The position numbers and the translations under genes are program-made. Below, piece by piece: positions 1 to 37,271 of a stretch of DNA of 37,271 nucleotides. How positions within the stretch are numbered: the first letter of the stretch is position 1; each line of letters opens with the position of its first letter. Origin of the DNA: a bacterium (GTDB lineage Bacteria > Patescibacteriota > Saccharimonadia > Saccharimonadales > UBA4665); the NCBI GenBank assembly GCA_021800155.1, contig JAJYZG010000008.1, forward strand, positions 1 through 37,271, given 5' to 3'. The notes beneath the pieces are model-generated. The model was not told the origin of the DNA, did not search any database, and saw only the letters and a list, made by a program, of their open reading frames with translations.

Positions 1-209
1 GTCAACCTTGGCTCTGGCTTTATACGCTTTGGTATCAGATACCTAGTTTTGCTGCCTCTGTTAACGTTGATTTGATAGCAATTTATCTTACCGGTGCCGC
101 AACTCTATTATTGCTATTCGTGCCTTTTATACCCGGATTAAGAGATATACCAAAGCTCATACCGATCCATCGCTTAATCTGGCGTTATTGGTATCGCAAC
201 CGGGCTTAA
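1..209 (+). CDS. C-terminal fragment of a membrane protein
   Basis: The reading frame beginning at base 3 is open from the window edge to a TAA at 207-209, so only the last 68 residues or so of a longer protein are present. The fragment has one strong hydrophobic helix (TGAATLLLLFVPFIPG) followed by a basic tail containing RDIPKLIPIHRLIWRYWYR. The Pro-Gly break and the basic, aromatic tail after a last helix resemble the C-terminus of cytochrome b-like or related multi-helix respiratory proteins, but the piece is too short to name. Its predicted last helix and cytoplasmic tail are what the sequence supports directly. The start lies outside the window. Confidence 0.55.
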   Translation, partial: QPWLWLYTLWYQIPSFAASVNVDLIAIYLTGAATLLLLFVPFIPGLRDIPKLIPIHRLIWRYWYRNRA

Positions 210-268
210 GGGTCTTGATCCCGAGAACTGTCAGTTGTAGGTATCAAGGGCAACATATGGTTTAGTTA

Positions 269-1002
269 ATGATCATTGAGCTATTGTTACGAGTTTGTTT
301 GCTGCTCTATTTAACGGCCGCGCTTCGTGTTTAGAGAGACTTTTGAGTTAAGGTGCCAGCTCGAGACTCCTTATAAGTCAGAATCAAGCCATTAAGGCGG
401 CTGTAAGCAAGTTTTTTATTTGCTAATCGGTTACTCTGTCGTGCAAATGGTTATTCCGTCATTAGCATCATTGGTGAAAGTCAAAACATTGCTAGCGATG
501 GACTTCATATCAATCATTGTTCTTAATCAATTGCTACCTTAAAATTCTGATTACGCCCAAGAATTAGCTGACGGTTAAAACTATAATAATCGGGATGAGT
601 GGTATGTTTATTGCAGCCGGACTGCCAGCCGGGCGTTTAAAGTAATCCGTTCTGCTATAAATAATAACATCAGCCATCCTGATCGGGATTATAGCGATCG
701 GGTCTTTTGGGCGTTCATCGAATCAGGGATTCTTGGTGGCGGGCAGCCCCAGGTTCTTTATCTCTCGTGCTGTCTGCGGCAATGGCCGCAGCCTCTACTA
801 AGTTGGTCTTCAATCAACTGTGCTCCGGCATTGAATTTATATACTATCTAGTTGGACGGTGTACTCTCTAGTTGCCGTTGGCACATTATCTGACCAGGTG
901 CTTGAAACGGCCTATGGCTCTGGACCGATCACAGTCAACCACCCGATTTTAGATACTACCGAATCTGTAGTCAGCGCATTAATTGCTATCGATTTGTTTT
1001 AA
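269..1002 (+). pseudogene. Decayed DMT/EamA-type transporter
   Basis: No long ORF exists here, but pieces in different plus-strand frames read like a drug/metabolite transporter in order. At about 280-345 there is AIVTSLFAALFNGRAS. At about 670-735 there is SAILIGIIAIGSFGRSSNQG. At about 743-800 there is LSLVLSAAMAAASTKLVFNQ. At 871-1002 there is a long last piece beginning VAVGTLSDQVLETAYGSGP and ending SVVSALIAIDLF before a TAA. The helix-Gly patterns and the GP...PILD...E..VSALI signature fit the second EamA repeat. At least three frame changes and several stops separate the pieces, so this is a dead gene. The family assignment rests on pattern recognition only. Confidence 0.45.
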
Positions 1003-1104
1003 AGATGCAATTCACTTGTTGACGGCGTCGGAATGATGTAAGGCTGCTTATCTACAATGTGATTGCCGTTAAGGCATATAATAGATTTGGTGACGGAGGG
1101 AACA

Positions 1105-1608
1105 ATGCTATCTAATGATTTAATATGCGATGGGTTTAACCGAGTTAAAGAAAACGTGCACCGAGTGATTGACGGTTTGGATGAAAGAGAATTATTTTAC
1201 CGACCACATGAGCGAGCGAACACTATAGCATGGCTAATCTGGCACTTAACCCGGGTACAGGACGACCACTTGGCTGCTGCTTTTTCTGACACGCAGCTAT
1301 GGCATCAGGGATGGTCCGATAAATTTAACTTGCCGTTTGACAATAACGCAACCGGATACGGACAAAGTACTAAAGCAGTCGGTCTGGTTAAGGCCGATGC
1401 CAAACTGCTGGGCGGTTATCACGATGTTGTCCATGCCGCGACTATCCGCTACTTAAGCGGGCTGAAAGAAACCGATTACCAAAGAATAGTCGACAAACGC
1501 TGGCAACCTCCAGTAACGCTTGCGGTGCGTATTGTCAGTGTTTTAGCCGATGACTTACAGCATGTCGGACAAGCGGCCTATGTTTTGGGTTTACTAGAAA
1601 ATTCGTAG
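1105..1608 (+). CDS. DinB-like / DUF664 family protein
   Basis: A 167-residue all-helical protein of the DinB/DUF664 superfamily, which includes mycothiol-, bacillithiol- or glutathione-dependent S-transferases and metal-binding proteins of unknown role. An early helix carries WLIWHLTRVQDDHLAAAF and a late helix carries DDLQHVGQAAYVLGLL. These His residues sit where the family places its metal-binding triad. The frame is open further upstream to a TTG at 1063, but the ATG at 1105 has a good Shine-Dalgarno (GGAGGG, six bases or so upstream) and was chosen. Length is normal for the family. The gene stands alone, followed by about 550 bases without a convincing gene. The substrate cannot be told from sequence. 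Confidence 0.8.
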   Translation: MLSNDLICDGFNRVKENVHRVIDGLDERELFYRPHERANTIAWLIWHLTRVQDDHLAAAFSDTQLWHQGWSDKFNLPFDNNATGYGQSTKAVGLVKADAKLLGGYHDVVHAATIRYLSGLKETDYQRIVDKRWQPPVTLAVRIVSVLADDLQHVGQAAYVLGLLENS

Positions 1609-2144
1609 AAATCAATATACTCTTTAGAGCTATGGAATAACAAATGCTTTCCGTGACTAGCTAGGTTTTTGAAAAATGTGATTTTCTGCGGCGAACAGTA
1701 CTAACGTGAACCAGCCGCCAATAGTTTCGGATGTTCCCAAAAACCTTAGAAGTTAGTGATAATTATAGATGATTCATAACGCGGTTAATGATCCAGATGG
1801 TACTGGTAAAATATTTGACCATCGGGTGTTGTTTAATATTGCTTCATCAGCCGAGAATGTTTTGGAAAACTCCGAACCAAAGGATACGGTTGTGGGGCTT
1901 ATATGGCGTCGCCACCAATTGCCATATCATTGCGGTACTGCCTAAGAGCGTGCATGATTATCTTTTTAAGCTTTGTGCGCTGGATAAAGAGGGTGACCTT
2001 ACCCGGGACCGTTAAACAGGGCAAGATTTGGCTATGGAGGGGAACATCATAGATTAAAGTTTGCTCATCCATAAATACCGGCGTGTATGCCGCTTTCAAG
2101 CATAATTTATTAATACCCAAGTAATGTATTTCAGCTTAAGCTAG
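1609..2144. other. Gene-poor stretch
   Basis: No convincing gene is visible. A 58-codon frame (1769-1945, plus strand, ATG start) and overlapping frames on both strands of similar length give proteins without recognisable motifs and lack a clear ribosome binding site. Switching frames near 1945 continues a readable but unrecognised sequence, so this may be the debris of a gene. The end of the stretch contains the promoter of the following gene. Confidence 0.4.
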
Positions 2145-2150
2145 TATAAT
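2145..2150 (+). promoter_or_regulatory. -10 box close to start codon
   Basis: A perfect TATAAT lies 12 bases before the ATG at 2163. Transcription starting six to eight bases after it would leave a leader of about five bases and no room for a Shine-Dalgarno, and none is seen. No good -35 box is visible. This suggests a nearly leaderless transcript for the two oxidoreductase genes. Confidence 0.5.
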
Positions 2151-2162
2151 AACAATTCTAGA

Positions 2163-3155
2163 ATGACAAAATTCTATTGGTTTTTAGGTCACGAACAGTT
2201 CCAGCCAGAGGTATTAATTAAGCATGCGTTAGTGGCAGAGCATGCTGGATTCGACGGGGTGATGGTGTCGGAGCACTTTAACCCGTGGGTTGCCGATTTT
2301 GGGGCAGCCGGTTTTGCATATGCGACGCTTGGGGCTTTAGCCCAGGTGACAACAAAGTTAGAGTTAATGACGGCTGTCACAACACCGCTGTTTCGTTACC
2401 ATCCGGCGGTGGTCGCTCAGGCTGCTGCAACGATCGATCGGTTAAGTGGCGGACGCTTTGCTTTAGGTGTCGGTTCTGGTGAAAAGATCAATGAAGTGCC
2501 CCTAGGTATAGTCTTTCCGGCCTACCGCGAACGCAGCGCAAGATTAAGCGAAGCCATAGCGATTATGAGTCGACTGCTTAAGGGAGAAAAGCTAAGTTTT
2601 AATGGCGAGTATTATAAGACCAATAATGTCAAGCTTTATAGCCCGCCGCTCCACCCCCTACCGATATTGGTGGCCGCTGGCGGTCCTCAAACAGCGACTC
2701 TTGCCGGAGAAAAGGCTGATGGGTTAATTGTCAGCGTTAAGGATGTAGATGAAATTAAAGAACAGGTTATTGTGCCGGCTCAGTCAGCTGCTAAAGATAA
2801 AAGGCTGATCCTAGTTGCAACACATTGGTCGGTTTATGGCAGCCATGAGGAAGAAGCTTGGGAAGCGCTTAAGCCTTGGCGGGGTTTGCGTGCACCGAGT
2901 CGCGCTGATGCAGACGATCCCGAAGAACTGCAACGAGAGGCCGACCAACTAACGCGGTCAGATATCTTAACACGCTACCGTTTGGCGCGTTCACCGCAAG
3001 ATCTGATTAGTGCCTATCAGCCGTTAGTGCGTGATCTTCACGCTGATATTGTCGGCTTCCAATGTACAAGCGTTGACCAAGAAGCATTAATTGAACTGAT
3101 CGGCCGTGAAGTATTGCCTACGCTAAGAGCTTTGGGAAAACCAAGGAAGGAGTAA
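2163..3155 (+). CDS. F420-dependent oxidoreductase, G6PDH-like (LLM family)
   Basis: A 330-residue luciferase-like monooxygenase family TIM barrel. The N-terminus FYWFLGHEQFQPEVL and the segment GRFALGVGSGEKINEVPLG resemble the F420-dependent glucose-6-phosphate dehydrogenase (FGD) branch, in which a GxGE..NE segment helps bind the deazaflavin. LYSPPLHPLPILVAAGGP and LAGEKADGLIVS match the later barrel strands. Family members transfer hydride between an alcohol-type substrate and coenzyme F420; FMN use cannot be excluded. Length is normal. It is followed six bases later by a second LLM gene, and both are probably co-transcribed from the -10 box at 2145. No F420 biosynthesis gene is in the window. 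The substrate is unknown. Confidence 0.85.
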   Translation: MTKFYWFLGHEQFQPEVLIKHALVAEHAGFDGVMVSEHFNPWVADFGAAGFAYATLGALAQVTTKLELMTAVTTPLFRYHPAVVAQAAATIDRLSGGRFALGVGSGEKINEVPLGIVFPAYRERSARLSEAIAIMSRLLKGEKLSFNGEYYKTNNVKLYSPPLHPLPILVAAGGPQTATLAGEKADGLIVSVKDVDEIKEQVIVPAQSAAKDKRLILVATHWSVYGSHEEEAWEALKPWRGLRAPSRADADDPEELQREADQLTRSDILTRYRLARSPQDLISAYQPLVRDLHADIVGFQCTSVDQEALIELIGREVLPTLRALGKPRKE

Positions 3156-3161
3156 AAGTTT

Positions 3162-4040
3162 ATGCAAGTCGGTATCCAAATTAATCGTTTTAACTATCCT
3201 GGCGGAGACGCCAGGATAAGAGACATGCTTAAGGAGGTGGCGCTTAAATCAGAAGCTGCAAGCGTAGATAGCTTGTGGGTTATGGATCATTTTTTTCAGA
3301 TTGGCCATCTCGGACCCAAAACCGATCCGATGCTGGAAGCATACACGACGTTAGGCTTTTTGGCCGGCTTGACGGCAAAAGTGAAGCTCGGGACACTAGT
3401 TACTGGTGTTATTTACCGTGAGCCAGCACTTTTGATTAAGGCCGTGACAGCCCTTGATGTTCTGTCAAACGGCCGAGCGTATTTTGGTATCGGTGCAGGC
3501 TGGAACGACGAGGAAGCAATGGCTTTAGCCTTGCCCAATCCGTTAACCGCCAAACGGTTCGAGAGGCTAGAGGATACCCTCAGGCTAGCTAAACAGATGT
3601 GGTCGGATGACTCGTCGGAATTTAATGGTAAAATGTACCACCTGCCCGAACCAATAAATCATCCCCAGGCTCTAACTAAGCCGCACCCCCCCATCTTAAT
3701 TGGAGGGGGCGGGGAGCAGCGAACGCTTAAACTGGTTGCCCAGTATGCTGACGCTTGCAATTTATTTTGGCTAACCGGTCAAGAGGAAGTGGCTCATAAA
3801 TTGGCAGTCTTGCGTCAACATTGCGAAAAACTGGGACGAAATTACGACGACATTGAAAAAACTGTAGCAGCGGGTTTAAGCGTAGCTAAAGCCGCCAACG
3901 ACCCCAAAGCTATCATATCTACCGCAAAGGATATGCATAAACTCGGCTTGACGCACATGATCTTAGCGATCGGGACAGAAGATGATCTGTCTGACTATGA
4001 CAAACTTGGTGCCGTGGTTAAGCGGCTGCACGACATTTAA
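3162..4040 (+). CDS. LLM class F420-dependent oxidoreductase
   Basis: A 292-residue luciferase-like TIM-barrel oxidoreductase. The start MQVGIQINRFNYPGG, the WVMDHFFQIG strand, LGTLVTGVIYREPALLIKAV, GRAYFGIGAGWNDEEA and PPILIGGGGEQRTLKLVAQY are hallmarks of the F420-dependent LLM class close to the mycobacterial Rv1855c type. The start is supported by an AAGGAG ribosome binding site about nine bases upstream, formed within the end of the preceding gene. It lies in tandem with the G6PDH-like paralogue, and the two differ enough to have separate substrates. Cofactor F420 versus FMN is inferred from family only. Confidence 0.85.
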   Translation: MQVGIQINRFNYPGGDARIRDMLKEVALKSEAASVDSLWVMDHFFQIGHLGPKTDPMLEAYTTLGFLAGLTAKVKLGTLVTGVIYREPALLIKAVTALDVLSNGRAYFGIGAGWNDEEAMALALPNPLTAKRFERLEDTLRLAKQMWSDDSSEFNGKMYHLPEPINHPQALTKPHPPILIGGGGEQRTLKLVAQYADACNLFWLTGQEEVAHKLAVLRQHCEKLGRNYDDIEKTVAAGLSVAKAANDPKAIISTAKDMHKLGLTHMILAIGTEDDLSDYDKLGAVVKRLHDI

Positions 4041-4144
4041 AAACATCAAATACACTCAGTTAGTGCTGACGACAATATGACAAAAACTCAATACTTGTAC
4101 GTTGCTGCGGTTTCGGGAAGGTTAATTTTAAGGGGCATGGTGGT

Positions 4145-4498
4145 TTAGTTTTTGGAGTTCGACCGTTTAGACCGGATTTGTACTGCAGTACCGTAGGCCG
4201 CAACTTCGTTCATAGTTCCGCCGATTTCACTGGTGTCGAAACGGAACATAACTACCGCATTAGCTCCTTTTTGAGCAGCGGAGTGTTTCATTCGCTCAAC
4301 TGCTTCCGTGCGGCTATCGCTAACTAGTTTGGTGTAAGCCCGGATTTCTCCGCCGACAATTGATTTAAGACCAGCCCCTATATTGCTGACCATATTGCGG
4401 CTACGCGTCATCACACCGAAAACCTCTCCGTAAACTGCCACTACTTCATAGCCGGGCACTTCATTTGTAGTTACGACTAGCATGTTGCCATTGTCCAT
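4145..4498 (-). CDS. YbjQ / UPF0145 family protein
   Basis: A 117-residue member of the YbjQ (UPF0145) family, small pentamer-forming proteins of unknown function sometimes called heavy-metal-binding domain proteins. The family pattern is clear: [49 protein letters not shown]...A...GANAVV.FRFD and a C-terminal strand VAAYGTAV. The start ATG has a GAGAGG ribosome binding site. It is convergent with the oxidoreductase pair and divergent from the flippase-like gene. Confidence 0.9.
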
Positions 4499-4632
4499 CG
4501 ACCTCTCCCCTCGCTAAAATTAAAGTTCTGCTTTCAGCTTACACCAAGCAGGTCGCTTATGCATACTGAACATAATGCTATACACAAGCTTCTTTTGCTA
4601 CACTAATACTGATAAACAAGTCATCATTCTAG

Positions 4633-5604
4633 ATGAAGCTCAGACAAGTGGTTTTGGCTCTCGGCATTATTGGCCTATTCATAGTCATTTTGCTCAATCG
4701 CCACCAGTTTGTTACATTCTGGCATCTACTCATCAATATTAAGCTTTATTATCTGATCGCTGTCGTCATCGTTCAATTATTTAGTTACTATCTTAATGCC
4801 CTATACTACCGGTCGATTCTCAGGGCTTTTAAGTACGAGATCGGCTTAATGCGGTTGTTCGAGGGCGCAATGTCGTCCAACTTCGTTAATTACATCTTTC
4901 CTACTGCCGGTATGGGCGGCGCGGTATTTTTGTCCCAGGTTTTAAAGCCTGAAGTTCCACGCGGCCAGGGTTTTCTGACCCAGATTATGCGCTACGTATT
5001 AAGCTCAATCGCCGTAGCGATGTTTATACCGGTATCTATCCTTCTGCTAGCCGCCACTGATCATTCGGATGCAACCGTCTTTGAAGGAGTTATTGTTGCG
5101 GCGTTCCTGATTCTGACAGTGGGCATAATAATCTATAAGCTGGTGCGGAACGAGAAGTTAGTCAGAAGATTGCATAACTGGCTATCACTTAAATTTCACT
5201 TTCTTAAGAGCATCGGTTCTAAAAGTTTTGCGGATGACTTTTATAGTGGATTTCACGAGATCTTTGGCAATGTCCGAACTATGTTTGTACCTTACGTTTG
5301 GTCAGTAACATATATTGTGGTGGAAGTATTTACTATGTATCTAGCGTTTTTAGCACTCGGACGGGTGGTTAATCCCGGCATCGTGCTAATGGGATACATT
5401 GTGGCTAATATTTCTAGCGTCTTTGGCGGCGCCATAATTAGCGTCGGGGCATTTGAGGTCAGTTTAACAGGTATACTAGTCGCTTTAGGTCAACCGTTTG
5501 CATTTGCGCTGTCGGTAACTTTAATTTACCGCGTGCTCAATATGATCATCGGTTTGCCGCCAGGCTTTATTTATTACCGCAAGTATATAAAAAAAACAGC
5601 TTAA
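4633..5604 (+). CDS. Flippase-like membrane protein (LPG synthase TM family)
   Basis: A 323-residue polytopic membrane protein with seven or eight predicted helices. It matches the UPF0104 / lysylphosphatidylglycerol-synthase transmembrane domain (PF03706): an early helix pair, a conserved re-entrant-like segment NYIFPTAGMGGAVFLSQVL, and late helices with GGAIISVGAFEVSLTGILVA and a C-terminal LPPGFIYYRKYIKK. Only the membrane domain is present; the cytosolic aminoacyl-transferase domain of MprF is absent, so lipid flipping or an accessory envelope role is more likely than lysinylation. It is the first gene of a plus-strand envelope block. No Shine-Dalgarno precedes the ATG. Confidence 0.85.
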   Translation: MKLRQVVLALGIIGLFIVILLNRHQFVTFWHLLINIKLYYLIAVVIVQLFSYYLNALYYRSILRAFKYEIGLMRLFEGAMSSNFVNYIFPTAGMGGAVFLSQVLKPEVPRGQGFLTQIMRYVLSSIAVAMFIPVSILLLAATDHSDATVFEGVIVAAFLILTVGIIIYKLVRNEKLVRRLHNWLSLKFHFLKSIGSKSFADDFYSGFHEIFGNVRTMFVPYVWSVTYIVVEVFTMYLAFLALGRVVNPGIVLMGYIVANISSVFGGAIISVGAFEVSLTGILVALGQPFAFALSVTLIYRVLNMIIGLPPGFIYYRKYIKKTA

Positions 5605-5628
5605 CATCTGCAATTTTGTGTGTAGAAT
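5601..5628 (+). promoter_or_regulatory. Sigma70-type promoter of glycosidase gene
   Basis: TTAACA (5601-5606), a 16-base spacer and TAGAAT (5623-5628) form a near-consensus promoter. The -35 overlaps the stop codon of the upstream gene. The -10 lies exactly 12 bases before the ATG at 5641, the same spacing as at 2145/2163, predicting a leader of only about five bases. Confidence 0.6.
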
Positions 5629-5640
5629 AGACAAACGATT

Positions 5641-6906
5641 ATGCGTCGGTTCACATTATTTATATTCAGTTGCCTAATAATAGCTGTAATTAGCCTATTT
5701 AGTGTCTTAAATCGTCCAGTTTCAGCTACATCCGAGCAGAGTACGTTGCCGCCAGTGATTAAATCCAAGAGCGAGTTATTCAAGGTTCTAGGTAATCGGA
5801 TTTTGCTGCCTTCGGGCCGGCAATATATACCTGAGGGTATATCCATCTATGGGGGCCTTGAAGATACCGACTACAGTGAGAATTTAGCCAATATCGATGC
5901 ACAAATTAAAGCAGCCGCACTTTACTGGCACACCAATACAATTCGCTTACAAGTCGCAGAAAGTAACTTATTTATACACGATAGTCCGAATAAAGCATAC
6001 AACCAACGGTTTCTAAATCAGATCATTAAGCAGGTGAAATTGGCACGTTCCCTAGGTCAGGTAGTCGTCATTAATGATCAGACCGAGTTTACCACCAATA
6101 CTTTAGCGCCGACTTATACCACTGTAAAGTTTTGGCGTATTATGTCAGCAACTTTCAGTAATCAGCCCTTTGTTATATTTGACCTGTTTAATGAGCCTCG
6201 ACTTGATGGATCGAGCATTGTGTCGCAAGACCCCACTTACCATTTAAACCACCTTTTGCTAAACATCAATCATCTAGGTTACAGGTACCGTTACAAGCGA
6301 CATAACCATAGCAAAAATACTTTGACTGTATGGCAAGCCTGGAAATATGGAGCAACCATTGACGGCACTAAATATCTTGGCATGCAAACCCTGGTAAATA
6401 AGATTCGATCATGGGGCGTGAACAACCTTATATGGGTAGAAGGACCCTATTGGGCGCAAAAGCTGCCCGAAAAACCCTACTTAATATCTGGAAGCAACAT
6501 TGTATATTCTTATCATCATATAGATTTAAATCAAGTATCCCACTGGAATTTTATAGCCAGATTAGCCGAAAAGCATGCGGTAGTTGATGGAGAATGGTCA
6601 CAGTATCAATCACCGTGGGCTGAGTGTTACTCGCGCGCACCGGTAACGACACCGCAATACCTCAGTTTTCTGCATGCTCATAATATAGGCTTGATCGCCT
6701 GGTCGCTCCAAAAAGGCTCGCTGATAAAAGGAACGCCACGCATTGAACCATCCAACTTAAATTCACCCGTCGATACACACTCGGCTAAACAGCTTCAACA
6801 GCCCAGCGAATTTAGTTACCATTACTTGTGCAATAGTTACTTTGGTCAAGGGGCTGGAACACTAATTCAACAATTTTTTAAAGCCTACAGCACGCTAGCA
6901 TATTGA
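5641..6906 (+). CDS. Secreted GH5-like glycoside hydrolase
   Basis: A 421-residue exported glycosidase of the cellulase (GH5) superfamily. Residues 1-29 form a signal peptide or N-terminal anchor (RRFTLFIFSCLIIAVISLF then VSA). The barrel shows the two catalytic Glu motifs: acid/base Glu185 in FDLFNEPRLDG and the likely nucleophile Glu318 in VVDGEWSQY. A His-rich YSYHHIDLNQVSHW segment at about 290-305 fits the usual strand 6 aromatic/His site. The substrate is presumably a beta-glucan or other polysaccharide outside the cell, but this cannot be read from sequence. It sits between a flippase-like protein and a GT2 gene. Confidence 0.8.
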   Translation: MRRFTLFIFSCLIIAVISLFSVLNRPVSATSEQSTLPPVIKSKSELFKVLGNRILLPSGRQYIPEGISIYGGLEDTDYSENLANIDAQIKAAALYWHTNTIRLQVAESNLFIHDSPNKAYNQRFLNQIIKQVKLARSLGQVVVINDQTEFTTNTLAPTYTTVKFWRIMSATFSNQPFVIFDLFNEPRLDGSSIVSQDPTYHLNHLLLNINHLGYRYRYKRHNHSKNTLTVWQAWKYGATIDGTKYLGMQTLVNKIRSWGVNNLIWVEGPYWAQKLPEKPYLISGSNIVYSYHHIDLNQVSHWNFIARLAEKHAVVDGEWSQYQSPWAECYSRAPVTTPQYLSFLHAHNIGLIAWSLQKGSLIKGTPRIEPSNLNSPVDTHSAKQLQQPSEFSYHYLCNSYFGQGAGTLIQQFFKAYSTLAY

Positions 6907-6931
6907 CAGAACAGTACAATCATAGTATAAT
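6903..6931 (+). promoter_or_regulatory. Perfect consensus sigma70 promoter
   Basis: TTGACA (6903-6908), a 17-base spacer and TATAAT (6926-6931) match the textbook housekeeping promoter at all twelve positions. The -35 overlaps the stop codon of the glycosidase gene. It should drive the GT2 gene and probably the LCP gene, with a predicted transcript start near 6938. Confidence 0.75.
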
Positions 6932-6986
6932 CTAGTAAATTTAATTTTTGCGGGAAGCGATAATAAGCTACAATATCAAGGTCAAT

Positions 6987-7877
6987 ATGAGTAAACCAAA
7001 ACCGCGATTCAGTATAGTCATACCATGCTTCAATGAGGGACAATTTATCGGGCGTACCCTTGAGTCTTTGAGCCGTCAAAGTTTTAAAAATTTTGAAGTT
7101 ATAGTGGTTGACAACAATAGCAGCGATAATACTGCGCAAGTAGCCGAATCTTATGGCGTAAAAGTAGTACACGAAAGCCATCGAGGTGTTTGTTGGGCCC
7201 GCCAGTCAGGTACGCTCGCATCAAATGGTGAAATAGTTATTTCTACTGATGCCGATACTGTCTTTAACGAGTACTGGCTAGAAAAAATTGATTCGACATT
7301 CCGAAATAATGATTGTATCGCTGTGGCCGGCCCATGTGCGTATTATGATGGGCCGTGGTGGGCAAAACTATATCCTAAATTGCTGTTTGGTATAGTTGCT
7401 ACCTACAGCCGCATTGCCGGTAATGTTTTTTATGTGACTGCTACTAATTTAGCGTTTAAGAAAAAGGTTTGGAGTGGTTACGATACATCACTGACCCAAG
7501 GTGGTGATGAAGTTGGTCTGCTAAAGGGTTTGAAGAAAAACGGTAAGATGGTTTTTGTTAACAGCAATCCGGTGTATACGTCCGGCCGGCGCCTGCATAA
7601 AGGCTTAGCGCACGCGATTTTTATAACTTTTATTTATCACTACATAATTGCGTATAACGCCAATCGCATACTAAAGCGCACTGTGATCGGCATGGCTCCT
7701 GCCTATAGAGAAGATAGTTCAATAACGGTACGCCGTTTCAAGCTATACAGGTTGGCGGTACTCACAGTACTAATACTACTTGTTTCAATTGCACATCTAC
7801 CTGGACATGATACGCTGGTGCAACAAGCACACGAAACATATTCGTTTGTAGAAAAAACTATAAAATCTAAGATCTAG
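6987..7877 (+). CDS. Family 2 glycosyltransferase with C-terminal membrane helix
   Basis: A 296-residue GT-A fold glycosyltransferase. FSIVIPCFNEGQFIGRTLES opens the nucleotide-sugar domain, VVDNNSSDNT supplies the first Asp motif, VISTDADTVF is the DXD metal and UDP site, and TQGGDEVGLLKGL is the later acidic motif of GT2 enzymes. A hydrophobic helix near the C-terminus (LYRLAVLTVLILLVSIAHL) anchors the enzyme at the membrane. The frame is open upstream to a TTG at 6948, but the ATG at 6987 has a weak AAGG five bases upstream and begins the normal family N-terminus. It is driven by the consensus promoter at 6903. Cell-wall polysaccharide or glycolipid synthesis is likely. Confidence 0.85.
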   Translation: MSKPKPRFSIVIPCFNEGQFIGRTLESLSRQSFKNFEVIVVDNNSSDNTAQVAESYGVKVVHESHRGVCWARQSGTLASNGEIVISTDADTVFNEYWLEKIDSTFRNNDCIAVAGPCAYYDGPWWAKLYPKLLFGIVATYSRIAGNVFYVTATNLAFKKKVWSGYDTSLTQGGDEVGLLKGLKKNGKMVFVNSNPVYTSGRRLHKGLAHAIFITFIYHYIIAYNANRILKRTVIGMAPAYREDSSITVRRFKLYRLAVLTVLILLVSIAHLPGHDTLVQQAHETYSFVEKTIKSKI

Positions 7878-7926
7878 TATGCGTTAAATTTAGAAAAAAC
7901 CTCTAAAAGGGAGTTGAAATTTATTA

Positions 7927-9303
7927 ATGGAGAATCAGCAACGTCGCCCAAAATACATTGAAGATATCAGGGACTCATCCCCCGGTGCCACTCAGCACAT
8001 TAATCTTGATCGCTTGCATCGTCAAACAAAACCTGACCAAAACTTGTCTGCCGGGCGCTTTCCCAGCCCAAGTGATATGGCTAGCAATTACAGTCAACCA
8101 TCAAGAAAATCTGCTAACCTAAACTCCTCGATGAAAAATAATTTGCCGCCTAACCAATCAGGATCGATGATTAATTCAACTTTACCTAACTATACCTATG
8201 GCCAGAGGATAGGTTCTAGAGGTGGTGTTGACGTCAAGGGCCAAAAAAAACGCTGGGTTAGCCGCCATAAAGTGCTTTCGTCTTTTCTAATTGTTGTATT
8301 GTTGGCTATTGGGTTTGGGGGTTATTTCGGTTCGCGTATCATCGGTGACCTGGACAAGGTTTTTCATGGTAATATTTTTAGCGACTTTCAGGCACTATTT
8401 TCAACCGCTAGATTAAATGGCGAAGCCCAGGGAAGGGTTAATGTGCTCCTGGCTGGTTATCAGGGTAAGCAGAGCGACGAAGGCGCACTTACAGACTCAA
8501 TTATGGTAGTGAGCATCGATACTAAAAATGATACCGGATTTATATTAAGCATACCGCGCGATCTCCTCGTAAAGATCCCCGGGGCAGGCTATCAAAAAAT
8601 TAACTATGCTAATACTGTCTCGAGTTTTAACCAACAGGGCTATTTCAAAGGTGGAATGGGTCAGCTACAACAGATATTAGAACAAGACTTCGGTATACCA
8701 ATTGATTACTATGCCTTAATTGATTACCAAGCATTTGAAGATGCAGTTAACGCGGTAGGGGGAATTACTGTCAACATCCAGAGTCCTGACCCTCGCGGTT
8801 TATATGACCCGAATGTAGACAAGGCGCATGGTGGTCCGCTAAAACTGCCAAACGGCCCAGTTCATTTAGACGGTCTGCAAGCACTTGCTTTGGCGCTTGC
8901 CCGTGGAGATTCGCCGTATGCCTATGGCTTTCCTAAAAGCGATATTAATCGCGAGCAACATCAGCGGCAAGAATTAGTTGCTCTAGAAACTAAAGCGCTG
9001 AGCCTTGGTGTGCTCAGTAATCCGGTGCAACTTACGCGCCTGTTTGATGCCATTGGCAATAACGTAAGGACCGATTTGAGTCTATCTGACGCACTAGCTA
9101 TGGCAAAGATCATTAAGTCTGTCAATTTATCTAATATTAAATCCTATGGCTTAAGTTATGGTCTTAGTAGCTCTAATCTGCTGACGACATACTATTCTCC
9201 AAACACCGGCGATTCACTCATACCCAAGGCCGGCATTAACAACTACACCCAAATCACCAGCTTTTACAACTCAATCGTCTCTCAAGAGAATGCCCAAAAA
9301 TAG
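7927..9303 (+). CDS. LytR-CpsA-Psr (LCP) family protein
   Basis: A 458-residue envelope protein. Residues 1 to about 113 are a long, polar, Ser/Pro/Asn/Gln-rich cytoplasmic region. A single membrane helix follows at about 116-136, and the extracellular LCP domain begins near residue 170 (RVNVLLAGYQ). LCP hallmarks include LTDSIMVVSIDTKNDTGFIL, SIPRDLLVKIPG, YQKINYAN, ALIDYQAFEDAVNAVGGITV and REQHQRQELV; the conserved Arg and Asp residues of the polyprenyl-phosphate pocket are present. LCP proteins transfer lipid-linked glycopolymers to the cell wall. The neighbouring GT2 and flippase-like genes fit a shared cell-surface polymer pathway. An AGGGAG lies about 13 bases before the ATG, somewhat far. 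Confidence 0.9.
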   Translation: MENQQRRPKYIEDIRDSSPGATQHINLDRLHRQTKPDQNLSAGRFPSPSDMASNYSQPSRKSANLNSSMKNNLPPNQSGSMINSTLPNYTYGQRIGSRGGVDVKGQKKRWVSRHKVLSSFLIVVLLAIGFGGYFGSRIIGDLDKVFHGNIFSDFQALFSTARLNGEAQGRVNVLLAGYQGKQSDEGALTDSIMVVSIDTKNDTGFILSIPRDLLVKIPGAGYQKINYANTVSSFNQQGYFKGGMGQLQQILEQDFGIPIDYYALIDYQAFEDAVNAVGGITVNIQSPDPRGLYDPNVDKAHGGPLKLPNGPVHLDGLQALALALARGDSPYAYGFPKSDINREQHQRQELVALETKALSLGVLSNPVQLTRLFDAIGNNVRTDLSLSDALAMAKIIKSVNLSNIKSYGLSYGLSSSNLLTTYYSPNTGDSLIPKAGINNYTQITSFYNSIVSQENAQK

Positions 9304-9409
9304 CTAGTATAGCTTTTAAGAAGCCAATGTTTAAAGTAATTGATATAGGCCGAATCGGGCGATTAAGCACGTGCCGGACTTTACCCTATATTAGAAGAGC
9401 TTAAAGCTG

Positions 9410-10120
9410 TTATTGTTCGCCGGCCGGCGTAAAGATTAGTTCATAGGGTCGCTTGCTGATTCGATCCATGGCGCCTAATGTGGGAACGTTTAATAGTGTA
9501 TATTGACTGCGGTAAGCCTTCATGGCCTCGTGCTTTAGCATCAGTTGATCCTCGCTCAGTGGCACTACTTGAGCAACAAGACTTAGACCGAGAACTTTTT
9601 TTGCCAAATCCTGAGTCCGTTTAATTTTTGGTTCTCTCGGTTTACTTGGTAAACTCATATATGGTTGATCTGGGTAAAATCGAACCCGGTAGTTTCGTTT
9701 ATAAAGTTCTAGTGCCGTCAGCCTCCCAAGAACATGATCGGGATGGCGGTAAATACGGCTAAGCGCTAGCGGAGCAAAAATAGTGGCTGTCTTTGGCGTG
9801 GACTTGTCTATTAGATTTGCTAGATCGCTAACTAAAGGCACGTTGTCCGCTCGGCGATACTGGTTATCTAAGAATCCGAGAAATTGTTGGGGGTTCGCAT
9901 TGCCACTAATGGAAACTGCCATTGCGTTCTCTTTAAGTCGCATTTGAACCATTTTATGGCTATCTGGTTCACCGCATAGTCTGTCCCACCAGGCGTGTGT
10001 ACCTTGAGCTGGTATCCCGGAAAATACATTGACTAGTATTGAATCGGGATTGGCGACAAGATGCCAGCAATCGATTACAGCATCATCGAGATGTGGAGAA
10101 ATAATGATGTTTTTTATCAT
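9410..10120 (-). CDS. PIG-L family deacetylase
   Basis: A 236-residue LmbE/PIG-L type zinc deacetylase. The N-terminal metal motif SPHLDDA (residues 8-14) supplies His and Asp, and RHPDHVLGR near residue 128 gives the second His motif. Family members remove N-acetyl groups from N-acetylglucosaminyl compounds such as GlcNAc-PI, GlcNAc-inositol (mycothiol path) or antibiotic intermediates. The usual Gly after the first strand motif and the GE.... stretch are replaced by DCWHLVAN, so the substrate may differ. It is convergent with the LCP gene. No Shine-Dalgarno is visible. Confidence 0.85.
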   Translation of the reverse strand: MIKNIIISPHLDDAVIDCWHLVANPDSILVNVFSGIPAQGTHAWWDRLCGEPDSHKMVQMRLKENAMAVSISGNANPQQFLGFLDNQYRRADNVPLVSDLANLIDKSTPKTATIFAPLALSRIYRHPDHVLGRLTALELYKRNYRVRFYPDQPYMSLPSKPREPKIKRTQDLAKKVLGLSLVAQVVPLSEDQLMLKHEAMKAYRSQYTLLNVPTLGAMDRISKRPYELIFTPAGEQ

Positions 10121-10344
10121 AACAACTATTTAACTAACTTATGCGTAACTTTACACTTAAACCTGTACCGCCACAACTGAAAAACTAAGTTTTACTGAAG
10201 TTTTATAACCATCGGATCCAGGTAGCCGGTTAATGACTTTGCGAGGTAGCGGCAAAAACGTGTTGAATTTTAGTTAATCTCTCTCTGTTAATTGGCAATA
10301 AGTAATGTATTAAGACATCACTTATGCATGTGGCAACGAGGGTT

Positions 10345-10486
10345 TAGGTATTGTATCGCTTGCCACGGTAAGCTGCAGAAGTGGAACCAAACAAGTGCCG
10401 GCACACTGCGCTGGCGGTGTCCGGTTTGTAGCAGCACGGCTATCCGGGATCGGCCTGAATTTGCAAATTTTTTTAAAAATAGGTAG
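10345..10486 (+). pseudogene. IS1249/IS256-like transposase zinc-ribbon fragment
   Basis: About 47 codons encode a zinc ribbon with CIAC, a short basic stretch GTLRWRCPVC, and then DRPEFANFF before a stop. The CxxC...RWRCxxC arrangement with a following RP is the N-terminal module of IS1249-type and related transposases; the catalytic domain is missing. It lies between the deacetylase and methyltransferase genes with no terminal repeats recognised. It is best read as a mobile-element relic, though a small free-standing zinc protein cannot be excluded. Confidence 0.4.
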
Positions 10487-10500
10487 GGAGATTCACTTAG

Positions 10501-11067
10501 TTAAGTTTTTTCTAAAACTACGGCGTAGAAGTTTTTATCTAAAATATTGCTTGCGCCAAATCTTAGGCCCGCTGACTCAGCTAGCTGTTTCACTTGGTTA
10601 GTGCTCAGTCGAATTTGTAAAGGAGGCCCAAGTTCAGTTTTAACTTTTCGCCAATCGTAATCGTAAATGACGCCCTTATCCTTGAGCATTGTTTTAGCGT
10701 TTTTCAGCACCTTAAGCGGGTCCTTAAAATCATGCAGGCAGGTACCGAAAAAGATTATGTCGGCCATCTTCTCGCCAAGCATTGTAGCTTCCGCGGGCAA
10801 GTTGAATACCTTGACATTAGAAATATTCTTCATTAGCAGCTTGTCTTTTAACTCATTAAGTGCATCGTTGTCGATATCTACTGCGTATATTTTGCCGTTC
10901 TCGCCTACTATTTTAGCAGCGGGTAATGTAAAGAATCCATTATTGCAGCCGATATCCATAAAGCACATACCCTCTTTTAGCCCTGCGTTATGTAAAATTT
11001 GTTCAGGGTTTTGCCGCTTGCGGCGCTCACTCTCGTAATATGTGAATCTATGTTGATGATGTTCCAT
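10501..11067 (-). CDS. Class I SAM-dependent methyltransferase
   Basis: A 188-residue Rossmann-fold methyltransferase of the UbiE-like type. Motif I is CFMDIGCNNGFFTLPAA, the acidic residue binding the SAM ribose is in IYAVDIDNDAL, and post-I and motif II follow in KVFNLPAEA and DIIFFGTCLHDFKDP. The C-terminus is short, without a clear substrate-recognition domain. No Shine-Dalgarno precedes the ATG. The product and substrate cannot be assigned. Confidence 0.85.
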   Translation of the reverse strand: MEHHQHRFTYYESERRKRQNPEQILHNAGLKEGMCFMDIGCNNGFFTLPAAKIVGENGKIYAVDIDNDALNELKDKLLMKNISNVKVFNLPAEATMLGEKMADIIFFGTCLHDFKDPLKVLKNAKTMLKDKGVIYDYDWRKVKTELGPPLQIRLSTNQVKQLAESAGLRFGASNILDKNFYAVVLEKT

Positions 11068-11588
11068 GTATGCGGCTTTTTAGGTTATAAGTTGTTAGTT
11101 GAGCTGATTGTTATATCACGTCTGATATTTTAACTAGAGTTATGAAATTTTCAAGCGGAGTGATGTCTCTGATTCGATCACTCTTAAAGTCTGCATTGCT
11201 CATGCCACTTGTTATTTTAATAGGTTGCTATTAGATGATTACGATTAGGGTGAGCTCTATTAGAGAGACAAAATAAACTCAAACATGCGTCCTCATGATA
11301 CATACCCGATGCGTAGGCGAAATCTTTAGCTAATGATTAAGTCTTCTAACAGGAAAAATATTAAATATCTGCTTAGTTCTTGGAAAAATTGCTTTTAACT
11401 TCAGGCTTGAACGCGCCCATAAAAATACAAAGCTCATTATTTTGAGATTGATTATTATGCAAAAGTTGCTTCAGATTACGATTGCGAAAGAAGTCATTAA
11501 CCGAAATTGATTTGTATTTGTTAGTAGCAGGAATGCTTACTCATGCTATACTAGCCCTAGCAAGTGGTTACAATTACTTCGCCGTAGA
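11068..11588. other. Intergenic stretch without recognised gene
   Basis: About 520 bases between the divergent methyltransferase and RRM genes contain no convincing ORF. An extended -10-like TGCTATACT ends at 11552, a possible second, upstream promoter for the RRM gene. Confidence 0.5.
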
Positions 11589-11594
11589 TATAAT
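11589..11594 (+). promoter_or_regulatory. -10 box of the RRM gene
   Basis: A perfect TATAAT with a weak -35 (GTTACA, 16-base spacer). It predicts a 5' leader of about 75 bases before the RRM start, unlike the near-leaderless genes elsewhere in the window. Confidence 0.45.
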
Positions 11595-11618
11595 TAGCCT
11601 TATCAATCTAACTATTTT

Positions 11619-11647
11619 CTCGCGTGCAGCAGTATTTTAAGCGCGAG
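11619..11647 (+). promoter_or_regulatory. Hairpin in RRM gene leader
   Basis: CTCGCG (11619-11624) pairs perfectly with CGCGAG (11642-11647) across a 17-base loop. It lies in the untranslated leader, about a dozen bases before the AAAGGGG ribosome binding site. GC-rich stems next to the binding site of RNA-binding or cold-shock genes can control translation; that role here is inference. Confidence 0.4.
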
Positions 11648-11676
11648 CAATATAAGTTAAAAAGGGGATAAATATT

Positions 11677-11973
11677 ATGGCAATGAAATTATATGTCGGC
11701 GGGTTGGCTTACAGCGTAACCGATCAGCAGCTCGAAGAGTTTTTTGCGCCTCAAGGTAAGGTGGTTAGCGCATCGGTCATTAAAGACAGAAATAGTGGAC
11801 AATCCAAGGGATTTGGCTTTGTTGAAATGGAAGATATTAAAGAAGGTCAAAACGCTATCAAAAACTTGAACGGACAGTCACTAAGCGGACGCGAAGTGAC
11901 GGTCAATCAAGCTCGCCCACAAGAAGATCGAAGGTCCAGTGGTGGCGGTCGTAATTTCCGTCGCTCTTACTAA
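11677..11973 (+). CDS. RRM-type RNA-binding protein
   Basis: A 98-residue single-RRM protein. RNP2 is LYVGGL (residues 5-10) and RNP1 is KGFGFVEM (44-51), both with the aromatic residues that stack on RNA. The tail RRSSGGGRNFRRSY is short, basic and Gly/Arg-rich. Such proteins are widespread in cyanobacteria and other bacteria as small RNA chaperones, often cold-induced. The ribosome binding site AAAGGGG is strong. The structured leader upstream fits post-transcriptional control. No other gene is in the operon. Confidence 0.93.
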   Translation: MAMKLYVGGLAYSVTDQQLEEFFAPQGKVVSASVIKDRNSGQSKGFGFVEMEDIKEGQNAIKNLNGQSLSGREVTVNQARPQEDRRSSGGGRNFRRSY

Positions 11974-12086
11974 GGTTAGAGGATGAAAACAGCCGAAGAA
12001 TAAGCGCATAATTTTAAGTCAGCGTTTTTAGTGACTGCATAACAGAGGTTACCCGTTGTTATTAAGTACAAGGGTTTAATGCTAAC

Positions 12087-12392
12087 CTATTTTCTTGGCA
12101 TGATTTTGCGCGTCATTAATTTGAGATTTGAAATATAGCCTTCCAGAGAAATCCCTGGATGCATACTCAAGTAGTAAAGATGGCGATCAATAAAGTTGCG
12201 TGTAGTACCATTGTAGTAGCTAGAATCCGTATCATATGTCGGATCTTTAACTAATTTGAGCAAAGCCTTACGTGCATTATCGCACTGTTCAGAGTCGTAA
12301 TAACGCTTCTGTCGCGAGTTTATCAGCGCGCTATCAGTGATCAGATAACGCTTAGAAGCACGAGGTTGCTGACGGGCTAAGTTATCAAGCAT
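12087..12392 (-). CDS. Small unknown protein, second gene of a coupled pair
   Basis: A 101-residue basic protein that I do not recognise. It is soluble, with helical stretches (CDNARKALLKLVKDP) and a Tyr-rich middle (YYNGTTRNFIDRHLYYLSMH) ending in a Lys/Arg-rich tail. Its ATG shares one base with the stop codon of the upstream gene (TAATG), so translation of the two is almost certainly coupled. This conserved-looking arrangement argues that it is a real gene. Confidence 0.6.
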   Translation of the reverse strand: MLDNLARQQPRASKRYLITDSALINSRQKRYYDSEQCDNARKALLKLVKDPTYDTDSSYYNGTTRNFIDRHLYYLSMHPGISLEGYISNLKLMTRKIMPRK

Positions 12393-12619
12393 TACTTTCG
12401 GCTCGTGTTTTGTTGTCTTATAGCTGCCGGCTGATTTAAGAATTTTTTACGGGCAGTAGCGTTTATTTGGGCAAGTTGTTTGATGGTCAGACTATAAATT
12501 AAGTCAATTTCTGCTAACCTAATTTCCCTAAACCCCAACTCTCTCTCATCTGATATCCTTTTAGATTCGTTAGCTGAGCTATCTTGTGCTCGTAGCCAGT
12601 ATGGTTTTATGCCGCTCAT
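12392..12619 (-). CDS. Small unknown protein, first gene of a coupled pair
   Basis: A 75-residue charged helical protein of unknown family. The Arg/Glu-rich centre (SDERELGFREIRLAEID) and the second helix (IYSLTIKQLAQINATARKKF) suggest a coiled coil or a small DNA-binding partner. The ATG is preceded by a strong GAGGAG ribosome binding site. Its stop overlaps the start of the next gene. A two-gene toxin-antitoxin-like layout is possible, but no toxin fold is recognised in either protein. Confidence 0.6.
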   Translation of the reverse strand: MSGIKPYWLRAQDSSANESKRISDERELGFREIRLAEIDLIYSLTIKQLAQINATARKKFLNQPAAIRQQNTSRK

Positions 12620-12639
12620 ACTATGCTCCTCGAACGATT

Positions 12640-13016
12640 AAAGTGCTGTTAGCAAATTCGCATATTTAGGAGCATATGTCTTTAGCTATGCTTCGTTTCT
12701 TGTGGACTTACTACTGTTTATTATACTCCTGATTGACATTTTTAGATTAAGTTATCTAGACCTTTAGGTCAGTGCAGAAAATAAATTAACTAAAAGATTG
12801 TCCATCGCCTATAATTTAATCGAAAGTTTATGTACTATTTTATGAGCCAAAACCAAATGACAAATAAAGCGCATAATCTTCGCGCCGGCCCGGTTAAATT
12901 TACATAAGGCGATGTATATAGAGGCTCTCAGGTTGAGATAGTTTCATTGCTATATTAATACCTCACTTACGCATCGCTTCACATACTGATTTGAATGGTT
13001 TTAAATAAAGCAATGT
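12640..13016. other. Intergenic stretch
   Basis: About 375 AT-rich bases between two minus-strand transcription units. No gene, clear terminator or repeat was identified. Confidence 0.5.
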
Positions 13017-13793
13017 TTAGGAAGCACGGCGTTTATATTGCCACATAGCTAATGGCACAAAGACTACCAAGAGGCCGACTACCCAAATTATTGTTTTCCA
13101 TATAGCACCATGCTCGTTAACACCCAAAGCCAACTGTCTAGCCGCATCAGCGATAAAAGTAACCGGTTGGTTTCTCACAAAAACTTGCAGCCAGCTTGGC
13201 ATGGTTTGAATTGGCACAAAAACGCCGCTTGCAAACGTCAAAGGAAAAATGAAAACAAAGCTTGCAAGCTGAGCCGTTTCTGAATCTTTGGCTATCATGC
13301 CGATAAATGCGAAGACCCAGGATAAAGCGTAACCGAAAAGTAATGCCATCAATACCATACCGAAAGCATCTACTGCGCTATTAAATCTAAAACCTAGCAG
13401 ATAGCCAACGGCTATCATGATATCAATAACAACCAGGTTTCGTAGAGCGTCTGCAAAAGTCCTCCCGGCCACTACCGCTACGCGAGTCATTGGAAGTGAA
13501 CGGAAACGATCAATAATGCCTTTACCCATATCATCAGCCAGACCAATACCAGTTTGCACGCCGCCAAACATCACCATTTGTACAAGTATTCCCGGTAGCA
13601 GAAAATCAATATATTTGATTCCTGGGATCCTAACACTGCCTCCAAGTGCACCACCAAAAACGTAATTAAATAACAGCAAAAACATGATTGGCTGTACCGA
13701 AGAAAAGAATAGCAGCTGTGGCAAACGCACATATCTGCGTAGGTTCCTGAGGGTCATGACCCAGGTATCTCGAAGCAATCTAATCCAGCCCAT
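13017..13793 (-). CDS. ABC-2 type exporter permease (DrrB-like)
   Basis: A 258-residue membrane protein with about six helices of the ABC-2 permease family, as in daunorubicin DrrB. The cytoplasmic N-terminus (WVMTLRNLRRYVRLP) leads into the first helix; GIKYIDFLLPGILVQMVMFG and GIIDRFRSLPMTRVAVVAGR are the conserved ABC-2 segments, with the coupling helix containing RFRSLPM. Late helices contain FPLTFASGVFVPIQTMPSWL and the conserved NQPVTFIADAAR. It starts one base after the stop of the ATPase gene, so the two form one exporter. It exports a small hydrophobic compound or lipid; the substrate is unknown. Confidence 0.93.
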   Translation of the reverse strand: MGWIRLLRDTWVMTLRNLRRYVRLPQLLFFSSVQPIMFLLLFNYVFGGALGGSVRIPGIKYIDFLLPGILVQMVMFGGVQTGIGLADDMGKGIIDRFRSLPMTRVAVVAGRTFADALRNLVVIDIMIAVGYLLGFRFNSAVDAFGMVLMALLFGYALSWVFAFIGMIAKDSETAQLASFVFIFPLTFASGVFVPIQTMPSWLQVFVRNQPVTFIADAARQLALGVNEHGAIWKTIIWVVGLLVVFVPLAMWQYKRRAS

Positions 13794-13794
13794 A

Positions 13795-14775
13795 TCAACC
13801 TACTCCTTTATGGTTAGCTTTATTAGGAGTGTCTGTATGTGTGAAGTTCCCAGTTAAAGCTAGGAAAACGTCATCGAGAGAAGGACGATGTAAAGACAAC
13901 TCCTCTACATCCAGCTTTGATTGATTAAGTCTCTCAACTAGTTTCATCAGATCTTTCGAGCCATTATTAACGGGTACGCGCATAACCAGAGTATCTTTAT
14001 TAAAATCAGCAGAACTTTTAGCGATTGAGCTAACCGCTTCTTTAGCTTTTGATAGGTCATCCAGATTGTTGAGCTTAAATTCGATCATGTCATTTCCGAG
14101 ACGCGACTTTAGTTGATTACTCGTACCCTTAGCTATCACTTTTCCTTCGTTGACAACGGCAATCGAATCTGCGAGCTCGTCAGCTTCCTCTAAATATTGG
14201 GTAGTTAGTAGTATGGAAGTGCCTTGGCTAATTAGTTCGTGAACTATTTGCCACATCCCCTGACGTGAAGCTGGGTCTAACCCGGTAGTCGGTTCGTCTA
14301 AAAATAAGATTTTTGGTTGTCCCACTAAACTTGCACCAAGGTCTAGTCGTCGACGCATTCCCCCGGAGTAGGTTCTAACTGGTCGATTGGCTGCATCAGC
14401 CAAATCTAATCGCTCGATTAACTGCTCAGAGCGTTTACGGGCTTCGTTCCTTTTTAGGCCGTAGAGTAAACCAACCATTAGTATGTTCTCAAAACCGGTT
14501 TGAAATTCATCAACAGCCGCATACTGGCCTGCCAAACCAATAATTTTTCGAACTTCTTTCGGCTGCTTCTGAACATCCAATCCGTGTACCAAGGCAGTCC
14601 CACTAGATGGCTCTAGAAGAGTGCTCAATATTCTGACGATAGTAGTTTTACCAGCACCGTTCGGGCCCAACAAGGCGAATACCTTGTTTTCTTCGGAGTG
14701 CAAGCTAACTCCGTTTAGTGCGTTAACTGATCCGAAATGCTTAGTGACGTTTTTTAAGTCAAAGGCGTAAGGCAT
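13795..14775 (-). CDS. ABC exporter ATP-binding protein (DrrA-like)
   Basis: A 326-residue ABC ATPase. Walker A is GPNGAGKTT (residues 37-45), the signature is SGGMRRR (from 137) and Walker B is ILFLDEP (156-162) followed by TTGLDP. The region after about 230 is the DrrA-type regulatory tail (DUF4162-like). It pairs with the ABC-2 permease directly downstream. A TATAGT lies six bases before the ATG and there is no Shine-Dalgarno, so the transcript may be leaderless. A drug- or lipid-export role is likely from the family. Confidence 0.93.
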   Translation of the reverse strand: MPYAFDLKNVTKHFGSVNALNGVSLHSEENKVFALLGPNGAGKTTIVRILSTLLEPSSGTALVHGLDVQKQPKEVRKIIGLAGQYAAVDEFQTGFENILMVGLLYGLKRNEARKRSEQLIERLDLADAANRPVRTYSGGMRRRLDLGASLVGQPKILFLDEPTTGLDPASRQGMWQIVHELISQGTSILLTTQYLEEADELADSIAVVNEGKVIAKGTSNQLKSRLGNDMIEFKLNNLDDLSKAKEAVSSIAKSSADFNKDTLVMRVPVNNGSKDLMKLVERLNQSKLDVEELSLHRPSLDDVFLALTGNFTHTDTPNKANHKGVG

Positions 14776-14806
14776 TACTAAACTATACCTTATGTAGATT
14801 ATTTGG

Positions 14807-14971
14807 CTAGCCTTTTGGGCACTGACTCGCAGCAGTCAGTCTACCCAGCACTTGTTAGGCTTGCCCCAGCTCTTTATTGAACTTGTTCTCCAAGACCAAG
14901 TTGCAGTTATCACTCACCACTCCGTCTCGCAGCCAAGCGTAAATGGTTCTGCTACTAATGCCGTACGGGGG
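14807..14971 (-). pseudogene. IS3-type OrfA relic
   Basis: A minus-strand frame with one internal stop reads YGISSRTIYAWLRDGVV, then a helix with NLVLENKFNKELGQA and, after the stop, QVLGRLTAASQ. A HTH followed by a Leu-zipper-like coiled coil and VLGRLTA is the layout of OrfA of IS3-type elements. Only about 50 codons remain. The perfect 7-base inverted repeat at 14821-14840 lies inside this frame. Confidence 0.35.
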
Positions 14972-15316
14972 AGTAGCTTAGGTGACCTTGAGATCACTAT
15001 CTATAATCTTGAAGATTACCCCATCTTTTACATGTTGCTTAATATGTTTGACGATAGGCATGCAAAAAACTCCGTACAAATTGCCTTCATTGTAATGTCA
15101 GTTAGCTAGATAGTGTGTTCAGTATATGGGGAGGAGGGGCATTAACTTGTATATTACCTCTAGCTCTCAACTTCTGTTGGGAGTAAACTAACAAAACTGG
15201 TATAGAAGACGTCTAGCATTAGCTTGGGAATAGCAATTGTTTGCTGTATCTCGCCAGTGAGACTGTCGCTTCTAAACCCTATGGTCAGTAACCACCAATA
15301 GTAAGGTTATTGCGAA

Positions 15317-15383
15317 AAGACCCCCAGTTGCTATCTGTTATACATGTGTCAATGCATGTAGCAAATAGTACTTGAGGGGTCTT
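15317..15383 (+). repeat. Long imperfect hairpin upstream of IS110 relic
   Basis: AAGACCCC (15317-15324) pairs with GGGGTCTT (15376-15383), and the inner arms continue to pair with a few mismatches down to ACATG / CATGT around a seven-base loop, giving an arm of nearly 30 bases. It lies about 120-180 bases upstream of the decayed IS110 transposase frame, in the element's presumed non-coding end. It could be part of the element's guide (bridge) RNA or a terminator-like stem. It is not followed by a T-run. Confidence 0.5.
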
Positions 15384-15502
15384 CTTCGACAATCTTTCAC
15401 CAACAAGTCTGTGGTACTGCTTCCGTACATCATTTAAGAAGCCTTGCCTATACCGGCCTATTTAACTAATTTAACCGGACTACATTTGGTAGTGCGAAGG
15501 GA

Positions 15503-16485
15503 GTATTTGCTATAGCTTTATTCTTAGGCTGTGATATGTGTAAAACAAAGATTGATGTAGCGTTAGTTAATGACCTGAATCAAATACTGTGGCAGGATAG
15601 TGTTGCTAACCAATCTGACATACTGGCACAATATTTGCTAACCATAGCGGGGACCTATCAAGGAAGAACCTGTAATCGGTATCATAGAGGCTACTGGACG
15701 GTATCACTATCCATTGCTAGAGGCTGCACTGTCAGTTAACTTTGTCCTGAAGGTCTACAATCCCATTCTCACCAAACAAGGCATTAAGACCAGTATCCGC
15801 GGGCAGAAGACGGATAAAACTGACGCTATCCTAATTGAACGTCTGGGCATACGGAGGGAAGGCCGGTTATATACCAAAGAGCCATACATGGCAGCCAAGC
15901 TACAAACCAGGAGCTATGCAAAACTGGGCGTGATTCAGGGTGGTTTTAAGAAGCACGTAGACCATCTAACTGCTATGGATGACGGTATAATGAATGAACA
16001 GGTTGTTGCTGTTTTTCAGGCTGTTGAGGAGGCTATTGAACAAGCCAGAAAACAGCTTTACTATTAGCTGCAGCACTCAACTGAAGGCGATACTTTCACT
16101 AGCCTCCAAACCATACCGGCTATTGGTCCTTTTGTGGCAGCTTGCCTTATTGTGAAATTCAAGACATGACACGCTTCAAGCGCCAGAAACAGTTAGTGGC
16201 CTACTTTGGTTTAGACCCACGTATCAGGCAAAGTGGCCATACCCTCAACAGTACTGGCCGGTTAACTAAGCGTGGCTCACCATATGGCCGGCGGGCTATC
16301 TTCATAGCAGCTGGCGTAGCTAGACTCTGCGATGAATACTGTCAGGGGCCTACTACCAAAAGAAACGTGATGAGGGTAAAAGCTATACGGTAGCTACCTG
16401 TGCAGTAGCTCGAAAACTACTACTTGTCGTCCGGGCAGTTTGGCTAAGCGGAGGAGCATATGACACAAGCTTTTGGGAGGCTTAA
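15503..16485 (+). pseudogene. IS110 family transposase, decayed
   Basis: The whole IS110/IS116/IS902 transposase can be followed through four frames. FLGCDMCKTKIDVAL is the first Asp motif of the DEDD (RuvC-like) domain. EEPVIGIIEATGRYHYPL then NPILTKQG and QKTDKTDAILIERLG continue in a second frame from about 15663. TIPAIGPFVAACLI and QDMTRFKRQKQLVAYFGLDP, then GRLTKRGSPYGRRAIF form the C-terminal Transposase_20 domain. The tail SYTVATCAVARKLLLVV ends at a TAA at 16485. At least four frameshifts plus one or more stops make it inactive. The true start is uncertain. No terminal repeats are expected for this family. Confidence 0.85.
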
Positions 16486-16712
16486 ATACTACCAAATCAG
16501 TATAGGGAATTGACACTTATATATAAGGTCTCTCAAATCCGAGCTAAGTTAAAACTACATAGAGGGCTCGACTAGACTCACCAACAAAGACTAACTGACT
16601 GGTACTTATGCAGCCTATCTCAAGATCAAAAACCGACACGAAAGTGCCGATAACTTTATTAGCAATGTTTCGAGCTTTATGGCCTTTATGACTTATATAA
16701 AATAGGATTATA

Positions 16713-17741
16713 TTAGTGTCTGTGACGCAAAGCCTTAATGATTGCCTGTTTCCCCATTATATTTCGATAAATACTTGCTCCCAGCCCTCCGTATGTAGTT
16801 AAAGCAGAGACCACAATAGCTAATCCTGCTGCCAATGCAGCATATTTAATAATAGTTGTGGGTGCAATAGATTGACGGACAAAATTTGATTTCGCTCGCA
16901 TTGCTACAGTAGGACTTTTGCTAAGAGAGGCTTGATTGGGTAGTCTTTTATTGCCGGGTGTGGCTTGATTGTTACGCTTATTGCTCAGTTCGCTGGATGG
17001 ATTTATTTGTGTAATATCAATGCGCACATTGGGCTGGGCTATTGGTTCAGTTCCGAAATTAATACTGTCAATGACAGAAAAACTAATATCTGTTGATAAA
17101 TAACTTTCACCACTGCTGTCCGAACCTAAAGCATAAGCCGTATATCTTCCCGTGGACAACTGTAACCTTGATACTTCCATGCTCCAATAACCAGCATTAT
17201 TGCTGATTGTCTGATACTGTTGACCATTAGATAGGAACACAGTTACTGTGCTATTAGGATAAGTATAGCCGTCCAGTATACTGTTATTGCTAATGTTGAT
17301 CGTGGGGGGCATAAAAACACTAAGAGTTACTTGCTGCAATGGCTGAATACTCACACTAATTGTTGATAGTGCACTATGGATTCCCATACTGTCGACGTAG
17401 GAAAGATTAAGATAATTGATCCCAGCTGGCACCGCTTCTAATTCTATAATAAATAATCCCATTTTATTCACCGATACTGTGGTCATCGTACTACCGTTGT
17501 CATTTATAGTCACAAAGGATCCAGGGGGGGCCTTGCCCTTAATAAACAAAGCTGTGCCTGGAATTTGAAGAGACACGCCACTTCCGCTATCTGCATATGA
17601 GCGAGTTATAAATACTAATATCAAAATACAGGTCGTTAAAGTTGCGATAACCAGCCTAAAACAAATTCTACGATTAATCAGTTTGTACGTTCGCTGCTCA
17701 ATCGGGTAATTATTCTTTACCAAACAGTATTTTAATTGCAC
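16713..17741 (-). CDS. Secreted Ig-like repeat protein with C-terminal anchor
   Basis: A 342-residue surface protein that ends the five-gene surface operon. A basic stretch and hydrophobic helix (LVIATLTTCILILVFI then SYA) form a signal peptide at about 30-51. Two Ig-like beta domains follow: PGTALFIKGKAPPGSFVTIND and DGYTYPNSTVTVFLSNGQ show the P.S.V.V pattern of bacterial Big/Ig-like repeats. A polar Ser/Asn/Pro linker leads to a C-terminal membrane helix (YAALAAGLAIVVSALTTYG) and a short basic tail. The start is a GTG with AGGA eight bases upstream, giving a 32-base overlap with the preceding gene. A later start closer to the signal peptide is possible. Confidence 0.7.
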   Translation of the reverse strand: MQLKYCLVKNNYPIEQRTYKLINRRICFRLVIATLTTCILILVFITRSYADSGSGVSLQIPGTALFIKGKAPPGSFVTINDNGSTMTTVSVNKMGLFIIELEAVPAGINYLNLSYVDSMGIHSALSTISVSIQPLQQVTLSVFMPPTINISNNSILDGYTYPNSTVTVFLSNGQQYQTISNNAGYWSMEVSRLQLSTGRYTAYALGSDSSGESYLSTDISFSVIDSINFGTEPIAQPNVRIDITQINPSSELSNKRNNQATPGNKRLPNQASLSKSPTVAMRAKSNFVRQSIAPTTIIKYAALAAGLAIVVSALTTYGGLGASIYRNIMGKQAIIKALRHRH

Positions 17742-18690
17742 GTTTTATCCTGACGCGTCCAAGCCACACTATGCTGCACAGCACTATCACTATAGCGAGT
17801 ACAATAGCAATTAATGACCATGGTATTACTACAAATGTCGTCGTGGCGGTTAGAATTTTATTACTAAGGCCGTACAGAGCGGTCAGGGTGGCCCTATACT
17901 GTCCAAAAAGTATTCCATGTTTCCAGTAAGTAGTTAAACTTCTTTCGGCGCCAGGTAGTATATACTCACTGGCGAGAGGAATCTGGGCTACTTGTGCTCC
18001 AAACATATTTCTAATATTTATGTAGCCAATCGGCTTCACTTGGACGTTGCCTATGTTAGAAACCAGGGCAGTAAGACTTAGTCTATTACTCGGTAGTTTG
18101 TTCCCGGTTTCAACGTTAAAATTTTTAACAAAAATATTTTCATCGGCCTTACCGGCAATCCGTAATAGTATTAAATCTCCTATCCGCTGAGATACGGACA
18201 CACTTGAACCATTACCTAATTTATTGGGAGAGGTTGTAAAAACGATCGATCCAAATTTTCCGCTCGGTTCGGCGTTTTGGGGAACATTAATTGTAAAGTT
18301 AAATATTTGTGTACCGTAGCCAGTTATGGTGGCATTTTCGGGGTTTACTCTTATCCACGATATTAGAGAATATTCATTTGCCTGACTAGTAATATTAACT
18401 TGTCCTTCTGTGCCTAATGGAACGAAATTTTCTAAACTGACAGAAACGTGCTGTACTATTGGAGTGGTGTTTTCTACCCTAATGCTTTCACTCAGCGTAT
18501 CACCTGGATTAGCACTCAAATAAAATGTTGGTGGCGAGACCGCTAGTGAAGTTACTGTCCCAGAAACGTGAGATGTAGCCGACACCGGTACGTACATAAG
18601 CCCAGAATATGCAATTAATAACAATAACGACGCGAGAGCTATGTTTAAGCGATTCTGCAGGCTTTTAGCAATAACTGCCAGCATCTTCAC
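17710..18690 (-). CDS. WxL-interacting-protein-like surface protein (DUF916/DUF3324-like), copy 2
   Basis: A 326-residue exported protein anchored by a C-terminal helix. The signal peptide (ALASLLLLIAYSGLMYVPVSA) ends near residue 39. The first beta domain opens with LAVSPPTFYLSANPGDTLS and contains NFTINVPQNAEPSGKFGSIV, the pattern of the peptidoglycan-binding domain of WxL-interacting proteins (DUF916). A second beta domain (LTALVSNIGNVQVKPIG to GILFGQYRATLTALYG) corresponds to the DUF3324 part. A membrane helix at about 288-312 and a basic tail (RIKRAIKILFGKE) finish it. It is clearly paralogous to the protein at 19848-20780: both share the NVP/NIP-NAE motif, the G..Y helix-proximal strand and the PW(S/D)LI start of the membrane helix. 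Confidence 0.75.
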   Translation of the reverse strand: MKMLAVIAKSLQNRLNIALASLLLLIAYSGLMYVPVSATSHVSGTVTSLAVSPPTFYLSANPGDTLSESIRVENTTPIVQHVSVSLENFVPLGTEGQVNITSQANEYSLISWIRVNPENATITGYGTQIFNFTINVPQNAEPSGKFGSIVFTTSPNKLGNGSSVSVSQRIGDLILLRIAGKADENIFVKNFNVETGNKLPSNRLSLTALVSNIGNVQVKPIGYINIRNMFGAQVAQIPLASEYILPGAERSLTTYWKHGILFGQYRATLTALYGLSNKILTATTTFVVIPWSLIAIVLAIVIVLCSIVWLGRVRIKRAIKILFGKE

Positions 18691-18714
18691 GCGCTTCTCC
18701 TATTTAATTAAGTT

Positions 18715-19776
18715 CTAATATACAGGAGTAAGTGTATAAATAACAGTAGTAGAGTAAGACCCTGGGGGAGTAGTTGCAGACAAGCCGATCTGATATCCTA
18801 TATCTGTCGTGACGCTACTTGCGGCCGAAGAGCTGTTTGCTATAGTTGCAGGAGTGGTGCTTAATCCGGCCCATAAATTAGAGGCAAATTGAGCTTCTCC
18901 GGTAGTGGTATAGCCAAAGCCTTCTGTGCCCGCAGCCGTAAAACTTGTCGGAGAGCTGTTGGTGCCACTAACATTGGTAAAGTTATGTGTTCCATTACTG
19001 AGTGGTCCAGTATAATCAAGTGTTAAACCATACCCATTGCCGGAATTCGTAGAAACGGTTAACGCTTGCGCCCCAATACCATTGGTGCTAATTGTTGGCG
19101 TAGTGCCGAATGGAATCGTAGTTGAAGTCGTTGCGAAATTTGTGGTGGCACCATTAATGTTTGTGCCGCTAGGCAATGCAGCTACACTGAAACTTAGTAG
19201 GGGGTTTACGGTCACGCTGACTGACTGGCCGGCATTATAAATAAAACCTACGGTTGCATTGTCCACTGCACCAGAACAAGATGAACTAGTATACGTAGTA
19301 ACGGCTAGAAAGTATGGAGTTCCGGCGGTAGACCCGTTAGTAATATTCTGTAAAATAATGTTACCAGACGAAGCTGGTGTTGCACCTGTTGAATCGGTCA
19401 ACTGAACCGTTCCGTTAGTTGAGGCGGTTACGGTCCAACTAGAGGAAGTTATTAGAGTTGAAGAGACACTAAGTGTGGCTGCAGTAGAACTAAATCCTGT
19501 CGGTACACTTCCGCTCATATTAGACGCGCTATTAAACTGTAAGCTAATACACTGAATAGAAGTTGACGTTAGACCGGAGGCCTGAAATGTATAATTGCTG
19601 GTTACTGAGGGCTGAGCATTACTTAGAGTGACTGAAGCGCTAGTAAGAGTAGCGGCTACTGCCGATCCGGGAGCCATAAACAATATTACTAGTGACAACA
19701 GTATAGTTAACTCCCGATAACGCTTATATAATCTAACCTTCATTTTTGTAAACTCCCCTGATGTTATGTTTTTCAT
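18715..19776 (-). CDS. Secreted WxL-like surface protein, short
   Basis: A 353-residue exported, Thr/Ser/Asn-rich beta protein. The signal peptide (LTILLSLVILFMAPGSAVA) is near residues 22-41. The N-terminal half has a beta domain with one spaced Cys pair (around SIQCIS and SSSCSG). The C-terminal half begins SVTVNPLLSFSVAALPSG, continues QALTVSTNSGNGYGLTLDY and GTEGFGYTTTGE, and ends PPGSYSTTVIYTLTPVY. The last strand matches the end of WxL domains, except Tyr replaces Trp (YTL). It lacks an LPXTG signal and a membrane anchor, so it is probably held non-covalently. It lies directly before a WxL-interacting-like gene. Confidence 0.7.
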   Translation of the reverse strand: MKNITSGEFTKMKVRLYKRYRELTILLSLVILFMAPGSAVAATLTSASVTLSNAQPSVTSNYTFQASGLTSTSIQCISLQFNSASNMSGSVPTGFSSTAATLSVSSTLITSSSWTVTASTNGTVQLTDSTGATPASSGNIILQNITNGSTAGTPYFLAVTTYTSSSCSGAVDNATVGFIYNAGQSVSVTVNPLLSFSVAALPSGTNINGATTNFATTSTTIPFGTTPTISTNGIGAQALTVSTNSGNGYGLTLDYTGPLSNGTHNFTNVSGTNSSPTSFTAAGTEGFGYTTTGEAQFASNLWAGLSTTPATIANSSSAASSVTTDIGYQIGLSATTPPGSYSTTVIYTLTPVY

Positions 19777-19847
19777 GCTTCGACCATTTAACCATGGATC
19801 TCACGAATCAATCAAATTATTTTTTAGACCATAAACCATAAAGATAG

Positions 19848-20780
19848 TTATGGGTTTTTAAATAGCAGAGCTTTGAATGCTCTCCATAGCCTCTTCCTGA
19901 AAACCTTATAGAGAGCTCCTAATACTGCTAGCAGAATGCCAGCTTCTATGATTAAATCCCACGGTGTAACACTAAAATTGATAGATGATTCTAGTATTAC
20001 GTTATTGCTGCCATAAATTAATTTTCCTTTAAGTTGATACGAACCCAATAAGGGGTGTTTAGACCAAACACGAGTAAATGTGTAACCCTTATTGGGAAAT
20101 ATTACTTCACGGCCTAGCTGAAAACTTTTAACAGGTTTTCGGTTCTTATAGACAACTAGGCTACCGTGAGGCAAAAGGTACACATTGCCATTATTGACAA
20201 GTCTTAGACTTAATGTAACTGGACCTTCCCAGGGATCTATGCTGGCTTTTATAGCTCCAATATATGCCGATTGCTTAATGTCACCCGTTACGATAATTGT
20301 AGCTAATACTCCAACTCTCAAAATTATCGGAGATTTATTGCTCTGGAGTGAATTCACTGGTACTAGAGGCGTAAAATAAATAGTTGCATAGTGAGCGCCA
20401 GCTTCAGCATTTTTAGGAATATTGACCGTAATATTTTCTGTTTGACTTTGGTGAGGAAGAATTAACAAGTCTGGCTGTTGAAAGACAAACCACTGAGTTG
20501 CACCGTTATCGATGTAGCCGTTATTATCAAATGGTGCTGTCGAAGCATAAAGTGGCATAGGTTGGTTAGACAGGTTAGTAATAGTAACGTTAAATATGGC
20601 GCTTTTCTCTGGGCTAATAACTTGATCAACGATGGATGGGGTCACCGATATCATATTTGTGTTGTTAGTTACTAATTTAGCGTTTGTAAGAGCGTCTACA
20701 CCCGATGGTAAAGCCATCAAGAGACAGCAAAATAGCATAGATAGCGATATAAGATCAGATATATGACGAAAGTAAGTCAT
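19848..20780 (-). CDS. WxL-interacting-protein-like surface protein (DUF916/DUF3324-like), copy 1
   Basis: A 310-residue exported, membrane-anchored protein. The signal peptide (LISLSMLFCCLLMALPSGVDA) ends near residue 31. Domain one: ISVTPSIVDQVISPEKSAIF, ITNLSNQPMPLYASTAPF, then ENITVNIPKNAEAGAHYATI, the DUF916-type pattern. Domain two: LSLRLVNNGNVYLLPHGSLV to HPLLGSYQLKGKLIYG, then a membrane helix at about 278-297 (IIEAGILLAVLGALYKVF) and a basic tail. In Firmicutes such proteins bind peptidoglycan and hold WxL proteins at the surface; the same job for the adjacent secreted partners is inferred. It begins four bases after the stop of the large secreted protein, so they are co-translated. 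Confidence 0.75.
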   Translation of the reverse strand: MTYFRHISDLISLSMLFCCLLMALPSGVDALTNAKLVTNNTNMISVTPSIVDQVISPEKSAIFNVTITNLSNQPMPLYASTAPFDNNGYIDNGATQWFVFQQPDLLILPHQSQTENITVNIPKNAEAGAHYATIYFTPLVPVNSLQSNKSPIILRVGVLATIIVTGDIKQSAYIGAIKASIDPWEGPVTLSLRLVNNGNVYLLPHGSLVVYKNRKPVKSFQLGREVIFPNKGYTFTRVWSKHPLLGSYQLKGKLIYGSNNVILESSINFSVTPWDLIIEAGILLAVLGALYKVFRKRLWRAFKALLFKNP

Positions 20781-20784
20781 GCCT

Positions 20785-23085
20785 CTAATAGTTGGGTGTT
20801 AAGGAATAAACTATTACCCCGCTATATGTAGTTGCACTTTGGACTGGGGTAACAGTAACTCTATTGGTTATGGTAAAAGTGTCGCTAGCAGGAGAACCAA
20901 CGACCCCAGAAGCCTGGTTTGCTATAATGTCGCCAGGGGCAGTGGTTGAATACGGCGCAAAGCAACCAGGAGCTACGTATGCGGATCCCCCTGGGCATGG
21001 ATTAGACTGAAATATATTAGACCCGCCAATCGAGGTATCACTGGAAGTATAACCGAAACCAGTATCTCCTGATGTCCACGTATTGGGGGTCGCATATGTA
21101 CCACCGTTAAAGGCATTAATTGTATAGCTTTTGTTAGATAGAGGCTGAGCAAGATACGCCCGGATTATAAAACCATTATAGGCGTTAGATGAAGCGCTAA
21201 TGGTTGTAGTTTCTGAATCGGTCCAAGGTATAGGGTTGTTAGGGCCCAAATTAGCAAAGGTTAGCGCTGATGGTGTAATACTGAAACTAAGTGTGGGAGC
21301 GACCATCTGACCGCTGCTAGAGACACCATTACTTACATTACCGGCGGCATCGTATGCTTCAACGTTAAAATAATAAGTCTGGCCAGTATGCAGACTTAAT
21401 CCTGTAGCAGTTATTGCCGTTCCAGTAGTAGAGGTCCAGCCTAAGATATTAGTAGAGCCTGCAGTAGTCCCAATGGAGTAGCTATAGCTAACAATACCGT
21501 CCGTTGTATCAGAAAAGCCCGACCAATTAGCCGATAGCTGTGACAATGAGCCATTGTTAAATATTTCTTCTACTCCGGTAGCGCTACCATCAAAGACACT
21601 TCCTCCCGTAGGGGGGGACGTATCGTAACCAAAATTAGGAGAAGTGCCGAACTGTACCCAAGCCGAATAATTACCTGCCGCATCCTCGGTTCTAGCTTGC
21701 CAGTGGTACTGTATCCCAGATGTTAAGGCGCTGTAGCTATCGCTTATAGTTACTGCTGTGCCACTGTAGGCGACTCCGCTGCCACAACTGGTGTTGACAT
21801 TAGTAAACGGTGTACTGATTGGTTCTACTTCTATGCATAGTTTTAGGGTGTCAGTATAGTTGCCACTTGATGCCTTAGCACTAAAATTAATTGGCGAGCT
21901 ATTGGTCCAGCTACCATTGCTTAAGTTTTGGGTGGTGGACTGAGTCAATGAAGTAGGAGCTGTAGGCGGCTGATCAACTATCTGCAGCGTTGGAATGTAG
22001 GAATAAGTGCTTAAAAGTCCGCCACTGTTTGTAACTATCCGAAAGCAATAATATCCCGGTGTTGCACTGGTATCATTAAGAGCAATGTCCCATTCCCCGT
22101 CTTCACCTGAAGGAATAGATGACTGGATGTTATTGAAATATGTATTTGACTGCATGTACTGCTCAGGAACAATTGTGTTTGAACCATCAGTCGGATCAGA
22201 AGAGAGTGCAGTTATATTCTGACCATCAGTTAATGAAGAATTAGAATAAAAACTGATCGGTGTAGTTGATGTAACGTTGGCGTAAGTTACTCCAGTAAAC
22301 GATGTGCTACAAGCTGAGCTTGAGCCATTAAAAGCATATTGCAAGTCAAATGCTTGTCCATCCAGAGGATCATTTGCACCGGCAACATTAACTAGAGTGC
22401 GTAATCGAAATGGAGTACCGGGTACCGGTGCCTGAGCAACAGTATTTTGGGATGCCAATGGAGTCAATGCGCTACTGACCGAATTGGTGTTTTGGTACCA
22501 TTCATAGGAGGACTCTGAAAACAATGGCTGGCTGTATGAGACCGTAATACTTATGTAGTCTACATAAGCTGAGTAAGTCTTATTTGGCGTAGAATTGTTT
22601 ATGGCAGAGATGTTTACGGAAAAATTACTGTTGTCGATAGCCGCTGGCGTCCAGTTAGTTCCCCACAAATTAGTGCTACCTCCGTATGTAACATATGAAT
22701 CCGTTGACGGCCAACTGGTTGTAGTAGCAAGGTTAGCACTATAGCTGGAGGTTACTGGATTATATGCCTCTACTTCGTAATCTGAAATGTTGGAATTGCT
22801 GGCATACTTTTCAATATTAGCCTGAATTCCATTGATAGTAGCATTGGATGGTATAGTAAATCCAAATCCTGACACCGTAAGAAAATCACTATATGCACCC
22901 TTGCCTAGAGAAACACTGGCATAAACACCGTCTGAAGCTAGGGCATTACTGGGCGATGACCATGTACCGTTAGATCCACTTATAGTCGTGTCACTGGCGA
23001 TAGTTGGCGAGTATGGGCCATTGCTCGCAGCCGAAAGTGTTCCTTGGAAATCAGCTCCTACAATGAGCAAAACAAACATCAGCAT
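20785..23085 (-). CDS. Large secreted WxL-like surface protein
   Basis: A 766-residue (from the ATG) exported beta-rich protein, first in the operon. Modules in order: a beta domain with VSGFGFTIPSNATINGIQAN, an Ig-like domain, fibronectin-III-like repeats (PPTAPTSLTQSTTQNLSN; YHWQARTEDAAGNYSAWVQF; TYYFNVEAYDAAGNVSNG), and a C-terminal WxL-like domain from about residue 590 (LSFSITPSALTFANLGPNNP) with TGFGYTSSD and the end TTYSGVIVYSLTPNY, where YSL stands for WxL. A Cys pair (NPCPGG, APGCFA) lies in that domain. The ATG gives a hydrophobic start without a basic n-region. The frame stays open upstream for about 20 codons, with basic residues (RIKNDRRSKISAFFL) behind a GAGGG at about 23150, suggesting a true start there at a rare codon. 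Confidence 0.7.
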   Translation of the reverse strand: MLMFVLLIVGADFQGTLSAASNGPYSPTIASDTTISGSNGTWSSPSNALASDGVYASVSLGKGAYSDFLTVSGFGFTIPSNATINGIQANIEKYASNSNISDYEVEAYNPVTSSYSANLATTTSWPSTDSYVTYGGSTNLWGTNWTPAAIDNSNFSVNISAINNSTPNKTYSAYVDYISITVSYSQPLFSESSYEWYQNTNSVSSALTPLASQNTVAQAPVPGTPFRLRTLVNVAGANDPLDGQAFDLQYAFNGSSSACSTSFTGVTYANVTSTTPISFYSNSSLTDGQNITALSSDPTDGSNTIVPEQYMQSNTYFNNIQSSIPSGEDGEWDIALNDTSATPGYYCFRIVTNSGGLLSTYSYIPTLQIVDQPPTAPTSLTQSTTQNLSNGSWTNSSPINFSAKASSGNYTDTLKLCIEVEPISTPFTNVNTSCGSGVAYSGTAVTISDSYSALTSGIQYHWQARTEDAAGNYSAWVQFGTSPNFGYDTSPPTGGSVFDGSATGVEEIFNNGSLSQLSANWSGFSDTTDGIVSYSYSIGTTAGSTNILGWTSTTGTAITATGLSLHTGQTYYFNVEAYDAAGNVSNGVSSSGQMVAPTLSFSITPSALTFANLGPNNPIPWTDSETTTISASSNAYNGFIIRAYLAQPLSNKSYTINAFNGGTYATPNTWTSGDTGFGYTSSDTSIGGSNIFQSNPCPGGSAYVAPGCFAPYSTTAPGDIIANQASGVVGSPASDTFTITNRVTVTPVQSATTYSGVIVYSLTPNY

Positions 23086-23367
23086 GCTTAAAAAAAAGGC
23101 TGATATTTTTGATCTTCTATCGTTTTTTATTCTTTCGTCTATGATAAACCCTCACTTCACTAGCAACTGTTTAATCTTTTACTATCACTGATTTTAAGTT
23201 TAAACATGCAAAAAACAATACGATTTCGAGACTCAATATGTAATTGTAATTTCCTATTTTTTAATTTTGGCTTACTGAGCATATTCTAAATTAATTTTAT
23301 CTCATTTTCATTAAGTCATTGCACAACCAAATTCTAACATATTTTTGACGGAGCTTGCCTGTCCTCG
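23086..23367. other. AT-rich leader of the surface operon
   Basis: A very AT-rich stretch with no gene apart from the possible N-terminal extension of the large secreted protein (up to about 23150, minus strand). The promoter of the surface operon should lie here; a candidate -10 (TAAAAT) and poor -35 (TTGTTT) are too weak to assign. Confidence 0.4.
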
Positions 23368-23388
23368 ATTCTAATTTCAAATGCAACC
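23368..23388 (+). repeat. IS30 left inverted repeat
   Basis: The 21 bases match the reverse complement of 24420-24440 at 16 of 21 positions, including ATTCTA at the outer end and ten of eleven inner bases. Confidence 0.7.
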
Positions 23389-23429
23389 GTTAGAATAAAT
23401 CATCTAATTCTTTGAGAGGGGATTAATCC

Positions 23430-24409
23430 ATGAAGCACCTAACGGCTGCACAACGGGGCAATATTGAAACATTGCACCAAGAAAAGTAAACAAACAGATT
23501 GCTAGTCGACTTGGAAAAAGCTCGTCTACTATTGTTCAAGAAATCAAGCAAGGGCTAGATGGTAACGGCATTTACCATGTTTAGATAGCTCAAGTAGCCT
23601 ACGGTACAAATAGAATGCGCCGAAGACAAATACCTAAGTTAGATCACCCGTTTAATTACCGTGTGCAAGGTTATGGATAGTTGACTGTCTACAAAAAGGC
23701 TGGGATCCATCTATAATTGCATGTAGGTTAAGAACAGAAGGATTTAGCTTAGTTGTTTGTGTCGAAACTATCTATCACTGGATATATATACTAGTGTCCA
23801 TGCCATTGTATAGAAGTTGTACCAATACTTACGCTACGGGGTAAAAAGAAGCGCACCAAACATACAGGTCAATCTGCTCAAACATAGCAAGACACCTAAA
23901 CAGAGTGTCTATCCTTGAACGGCCAGCTGTTGTCAATGAAAAAAAAGCGTGTTGGCGATTGGAAGTGAGATAGTGTGGTCTATACCCACAAACAAGTTAT
24001 TAACGCCGTGAGTGAGAGAGTTAGTAGTCTAGCGACTTTTGCCACGATAACACGCAGAACAGCCGTTCAAATAGCTGAAGCTGTAATAAAAAAGCTAAGT
24101 CAATATTCTGCTTACACTATTATCTTTGACAATGGCAGCGAGTTTACGGCATACGATTTGATGACCGAAGCACTAGGCGTTGTGGTGTACTTTGCAGATC
24201 CTCACTCAAGCTGGCAGCGTAGTTCTAACGAGAACAATAACCGTCAGTTGCGAGCCTACTTACCAAAAAGTAGTGACATACGGAATCTTACCCAAAAAGA
24301 ACTAGATAACATTTCCCGGGAGTTAAACAACGAGCCCCGGAGAAGGTTTAACTGGCATATCCCACAGGGAGTGTACGATTGGGTTTGCAGATCCCTGACA
24401 AACAGCTAG
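23430..24409 (+). pseudogene. IS30 family transposase, decayed
   Basis: An ATG at 23430 opens MKHLTAAQRGNIETLHQEK, the IS30 N-terminus, then a stop. In another frame follow QIASRLGKSSSTIVQEIKQG, the HTH. At about 23950 RVGDWK, a TGA, then DSVVYTHKQ corresponds to the RxGDWEGD first catalytic Asp. The rest is intact in one frame from 23975: YTIIFDNGSEFTAYD (second Asp), DPHSSWQRSSNENNNRQLR (catalytic Glu in NEN), RAYLPKSSDIRNLTQKEL and LNNEPRRRFNW. The catalytic residues survive but frameshifts and stops in the first half make the gene dead. Confidence 0.85.
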
Positions 24410-24419
24410 ACATAACGCA

Positions 24420-24440
24420 GGTTGCGTTTGGTTCTAGAAT
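24420..24440 (-). repeat. IS30 right inverted repeat
   Basis: Reverse complement partner of 23368-23388. Its TTCTAG (minus strand) encodes the last Phe and the stop of the Nudix gene. Confidence 0.7.
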
Positions 24441-24880
24441 TTAGGCCAGCCAGTTCGGTTAAATAATGCTACTAGCTGATTTCTTTCATCCTTAGACACA
24501 AACTTAAGCGTGTTATTTGTTATCTCTTTTGGAGTAAGCCACTTATGTTTAGCATGTTCTTCTGACAGTTCAATGTCGCCATTAACGTACGTACATTTAA
24601 AAAATATTGCTGCAATGTAATGAGTTTTATTGTCTTTATCGTACTGACGTTTCGACACGAATAATGTCTCTCCAACTTGGATGGACACTTGTTCACCCAA
24701 TTCCTCGCTCACCTCACGCCTCAGTGCTTCAGCCCATGGTAAGTCACGCTCAGATTTATCAACACGTCCGCCTGGAAAATCGAGGTAGCCATCTGGAGTA
24801 ATAAGTATTAGTATCCGGTCATCTTTAAATAGCAGAGCCTTGGTAGCTACCTGGTATTGTGCATGGCTACAATGAGACAT
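24434..24880 (-). CDS. Nudix hydrolase
   Basis: A 148-residue Nudix hydrolase. The Nudix box begins GGRVDKSERDLPW and continues EALRREVSEELGE; the REVSEELG metal-binding helix is canonical, but there are about three more residues than usual between the first Glu and the REV helix. DGYLDFPGGR precedes it. These enzymes cleave nucleoside diphosphates linked to another group; the substrate is unknown. The stop codon lies in the IS30 right inverted repeat, so the original C-terminus was probably replaced on insertion (now TGWPKF). No Shine-Dalgarno is present: a promoter sits directly before the ATG. Confidence 0.88.
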   Translation of the reverse strand: MSHCSHAQYQVATKALLFKDDRILILITPDGYLDFPGGRVDKSERDLPWAEALRREVSEELGEQVSIQVGETLFVSKRQYDKDNKTHYIAAIFFKCTYVNGDIELSEEHAKHKWLTPKEITNNTLKFVSKDERNQLVALFNRTGWPKF

Positions 24881-24886
24881 TTATCA

Positions 24887-24916
24887 ATGTTAAAACAAAA
24901 AGGCTTATGTTGCCAA
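24887..24916 (-). promoter_or_regulatory. Promoter adjoining Nudix start
   Basis: On the minus strand, TTGGCA, an 18-base spacer and TAACAT lie six bases before the ATG. The predicted start of transcription is at the start codon itself, so the mRNA would be leaderless. Confidence 0.5.
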
Positions 24917-25006
24917 TCAGGTATTGCGAGTCGGATTCTCGAACATAAGAAGTTGCTGTGGTTGCATATTACTAAATTTGCTAGCCATTAAGTTCAGTGT
25001 TAAACA

Positions 25007-25384
25007 CTATCTAGTGTGTAGTTCAAACCAGTGAGCAATTTCTGGGATATCAACATGATCTATTGCAATCTTCACTGCTAAATCTTCAATTTCTCTTTTT
25101 TTTGCAGAAAAACTAACTCCATTTATATCCAGCAACGTTAACCCTGTAAGCATAGCGGTTCGCTTATTGCCATCTATAAATGGATGGTCAGCAATGATTG
25201 CTCTAATTATAGCTGCGGCTTTATCTAATAAACTTGAGTAGAGTTCTTCTCCGAAAACAATTTGTGATTGCGTAGCGATAGCCGCCTCAAGTCTCCCTAA
25301 GTCTCTAAGACCTGCGCTGCCACCAGTTGAATCTACCACTAAAGCGTGCAGCTCCAGTAGCTGTTCAAGTGTTAAATTTATCAT
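25007..25384 (-). CDS. doc: Fic/Doc family toxin
   Basis: A 125-residue Doc-type Fic protein. The active-site motif HPFIDGNKR (residues 67-75) matches HxFxDGNxR; Doc proteins carry Lys in place of the Gly of true Fic AMP-transferases and phosphorylate EF-Tu, and NKR fits this. The N-terminal LTLEQLLELHALVVDSTGG and GLRDLGRLEAAI segments are typical of death-on-curing proteins. It overlaps the upstream antitoxin gene by four bases (ATGA), as usual for toxin-antitoxin pairs. The protein looks full length and intact. Confidence 0.9.
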   Translation of the reverse strand: MINLTLEQLLELHALVVDSTGGSAGLRDLGRLEAAIATQSQIVFGEELYSSLLDKAAAIIRAIIADHPFIDGNKRTAMLTGLTLLDINGVSFSAKKREIEDLAVKIAIDHVDIPEIAHWFELHTR

Positions 25385-25602
25385 CGTTTTGCAAGATTAG
25401 TAAAATCTCTCTTGTATTTATTCAAAATCTCTTTGGCTGAATCTATGACTTTTTGATCTTCACTATTTTTATTATTCAGTGGGCGTACTATTACCTCAAC
25501 CTCATCGCCAAATGAAATATTTTGTCGTTTAAGGTCTTTCGCGGGTATAGTCACGCCGCCGCTTGTGCCTATCTTTATAACTTTTTGGATACTTTGAATC
25601 AT
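25381..25602 (-). CDS. AbrB/MazE-type antitoxin
   Basis: A 73-residue swapped-hairpin (SpoVT-AbrB) protein: QKVIKIGTSGGVTIPAKDL and GDEVEVIVRP are the AbrB DNA-binding core, and the charged tail (IDSAKEILNKYKRDFTNL) should bind and block the toxin. It is the first gene of the pair with the Doc toxin, which more classically pairs with a Phd antitoxin. Like other antitoxins it probably represses its own promoter, which lies directly upstream. Confidence 0.88.
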   Translation of the reverse strand: MIQSIQKVIKIGTSGGVTIPAKDLKRQNISFGDEVEVIVRPLNNKNSEDQKVIDSAKEILNKYKRDFTNLAKR

Positions 25603-25609
25603 TCCTAAT

Positions 25610-25639
25610 ATTTTAATGTTATTATAATAATCTTGTCAA
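25610..25639 (-). promoter_or_regulatory. Leaderless-type promoter of toxin-antitoxin operon
   Basis: On the minus strand, TTGACA (consensus -35), an 18-base spacer and TAAAAT lie seven bases before the antitoxin ATG. Transcription would start at or next to the start codon. The overlapping TATAAT/TAATAACATTA stretch is partly symmetric and could be an AbrB-type operator. Confidence 0.6.
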
Positions 25640-25894
25640 TATATTTCATAGGCGACTATACCATAACAGCGAGTAAATTAAGGACGTTATAAATGTGCGC
25701 AACCTTTCTTGTGGTCCAATAATTATCATCAAGCCTTGTATAGTAAGCAATATGACTATGGCTTTAGCCGCTTGCGACAGTAATTAAATAATCACTGACG
25801 TTGACTAATTGAGGGTTGATAAGAACAATAATCCATACCACCCTTACGCAAGAAGTTCTGTACAATCCTGAGGGTTGGCCATGGCAGCTTCTAT
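25640..25894. other. Intergenic stretch
   Basis: No gene recognised. Its right end may already belong to the left end of the IS3 relic. Confidence 0.4.
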
Positions 25895-26695
25895 GAGTCT
25901 GGTCGTTAAAAGCAAAAACCGACTAGGAGTTGGTAAGTACATTACTCAAAGTACATGAACTACACCCGTTCTATGGAGTCAGGAGATTAAGCCTAGAGTT
26001 GGGTGGGAGCGAGAATAAAACCAGACGCGTTAGAAAACTGGCCTAGCTTGAAATACCACTAGCTTCTTGAAAGCATAAATACAGACGCATCTAGCCAGAA
26101 AAAAATGCCTCGGTTAACGTCCTAAGGTGCTATGCTGTGTTGAAGAACGAACTCAGGCCCCAAGCGGCTTGGATTATTCAGGTATGGTTAATGCTGAAGC
26201 TTCGGTTTAGGACTTTAGCTACATGAGATTTACATGCTGCTTTCTTTACCTGGCGGTAGTACTGGATATTAAAACTAGGCAAGCTGCAGGTTGGCGACTC
26301 GGCACCAACCATCCTAGCGAGCTAACCCATGGGGTATTACTAGATGCTTTAAGTAAACATCACCAGCCGGCTATCCTACACTCCGAACAAGGCTCAGAGT
26401 ATTTAAGTTACAAACATTAGTTACTCTGCGACAAACTAGAAATCCCGCTTAGTTGTTCAGATAAATCTAGCCCTTGGCAGAACGGTTTTATGGAGAGATG
26501 TTTTAATACTTTCAAAACTGAGCTTGGACCAAAACTATATTTAAAGATTTAAGCCAAGTGCATGAAGCTATTGCTCTTCAAATCCATTACTACAATACAA
26601 AACGAATCCACTTTGCCTTAAAGACAACTCCTGCTAATTATGCTAATCAACTTAATTTAAGTAAACACAACCTGTTCGGACAAGTGGTAGCTTGA
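25895..26695 (+). pseudogene. IS3 family transposase (OrfB), decayed
   Basis: Pieces of the rve integrase core in several frames, in order: LLKVHELHPFYGVRRLSLEL then ENKTRRVRKL (25942 onward); CCFLYLAVVLDIKTRQAAGW and HHQPAILHSEQGSEYLSYKH (26223-26420); CDKLEIPLSCSDKSSPWQNG then MERCFNTFKTELG; and IALQIHYYNTKRIHFALKTT up to a TGA at 26695. LYLAVVLDI gives the first Asp and F/MER the Glu; HSEQGSEY has Glu where the second Asp (HSDQG) belongs, a lost catalytic residue. Several frameshifts and stops. It ends two bases from the end of the convergent signal peptidase gene. Confidence 0.85.
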
Positions 26696-26697
26696 CG

Positions 26698-27349
26698 CTA
26701 GCTTATTTTTAATACACCGATTACTTTGCCAATTATGTTTGTTAATGGAATTGGGCCAAGTATCCTTGAGTCCAGCGCTATCATGCGATTGTCGCCCAGT
26801 ATATATACACTATTTGAGGGAACTACTAAATTTACACTGCCTAATGTTCTTGCTCCTGAAGGTTCATAGCTGGTGCTAGGATCGAAACCGTTCGGATGAC
26901 TGCGATTGTATACAGTTAGTGCGCCATTTTGAATAACAACCTGATCACCGCCTAATGCAATTACTCTTGATATAATATCTTGGCTTTGACCTTGGAAAGA
27001 AATTTCTATTAACACCATGTCATTTATTGACACCGACGTGCTCAGTAGTTTGTTGTTTGCCGCATAAAAAGTTGCAACTAATACATTCTGCCCATTATTA
27101 AGAGTGGGGGACATTGCTGCTCCGTTTAGTACGTAAGATTTCTCTAGAAGGGTAGTCGAATAAGCTAGAGTTGCTATATATGTAACGTAAACAATTACAG
27201 CTATACCTAAAATGCTCAGAAATATATAAAATAACTTTTTGAACTTACGCGGTTTTGTTACTACTGAATTTGAAATAGTCGATGGGTCGATAGGGCTAGA
27301 GTATGGCGTTTGAATGCTTGAAGTTTGATCTATTTTTTTGGTTGTCCAT
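26698..27349 (-). CDS. Signal peptidase I with apparent frameshift and missing Lys
   Basis: An S26 signal peptidase. The uninterrupted domain starts at about 27331: a polar N-terminus, basic KPRKFKK, one membrane helix (LFYIFLSILGIAVIVYVTYI), then GAAMSPTLNNG with the catalytic Ser, box D IISRVIALGGDQV and box E GDNRMIALDSR. In box D the catalytic Lys of KR(V/I) is replaced by Ser, leaving SR. The only ATG upstream (27349, reading MDNQK) is in a different frame and joins the rest only if one A is lost from an A7 run at 27332-27338. Alternatives are a rare start codon (CTG or ATA) in the intact frame, or an inactive gene. Internal ATG 27114 would cut just before the catalytic Ser and lose the anchor. 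Confidence 0.75.
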
Positions 27350-27407
27350 ATATGCAGTTTATCATTAACTTGACCTGTTTAATTAACGATAATGACAGAA
27401 TATTTGT

Positions 27408-27605
27408 ATGAGCGAAGATCAATTTACGAAGCTATCTAAATATATAGAAGAAGACATTGATAGGGTAACTAGGCAGCTCAACACTAGGCCCCCGGAACGA
27501 CACCACTACCAAACTCATGATGAGGTGTTTCGCTCAAAGAAATATTTACTATTTGTAGTTTTGATCCAGGATATATCAAGTACATCTCAAAAGGATACAC
27601 TGTAG
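27408..27605 (+). pseudogene. IS30 transposase C-terminal fragment
   Basis: The frame reads EDQFTKLSKYIEEDIDRVTR then QLNTRPPERHHYQTHDEVF, the end of an IS30 transposase (itxEQ..L......LNxRPRkxLxYxTPxEVF). It starts within the C-terminal domain and continues into unrelated sequence. It is a separate relic from the element at 23368, whose C-terminus differs. Confidence 0.55.
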
Positions 27606-27684
27606 TATGGGCTACCCGCGATACTAGTTCAAATGCAGCAAAGCCCCTGAGTTTTATACGCAGTAACGTAGAGCGACTATATGC

Positions 27685-28713
27685 TCATTTAAGAATGAGC
27701 GAGGCTATAAACGCATAGCGCTGCACTGATGCGGCAAAAGCATGAGTTTCGCCAGGTAATATAATCTGCCTAACCTTATGGTCGCGAAATTTTAAACGGA
27801 GCTGCGAAGCTATTCTGGTGTTTGCAACCAAAGGACTAATCTTACTATTCTGACCCGAGCATAGAGTTAGTGACAAACCCGCTTGTCTATCGAGTGCCTG
27901 GAATAAGGTTCTTTCCGTTCCATCAAGAAATAATGACGATAGATATGCGGTTAGGTTTCGGTTAGGAGCGCTTGATTTCAAGTTTGAAACAGTTCGTAAG
28001 ATAGAATCCGCAGGATGATTCCAGGCAAATTTAAGATTTGGATATTCTAGTAAGAATCTGGACAATCGTTCTAACTTAGTTGATCGAGAAACCCTGGGTG
28101 CTTCTACAAGGACCAAGTTATTAACTTTTATCTGATCGTTTGCATTAGCCGCAATTGCGCTGGCAATCTCGGCGCCCAGTGAGTAGCCAATACAGTTTAT
28201 GGACTTGATACCTAATGAGCCGAGCAGACTCAGCATCGAGGTGGCGACTGAATCATAGCTGTTATTTTTAAGATCAGACTTTTGTTTTGTAGTAAGGTCG
28301 CCCGAATACCCAAAACCAGGCGTTCCGATTAATATTAGCGAATCGTTAATCGCTGAGGCCAAGCGGTATGCCGTGTATTGGACATGTGGGCGATCGGGAT
28401 GATCACCCAGCGGTGTGTTCAAAACAGTGACTACTGACTCCGATATTTTGTTGTCCGAAGGCCAGTTGTAACGTTGAATCCTAAATGATTGATCGGTTTC
28501 AGGAGCAATTGCCGTTTCGATCTCGGGTAGCGCTTGCTTCAGCGATAACCAGTCATCTGTGCCGGTTTTTGTCTTACCGTAGCCAAGCTGCTCAGAATAT
28601 GCCAAATATTCGTTGAGGTCCACGCCGTCTCGAGCATTAAACTCCGATATTGGATTGTGCAATGGGACGACGAACCTACTCGATCCCCACAACTCTGAGC
28701 TTTTAAAATCCAT
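27685..28713 (-). CDS. Alpha/beta hydrolase
   Basis: A 342-residue hydrolase-fold protein. The nucleophile elbow is CIGYSLGAEIA (GxSxG with Ser), an oxyanion-side loop is GTPGFGYSGDLTT, and LPGETHAFAASVQ near the C-terminus provides the catalytic His; the acid probably lies in the preceding strand. The N-terminal 100 residues (FVVPLHNPISEFNARDGVDL and following) are an unrecognised extension or cap. No signal peptide, so cytoplasmic. The ATG at 28713 was chosen over a GTG at 28731. No Shine-Dalgarno is visible. The substrate is unknown; it could hydrolyse an ester or act in antibiotic or lipid metabolism. Confidence 0.8.
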   Translation of the reverse strand: MDFKSSELWGSSRFVVPLHNPISEFNARDGVDLNEYLAYSEQLGYGKTKTGTDDWLSLKQALPEIETAIAPETDQSFRIQRYNWPSDNKISESVVTVLNTPLGDHPDRPHVQYTAYRLASAINDSLILIGTPGFGYSGDLTTKQKSDLKNNSYDSVATSMLSLLGSLGIKSINCIGYSLGAEIASAIAANANDQIKVNNLVLVEAPRVSRSTKLERLSRFLLEYPNLKFAWNHPADSILRTVSNLKSSAPNRNLTAYLSSLFLDGTERTLFQALDRQAGLSLTLCSGQNSKISPLVANTRIASQLRLKFRDHKVRQIILPGETHAFAASVQRYAFIASLILK

Positions 28714-28792
28714 AATATATAACAATAACACAAAGTACGGCGTTTGGCAAGCTGAGCTGTAGTCTGGCTGGCCATATGCGACGAAGTTAGAA

Positions 28793-29344
28793 CTAAACTG
28801 CAGCCATCTTGCACAGCTGCCTACCTAAATCGTTGACGGGCCTATTCTTGACAACCTCTACAGCATCTTGCAGTAAAATATGGACTCGCATTAAACAATC
28901 GTCGTTCATAGGTAAGACACCCGTTTTCTTCCTTTGTATGCTATTAGAATTCATATCCACGCTGTATACTGTCCCAAATATTGATCTACCTGTGGATATA
29001 TCGGTAATGCCTCGATCTATAAATAAAAATCCGGCAAACTTTAGCATAGGGTTGTATTCGCTATACCTAAACCTCCAGCCATACTCAATATTCCTATCCG
29101 ACAAACTGCTTTGCGGATGATATATAAGTATTGGTCCAAGCCTAAAGCTGGGCGGCATATGCTCTATAAGCAATCTTGCGTTATCTATGGACTGTGTATT
29201 TATTATCTCTCGTATATCTGTGTCGAGTTCATAATGGATATCTATTTCATCGTCTGCTGTATAAGAGCTGGTAGAGCCATAAAGCATTCCCTCAAGGTCA
29301 CTATTATTCCATTCAATCTCTTTCCCCATGCCATAATCATACAT
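28793..29344 (-). CDS. Unknown protein
   Basis: A 183-residue acidic, soluble protein of no family I recognise. Aromatic-rich beta-like segments (SFRLGPILIYHPQSSL; NIEYGWRFRYSEYNPMLKF; GFLFIDRGITDISTG) are followed by a C-terminal helix with LMRVHILLQDAVEVV. No signal peptide or membrane helix. It precedes the alpha/beta hydrolase gene by 79 bases in the same direction and may be co-transcribed. An AGGAG lies too far upstream (about 20 bases) to be its ribosome binding site. Confidence 0.6.
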   Translation of the reverse strand: MYDYGMGKEIEWNNSDLEGMLYGSTSSYTADDEIDIHYELDTDIREIINTQSIDNARLLIEHMPPSFRLGPILIYHPQSSLSDRNIEYGWRFRYSEYNPMLKFAGFLFIDRGITDISTGRSIFGTVYSVDMNSNSIQRKKTGVLPMNDDCLMRVHILLQDAVEVVKNRPVNDLGRQLCKMAAV

Positions 29345-29377
29345 TATTCAAGTGTTGGGTACGCTCCTTGTCTATAA

Positions 29378-29614
29378 CTGGCTCATTCACCGCACTTAAG
29401 TGGTCGCATTGAAAACTCTCATGGCGTAGATAAGTACTGCTATAAAAGATTAACAATCAACAGCTACGAAAAGAGTGAGTTAAAAGAGTTCCTGGGATTC
29501 TATAGGACTTCTAATCCTATTGACCCAACCACAATACCATCACAAAAATTAATTAGTTCTCTTTTATCTTTTATAGAAATAATGTCCGTAGCTGGAATAC
29601 AACCTCGTAGTTAA
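29378..29614 (+). pseudogene. IS481-like integrase-core fragment
   Basis: An open frame bounded by stops reads AHSPHLSGRIENSHGVDKY, then YEKSELKEFLGFYRTSNPID and SLLSFIEIMSVAGIQPRS. HSPHLxGxxExSHxxD is the Glu-containing segment of IS481-type transposases (HSPHLNGKVERSHRTD). The earlier Asp residues and any start codon are missing, so it is a C-terminal remnant. Confidence 0.55.
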
Positions 29615-29630
29615 CTATTTATTAGAGAGC

Positions 29631-30890
29631 TTAAACTAATCTTCTTTTGGGAGAATTCCAACTTATGTTGTTTTTTGAAATACTATTGCTAAGTGACGGT
29701 AACCTTACCAAAGACTTTAACAATGCTATATACTCAACGAAAGATAACGCGTAGAGCGCCAAATATACTGGTGGCGCATAATAGGTCAAAATAAGTTTTT
29801 GCTTGATTGATACACTCGTACTTGACCAGAGATTTATTAAAATGTATGAAAGAATAACCCCAAACGACATAATAAATATGCCGAAACTTTGATATTCATA
29901 AATTATGTAGAGTAAATAAAGAATTATAAATGGTTCCAGCAAAAATAATCCCTCTTGAACTAATGCATAAGGTAGCATTATTAAAGTTAACTGTTTGCTA
30001 TGATCAGGATTTGAGTTGAAAAAAGTTCGTTTATTTTTTAAAAACGTTTGCATTCTCCCATACTTCCAGCGAAAACGTTGACTTATAAGTGACTTTACGT
30101 CTTGAACGCTCTCAGTATAAGCAATAGCATTGGCAGCATAAGCCAACTTATTCTGTCGGCTGCCTCGAGAAACAAACTTCATGCTCAAATCAATGTCTTC
30201 TGTCATTGTATTGGTGTCATAGTAGCCAACCTGGAGAAGTGATTTAGTTCTAAACATTGAGCCAATTCCGCCAATAATATACTCAATGGAATATGCATTT
30301 TGAGCGCGCTTCATGCTATATGAAATGATGTATTCAAATCTTTGGACAAGATTCAAAAGAGTATTTTGTTCATTTATGACTACATTGGCGGCTACTGCGA
30401 CAACATCTTTTTCCCTAAAATACTGAATTTCGTTATAAATTGCATATTTATCAAGCGTAGAATCCGCATCCAAACACATTACATACGGTGATTTAACATA
30501 TCTTTTAAGGGCGTAATTTAAACTTGCAGCTTTACCTTTATTTTTTTGGTCAATTAGTCTAATGCGGTCCCTGTTTGTTTTGGTTATGTAAGAACGTACA
30601 ACGTCTCTAGTATTATCGGTAGATCCGTCATTAATAATGATTACTTTTAGTCGACATTTTGGGTATTTACTACTGAGGATTGAATCTAGGCATTGGATTA
30701 TATTATGTTGTTCGTTTCTAGCGGGAACCAACACGGTTACATTGGGGGTGAACCTACTCCGATTTTTATTTGTCACTTTTTTAATTTTAATGTTGTACAG
30801 ATCTGAACCAACTAAATATATGCCCATTCTTACAAGATTAACCATACAAATTACTATGATAATATCGGTAATTATTTCTGTAGTACTCAT
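29631..30890 (-). CDS. Membrane family 2 glycosyltransferase (PgaC/hyaluronan-synthase-like)
   Basis: A 419-residue processive-type GT2. An N-terminal helix (ITDIIIVICMVNLVRMGIYL) is followed by the GT-A domain with VTVLVPARNEQHNI, INDGSTDNTRDV (88-96), DAD at 141-143, TED at 230-232 and QRFRW at 271-275. The QxxRW motif marks processive synthases of the PgaC/chitin/hyaluronan/cellulose class. Three or four C-terminal helices form the channel. It probably makes a surface poly-N-acetylhexosamine or similar glycan; the sugar cannot be told. The ATG overlaps the end of the sortase gene (ATGA), so both are in one operon. Confidence 0.88.
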   Translation of the reverse strand: MSTTEIITDIIIVICMVNLVRMGIYLVGSDLYNIKIKKVTNKNRSRFTPNVTVLVPARNEQHNIIQCLDSILSSKYPKCRLKVIIINDGSTDNTRDVVRSYITKTNRDRIRLIDQKNKGKAASLNYALKRYVKSPYVMCLDADSTLDKYAIYNEIQYFREKDVVAVAANVVINEQNTLLNLVQRFEYIISYSMKRAQNAYSIEYIIGGIGSMFRTKSLLQVGYYDTNTMTEDIDLSMKFVSRGSRQNKLAYAANAIAYTESVQDVKSLISQRFRWKYGRMQTFLKNKRTFFNSNPDHSKQLTLIMLPYALVQEGLFLLEPFIILYLLYIIYEYQSFGIFIMSFGVILSYILINLWSSTSVSIKQKLILTYYAPPVYLALYALSFVEYIALLKSLVRLPSLSNSISKNNISWNSPKRRLV

Positions 30891-31486
30891 TTATAGCCAA
30901 CCAAATTAAAAATTACGACTTTTCTTGACGTGGCATACCAGTTATCACAAGTTATAAGTACTAAGATTGGCTTCTTGCTGTGAGTAAATAATATGGAAGT
31001 GTTAGTTGGTTTAACTACGGTATTAGACTTATAAGAGTAAACGAATACATGCTTATTATTGGTGTATACATACGCGACGTCCGACCTATTGGCGTTTAAT
31101 AAATTACCGAAAATGGAACCATATATATGGCCATAAATTATAGTTTCGCCCGTTTTATTGTTCGGCAGAATACTGCTTGAATCATATATTGCGTCATAAT
31201 TTGAAAGGGTCCATGCCAAACTATGGCTGTTATACGTTCCTTTTATTATATTGTTGTCAATGCTAAGCTGAGGAATTACTATACGTATCGGTTCACCGGA
31301 GATAGTATTACGAGCCGTATTCTTAGTGTCTGTTATAGTTTTCGATATTTTGGACGTTGTATTTTGCAAATATACATATTGCTCATGATGCCGCCAAAAT
31401 GCCACAAACATCACAAAAAATATTAATGCATATAGAGGCTGTACACGCAGAATCAGAGGTACACTACGCGAAGAAGTTTTACTCAT
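30887..31486 (-). CDS. Sortase
   Basis: A 199-residue transpeptidase. A membrane anchor at about 17-31 (LYALIFFVMFVAFW) is followed by a polar stalk and a sortase barrel. Active site: His120 in IIYGHIYGSIFGNL, Cys180 in VLITCDNW and Arg188 in ATSRKVVIF. The barrel (RIVIPQLSIDNNIIKGT; AWTLSNYDAIYDSS) is compact and the protein ends right after the Arg strand, like class D/E-type sortases. It cuts LPXTG-like signals and joins them to cell-wall material; the LPFTG protein just upstream is the obvious partner. No clear Shine-Dalgarno; it lies 32 bases after that gene. Confidence 0.9.
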   Translation of the reverse strand: MSKTSSRSVPLILRVQPLYALIFFVMFVAFWRHHEQYVYLQNTTSKISKTITDTKNTARNTISGEPIRIVIPQLSIDNNIIKGTYNSHSLAWTLSNYDAIYDSSSILPNNKTGETIIYGHIYGSIFGNLLNANRSDVAYVYTNNKHVFVYSYKSNTVVKPTNTSILFTHSKKPILVLITCDNWYATSRKVVIFNLVGYK

Positions 31487-31518
31487 AGTATTTAATAGGA
31501 ACTAAAGTTCGGTAACTA

Positions 31519-31698
31519 TTAAACAAATCTAGAATAAATACGGGAAGCTATTAGGCTAAGCATAACAATAGAACCTACTGCAATCAAACTAATACTTAGC
31601 ACAGTAAGTAAGATGTTACCCCCAGTAAAAGGTAGTAATGCCACGCCCCCACCGGTCGTTGAAATACCGCTTATAGAGCCATTCGTGTTACCTGACAT
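31519..31698 (-). CDS. Tiny LPXTG-anchored protein (59 residues)
   Basis: The protein is little more than a sorting signal: about 20 Gly/Ser/Thr/Asn-rich residues (MSGNTNGSISGISTTGGG), then LPFTGG, a membrane helix (LLTVLSISLIAVGSIVMLSL) and a basic tail (SRIYSRFV). There is no N-terminal signal peptide, so export would use the single helix with an N-out orientation. The frame is open further upstream, but this ATG has GGAG seven bases before it. It heads the operon with the sortase and the GT2. It could be a linker, a substrate carrying a modification, or a decoy; the sequence cannot tell. Confidence 0.75.
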   Translation of the reverse strand: MSGNTNGSISGISTTGGGVALLPFTGGNILLTVLSISLIAVGSIVMLSLIASRIYSRFV

Positions 31699-31738
31699 AT
31701 ATAATCTCCTAAAATTACACTTATTAAGACTCACGGGC

Positions 31739-31765
31739 TTACATTGGCGATATACCAGCAAGCAC
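31739..31765 (-). CDS. Possible 8-residue leader peptide
   Basis: A GTG start nine bases after an AAGGAG motif (31775-31780) encodes VLAGISPM and a TAA. It lies in the 5' leader of the sortase operon, between the promoter and the LPXTG gene. A strong ribosome binding site for so short a frame suggests a regulatory leader peptide, but chance cannot be excluded. Confidence 0.3.
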   Translation of the reverse strand: MLAGISPM

Positions 31766-31789
31766 AGTAATAGTCTCCTTTGTAAATAT

Positions 31790-31818
31790 ATTCTACACTG
31801 TGCGTGAGCTAATGGCAA
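31790..31818 (-). promoter_or_regulatory. Promoter of LPXTG-sortase-GT2 operon
   Basis: On the minus strand, TTGCCA (31818-31813), a 17-base spacer and TAGAAT (31795-31790): one mismatch from consensus in each box. It predicts transcription from about 31783 and a leader of about 85 bases. Confidence 0.65.
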
Positions 31819-32059
31819 GTTTGTATTATAATGTATGTGCTTATGGTTTCTTTATCTCTATGAAAAACTATAATTTTTGTTCGTCTCATAAATGCCAAAC
31901 CATTGGTCTTAGACGTAGTGATAAGTAATAAGTGTATATATTAATATGGATCACTCTTACACGAAACTACAGCACATTGTCTTTGACAAAAATCAGTAAG
32001 TAGTGGTAGATGGATATTTGAACGCAGCACGGCTAGCAAATGAAGTTTATTGTATTGCC
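31819..32059. other. Intergenic stretch
   Basis: No gene or repeat recognised between the sortase-operon promoter and the HsdR relic. Confidence 0.4.
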
Positions 32060-32550
32060 CTACGGCATGTTAGCGCCAAGCTGTACGTGCACTGGGAGAA
32101 AAATGCACCGAAGCCCTTCGAGCTCTAGAAGGTTCTTTGCCAGCTTCGGTATATTCAATGTCACCACTCCTGGCATCAATAACCGTGCCAGAGAAGGCTA
32201 CGATTGCTCTTTCCGCGTATCCTTGCTTGGCCAAGTAATCGCGAACTGCCCGGTAATGACGTACAGCATGTAGACGTGACTTGGTAACAATCATAGCTTG
32301 CGCTTTACCTTCTATCAGAAGCTCAATCTGAGGACGGAAGTGTTCAACCATTAGCTCGGCTTTCTTTTCGATGCCGTGATCGTGAAGGTCAGCATAACCT
32401 ATGGCCAGGCGATAGGCTTTCTTCTTTTCAAACTCAGGGTTAATCTCGGCCGCTTTTTAGGCAAGTTCAAAGTACATCTTGTATGTGTGTGTAGTTCTTC
32501 AAAACATCCAGAATAAAGCCTTTTTCAATGGTTTGCTTCAGGTAAATAGG
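32060..32550 (-). pseudogene. hsdR: Type I restriction subunit HsdR, internal fragment
   Basis: Minus-strand pieces read YLKQTIEKGFILDVLKNYTH, then in the next frame MYFELA, a stop, KAAEINPEFEKKKAYRLAIG, and in continuous frame MVEHFRPQIELLIEGKAQAM, IVTKSRLHAVRHYRAV, RAIVAFSGTVIDARSGDIEY and TEAG. These are the helicase-domain core segments of HsdR (EEGFILDVLKNYT; GKAKAMIVTSSRLHAVRY; VAFSGTV; YTE). One frameshift, one stop and loss of both ends make it a remnant. No hsdM or hsdS is in the window. Confidence 0.8.
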
Positions 32551-32617
32551 CAGATAGATGCTGCTCAAAAATAGTTTTATCCTGAGCTGGTAACCCGACA
32601 AGATACCTTATGCCTTT

Positions 32618-32655
32618 ATGTCTGGATGATACTACTATGTCTGGATGATACTACC
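32618..32655 (+). repeat. 19-base tandem duplication
   Basis: Two adjacent copies of ATGTCTGGATGATACTACY differing only at the last base. It lies just beyond the HsdR relic. Probably a simple slippage duplication in non-coding DNA. Confidence 0.7.
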
Positions 32656-33041
32656 TCAAACGAGAAATCACTGAATCTAAGCAGGAACTTGTCTTTAAAT
32701 GTCATATTCGAGCCTAGAGTGTAAAGTCCCGAGAGCAGCTGCTCGGTAGTGATTGGTCACTTCTCGCTAAACGATGGCGGTGTTATTTCAATAAGTACGG
32801 TCTTTTGTTTAAGCAAAAGTTTTCGGTTAATTATACGGAGATGTAAATCAAAGGCAAAAATTAAAAGTAGGACTATTATAACGGTGAAGATTATGATTAA
32901 GATTAAACCTAATCTCATAAGTCTGCTCCCGTTAGGTTACATTTGGATAATAGATTAAGATATCTATCTGATCAATAAATAATGAGATAAGATTTAATAT
33001 TTGGTGATAAAACGTGCCTGTAAATTATACTTAAGGACACA
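32656..33041. other. Intergenic stretch
   Basis: About 385 bases with no convincing gene; the only ORF is a basic, low-complexity frame without motifs. A TATACT at about 33027 and an AAGGA serve the following HTH relic. Confidence 0.4.
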
Positions 33042-33244
33042 ATGACTCCACGAACTACTATCGGACAGATTTTTAAGAATGCTAGAAAAAGTCAGGACTG
33101 AACTCACACTGAAGTTGCACAAAAAGCTCATATAACTATGAATATTTACTCTCATATCGAACGAAACGTTCAAGAACCCTCTTTAATACCGTAATGAAGA
33201 TTGCCACGGCTCTTGATATTGATCCTTCAAAACCAACAGATTAG
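33042..33244 (+). pseudogene. Xre-type HTH regulator, decayed
   Basis: An ATG with an AAGGA ribosome binding site opens TIGQIFKNARKSQD, a TGA where Trp would fit, then THTEVAQKAHITMNIYSHIE and, after a frameshift, NTVMKIATALDIDPSKP. This is the complete Xre/Cro helix-turn-helix (R..R...GxT..E.A..A.......S.IE.....PS....M.IA.AL.I.P). One stop and one frameshift disable it. It could once have regulated the neighbouring restriction or helicase genes. Confidence 0.75.
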
Positions 33245-33368
33245 ATGTCAATAACTGTATACTTCTAGCGAAAGGTTCGCGTGACTTACGAGACAACTGA
33301 AGCCTTTCTTTAAAGTTCAAAAGCCATTATGCTTGCTATTAGTAAATCGTAGCGTTAATCTGATAATA

Positions 33369-34151
33369 ATGAGCGAGTTTGTTCAAGGTTATGTCAAGAC
33401 TGCTGATCAGATTCTAGAAACTTTATCTGGCCTAGAACAATGTCTAGGTGAACTTGATAGACCAGTATTGGATCCCGAAAGCTTGAGTCTTGCTGAAGCG
33501 ATTGTCCTAGCTAGTCTTAGACGTGCTATTACTGAACGAATCAAAACCCATTTCGGGCCCTACATCGTTGGACTTTCTGCTGATACAACTTCTGAAGTTG
33601 AGCAGCTCAAGCAGCCAGATTTAGGCAATGGTTCAAAACCACCACGAAATCCTACTGATATGCCTAATACTTACTATAGCTCCAACGGCAAGACTTCGCT
33701 TGTGACGAGCCGAGAGCCACGACCCAGAGAAGAAGACGGAAGATCACTGTATGAAATGCTTTCTGAAAAGATTATCCCAGTTACTTCAGAAGCTACAATT
33801 GGATCATCGCCTAAAATTTCAATTATTGCCGATGACCTGGTAAGAGTACATGGTGAACAACCGCTTGAATATAGACTTCGACCCGAAGGAATATTGGCAT
33901 TAAACATGATCTTAGATTCAAGGGATGGTGTTAGTCTTACTGACATGGTTATAAGACTCGGTCTTGATTCTCGTACACCTCCTGAACAACGCGAGAGGTT
34001 AAAAAGCGGTATGACAGCTGTAAGAACTATGCTAGGCCCATATTTGAAGAGAGATGGCCAGACTTCTAATACTTCATACCAATTACCTCCAGAAGTAGTA
34101 ATAGCCGATCTACGTGTTCCGCAAACCTCAGATGGTGTAAAAAAAAACTGA
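33369..34151 (+). CDS. Winged-helix-like protein, probable N-terminal part of helicase
   Basis: A 260-residue frame. The N-terminal 70 residues are helical (TADQILETLSGLEQCLGELD; SLAEAIVLASLRRAITERIK), followed by a disordered Pro/Ser/Arg linker (about 85-135) and a C-terminal region that looks like a winged helix: EYRLRPEGILALNMILDS, VSLTDMVIRLGLDSRTP and KSGMTAVRTMLGPYLKRDG. The frame ends GVKKN and TGA at an A9 run, where the -1 frame leads without a stop into the helicase. The helicase frame has no ATG, GTG or TTG before its Walker A. The ATG at 33369 has no clear Shine-Dalgarno; a TTG at 33333 is an alternative. Confidence 0.7.
   Translation: MSEFVQGYVKTADQILETLSGLEQCLGELDRPVLDPESLSLAEAIVLASLRRAITERIKTHFGPYIVGLSADTTSEVEQLKQPDLGNGSKPPRNPTDMPNTYYSSNGKTSLVTSREPRPREEDGRSLYEMLSEKIIPVTSEATIGSSPKISIIADDLVRVHGEQPLEYRLRPEGILALNMILDSRDGVSLTDMVIRLGLDSRTPPEQRERLKSGMTAVRTMLGPYLKRDGQTSNTSYQLPPEVVIADLRVPQTSDGVKKN
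34139..34151 (+). promoter_or_regulatory. A9 slippery run with stop: candidate -1 frameshift site
   Basis: The zero frame reads GTA AAA AAA AAC TGA, which contains the slippery heptamer A AAA AAC with the stop codon right after it. A one-base slip back gives AAA AAA AAA CTG ATT GAC, entering the helicase frame. Joined, 33369-36373 becomes exactly 1002 codons. Transcript slippage on the A9 run would have the same effect. Confidence 0.6.
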
Positions 34152-36373
34152 TTGACCCTGTCGAGCTCACTGATCCTCTTAGAACAGAATTAGAGCAATT
34201 AGGGCTAAGGCGAACTCAGCTCCCAATTTTTGAAACTCTTCGGCAGTATTTTAGAGGACGTGAGCGGAGTCAAGTTAGGGGTCAGGTTATTCTGCCTCCA
34301 GGCAGCGGTAAAACTGTTCTATTTGCAGAGCTTATAAAACAGCACCCGGATCTAAAAACTCTTATTTTAGTACCCACAAAACAACTTCTTGTGCAAACCC
34401 ATGACGCCTTAAGGACTAGAGGCTTCAAAGGAACAATTGATTATGCTAGAACCTACAAAGAAGATAAAGGGGAATCCCAGGTAATGTTGTCCACCTATCA
34501 AGGGTTTGTTATGCGATATAAGAATGGCGGACTAGCCATGAGGCACTATTCTGTTAATCCTGGTCAACGCCAGTTAGTTATACTTGACGAAGCACACCAC
34601 GCTATGGCTGAAGGAGCACAACAGGTATTACGAGCAGATTATCAAAATTCAGCGTGGCTTGGTTTTACTGCTACTGCAGACTATAACGAGAAAAGACGTC
34701 TTGTCTCTTTACTGCCAGATGTTCTAGCAGAGTTGTCGGACGCTTATGCTGCGTCAGAAGAATTAACAGCGCCCTTTCTTTCATTTATTCTCGATCTCGA
34801 TGTAGACATGTCCAGTGTGCCTATAGTTAACAAAGAGTATGAAGCTAGGTCGGTTAACCGCGTTATGAACAACCCGGCAGTAAACGAAGCAATTGCTCGC
34901 TTTTACACTGAATACTTCCCTGGACATAGAGCTATATTTAATCACTCCACTGTTGATCATGCAGAAGATATGGCGACTATGCTGAGGGCCATTGGTGTAG
35001 AGAGCCGTGCTATACACGGCCAGCTAAATGGCAATGAACGAACCGCCATACTGGAAGCATTGAAATATGGTGATTTACAGGCATTGACGCAAGCCAAGAT
35101 TATTGGCGAGGGTTATGATGATGCTTCAATATCTTTAGCGGTTAACGTCAGCCCTACATTATCTCCACTAAAGGAAAAACAACGTAGTGGTAGAGCAATG
35201 AGAATAGATCCAAACAATTCAGATAAAGTGGCATTTGTTGTTGATTGTTTAGGAAGTCACTATCGAATGGAGCCGGCAACGTATAGTTCGTCTGTCACTG
35301 GCGGATCGGTCATGGGGGGCTGGGATGTCGCTTCTCACGCTCAACATGCCGCTCGTGCAGACTTGTTCGATAGATTAGGGATAACCATCTTTGACAATAG
35401 TTTCTGGGCAGTTCCTAGAGTAGGTAGATTAGCAGTCTCAACACTGGGTCATGAAGAGCTATCAGCTGTATCTGATCTAGCACCCCTATATGATGGGGGT
35501 AGATCGAAAGCTAGACCATTAACAAAAGTCATAGACTTTGAAGCTGCTCAAATAAAACGCTCAGAACGTGGTGCAAGGCGTGAAAGTCGTCAACCTAAAA
35601 CTACAGAAGAGCCAACTGAAGGGCGATACTCCTCGTCTGATCTAAAAGTTCCTTCACTGCCACAAGGTGGTTCTTTTAGACTAAGAGACGATGTTAGCGT
35701 ACTAGACTACAATGAGACGATATTTAAGCCAAATCCTGCCTCAGAAGAGGAAGAACGTATTTTGAGCTGGTTTCTGAATGGTGAAGGTGAAATAGCATTC
35801 AGCAATGGAAGAATGCGTATGGTAAAACGCTTGATGGCAGACTTGGCTGGTTCAGAATACTTAGAAGACCCAGATGTTGTTGAGCGGTTCAGAACTGTTC
35901 AACAAAGACTGATGGCTGGTTCTAGACATATAGAGTCTAGGATTCAGATACCTGAATCATTAACACAAGATCGTCCTAGTTGGTACGGTCGAGCTGCCTG
36001 TCTAGGTTTGGCTGGCAAGCAGCACATCTTTTTCCCAAACAGGGGTGAGTCTACTCGACCGGCAAGAGAAGTCTGTAACAGCTGTTTCGTTGAGGACATA
36101 TGTCTATTCACCAACCTTAATAATAAATTTGGTATATGGGGTGGCATGAGCGAGCGTGGTAGACGCCGTGTCCGACAAATGCTTAAGAGCACTGGAGTTG
36201 AAGACGACTTTATAGGTAGAGAAATATTGCATCAGCGGGGAGTTATATATGATGAAACCCAACAGTCTCAGCTACGATCTCTTATATCCGCGTTAAGGAT
36301 AGCTGCTCAAGATAGTGAAGATGAAGAAGGCGAAGTCATCGAAGAGGAGTTAGTATTGAGCACAGTCGATTAG
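34142..36373 (+). CDS. Superfamily II helicase with C-terminal WhiB domain
   Basis: About 740 residues. Helicase motifs: Walker A PPGSGKT (34295-34315), DEAH in VILDEAHHAM (34586), GFTATADY (motif III), and QAKIIGEGYDDASISLAVN then QRSGRAMRID (motifs V and VI). After about 300 residues of linker comes a WhiB-type [4Fe-4S] domain: a first Cys in GRAACLG (35999), then VCNSCFVEDIC (36074-36103, the CxxCx5C motif), and FGIWGGMSERGRRRVRQML, the G(V/I)WGG turn and basic DNA-binding tail. All four Cys are present. A dsDNA or RNA remodeller controlled by redox or nitric oxide is plausible but inferred. The frame lacks a normal start codon, so it is probably translated by frameshift from the ORF at 33369. 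Confidence 0.85.
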   Translation, partial: KKLIDPVELTDPLRTELEQLGLRRTQLPIFETLRQYFRGRERSQVRGQVILPPGSGKTVLFAELIKQHPDLKTLILVPTKQLLVQTHDALRTRGFKGTIDYARTYKEDKGESQVMLSTYQGFVMRYKNGGLAMRHYSVNPGQRQLVILDEAHHAMAEGAQQVLRADYQNSAWLGFTATADYNEKRRLVSLLPDVLAELSDAYAASEELTAPFLSFILDLDVDMSSVPIVNKEYEARSVNRVMNNPAVNEAIARFYTEYFPGHRAIFNHSTVDHAEDMATMLRAIGVESRAIHGQLNGNERTAILEALKYGDLQALTQAKIIGEGYDDASISLAVNVSPTLSPLKEKQRSGRAMRIDPNNSDKVAFVVDCLGSHYRMEPATYSSSVTGGSVMGGWDVASHAQHAARADLFDRLGITIFDNSFWAVPRVGRLAVSTLGHEELSAVSDLAPLYDGGRSKARPLTKVIDFEAAQIKRSERGARRESRQPKTTEEPTEGRYSSSDLKVPSLPQGGSFRLRDDVSVLDYNETIFKPNPASEEEERILSWFLNGEGEIAFSNGRMRMVKRLMADLAGSEYLEDPDVVERFRTVQQRLMAGSRHIESRIQIPESLTQDRPSWYGRAACLGLAGKQHIFFPNRGESTRPAREVCNSCFVEDICLFTNLNNKFGIWGGMSERGRRRVRQMLKSTGVEDDFIGREILHQRGVIYDETQQSQLRSLISALRIAAQDSEDEEGEVIEEELVLSTVD

Positions 36374-36420
36374 GTAACGTACGCCTGTCCTCAAAATGTT
36401 ACGCTCCTTAGCCAGCATCG

Positions 36421-36861
36421 TTAAACCGTACGGATGTGAGTCCATAGGTGCTGCTTTGTACCACGTATATTGACACGAGCGGAAGTACAAAGACTGGCAA
36501 CATATGTAACACCGTCTTTTCTGGCTCGCATATTCAGAGGCCCCGTGCAGGCTCTAGAATTAGCCGCTATTTTCTCTCGCTTAGTTTCGATTTCATTATC
36601 TATCTTTTCCATAGTTTCACCTAGAGATTTACGAATTCCTACTCTAGCTTCTTCAACGTGGTCTTCAGGGACAACAGATTCAATAAATCTATCGAACTGT
36701 TCACCTTCTTCACCGACTAAATGACCACCAAAGTGCTCGGCAGCATATTTAGCAATCATCATCTGACCCAACTCTGACGTTAATTCACATTGTACTCCAC
36801 AGTTCCGGCACTTTTCGGGCACCTCTGTATCCAACTCATTTAAGAAATTAAAAACTTCCAT
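36421..36861 (-). CDS. Small Cys-containing protein of unknown function
   Basis: A 146-residue soluble protein, unrecognised. An N-terminal CRNCGVQC cluster (residues 18-25) and two later Cys (in ANSRACTGPLNMR and VASLCTSARV) could bind zinc or an Fe-S cluster. The middle is a long acidic helical region (EEGEQFDRFIESVVPEDHVE; ETMEKIDNEIETKREKIA). It is convergent with the helicase gene, 47 bases apart. TATTAT lies four bases before the ATG and there is no Shine-Dalgarno, suggesting a leaderless transcript. Confidence 0.6.
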   Translation of the reverse strand: MEVFNFLNELDTEVPEKCRNCGVQCELTSELGQMMIAKYAAEHFGGHLVGEEGEQFDRFIESVVPEDHVEEARVGIRKSLGETMEKIDNEIETKREKIAANSRACTGPLNMRARKDGVTYVASLCTSARVNIRGTKQHLWTHIRTV

Positions 36862-36958
36862 AGAAATAATATCTTACAACCTTATCCAAACTAAAGCAAT
36901 ACGTACTGTGCGGAGATTATCCTATGACATCATGGTAACAGGGGTGTATACTTAAAGT

Positions 36959-37168
36959 ATGAAGATGGAGCAGTACACCATAGATAATTTACATCAGAAG
37001 TTTCCTAATGATGATGCCTGCTTAGATTACATATTTAACCAACAATATGGGTCTCTTACTGCTTGTCCTAAGTGTGGAGTAGTTAACCCTAGATATTACC
37101 GTGTTAAGTCACGTAAGTGCTATGAGTGTAATGACTGTGGTTATCAACTAAGTCCACTAGCTAATTGA
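36959..37168 (+). pseudogene. IS1595 family transposase, N-terminal zinc-ribbon fragment
   Basis: Seventy codons give NLHQKFPNDDACLDYIFNQQ, then ACPKCGVVNPRYYRV and YECNDCGYQLSPLAN before a TGA. F..KFP...AC.DYIF......CPKCG......V..R..YEC..CGYQ.S.LA is the N-terminal zinc ribbon of IS1595-type transposases. The next conserved part (a TIF...T.L..WF motif) is absent, so the gene is cut or frameshifted. GGGGTGTATAC at about 36941 may be part of its terminal repeat. The window ends 103 bases later. Confidence 0.75.
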
Positions 37169-37231
37169 GGGGTCCCCGGTATTCTAAGCACGTTGTCTAT
37201 GAGATCTCGTTAGTCAACAGATATATATGAA

Positions 37232-37254
37232 AGCAGGCAGGTGTATAGCCTGCT
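37232..37254 (+). repeat. Inverted repeat near window end
   Basis: AGCAGGC and GCCTGCT form a perfect 7-base stem with a 9-base loop, downstream of the IS1595 relic. No T-run follows, so it is not a clear terminator. Confidence 0.4.
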
Positions 37255-37271
37255 GTGCTTAAAACTATCAA

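Follow-up and report, generated by a model that had tools for sequence, protein, structure and literature searches.

Is a gene pair that is split by a frame break a casualty of decay, or does it encode two parts of one protein that are joined by slippage? This question is raised by a locus in a Saccharibacterium (TM7), a member of a group of ultra-small bacteria that live on Actinobacteria. The window (the whole 37,271-nt stretch of DNA that was analysed) forms contig C4 in a genome of 1.11 Mb and 68 contigs. A single copy of the 16S target of probe TM7-905 occurs in this genome, and the target is also found in five of the twelve relatives tested, on which basis the group is assigned to Saccharibacteria. 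Within it, an upstream reading frame (ORF1) ends directly after a run of nine adenines (A9) and a long helicase frame continues in the -1 frame. The original prediction was that a programmed -1 shift joins the two frames. We consider it probable that programmed slippage at A9 unites the ORF1 and helicase-WhiB frames as one gene. The fusion proposal gains from distant relatives that have the same layout at T TTT TTA, three of them at one locus, but parts of it did not hold, as the winged helix assigned to ORF1 is unproven, the heptamer is a weak one in E. coli, and the WhiB domain had been missed.

The Junction Between ORF1 and the Helicase Frame

The features of the gene pair are collected in Table 1. 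The 3' end of ORF1 reads GTA AAA AAA AAC TGA in the zero frame, and the sequence thereby agrees with the A9 run, in-phase A AAA AAC and adjoining stop that had been described. ORF1 and the -1 open frame overlap by 82 nt. The earliest ATG, GTG or TTG in the -1 frame is the GTG at 34391, which is codon index 107 of the open frame and residue 84 of the frame read from 34142. This codon lies 3' of Walker A, in keeping with the claim that the helicase frame lacks a start codon through that motif. Counted from 34142, the Pfam ResIII match opens at residue 22 (~nt 34205). No ATG, GTG or TTG is met until 62 codons later, and the first start thus falls inside the helicase domain. As had been anticipated, a -1 shift gives a clean product of 260 + 741 = 1001 residues, with stops absent from both halves, and the predicted junction peptide is ...GVKK[N/K]LIDPVELTDPLR.

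Table 1. Features of the ORF1-helicase-WhiB gene pair (window positions)
Feature	Position	Strand	Description or basis
ORF1	33369..34151	+	260 aa in zero frame; begins with ATG, ends with TGA immediately 3' of the A-run
A9 run	34139..34147	+	candidate slippage site, RNA polymerase and/or ribosome
Second heptamer, A AAA AAA	34139-34145	+	sequence
In-phase heptamer, A AAA AAC	34142..34148	+	sequence
Zero-frame TGA stop	34149..34151	+	directly 3' of heptamer
-1 open frame, 767 aa	34070..36373	+	no start codon before 34391; SF2 helicase and WhiB if read from 34142
Helicase N-terminal (ResIII/DEAD) domain	34205..34678	+	Pfam PF04851, 1.3e-19
Walker A, PPGSGKT	34295-34315	+	within ResIII/DEAD domain
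DEAH	34586-34597	+	within ResIII/DEAD domain
Helicase_C domain	34910..35206	+	Pfam PF00271, 2.1e-14; includes motif VI QRSGRAMR
Conserved ~60-aa segment before WhiB domain, FLNG...LAGSEYLEDPDVVERFRTVQQ	35759..35944	+	common to G234, G016 and G417
WhiB domain	35981..36169	+	Pfam PF02467, E 3.7e-12; four cysteines, GIWGG turn, basic tail; alignments

Bacterial programmed -1 ribosomal frameshifting is recognized by two features, both of which are present here: the -1 overlap contains an in-phase X XXY YYZ heptamer, and the downstream frame has no start of its own. Programmed transcriptional slippage is recognized by an A or T homopolymer, about nine nucleotides or longer, where the frames meet, and A9 is such a run. 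Normal decoding would halt at the TGA and give a 260-aa short protein, and realignment by -1 on A9 would give the 1001-aa ORF1-helicase-WhiB protein. By the polymerase route, RNA polymerase would add one A and produce an A10 mRNA, while by the ribosome route, the ribosome would slip on A AAA AAA or A AAA AAC. The latter had been called a classic slippery heptamer. It is in phase and the stop adjoins it, but A AAA AAC is of the eukaryote type and is reported to be much less shifty in E. coli than A AAA AAG (PMC5009743), and RNA polymerase slippage is therefore at least as likely as ribosomal slippage.

A stem-loop or upstream Shine-Dalgarno stimulator, which is usual but not universal in bacterial programmed -1 frameshifting, had been put forward as a further sign; at the window site neither a Shine-Dalgarno-like element (p 0.23) nor a stem (p 0.21) is conspicuous. 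Polymerase slippage is slightly favoured over ribosomal slippage at this site, because A9 matches known transcript-slippage sites in length (it is sufficient in Thermus dnaX; PMC1088944) and no helper was detected.

Domains of the Predicted Fusion Protein

The assignment of the downstream protein as a helicase is borne out by the Pfam ResIII and Helicase_C matches, but the C-terminal WhiB domain had escaped notice. The four conserved cysteines and the GxWGG turn, found both by Pfam and in alignments, place this domain in the WhiB-like family. Members of the family carry a [4Fe-4S] cluster and bind sigma factors. The winged helix that had been assigned to ORF1 was not confirmed: ORF1 matched no Pfam family, its score against a profile of wHTH-like segments (4.2 bits) was not above that of shuffles, and an AlphaFold (AF2) model built from the single sequence was unusable (pLDDT 36).

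The helicase part resembles phage and bacterial SF2 ResIII/DEAD-box helicases in its Walker A, DEAH and motif VI, with 21-36% identity over the aligned parts. It differs from them in the WhiB fusion, which is common only to the window gene and a gene of genome G417. Such fusions are rare, as the survey of the order described below found only the G417 gene (contig C51, 36% identity to the window gene) besides that of the window. The G417 gene is cut by the contig end just beyond the Walker A region, and the part needed to judge the junction is absent. ORF1 and the N-terminal helicase part were not found together in G417 or in four other genomes, and none of the phage records covers 80% of the helicase-WhiB query with the WhiB tail included.

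Two other features of the window are recorded here. A convergent 146-aa ORF at 36421-36861 (-) has several cysteines (CRNC...ACTG...LCTS) and no Pfam match, and it is a possible partner of the WhiB protein. Additionally, a group of secreted Ig-like/surface proteins is encoded on the minus strand, together with a sortase and an ORF that resembles a signal peptidase (16713-23085, 26698-27114 and 30887-31486).

Relatives with the Same Frame Break

WhiB domains are common in Saccharibacteria, being present in 103 of 393 genomes of the order. The genes often stand in tandem, and some have long variable N-terminal parts (G056:C3 61380-62875, G420:C128 and G064:C3). About 100 genomes of the order supplied 112 distinct WhiB ORFs, which we surveyed for an upstream ORF of at least 80 codons that overlaps in the -1-shift frame and for an in-phase X XXY YYZ heptamer inside the overlap. 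Five qualified: the window gene, L033/L280 (G234), L075/L277 (G300), L076/L279 (G191) and L056 (G155). The other 107 have no in-phase heptamer in a -1 overlap. The heptamer is A AAA AAC in the window and T TTT TTA (T6A) in the other four. The window gene, L033, L075 and L076 have the latest first start codons among the WhiB frames (indices 107, 54, 48 and 47), and L056 (index 27) stands behind two loci with short flanks (29 and 28). In L075, the first start codon falls inside the WhiB domain; an intact separate WhiB protein is therefore impossible from a normal start, and a fusion is needed there too.

In the four T6A relatives, the zero frame reads GAT or GGT followed by TTT TTA, with a stop 5-11 codons downstream, and the residues at the slip site are D/G-F-L-A/V in the zero frame and F-F-S in the -1 frame. 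The 189,483 codons of the set contain 29 in-phase copies of TTTTTTA, or roughly one in 6,500, and the probability of finding it by chance in an overlap of ~15 codons is therefore ~0.002 per locus. In L033 and L075, T6A is preceded at a distance of exactly 10 nt by GGAGG, and in L076 a GAGGGGG tract is found close to it; these Shine-Dalgarno-like elements have p values of 0.002-0.005 each against 1500 random coding positions. L056 has no such element upstream of T6A. In the T6A relatives, the same join would be made by a ribosomal -1 slip on T TTT TTA, with Shine-Dalgarno-like elements lying upstream.

Three of these genes (L033, L076 and L056) sit between gltX and a DUF3048-like gene, the latter named by its sequence motifs, in families f34, f1 and f26 (intervals L280, L279 and L278+L187), and this common placement indicates an orthologous position. 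The same interval holds a 599-aa ORF without WhiB in G040 (L328) and a decayed relative of the T6A-WhiB gene in G151 (L361). In a gltX-anchored survey of 84 genomes, the gene was missing from most, and several long ORFs at the place were unrelated. In another genome, of the same genus (G014:C42), the WhiB-family gene L079 contains an in-frame TAA, placed after its upstream part and ahead of the conserved segment that precedes WhiB. This TAA may reflect decay or readthrough; a stop at this position indicates that such genes do decay.

Further examples were sought in two ways. When 92 genomes of the family were scanned at the DNA level for the T6A cassette, 36 of them gave a total of 49 matches. 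Among the 30 loci fetched, only L076 leads to WhiB, and another match is the L075 site already known. A near-match in G441 was dropped since it reads on into an ApbE-like protein, and the remaining matches examined look like chance. IMG/VR scans with ORF1, the helicase, the G417 gene, a helicase alignment and the G234 WhiB part as queries revealed no further frameshifted WhiB genes.

The comparison with homologues that had been proposed for the join thus came out in its favour, as the layout of ORF1, -1 shift and WhiB with an in-phase T TTT TTA recurs in four other Saccharibacteria genes. The frame change is kept in four genes and three families on a heptamer that differs from that of the window. 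Since the corresponding join of these distant relatives carries a ribosomal slip site of the classic kind, the broken frame in the window is probably programmed and not damage.

Kinship with the T6A Relatives

Judged by sequence similarity, G234 appears to hold the closest T6A relative of the window gene, with homology that is firm only at the C-terminus and weak at the N-terminus. Its downstream frame matches that of the window over the WhiB domain, about 70 residues before it and 35 after it (E 3e-22). The N-terminal ~90 aa of the two ORF1 sequences match above shuffles, with an uncorrected p of 0.001-0.002 from about fifteen comparisons. The frame change lies between the matching N- and C-terminal ends in both proteins. 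The case for a shared design, with the helicase added in the window gene, appears good but not conclusive. The ORF1 sequences of the relatives have diverged beyond detection, except for L056/L075.

Homopolymer Avoidance and Alternative Explanations

A9 is the only run of at least nine in the window, where about 1.3 would be expected. A clade coding set of 368 unique ORFs (159,020 codons) was compared with an expectation obtained by shuffling synonymous codons. A runs of at least nine were observed 3 times against 18.1 expected; two of the three are the window A9 counted in two overlapping ORFs, and one is elsewhere. A runs of at least ten were observed 0 times against 4.4 expected. More broadly, A8-A10 and T8-T9 runs are strongly avoided in the coding sequence of these ORFs, which suggests that such runs slip in this group; A9 is also on record as a run length that many bacteria avoid (PMC1088944, PMC5009743). 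The depletion of A9 fits what would be expected if A9 slips. That A9 arose by coincidence beside an indel elsewhere in the 82-nt overlap was rejected, as A9 is too rare in coding sequence.

Several genes around the pair have decayed, which makes damage locally plausible. Just upstream, at 33042-33245 (+), is a decayed HTH_3 regulator that is disrupted by an in-frame TGA and by a break in the frame; if the stop is taken as X, it matches HTH_3 at 3e-6. Transposase fragments, consisting of an IS1595 zinc ribbon and an rve integrase core that is truncated, are found at 36959-37168 (+) and 23975-24409 (+). The gene may accordingly be, or recently have been, a single A10 frame that became A9 by loss of one base, through mutation or assembly error, so that the helicase half is dead or misread. 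The decayed neighbours, the broken relatives in G014 and G151, and the nature of homopolymer runs as indel sites speak for this explanation. However, it requires A10 in a working gene, and as A10 is rarer still than A9 in the clade codons, where A8-A9 are themselves depleted, an origin by a one-base indel would demand an even less likely run. There is also no other lesion across the 1001 codons, and the -1 layout recurs in four homologous genes on a short T6 run, where indels are not typically concentrated. We therefore regard single-base loss from A10 as unlikely.

Phase variation, in which the length of A9 would change in the DNA between cells and toggle the long protein, is more doubtful still. 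The run is long enough for replication slippage and is placed exactly at the junction, but the T6 of the relatives is not a hypermutable tract. Production of two proteins without a frameshift, with the helicase started at a rare codon (ATT 34151 or CTG 34148) through termination-reinitiation, is very improbable, for although TGATT puts an ATT in the helicase frame that overlaps the stop as in TGATG couplings, ATT and CTG starts are rare, no Shine-Dalgarno sequence lies ahead of them, and the relatives have slippery heptamers rather than coupled starts.

Programmed slippage at A9 thus remains the preferred explanation, and it has to be weighed against the weakness of the heptamer in E. coli, the absence of a close homologue with A9 among the sequences searched, and the weak homology of ORF1. 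We infer that slippage occurs at this site, at some level, and that the two forms differ in role, with a short ORF1 form and a long helicase/Fe-S effector form presumably made in a set ratio.

Comparison with Known Systems and Significance

The closest parallel is dnaX, in which an A-run junction yields two products from one gene, at A9 in Thermus thermophilus and at A AAA AAG with an upstream Shine-Dalgarno sequence in E. coli. The dnaX homologues reach the same end by polymerase slippage in Thermus and by ribosomal slippage in E. coli (PMC1088944, PMC5009743). A similar switch may have taken place among the homologues described here, and an upstream Shine-Dalgarno-like element is present in three of the four T6A relatives. 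Unlike dnaX, the slipped product of the window gene would be the long one, the protein family is another, and no stimulator was detected at the window site. As in Shigella mxiE, the two overlapping frames would yield their longer product only by slippage (PMC1088944), but mxiE uses a U-run and the window an A-run, the proteins are unrelated, and the mechanism in the window is a prediction. The WhiB domain resembles the WhiB-like (Wbl) regulators of Actinobacteria in its PF02467 match, four cysteines and GxWGG, and differs in being the C-terminal domain of a 1001-aa helicase fusion of a Saccharibacterium that would be reached via a frame change. A literature search found no paper tying WhiB, or Patescibacteria, to programmed frameshifting.

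Tentatively, and with slightly more doubt than confidence, we propose that fast-evolving regulators of Saccharibacteria have kept a frame-slip joint across families, set between the N-terminal part and the WhiB end, in which a ribosomal slip at T TTT TTA, usually with a Shine-Dalgarno-like element ~10 nt upstream, was replaced by A9 slippage in the helicase form, as in dnaX. If true, this may be a further case beside dnaX of homologues that swap polymerase and ribosomal slippage. Ordinary gene callers would split or drop the helicase-WhiB gene, and a WhiB-type protein of Saccharibacteria would be dosed by recoding.
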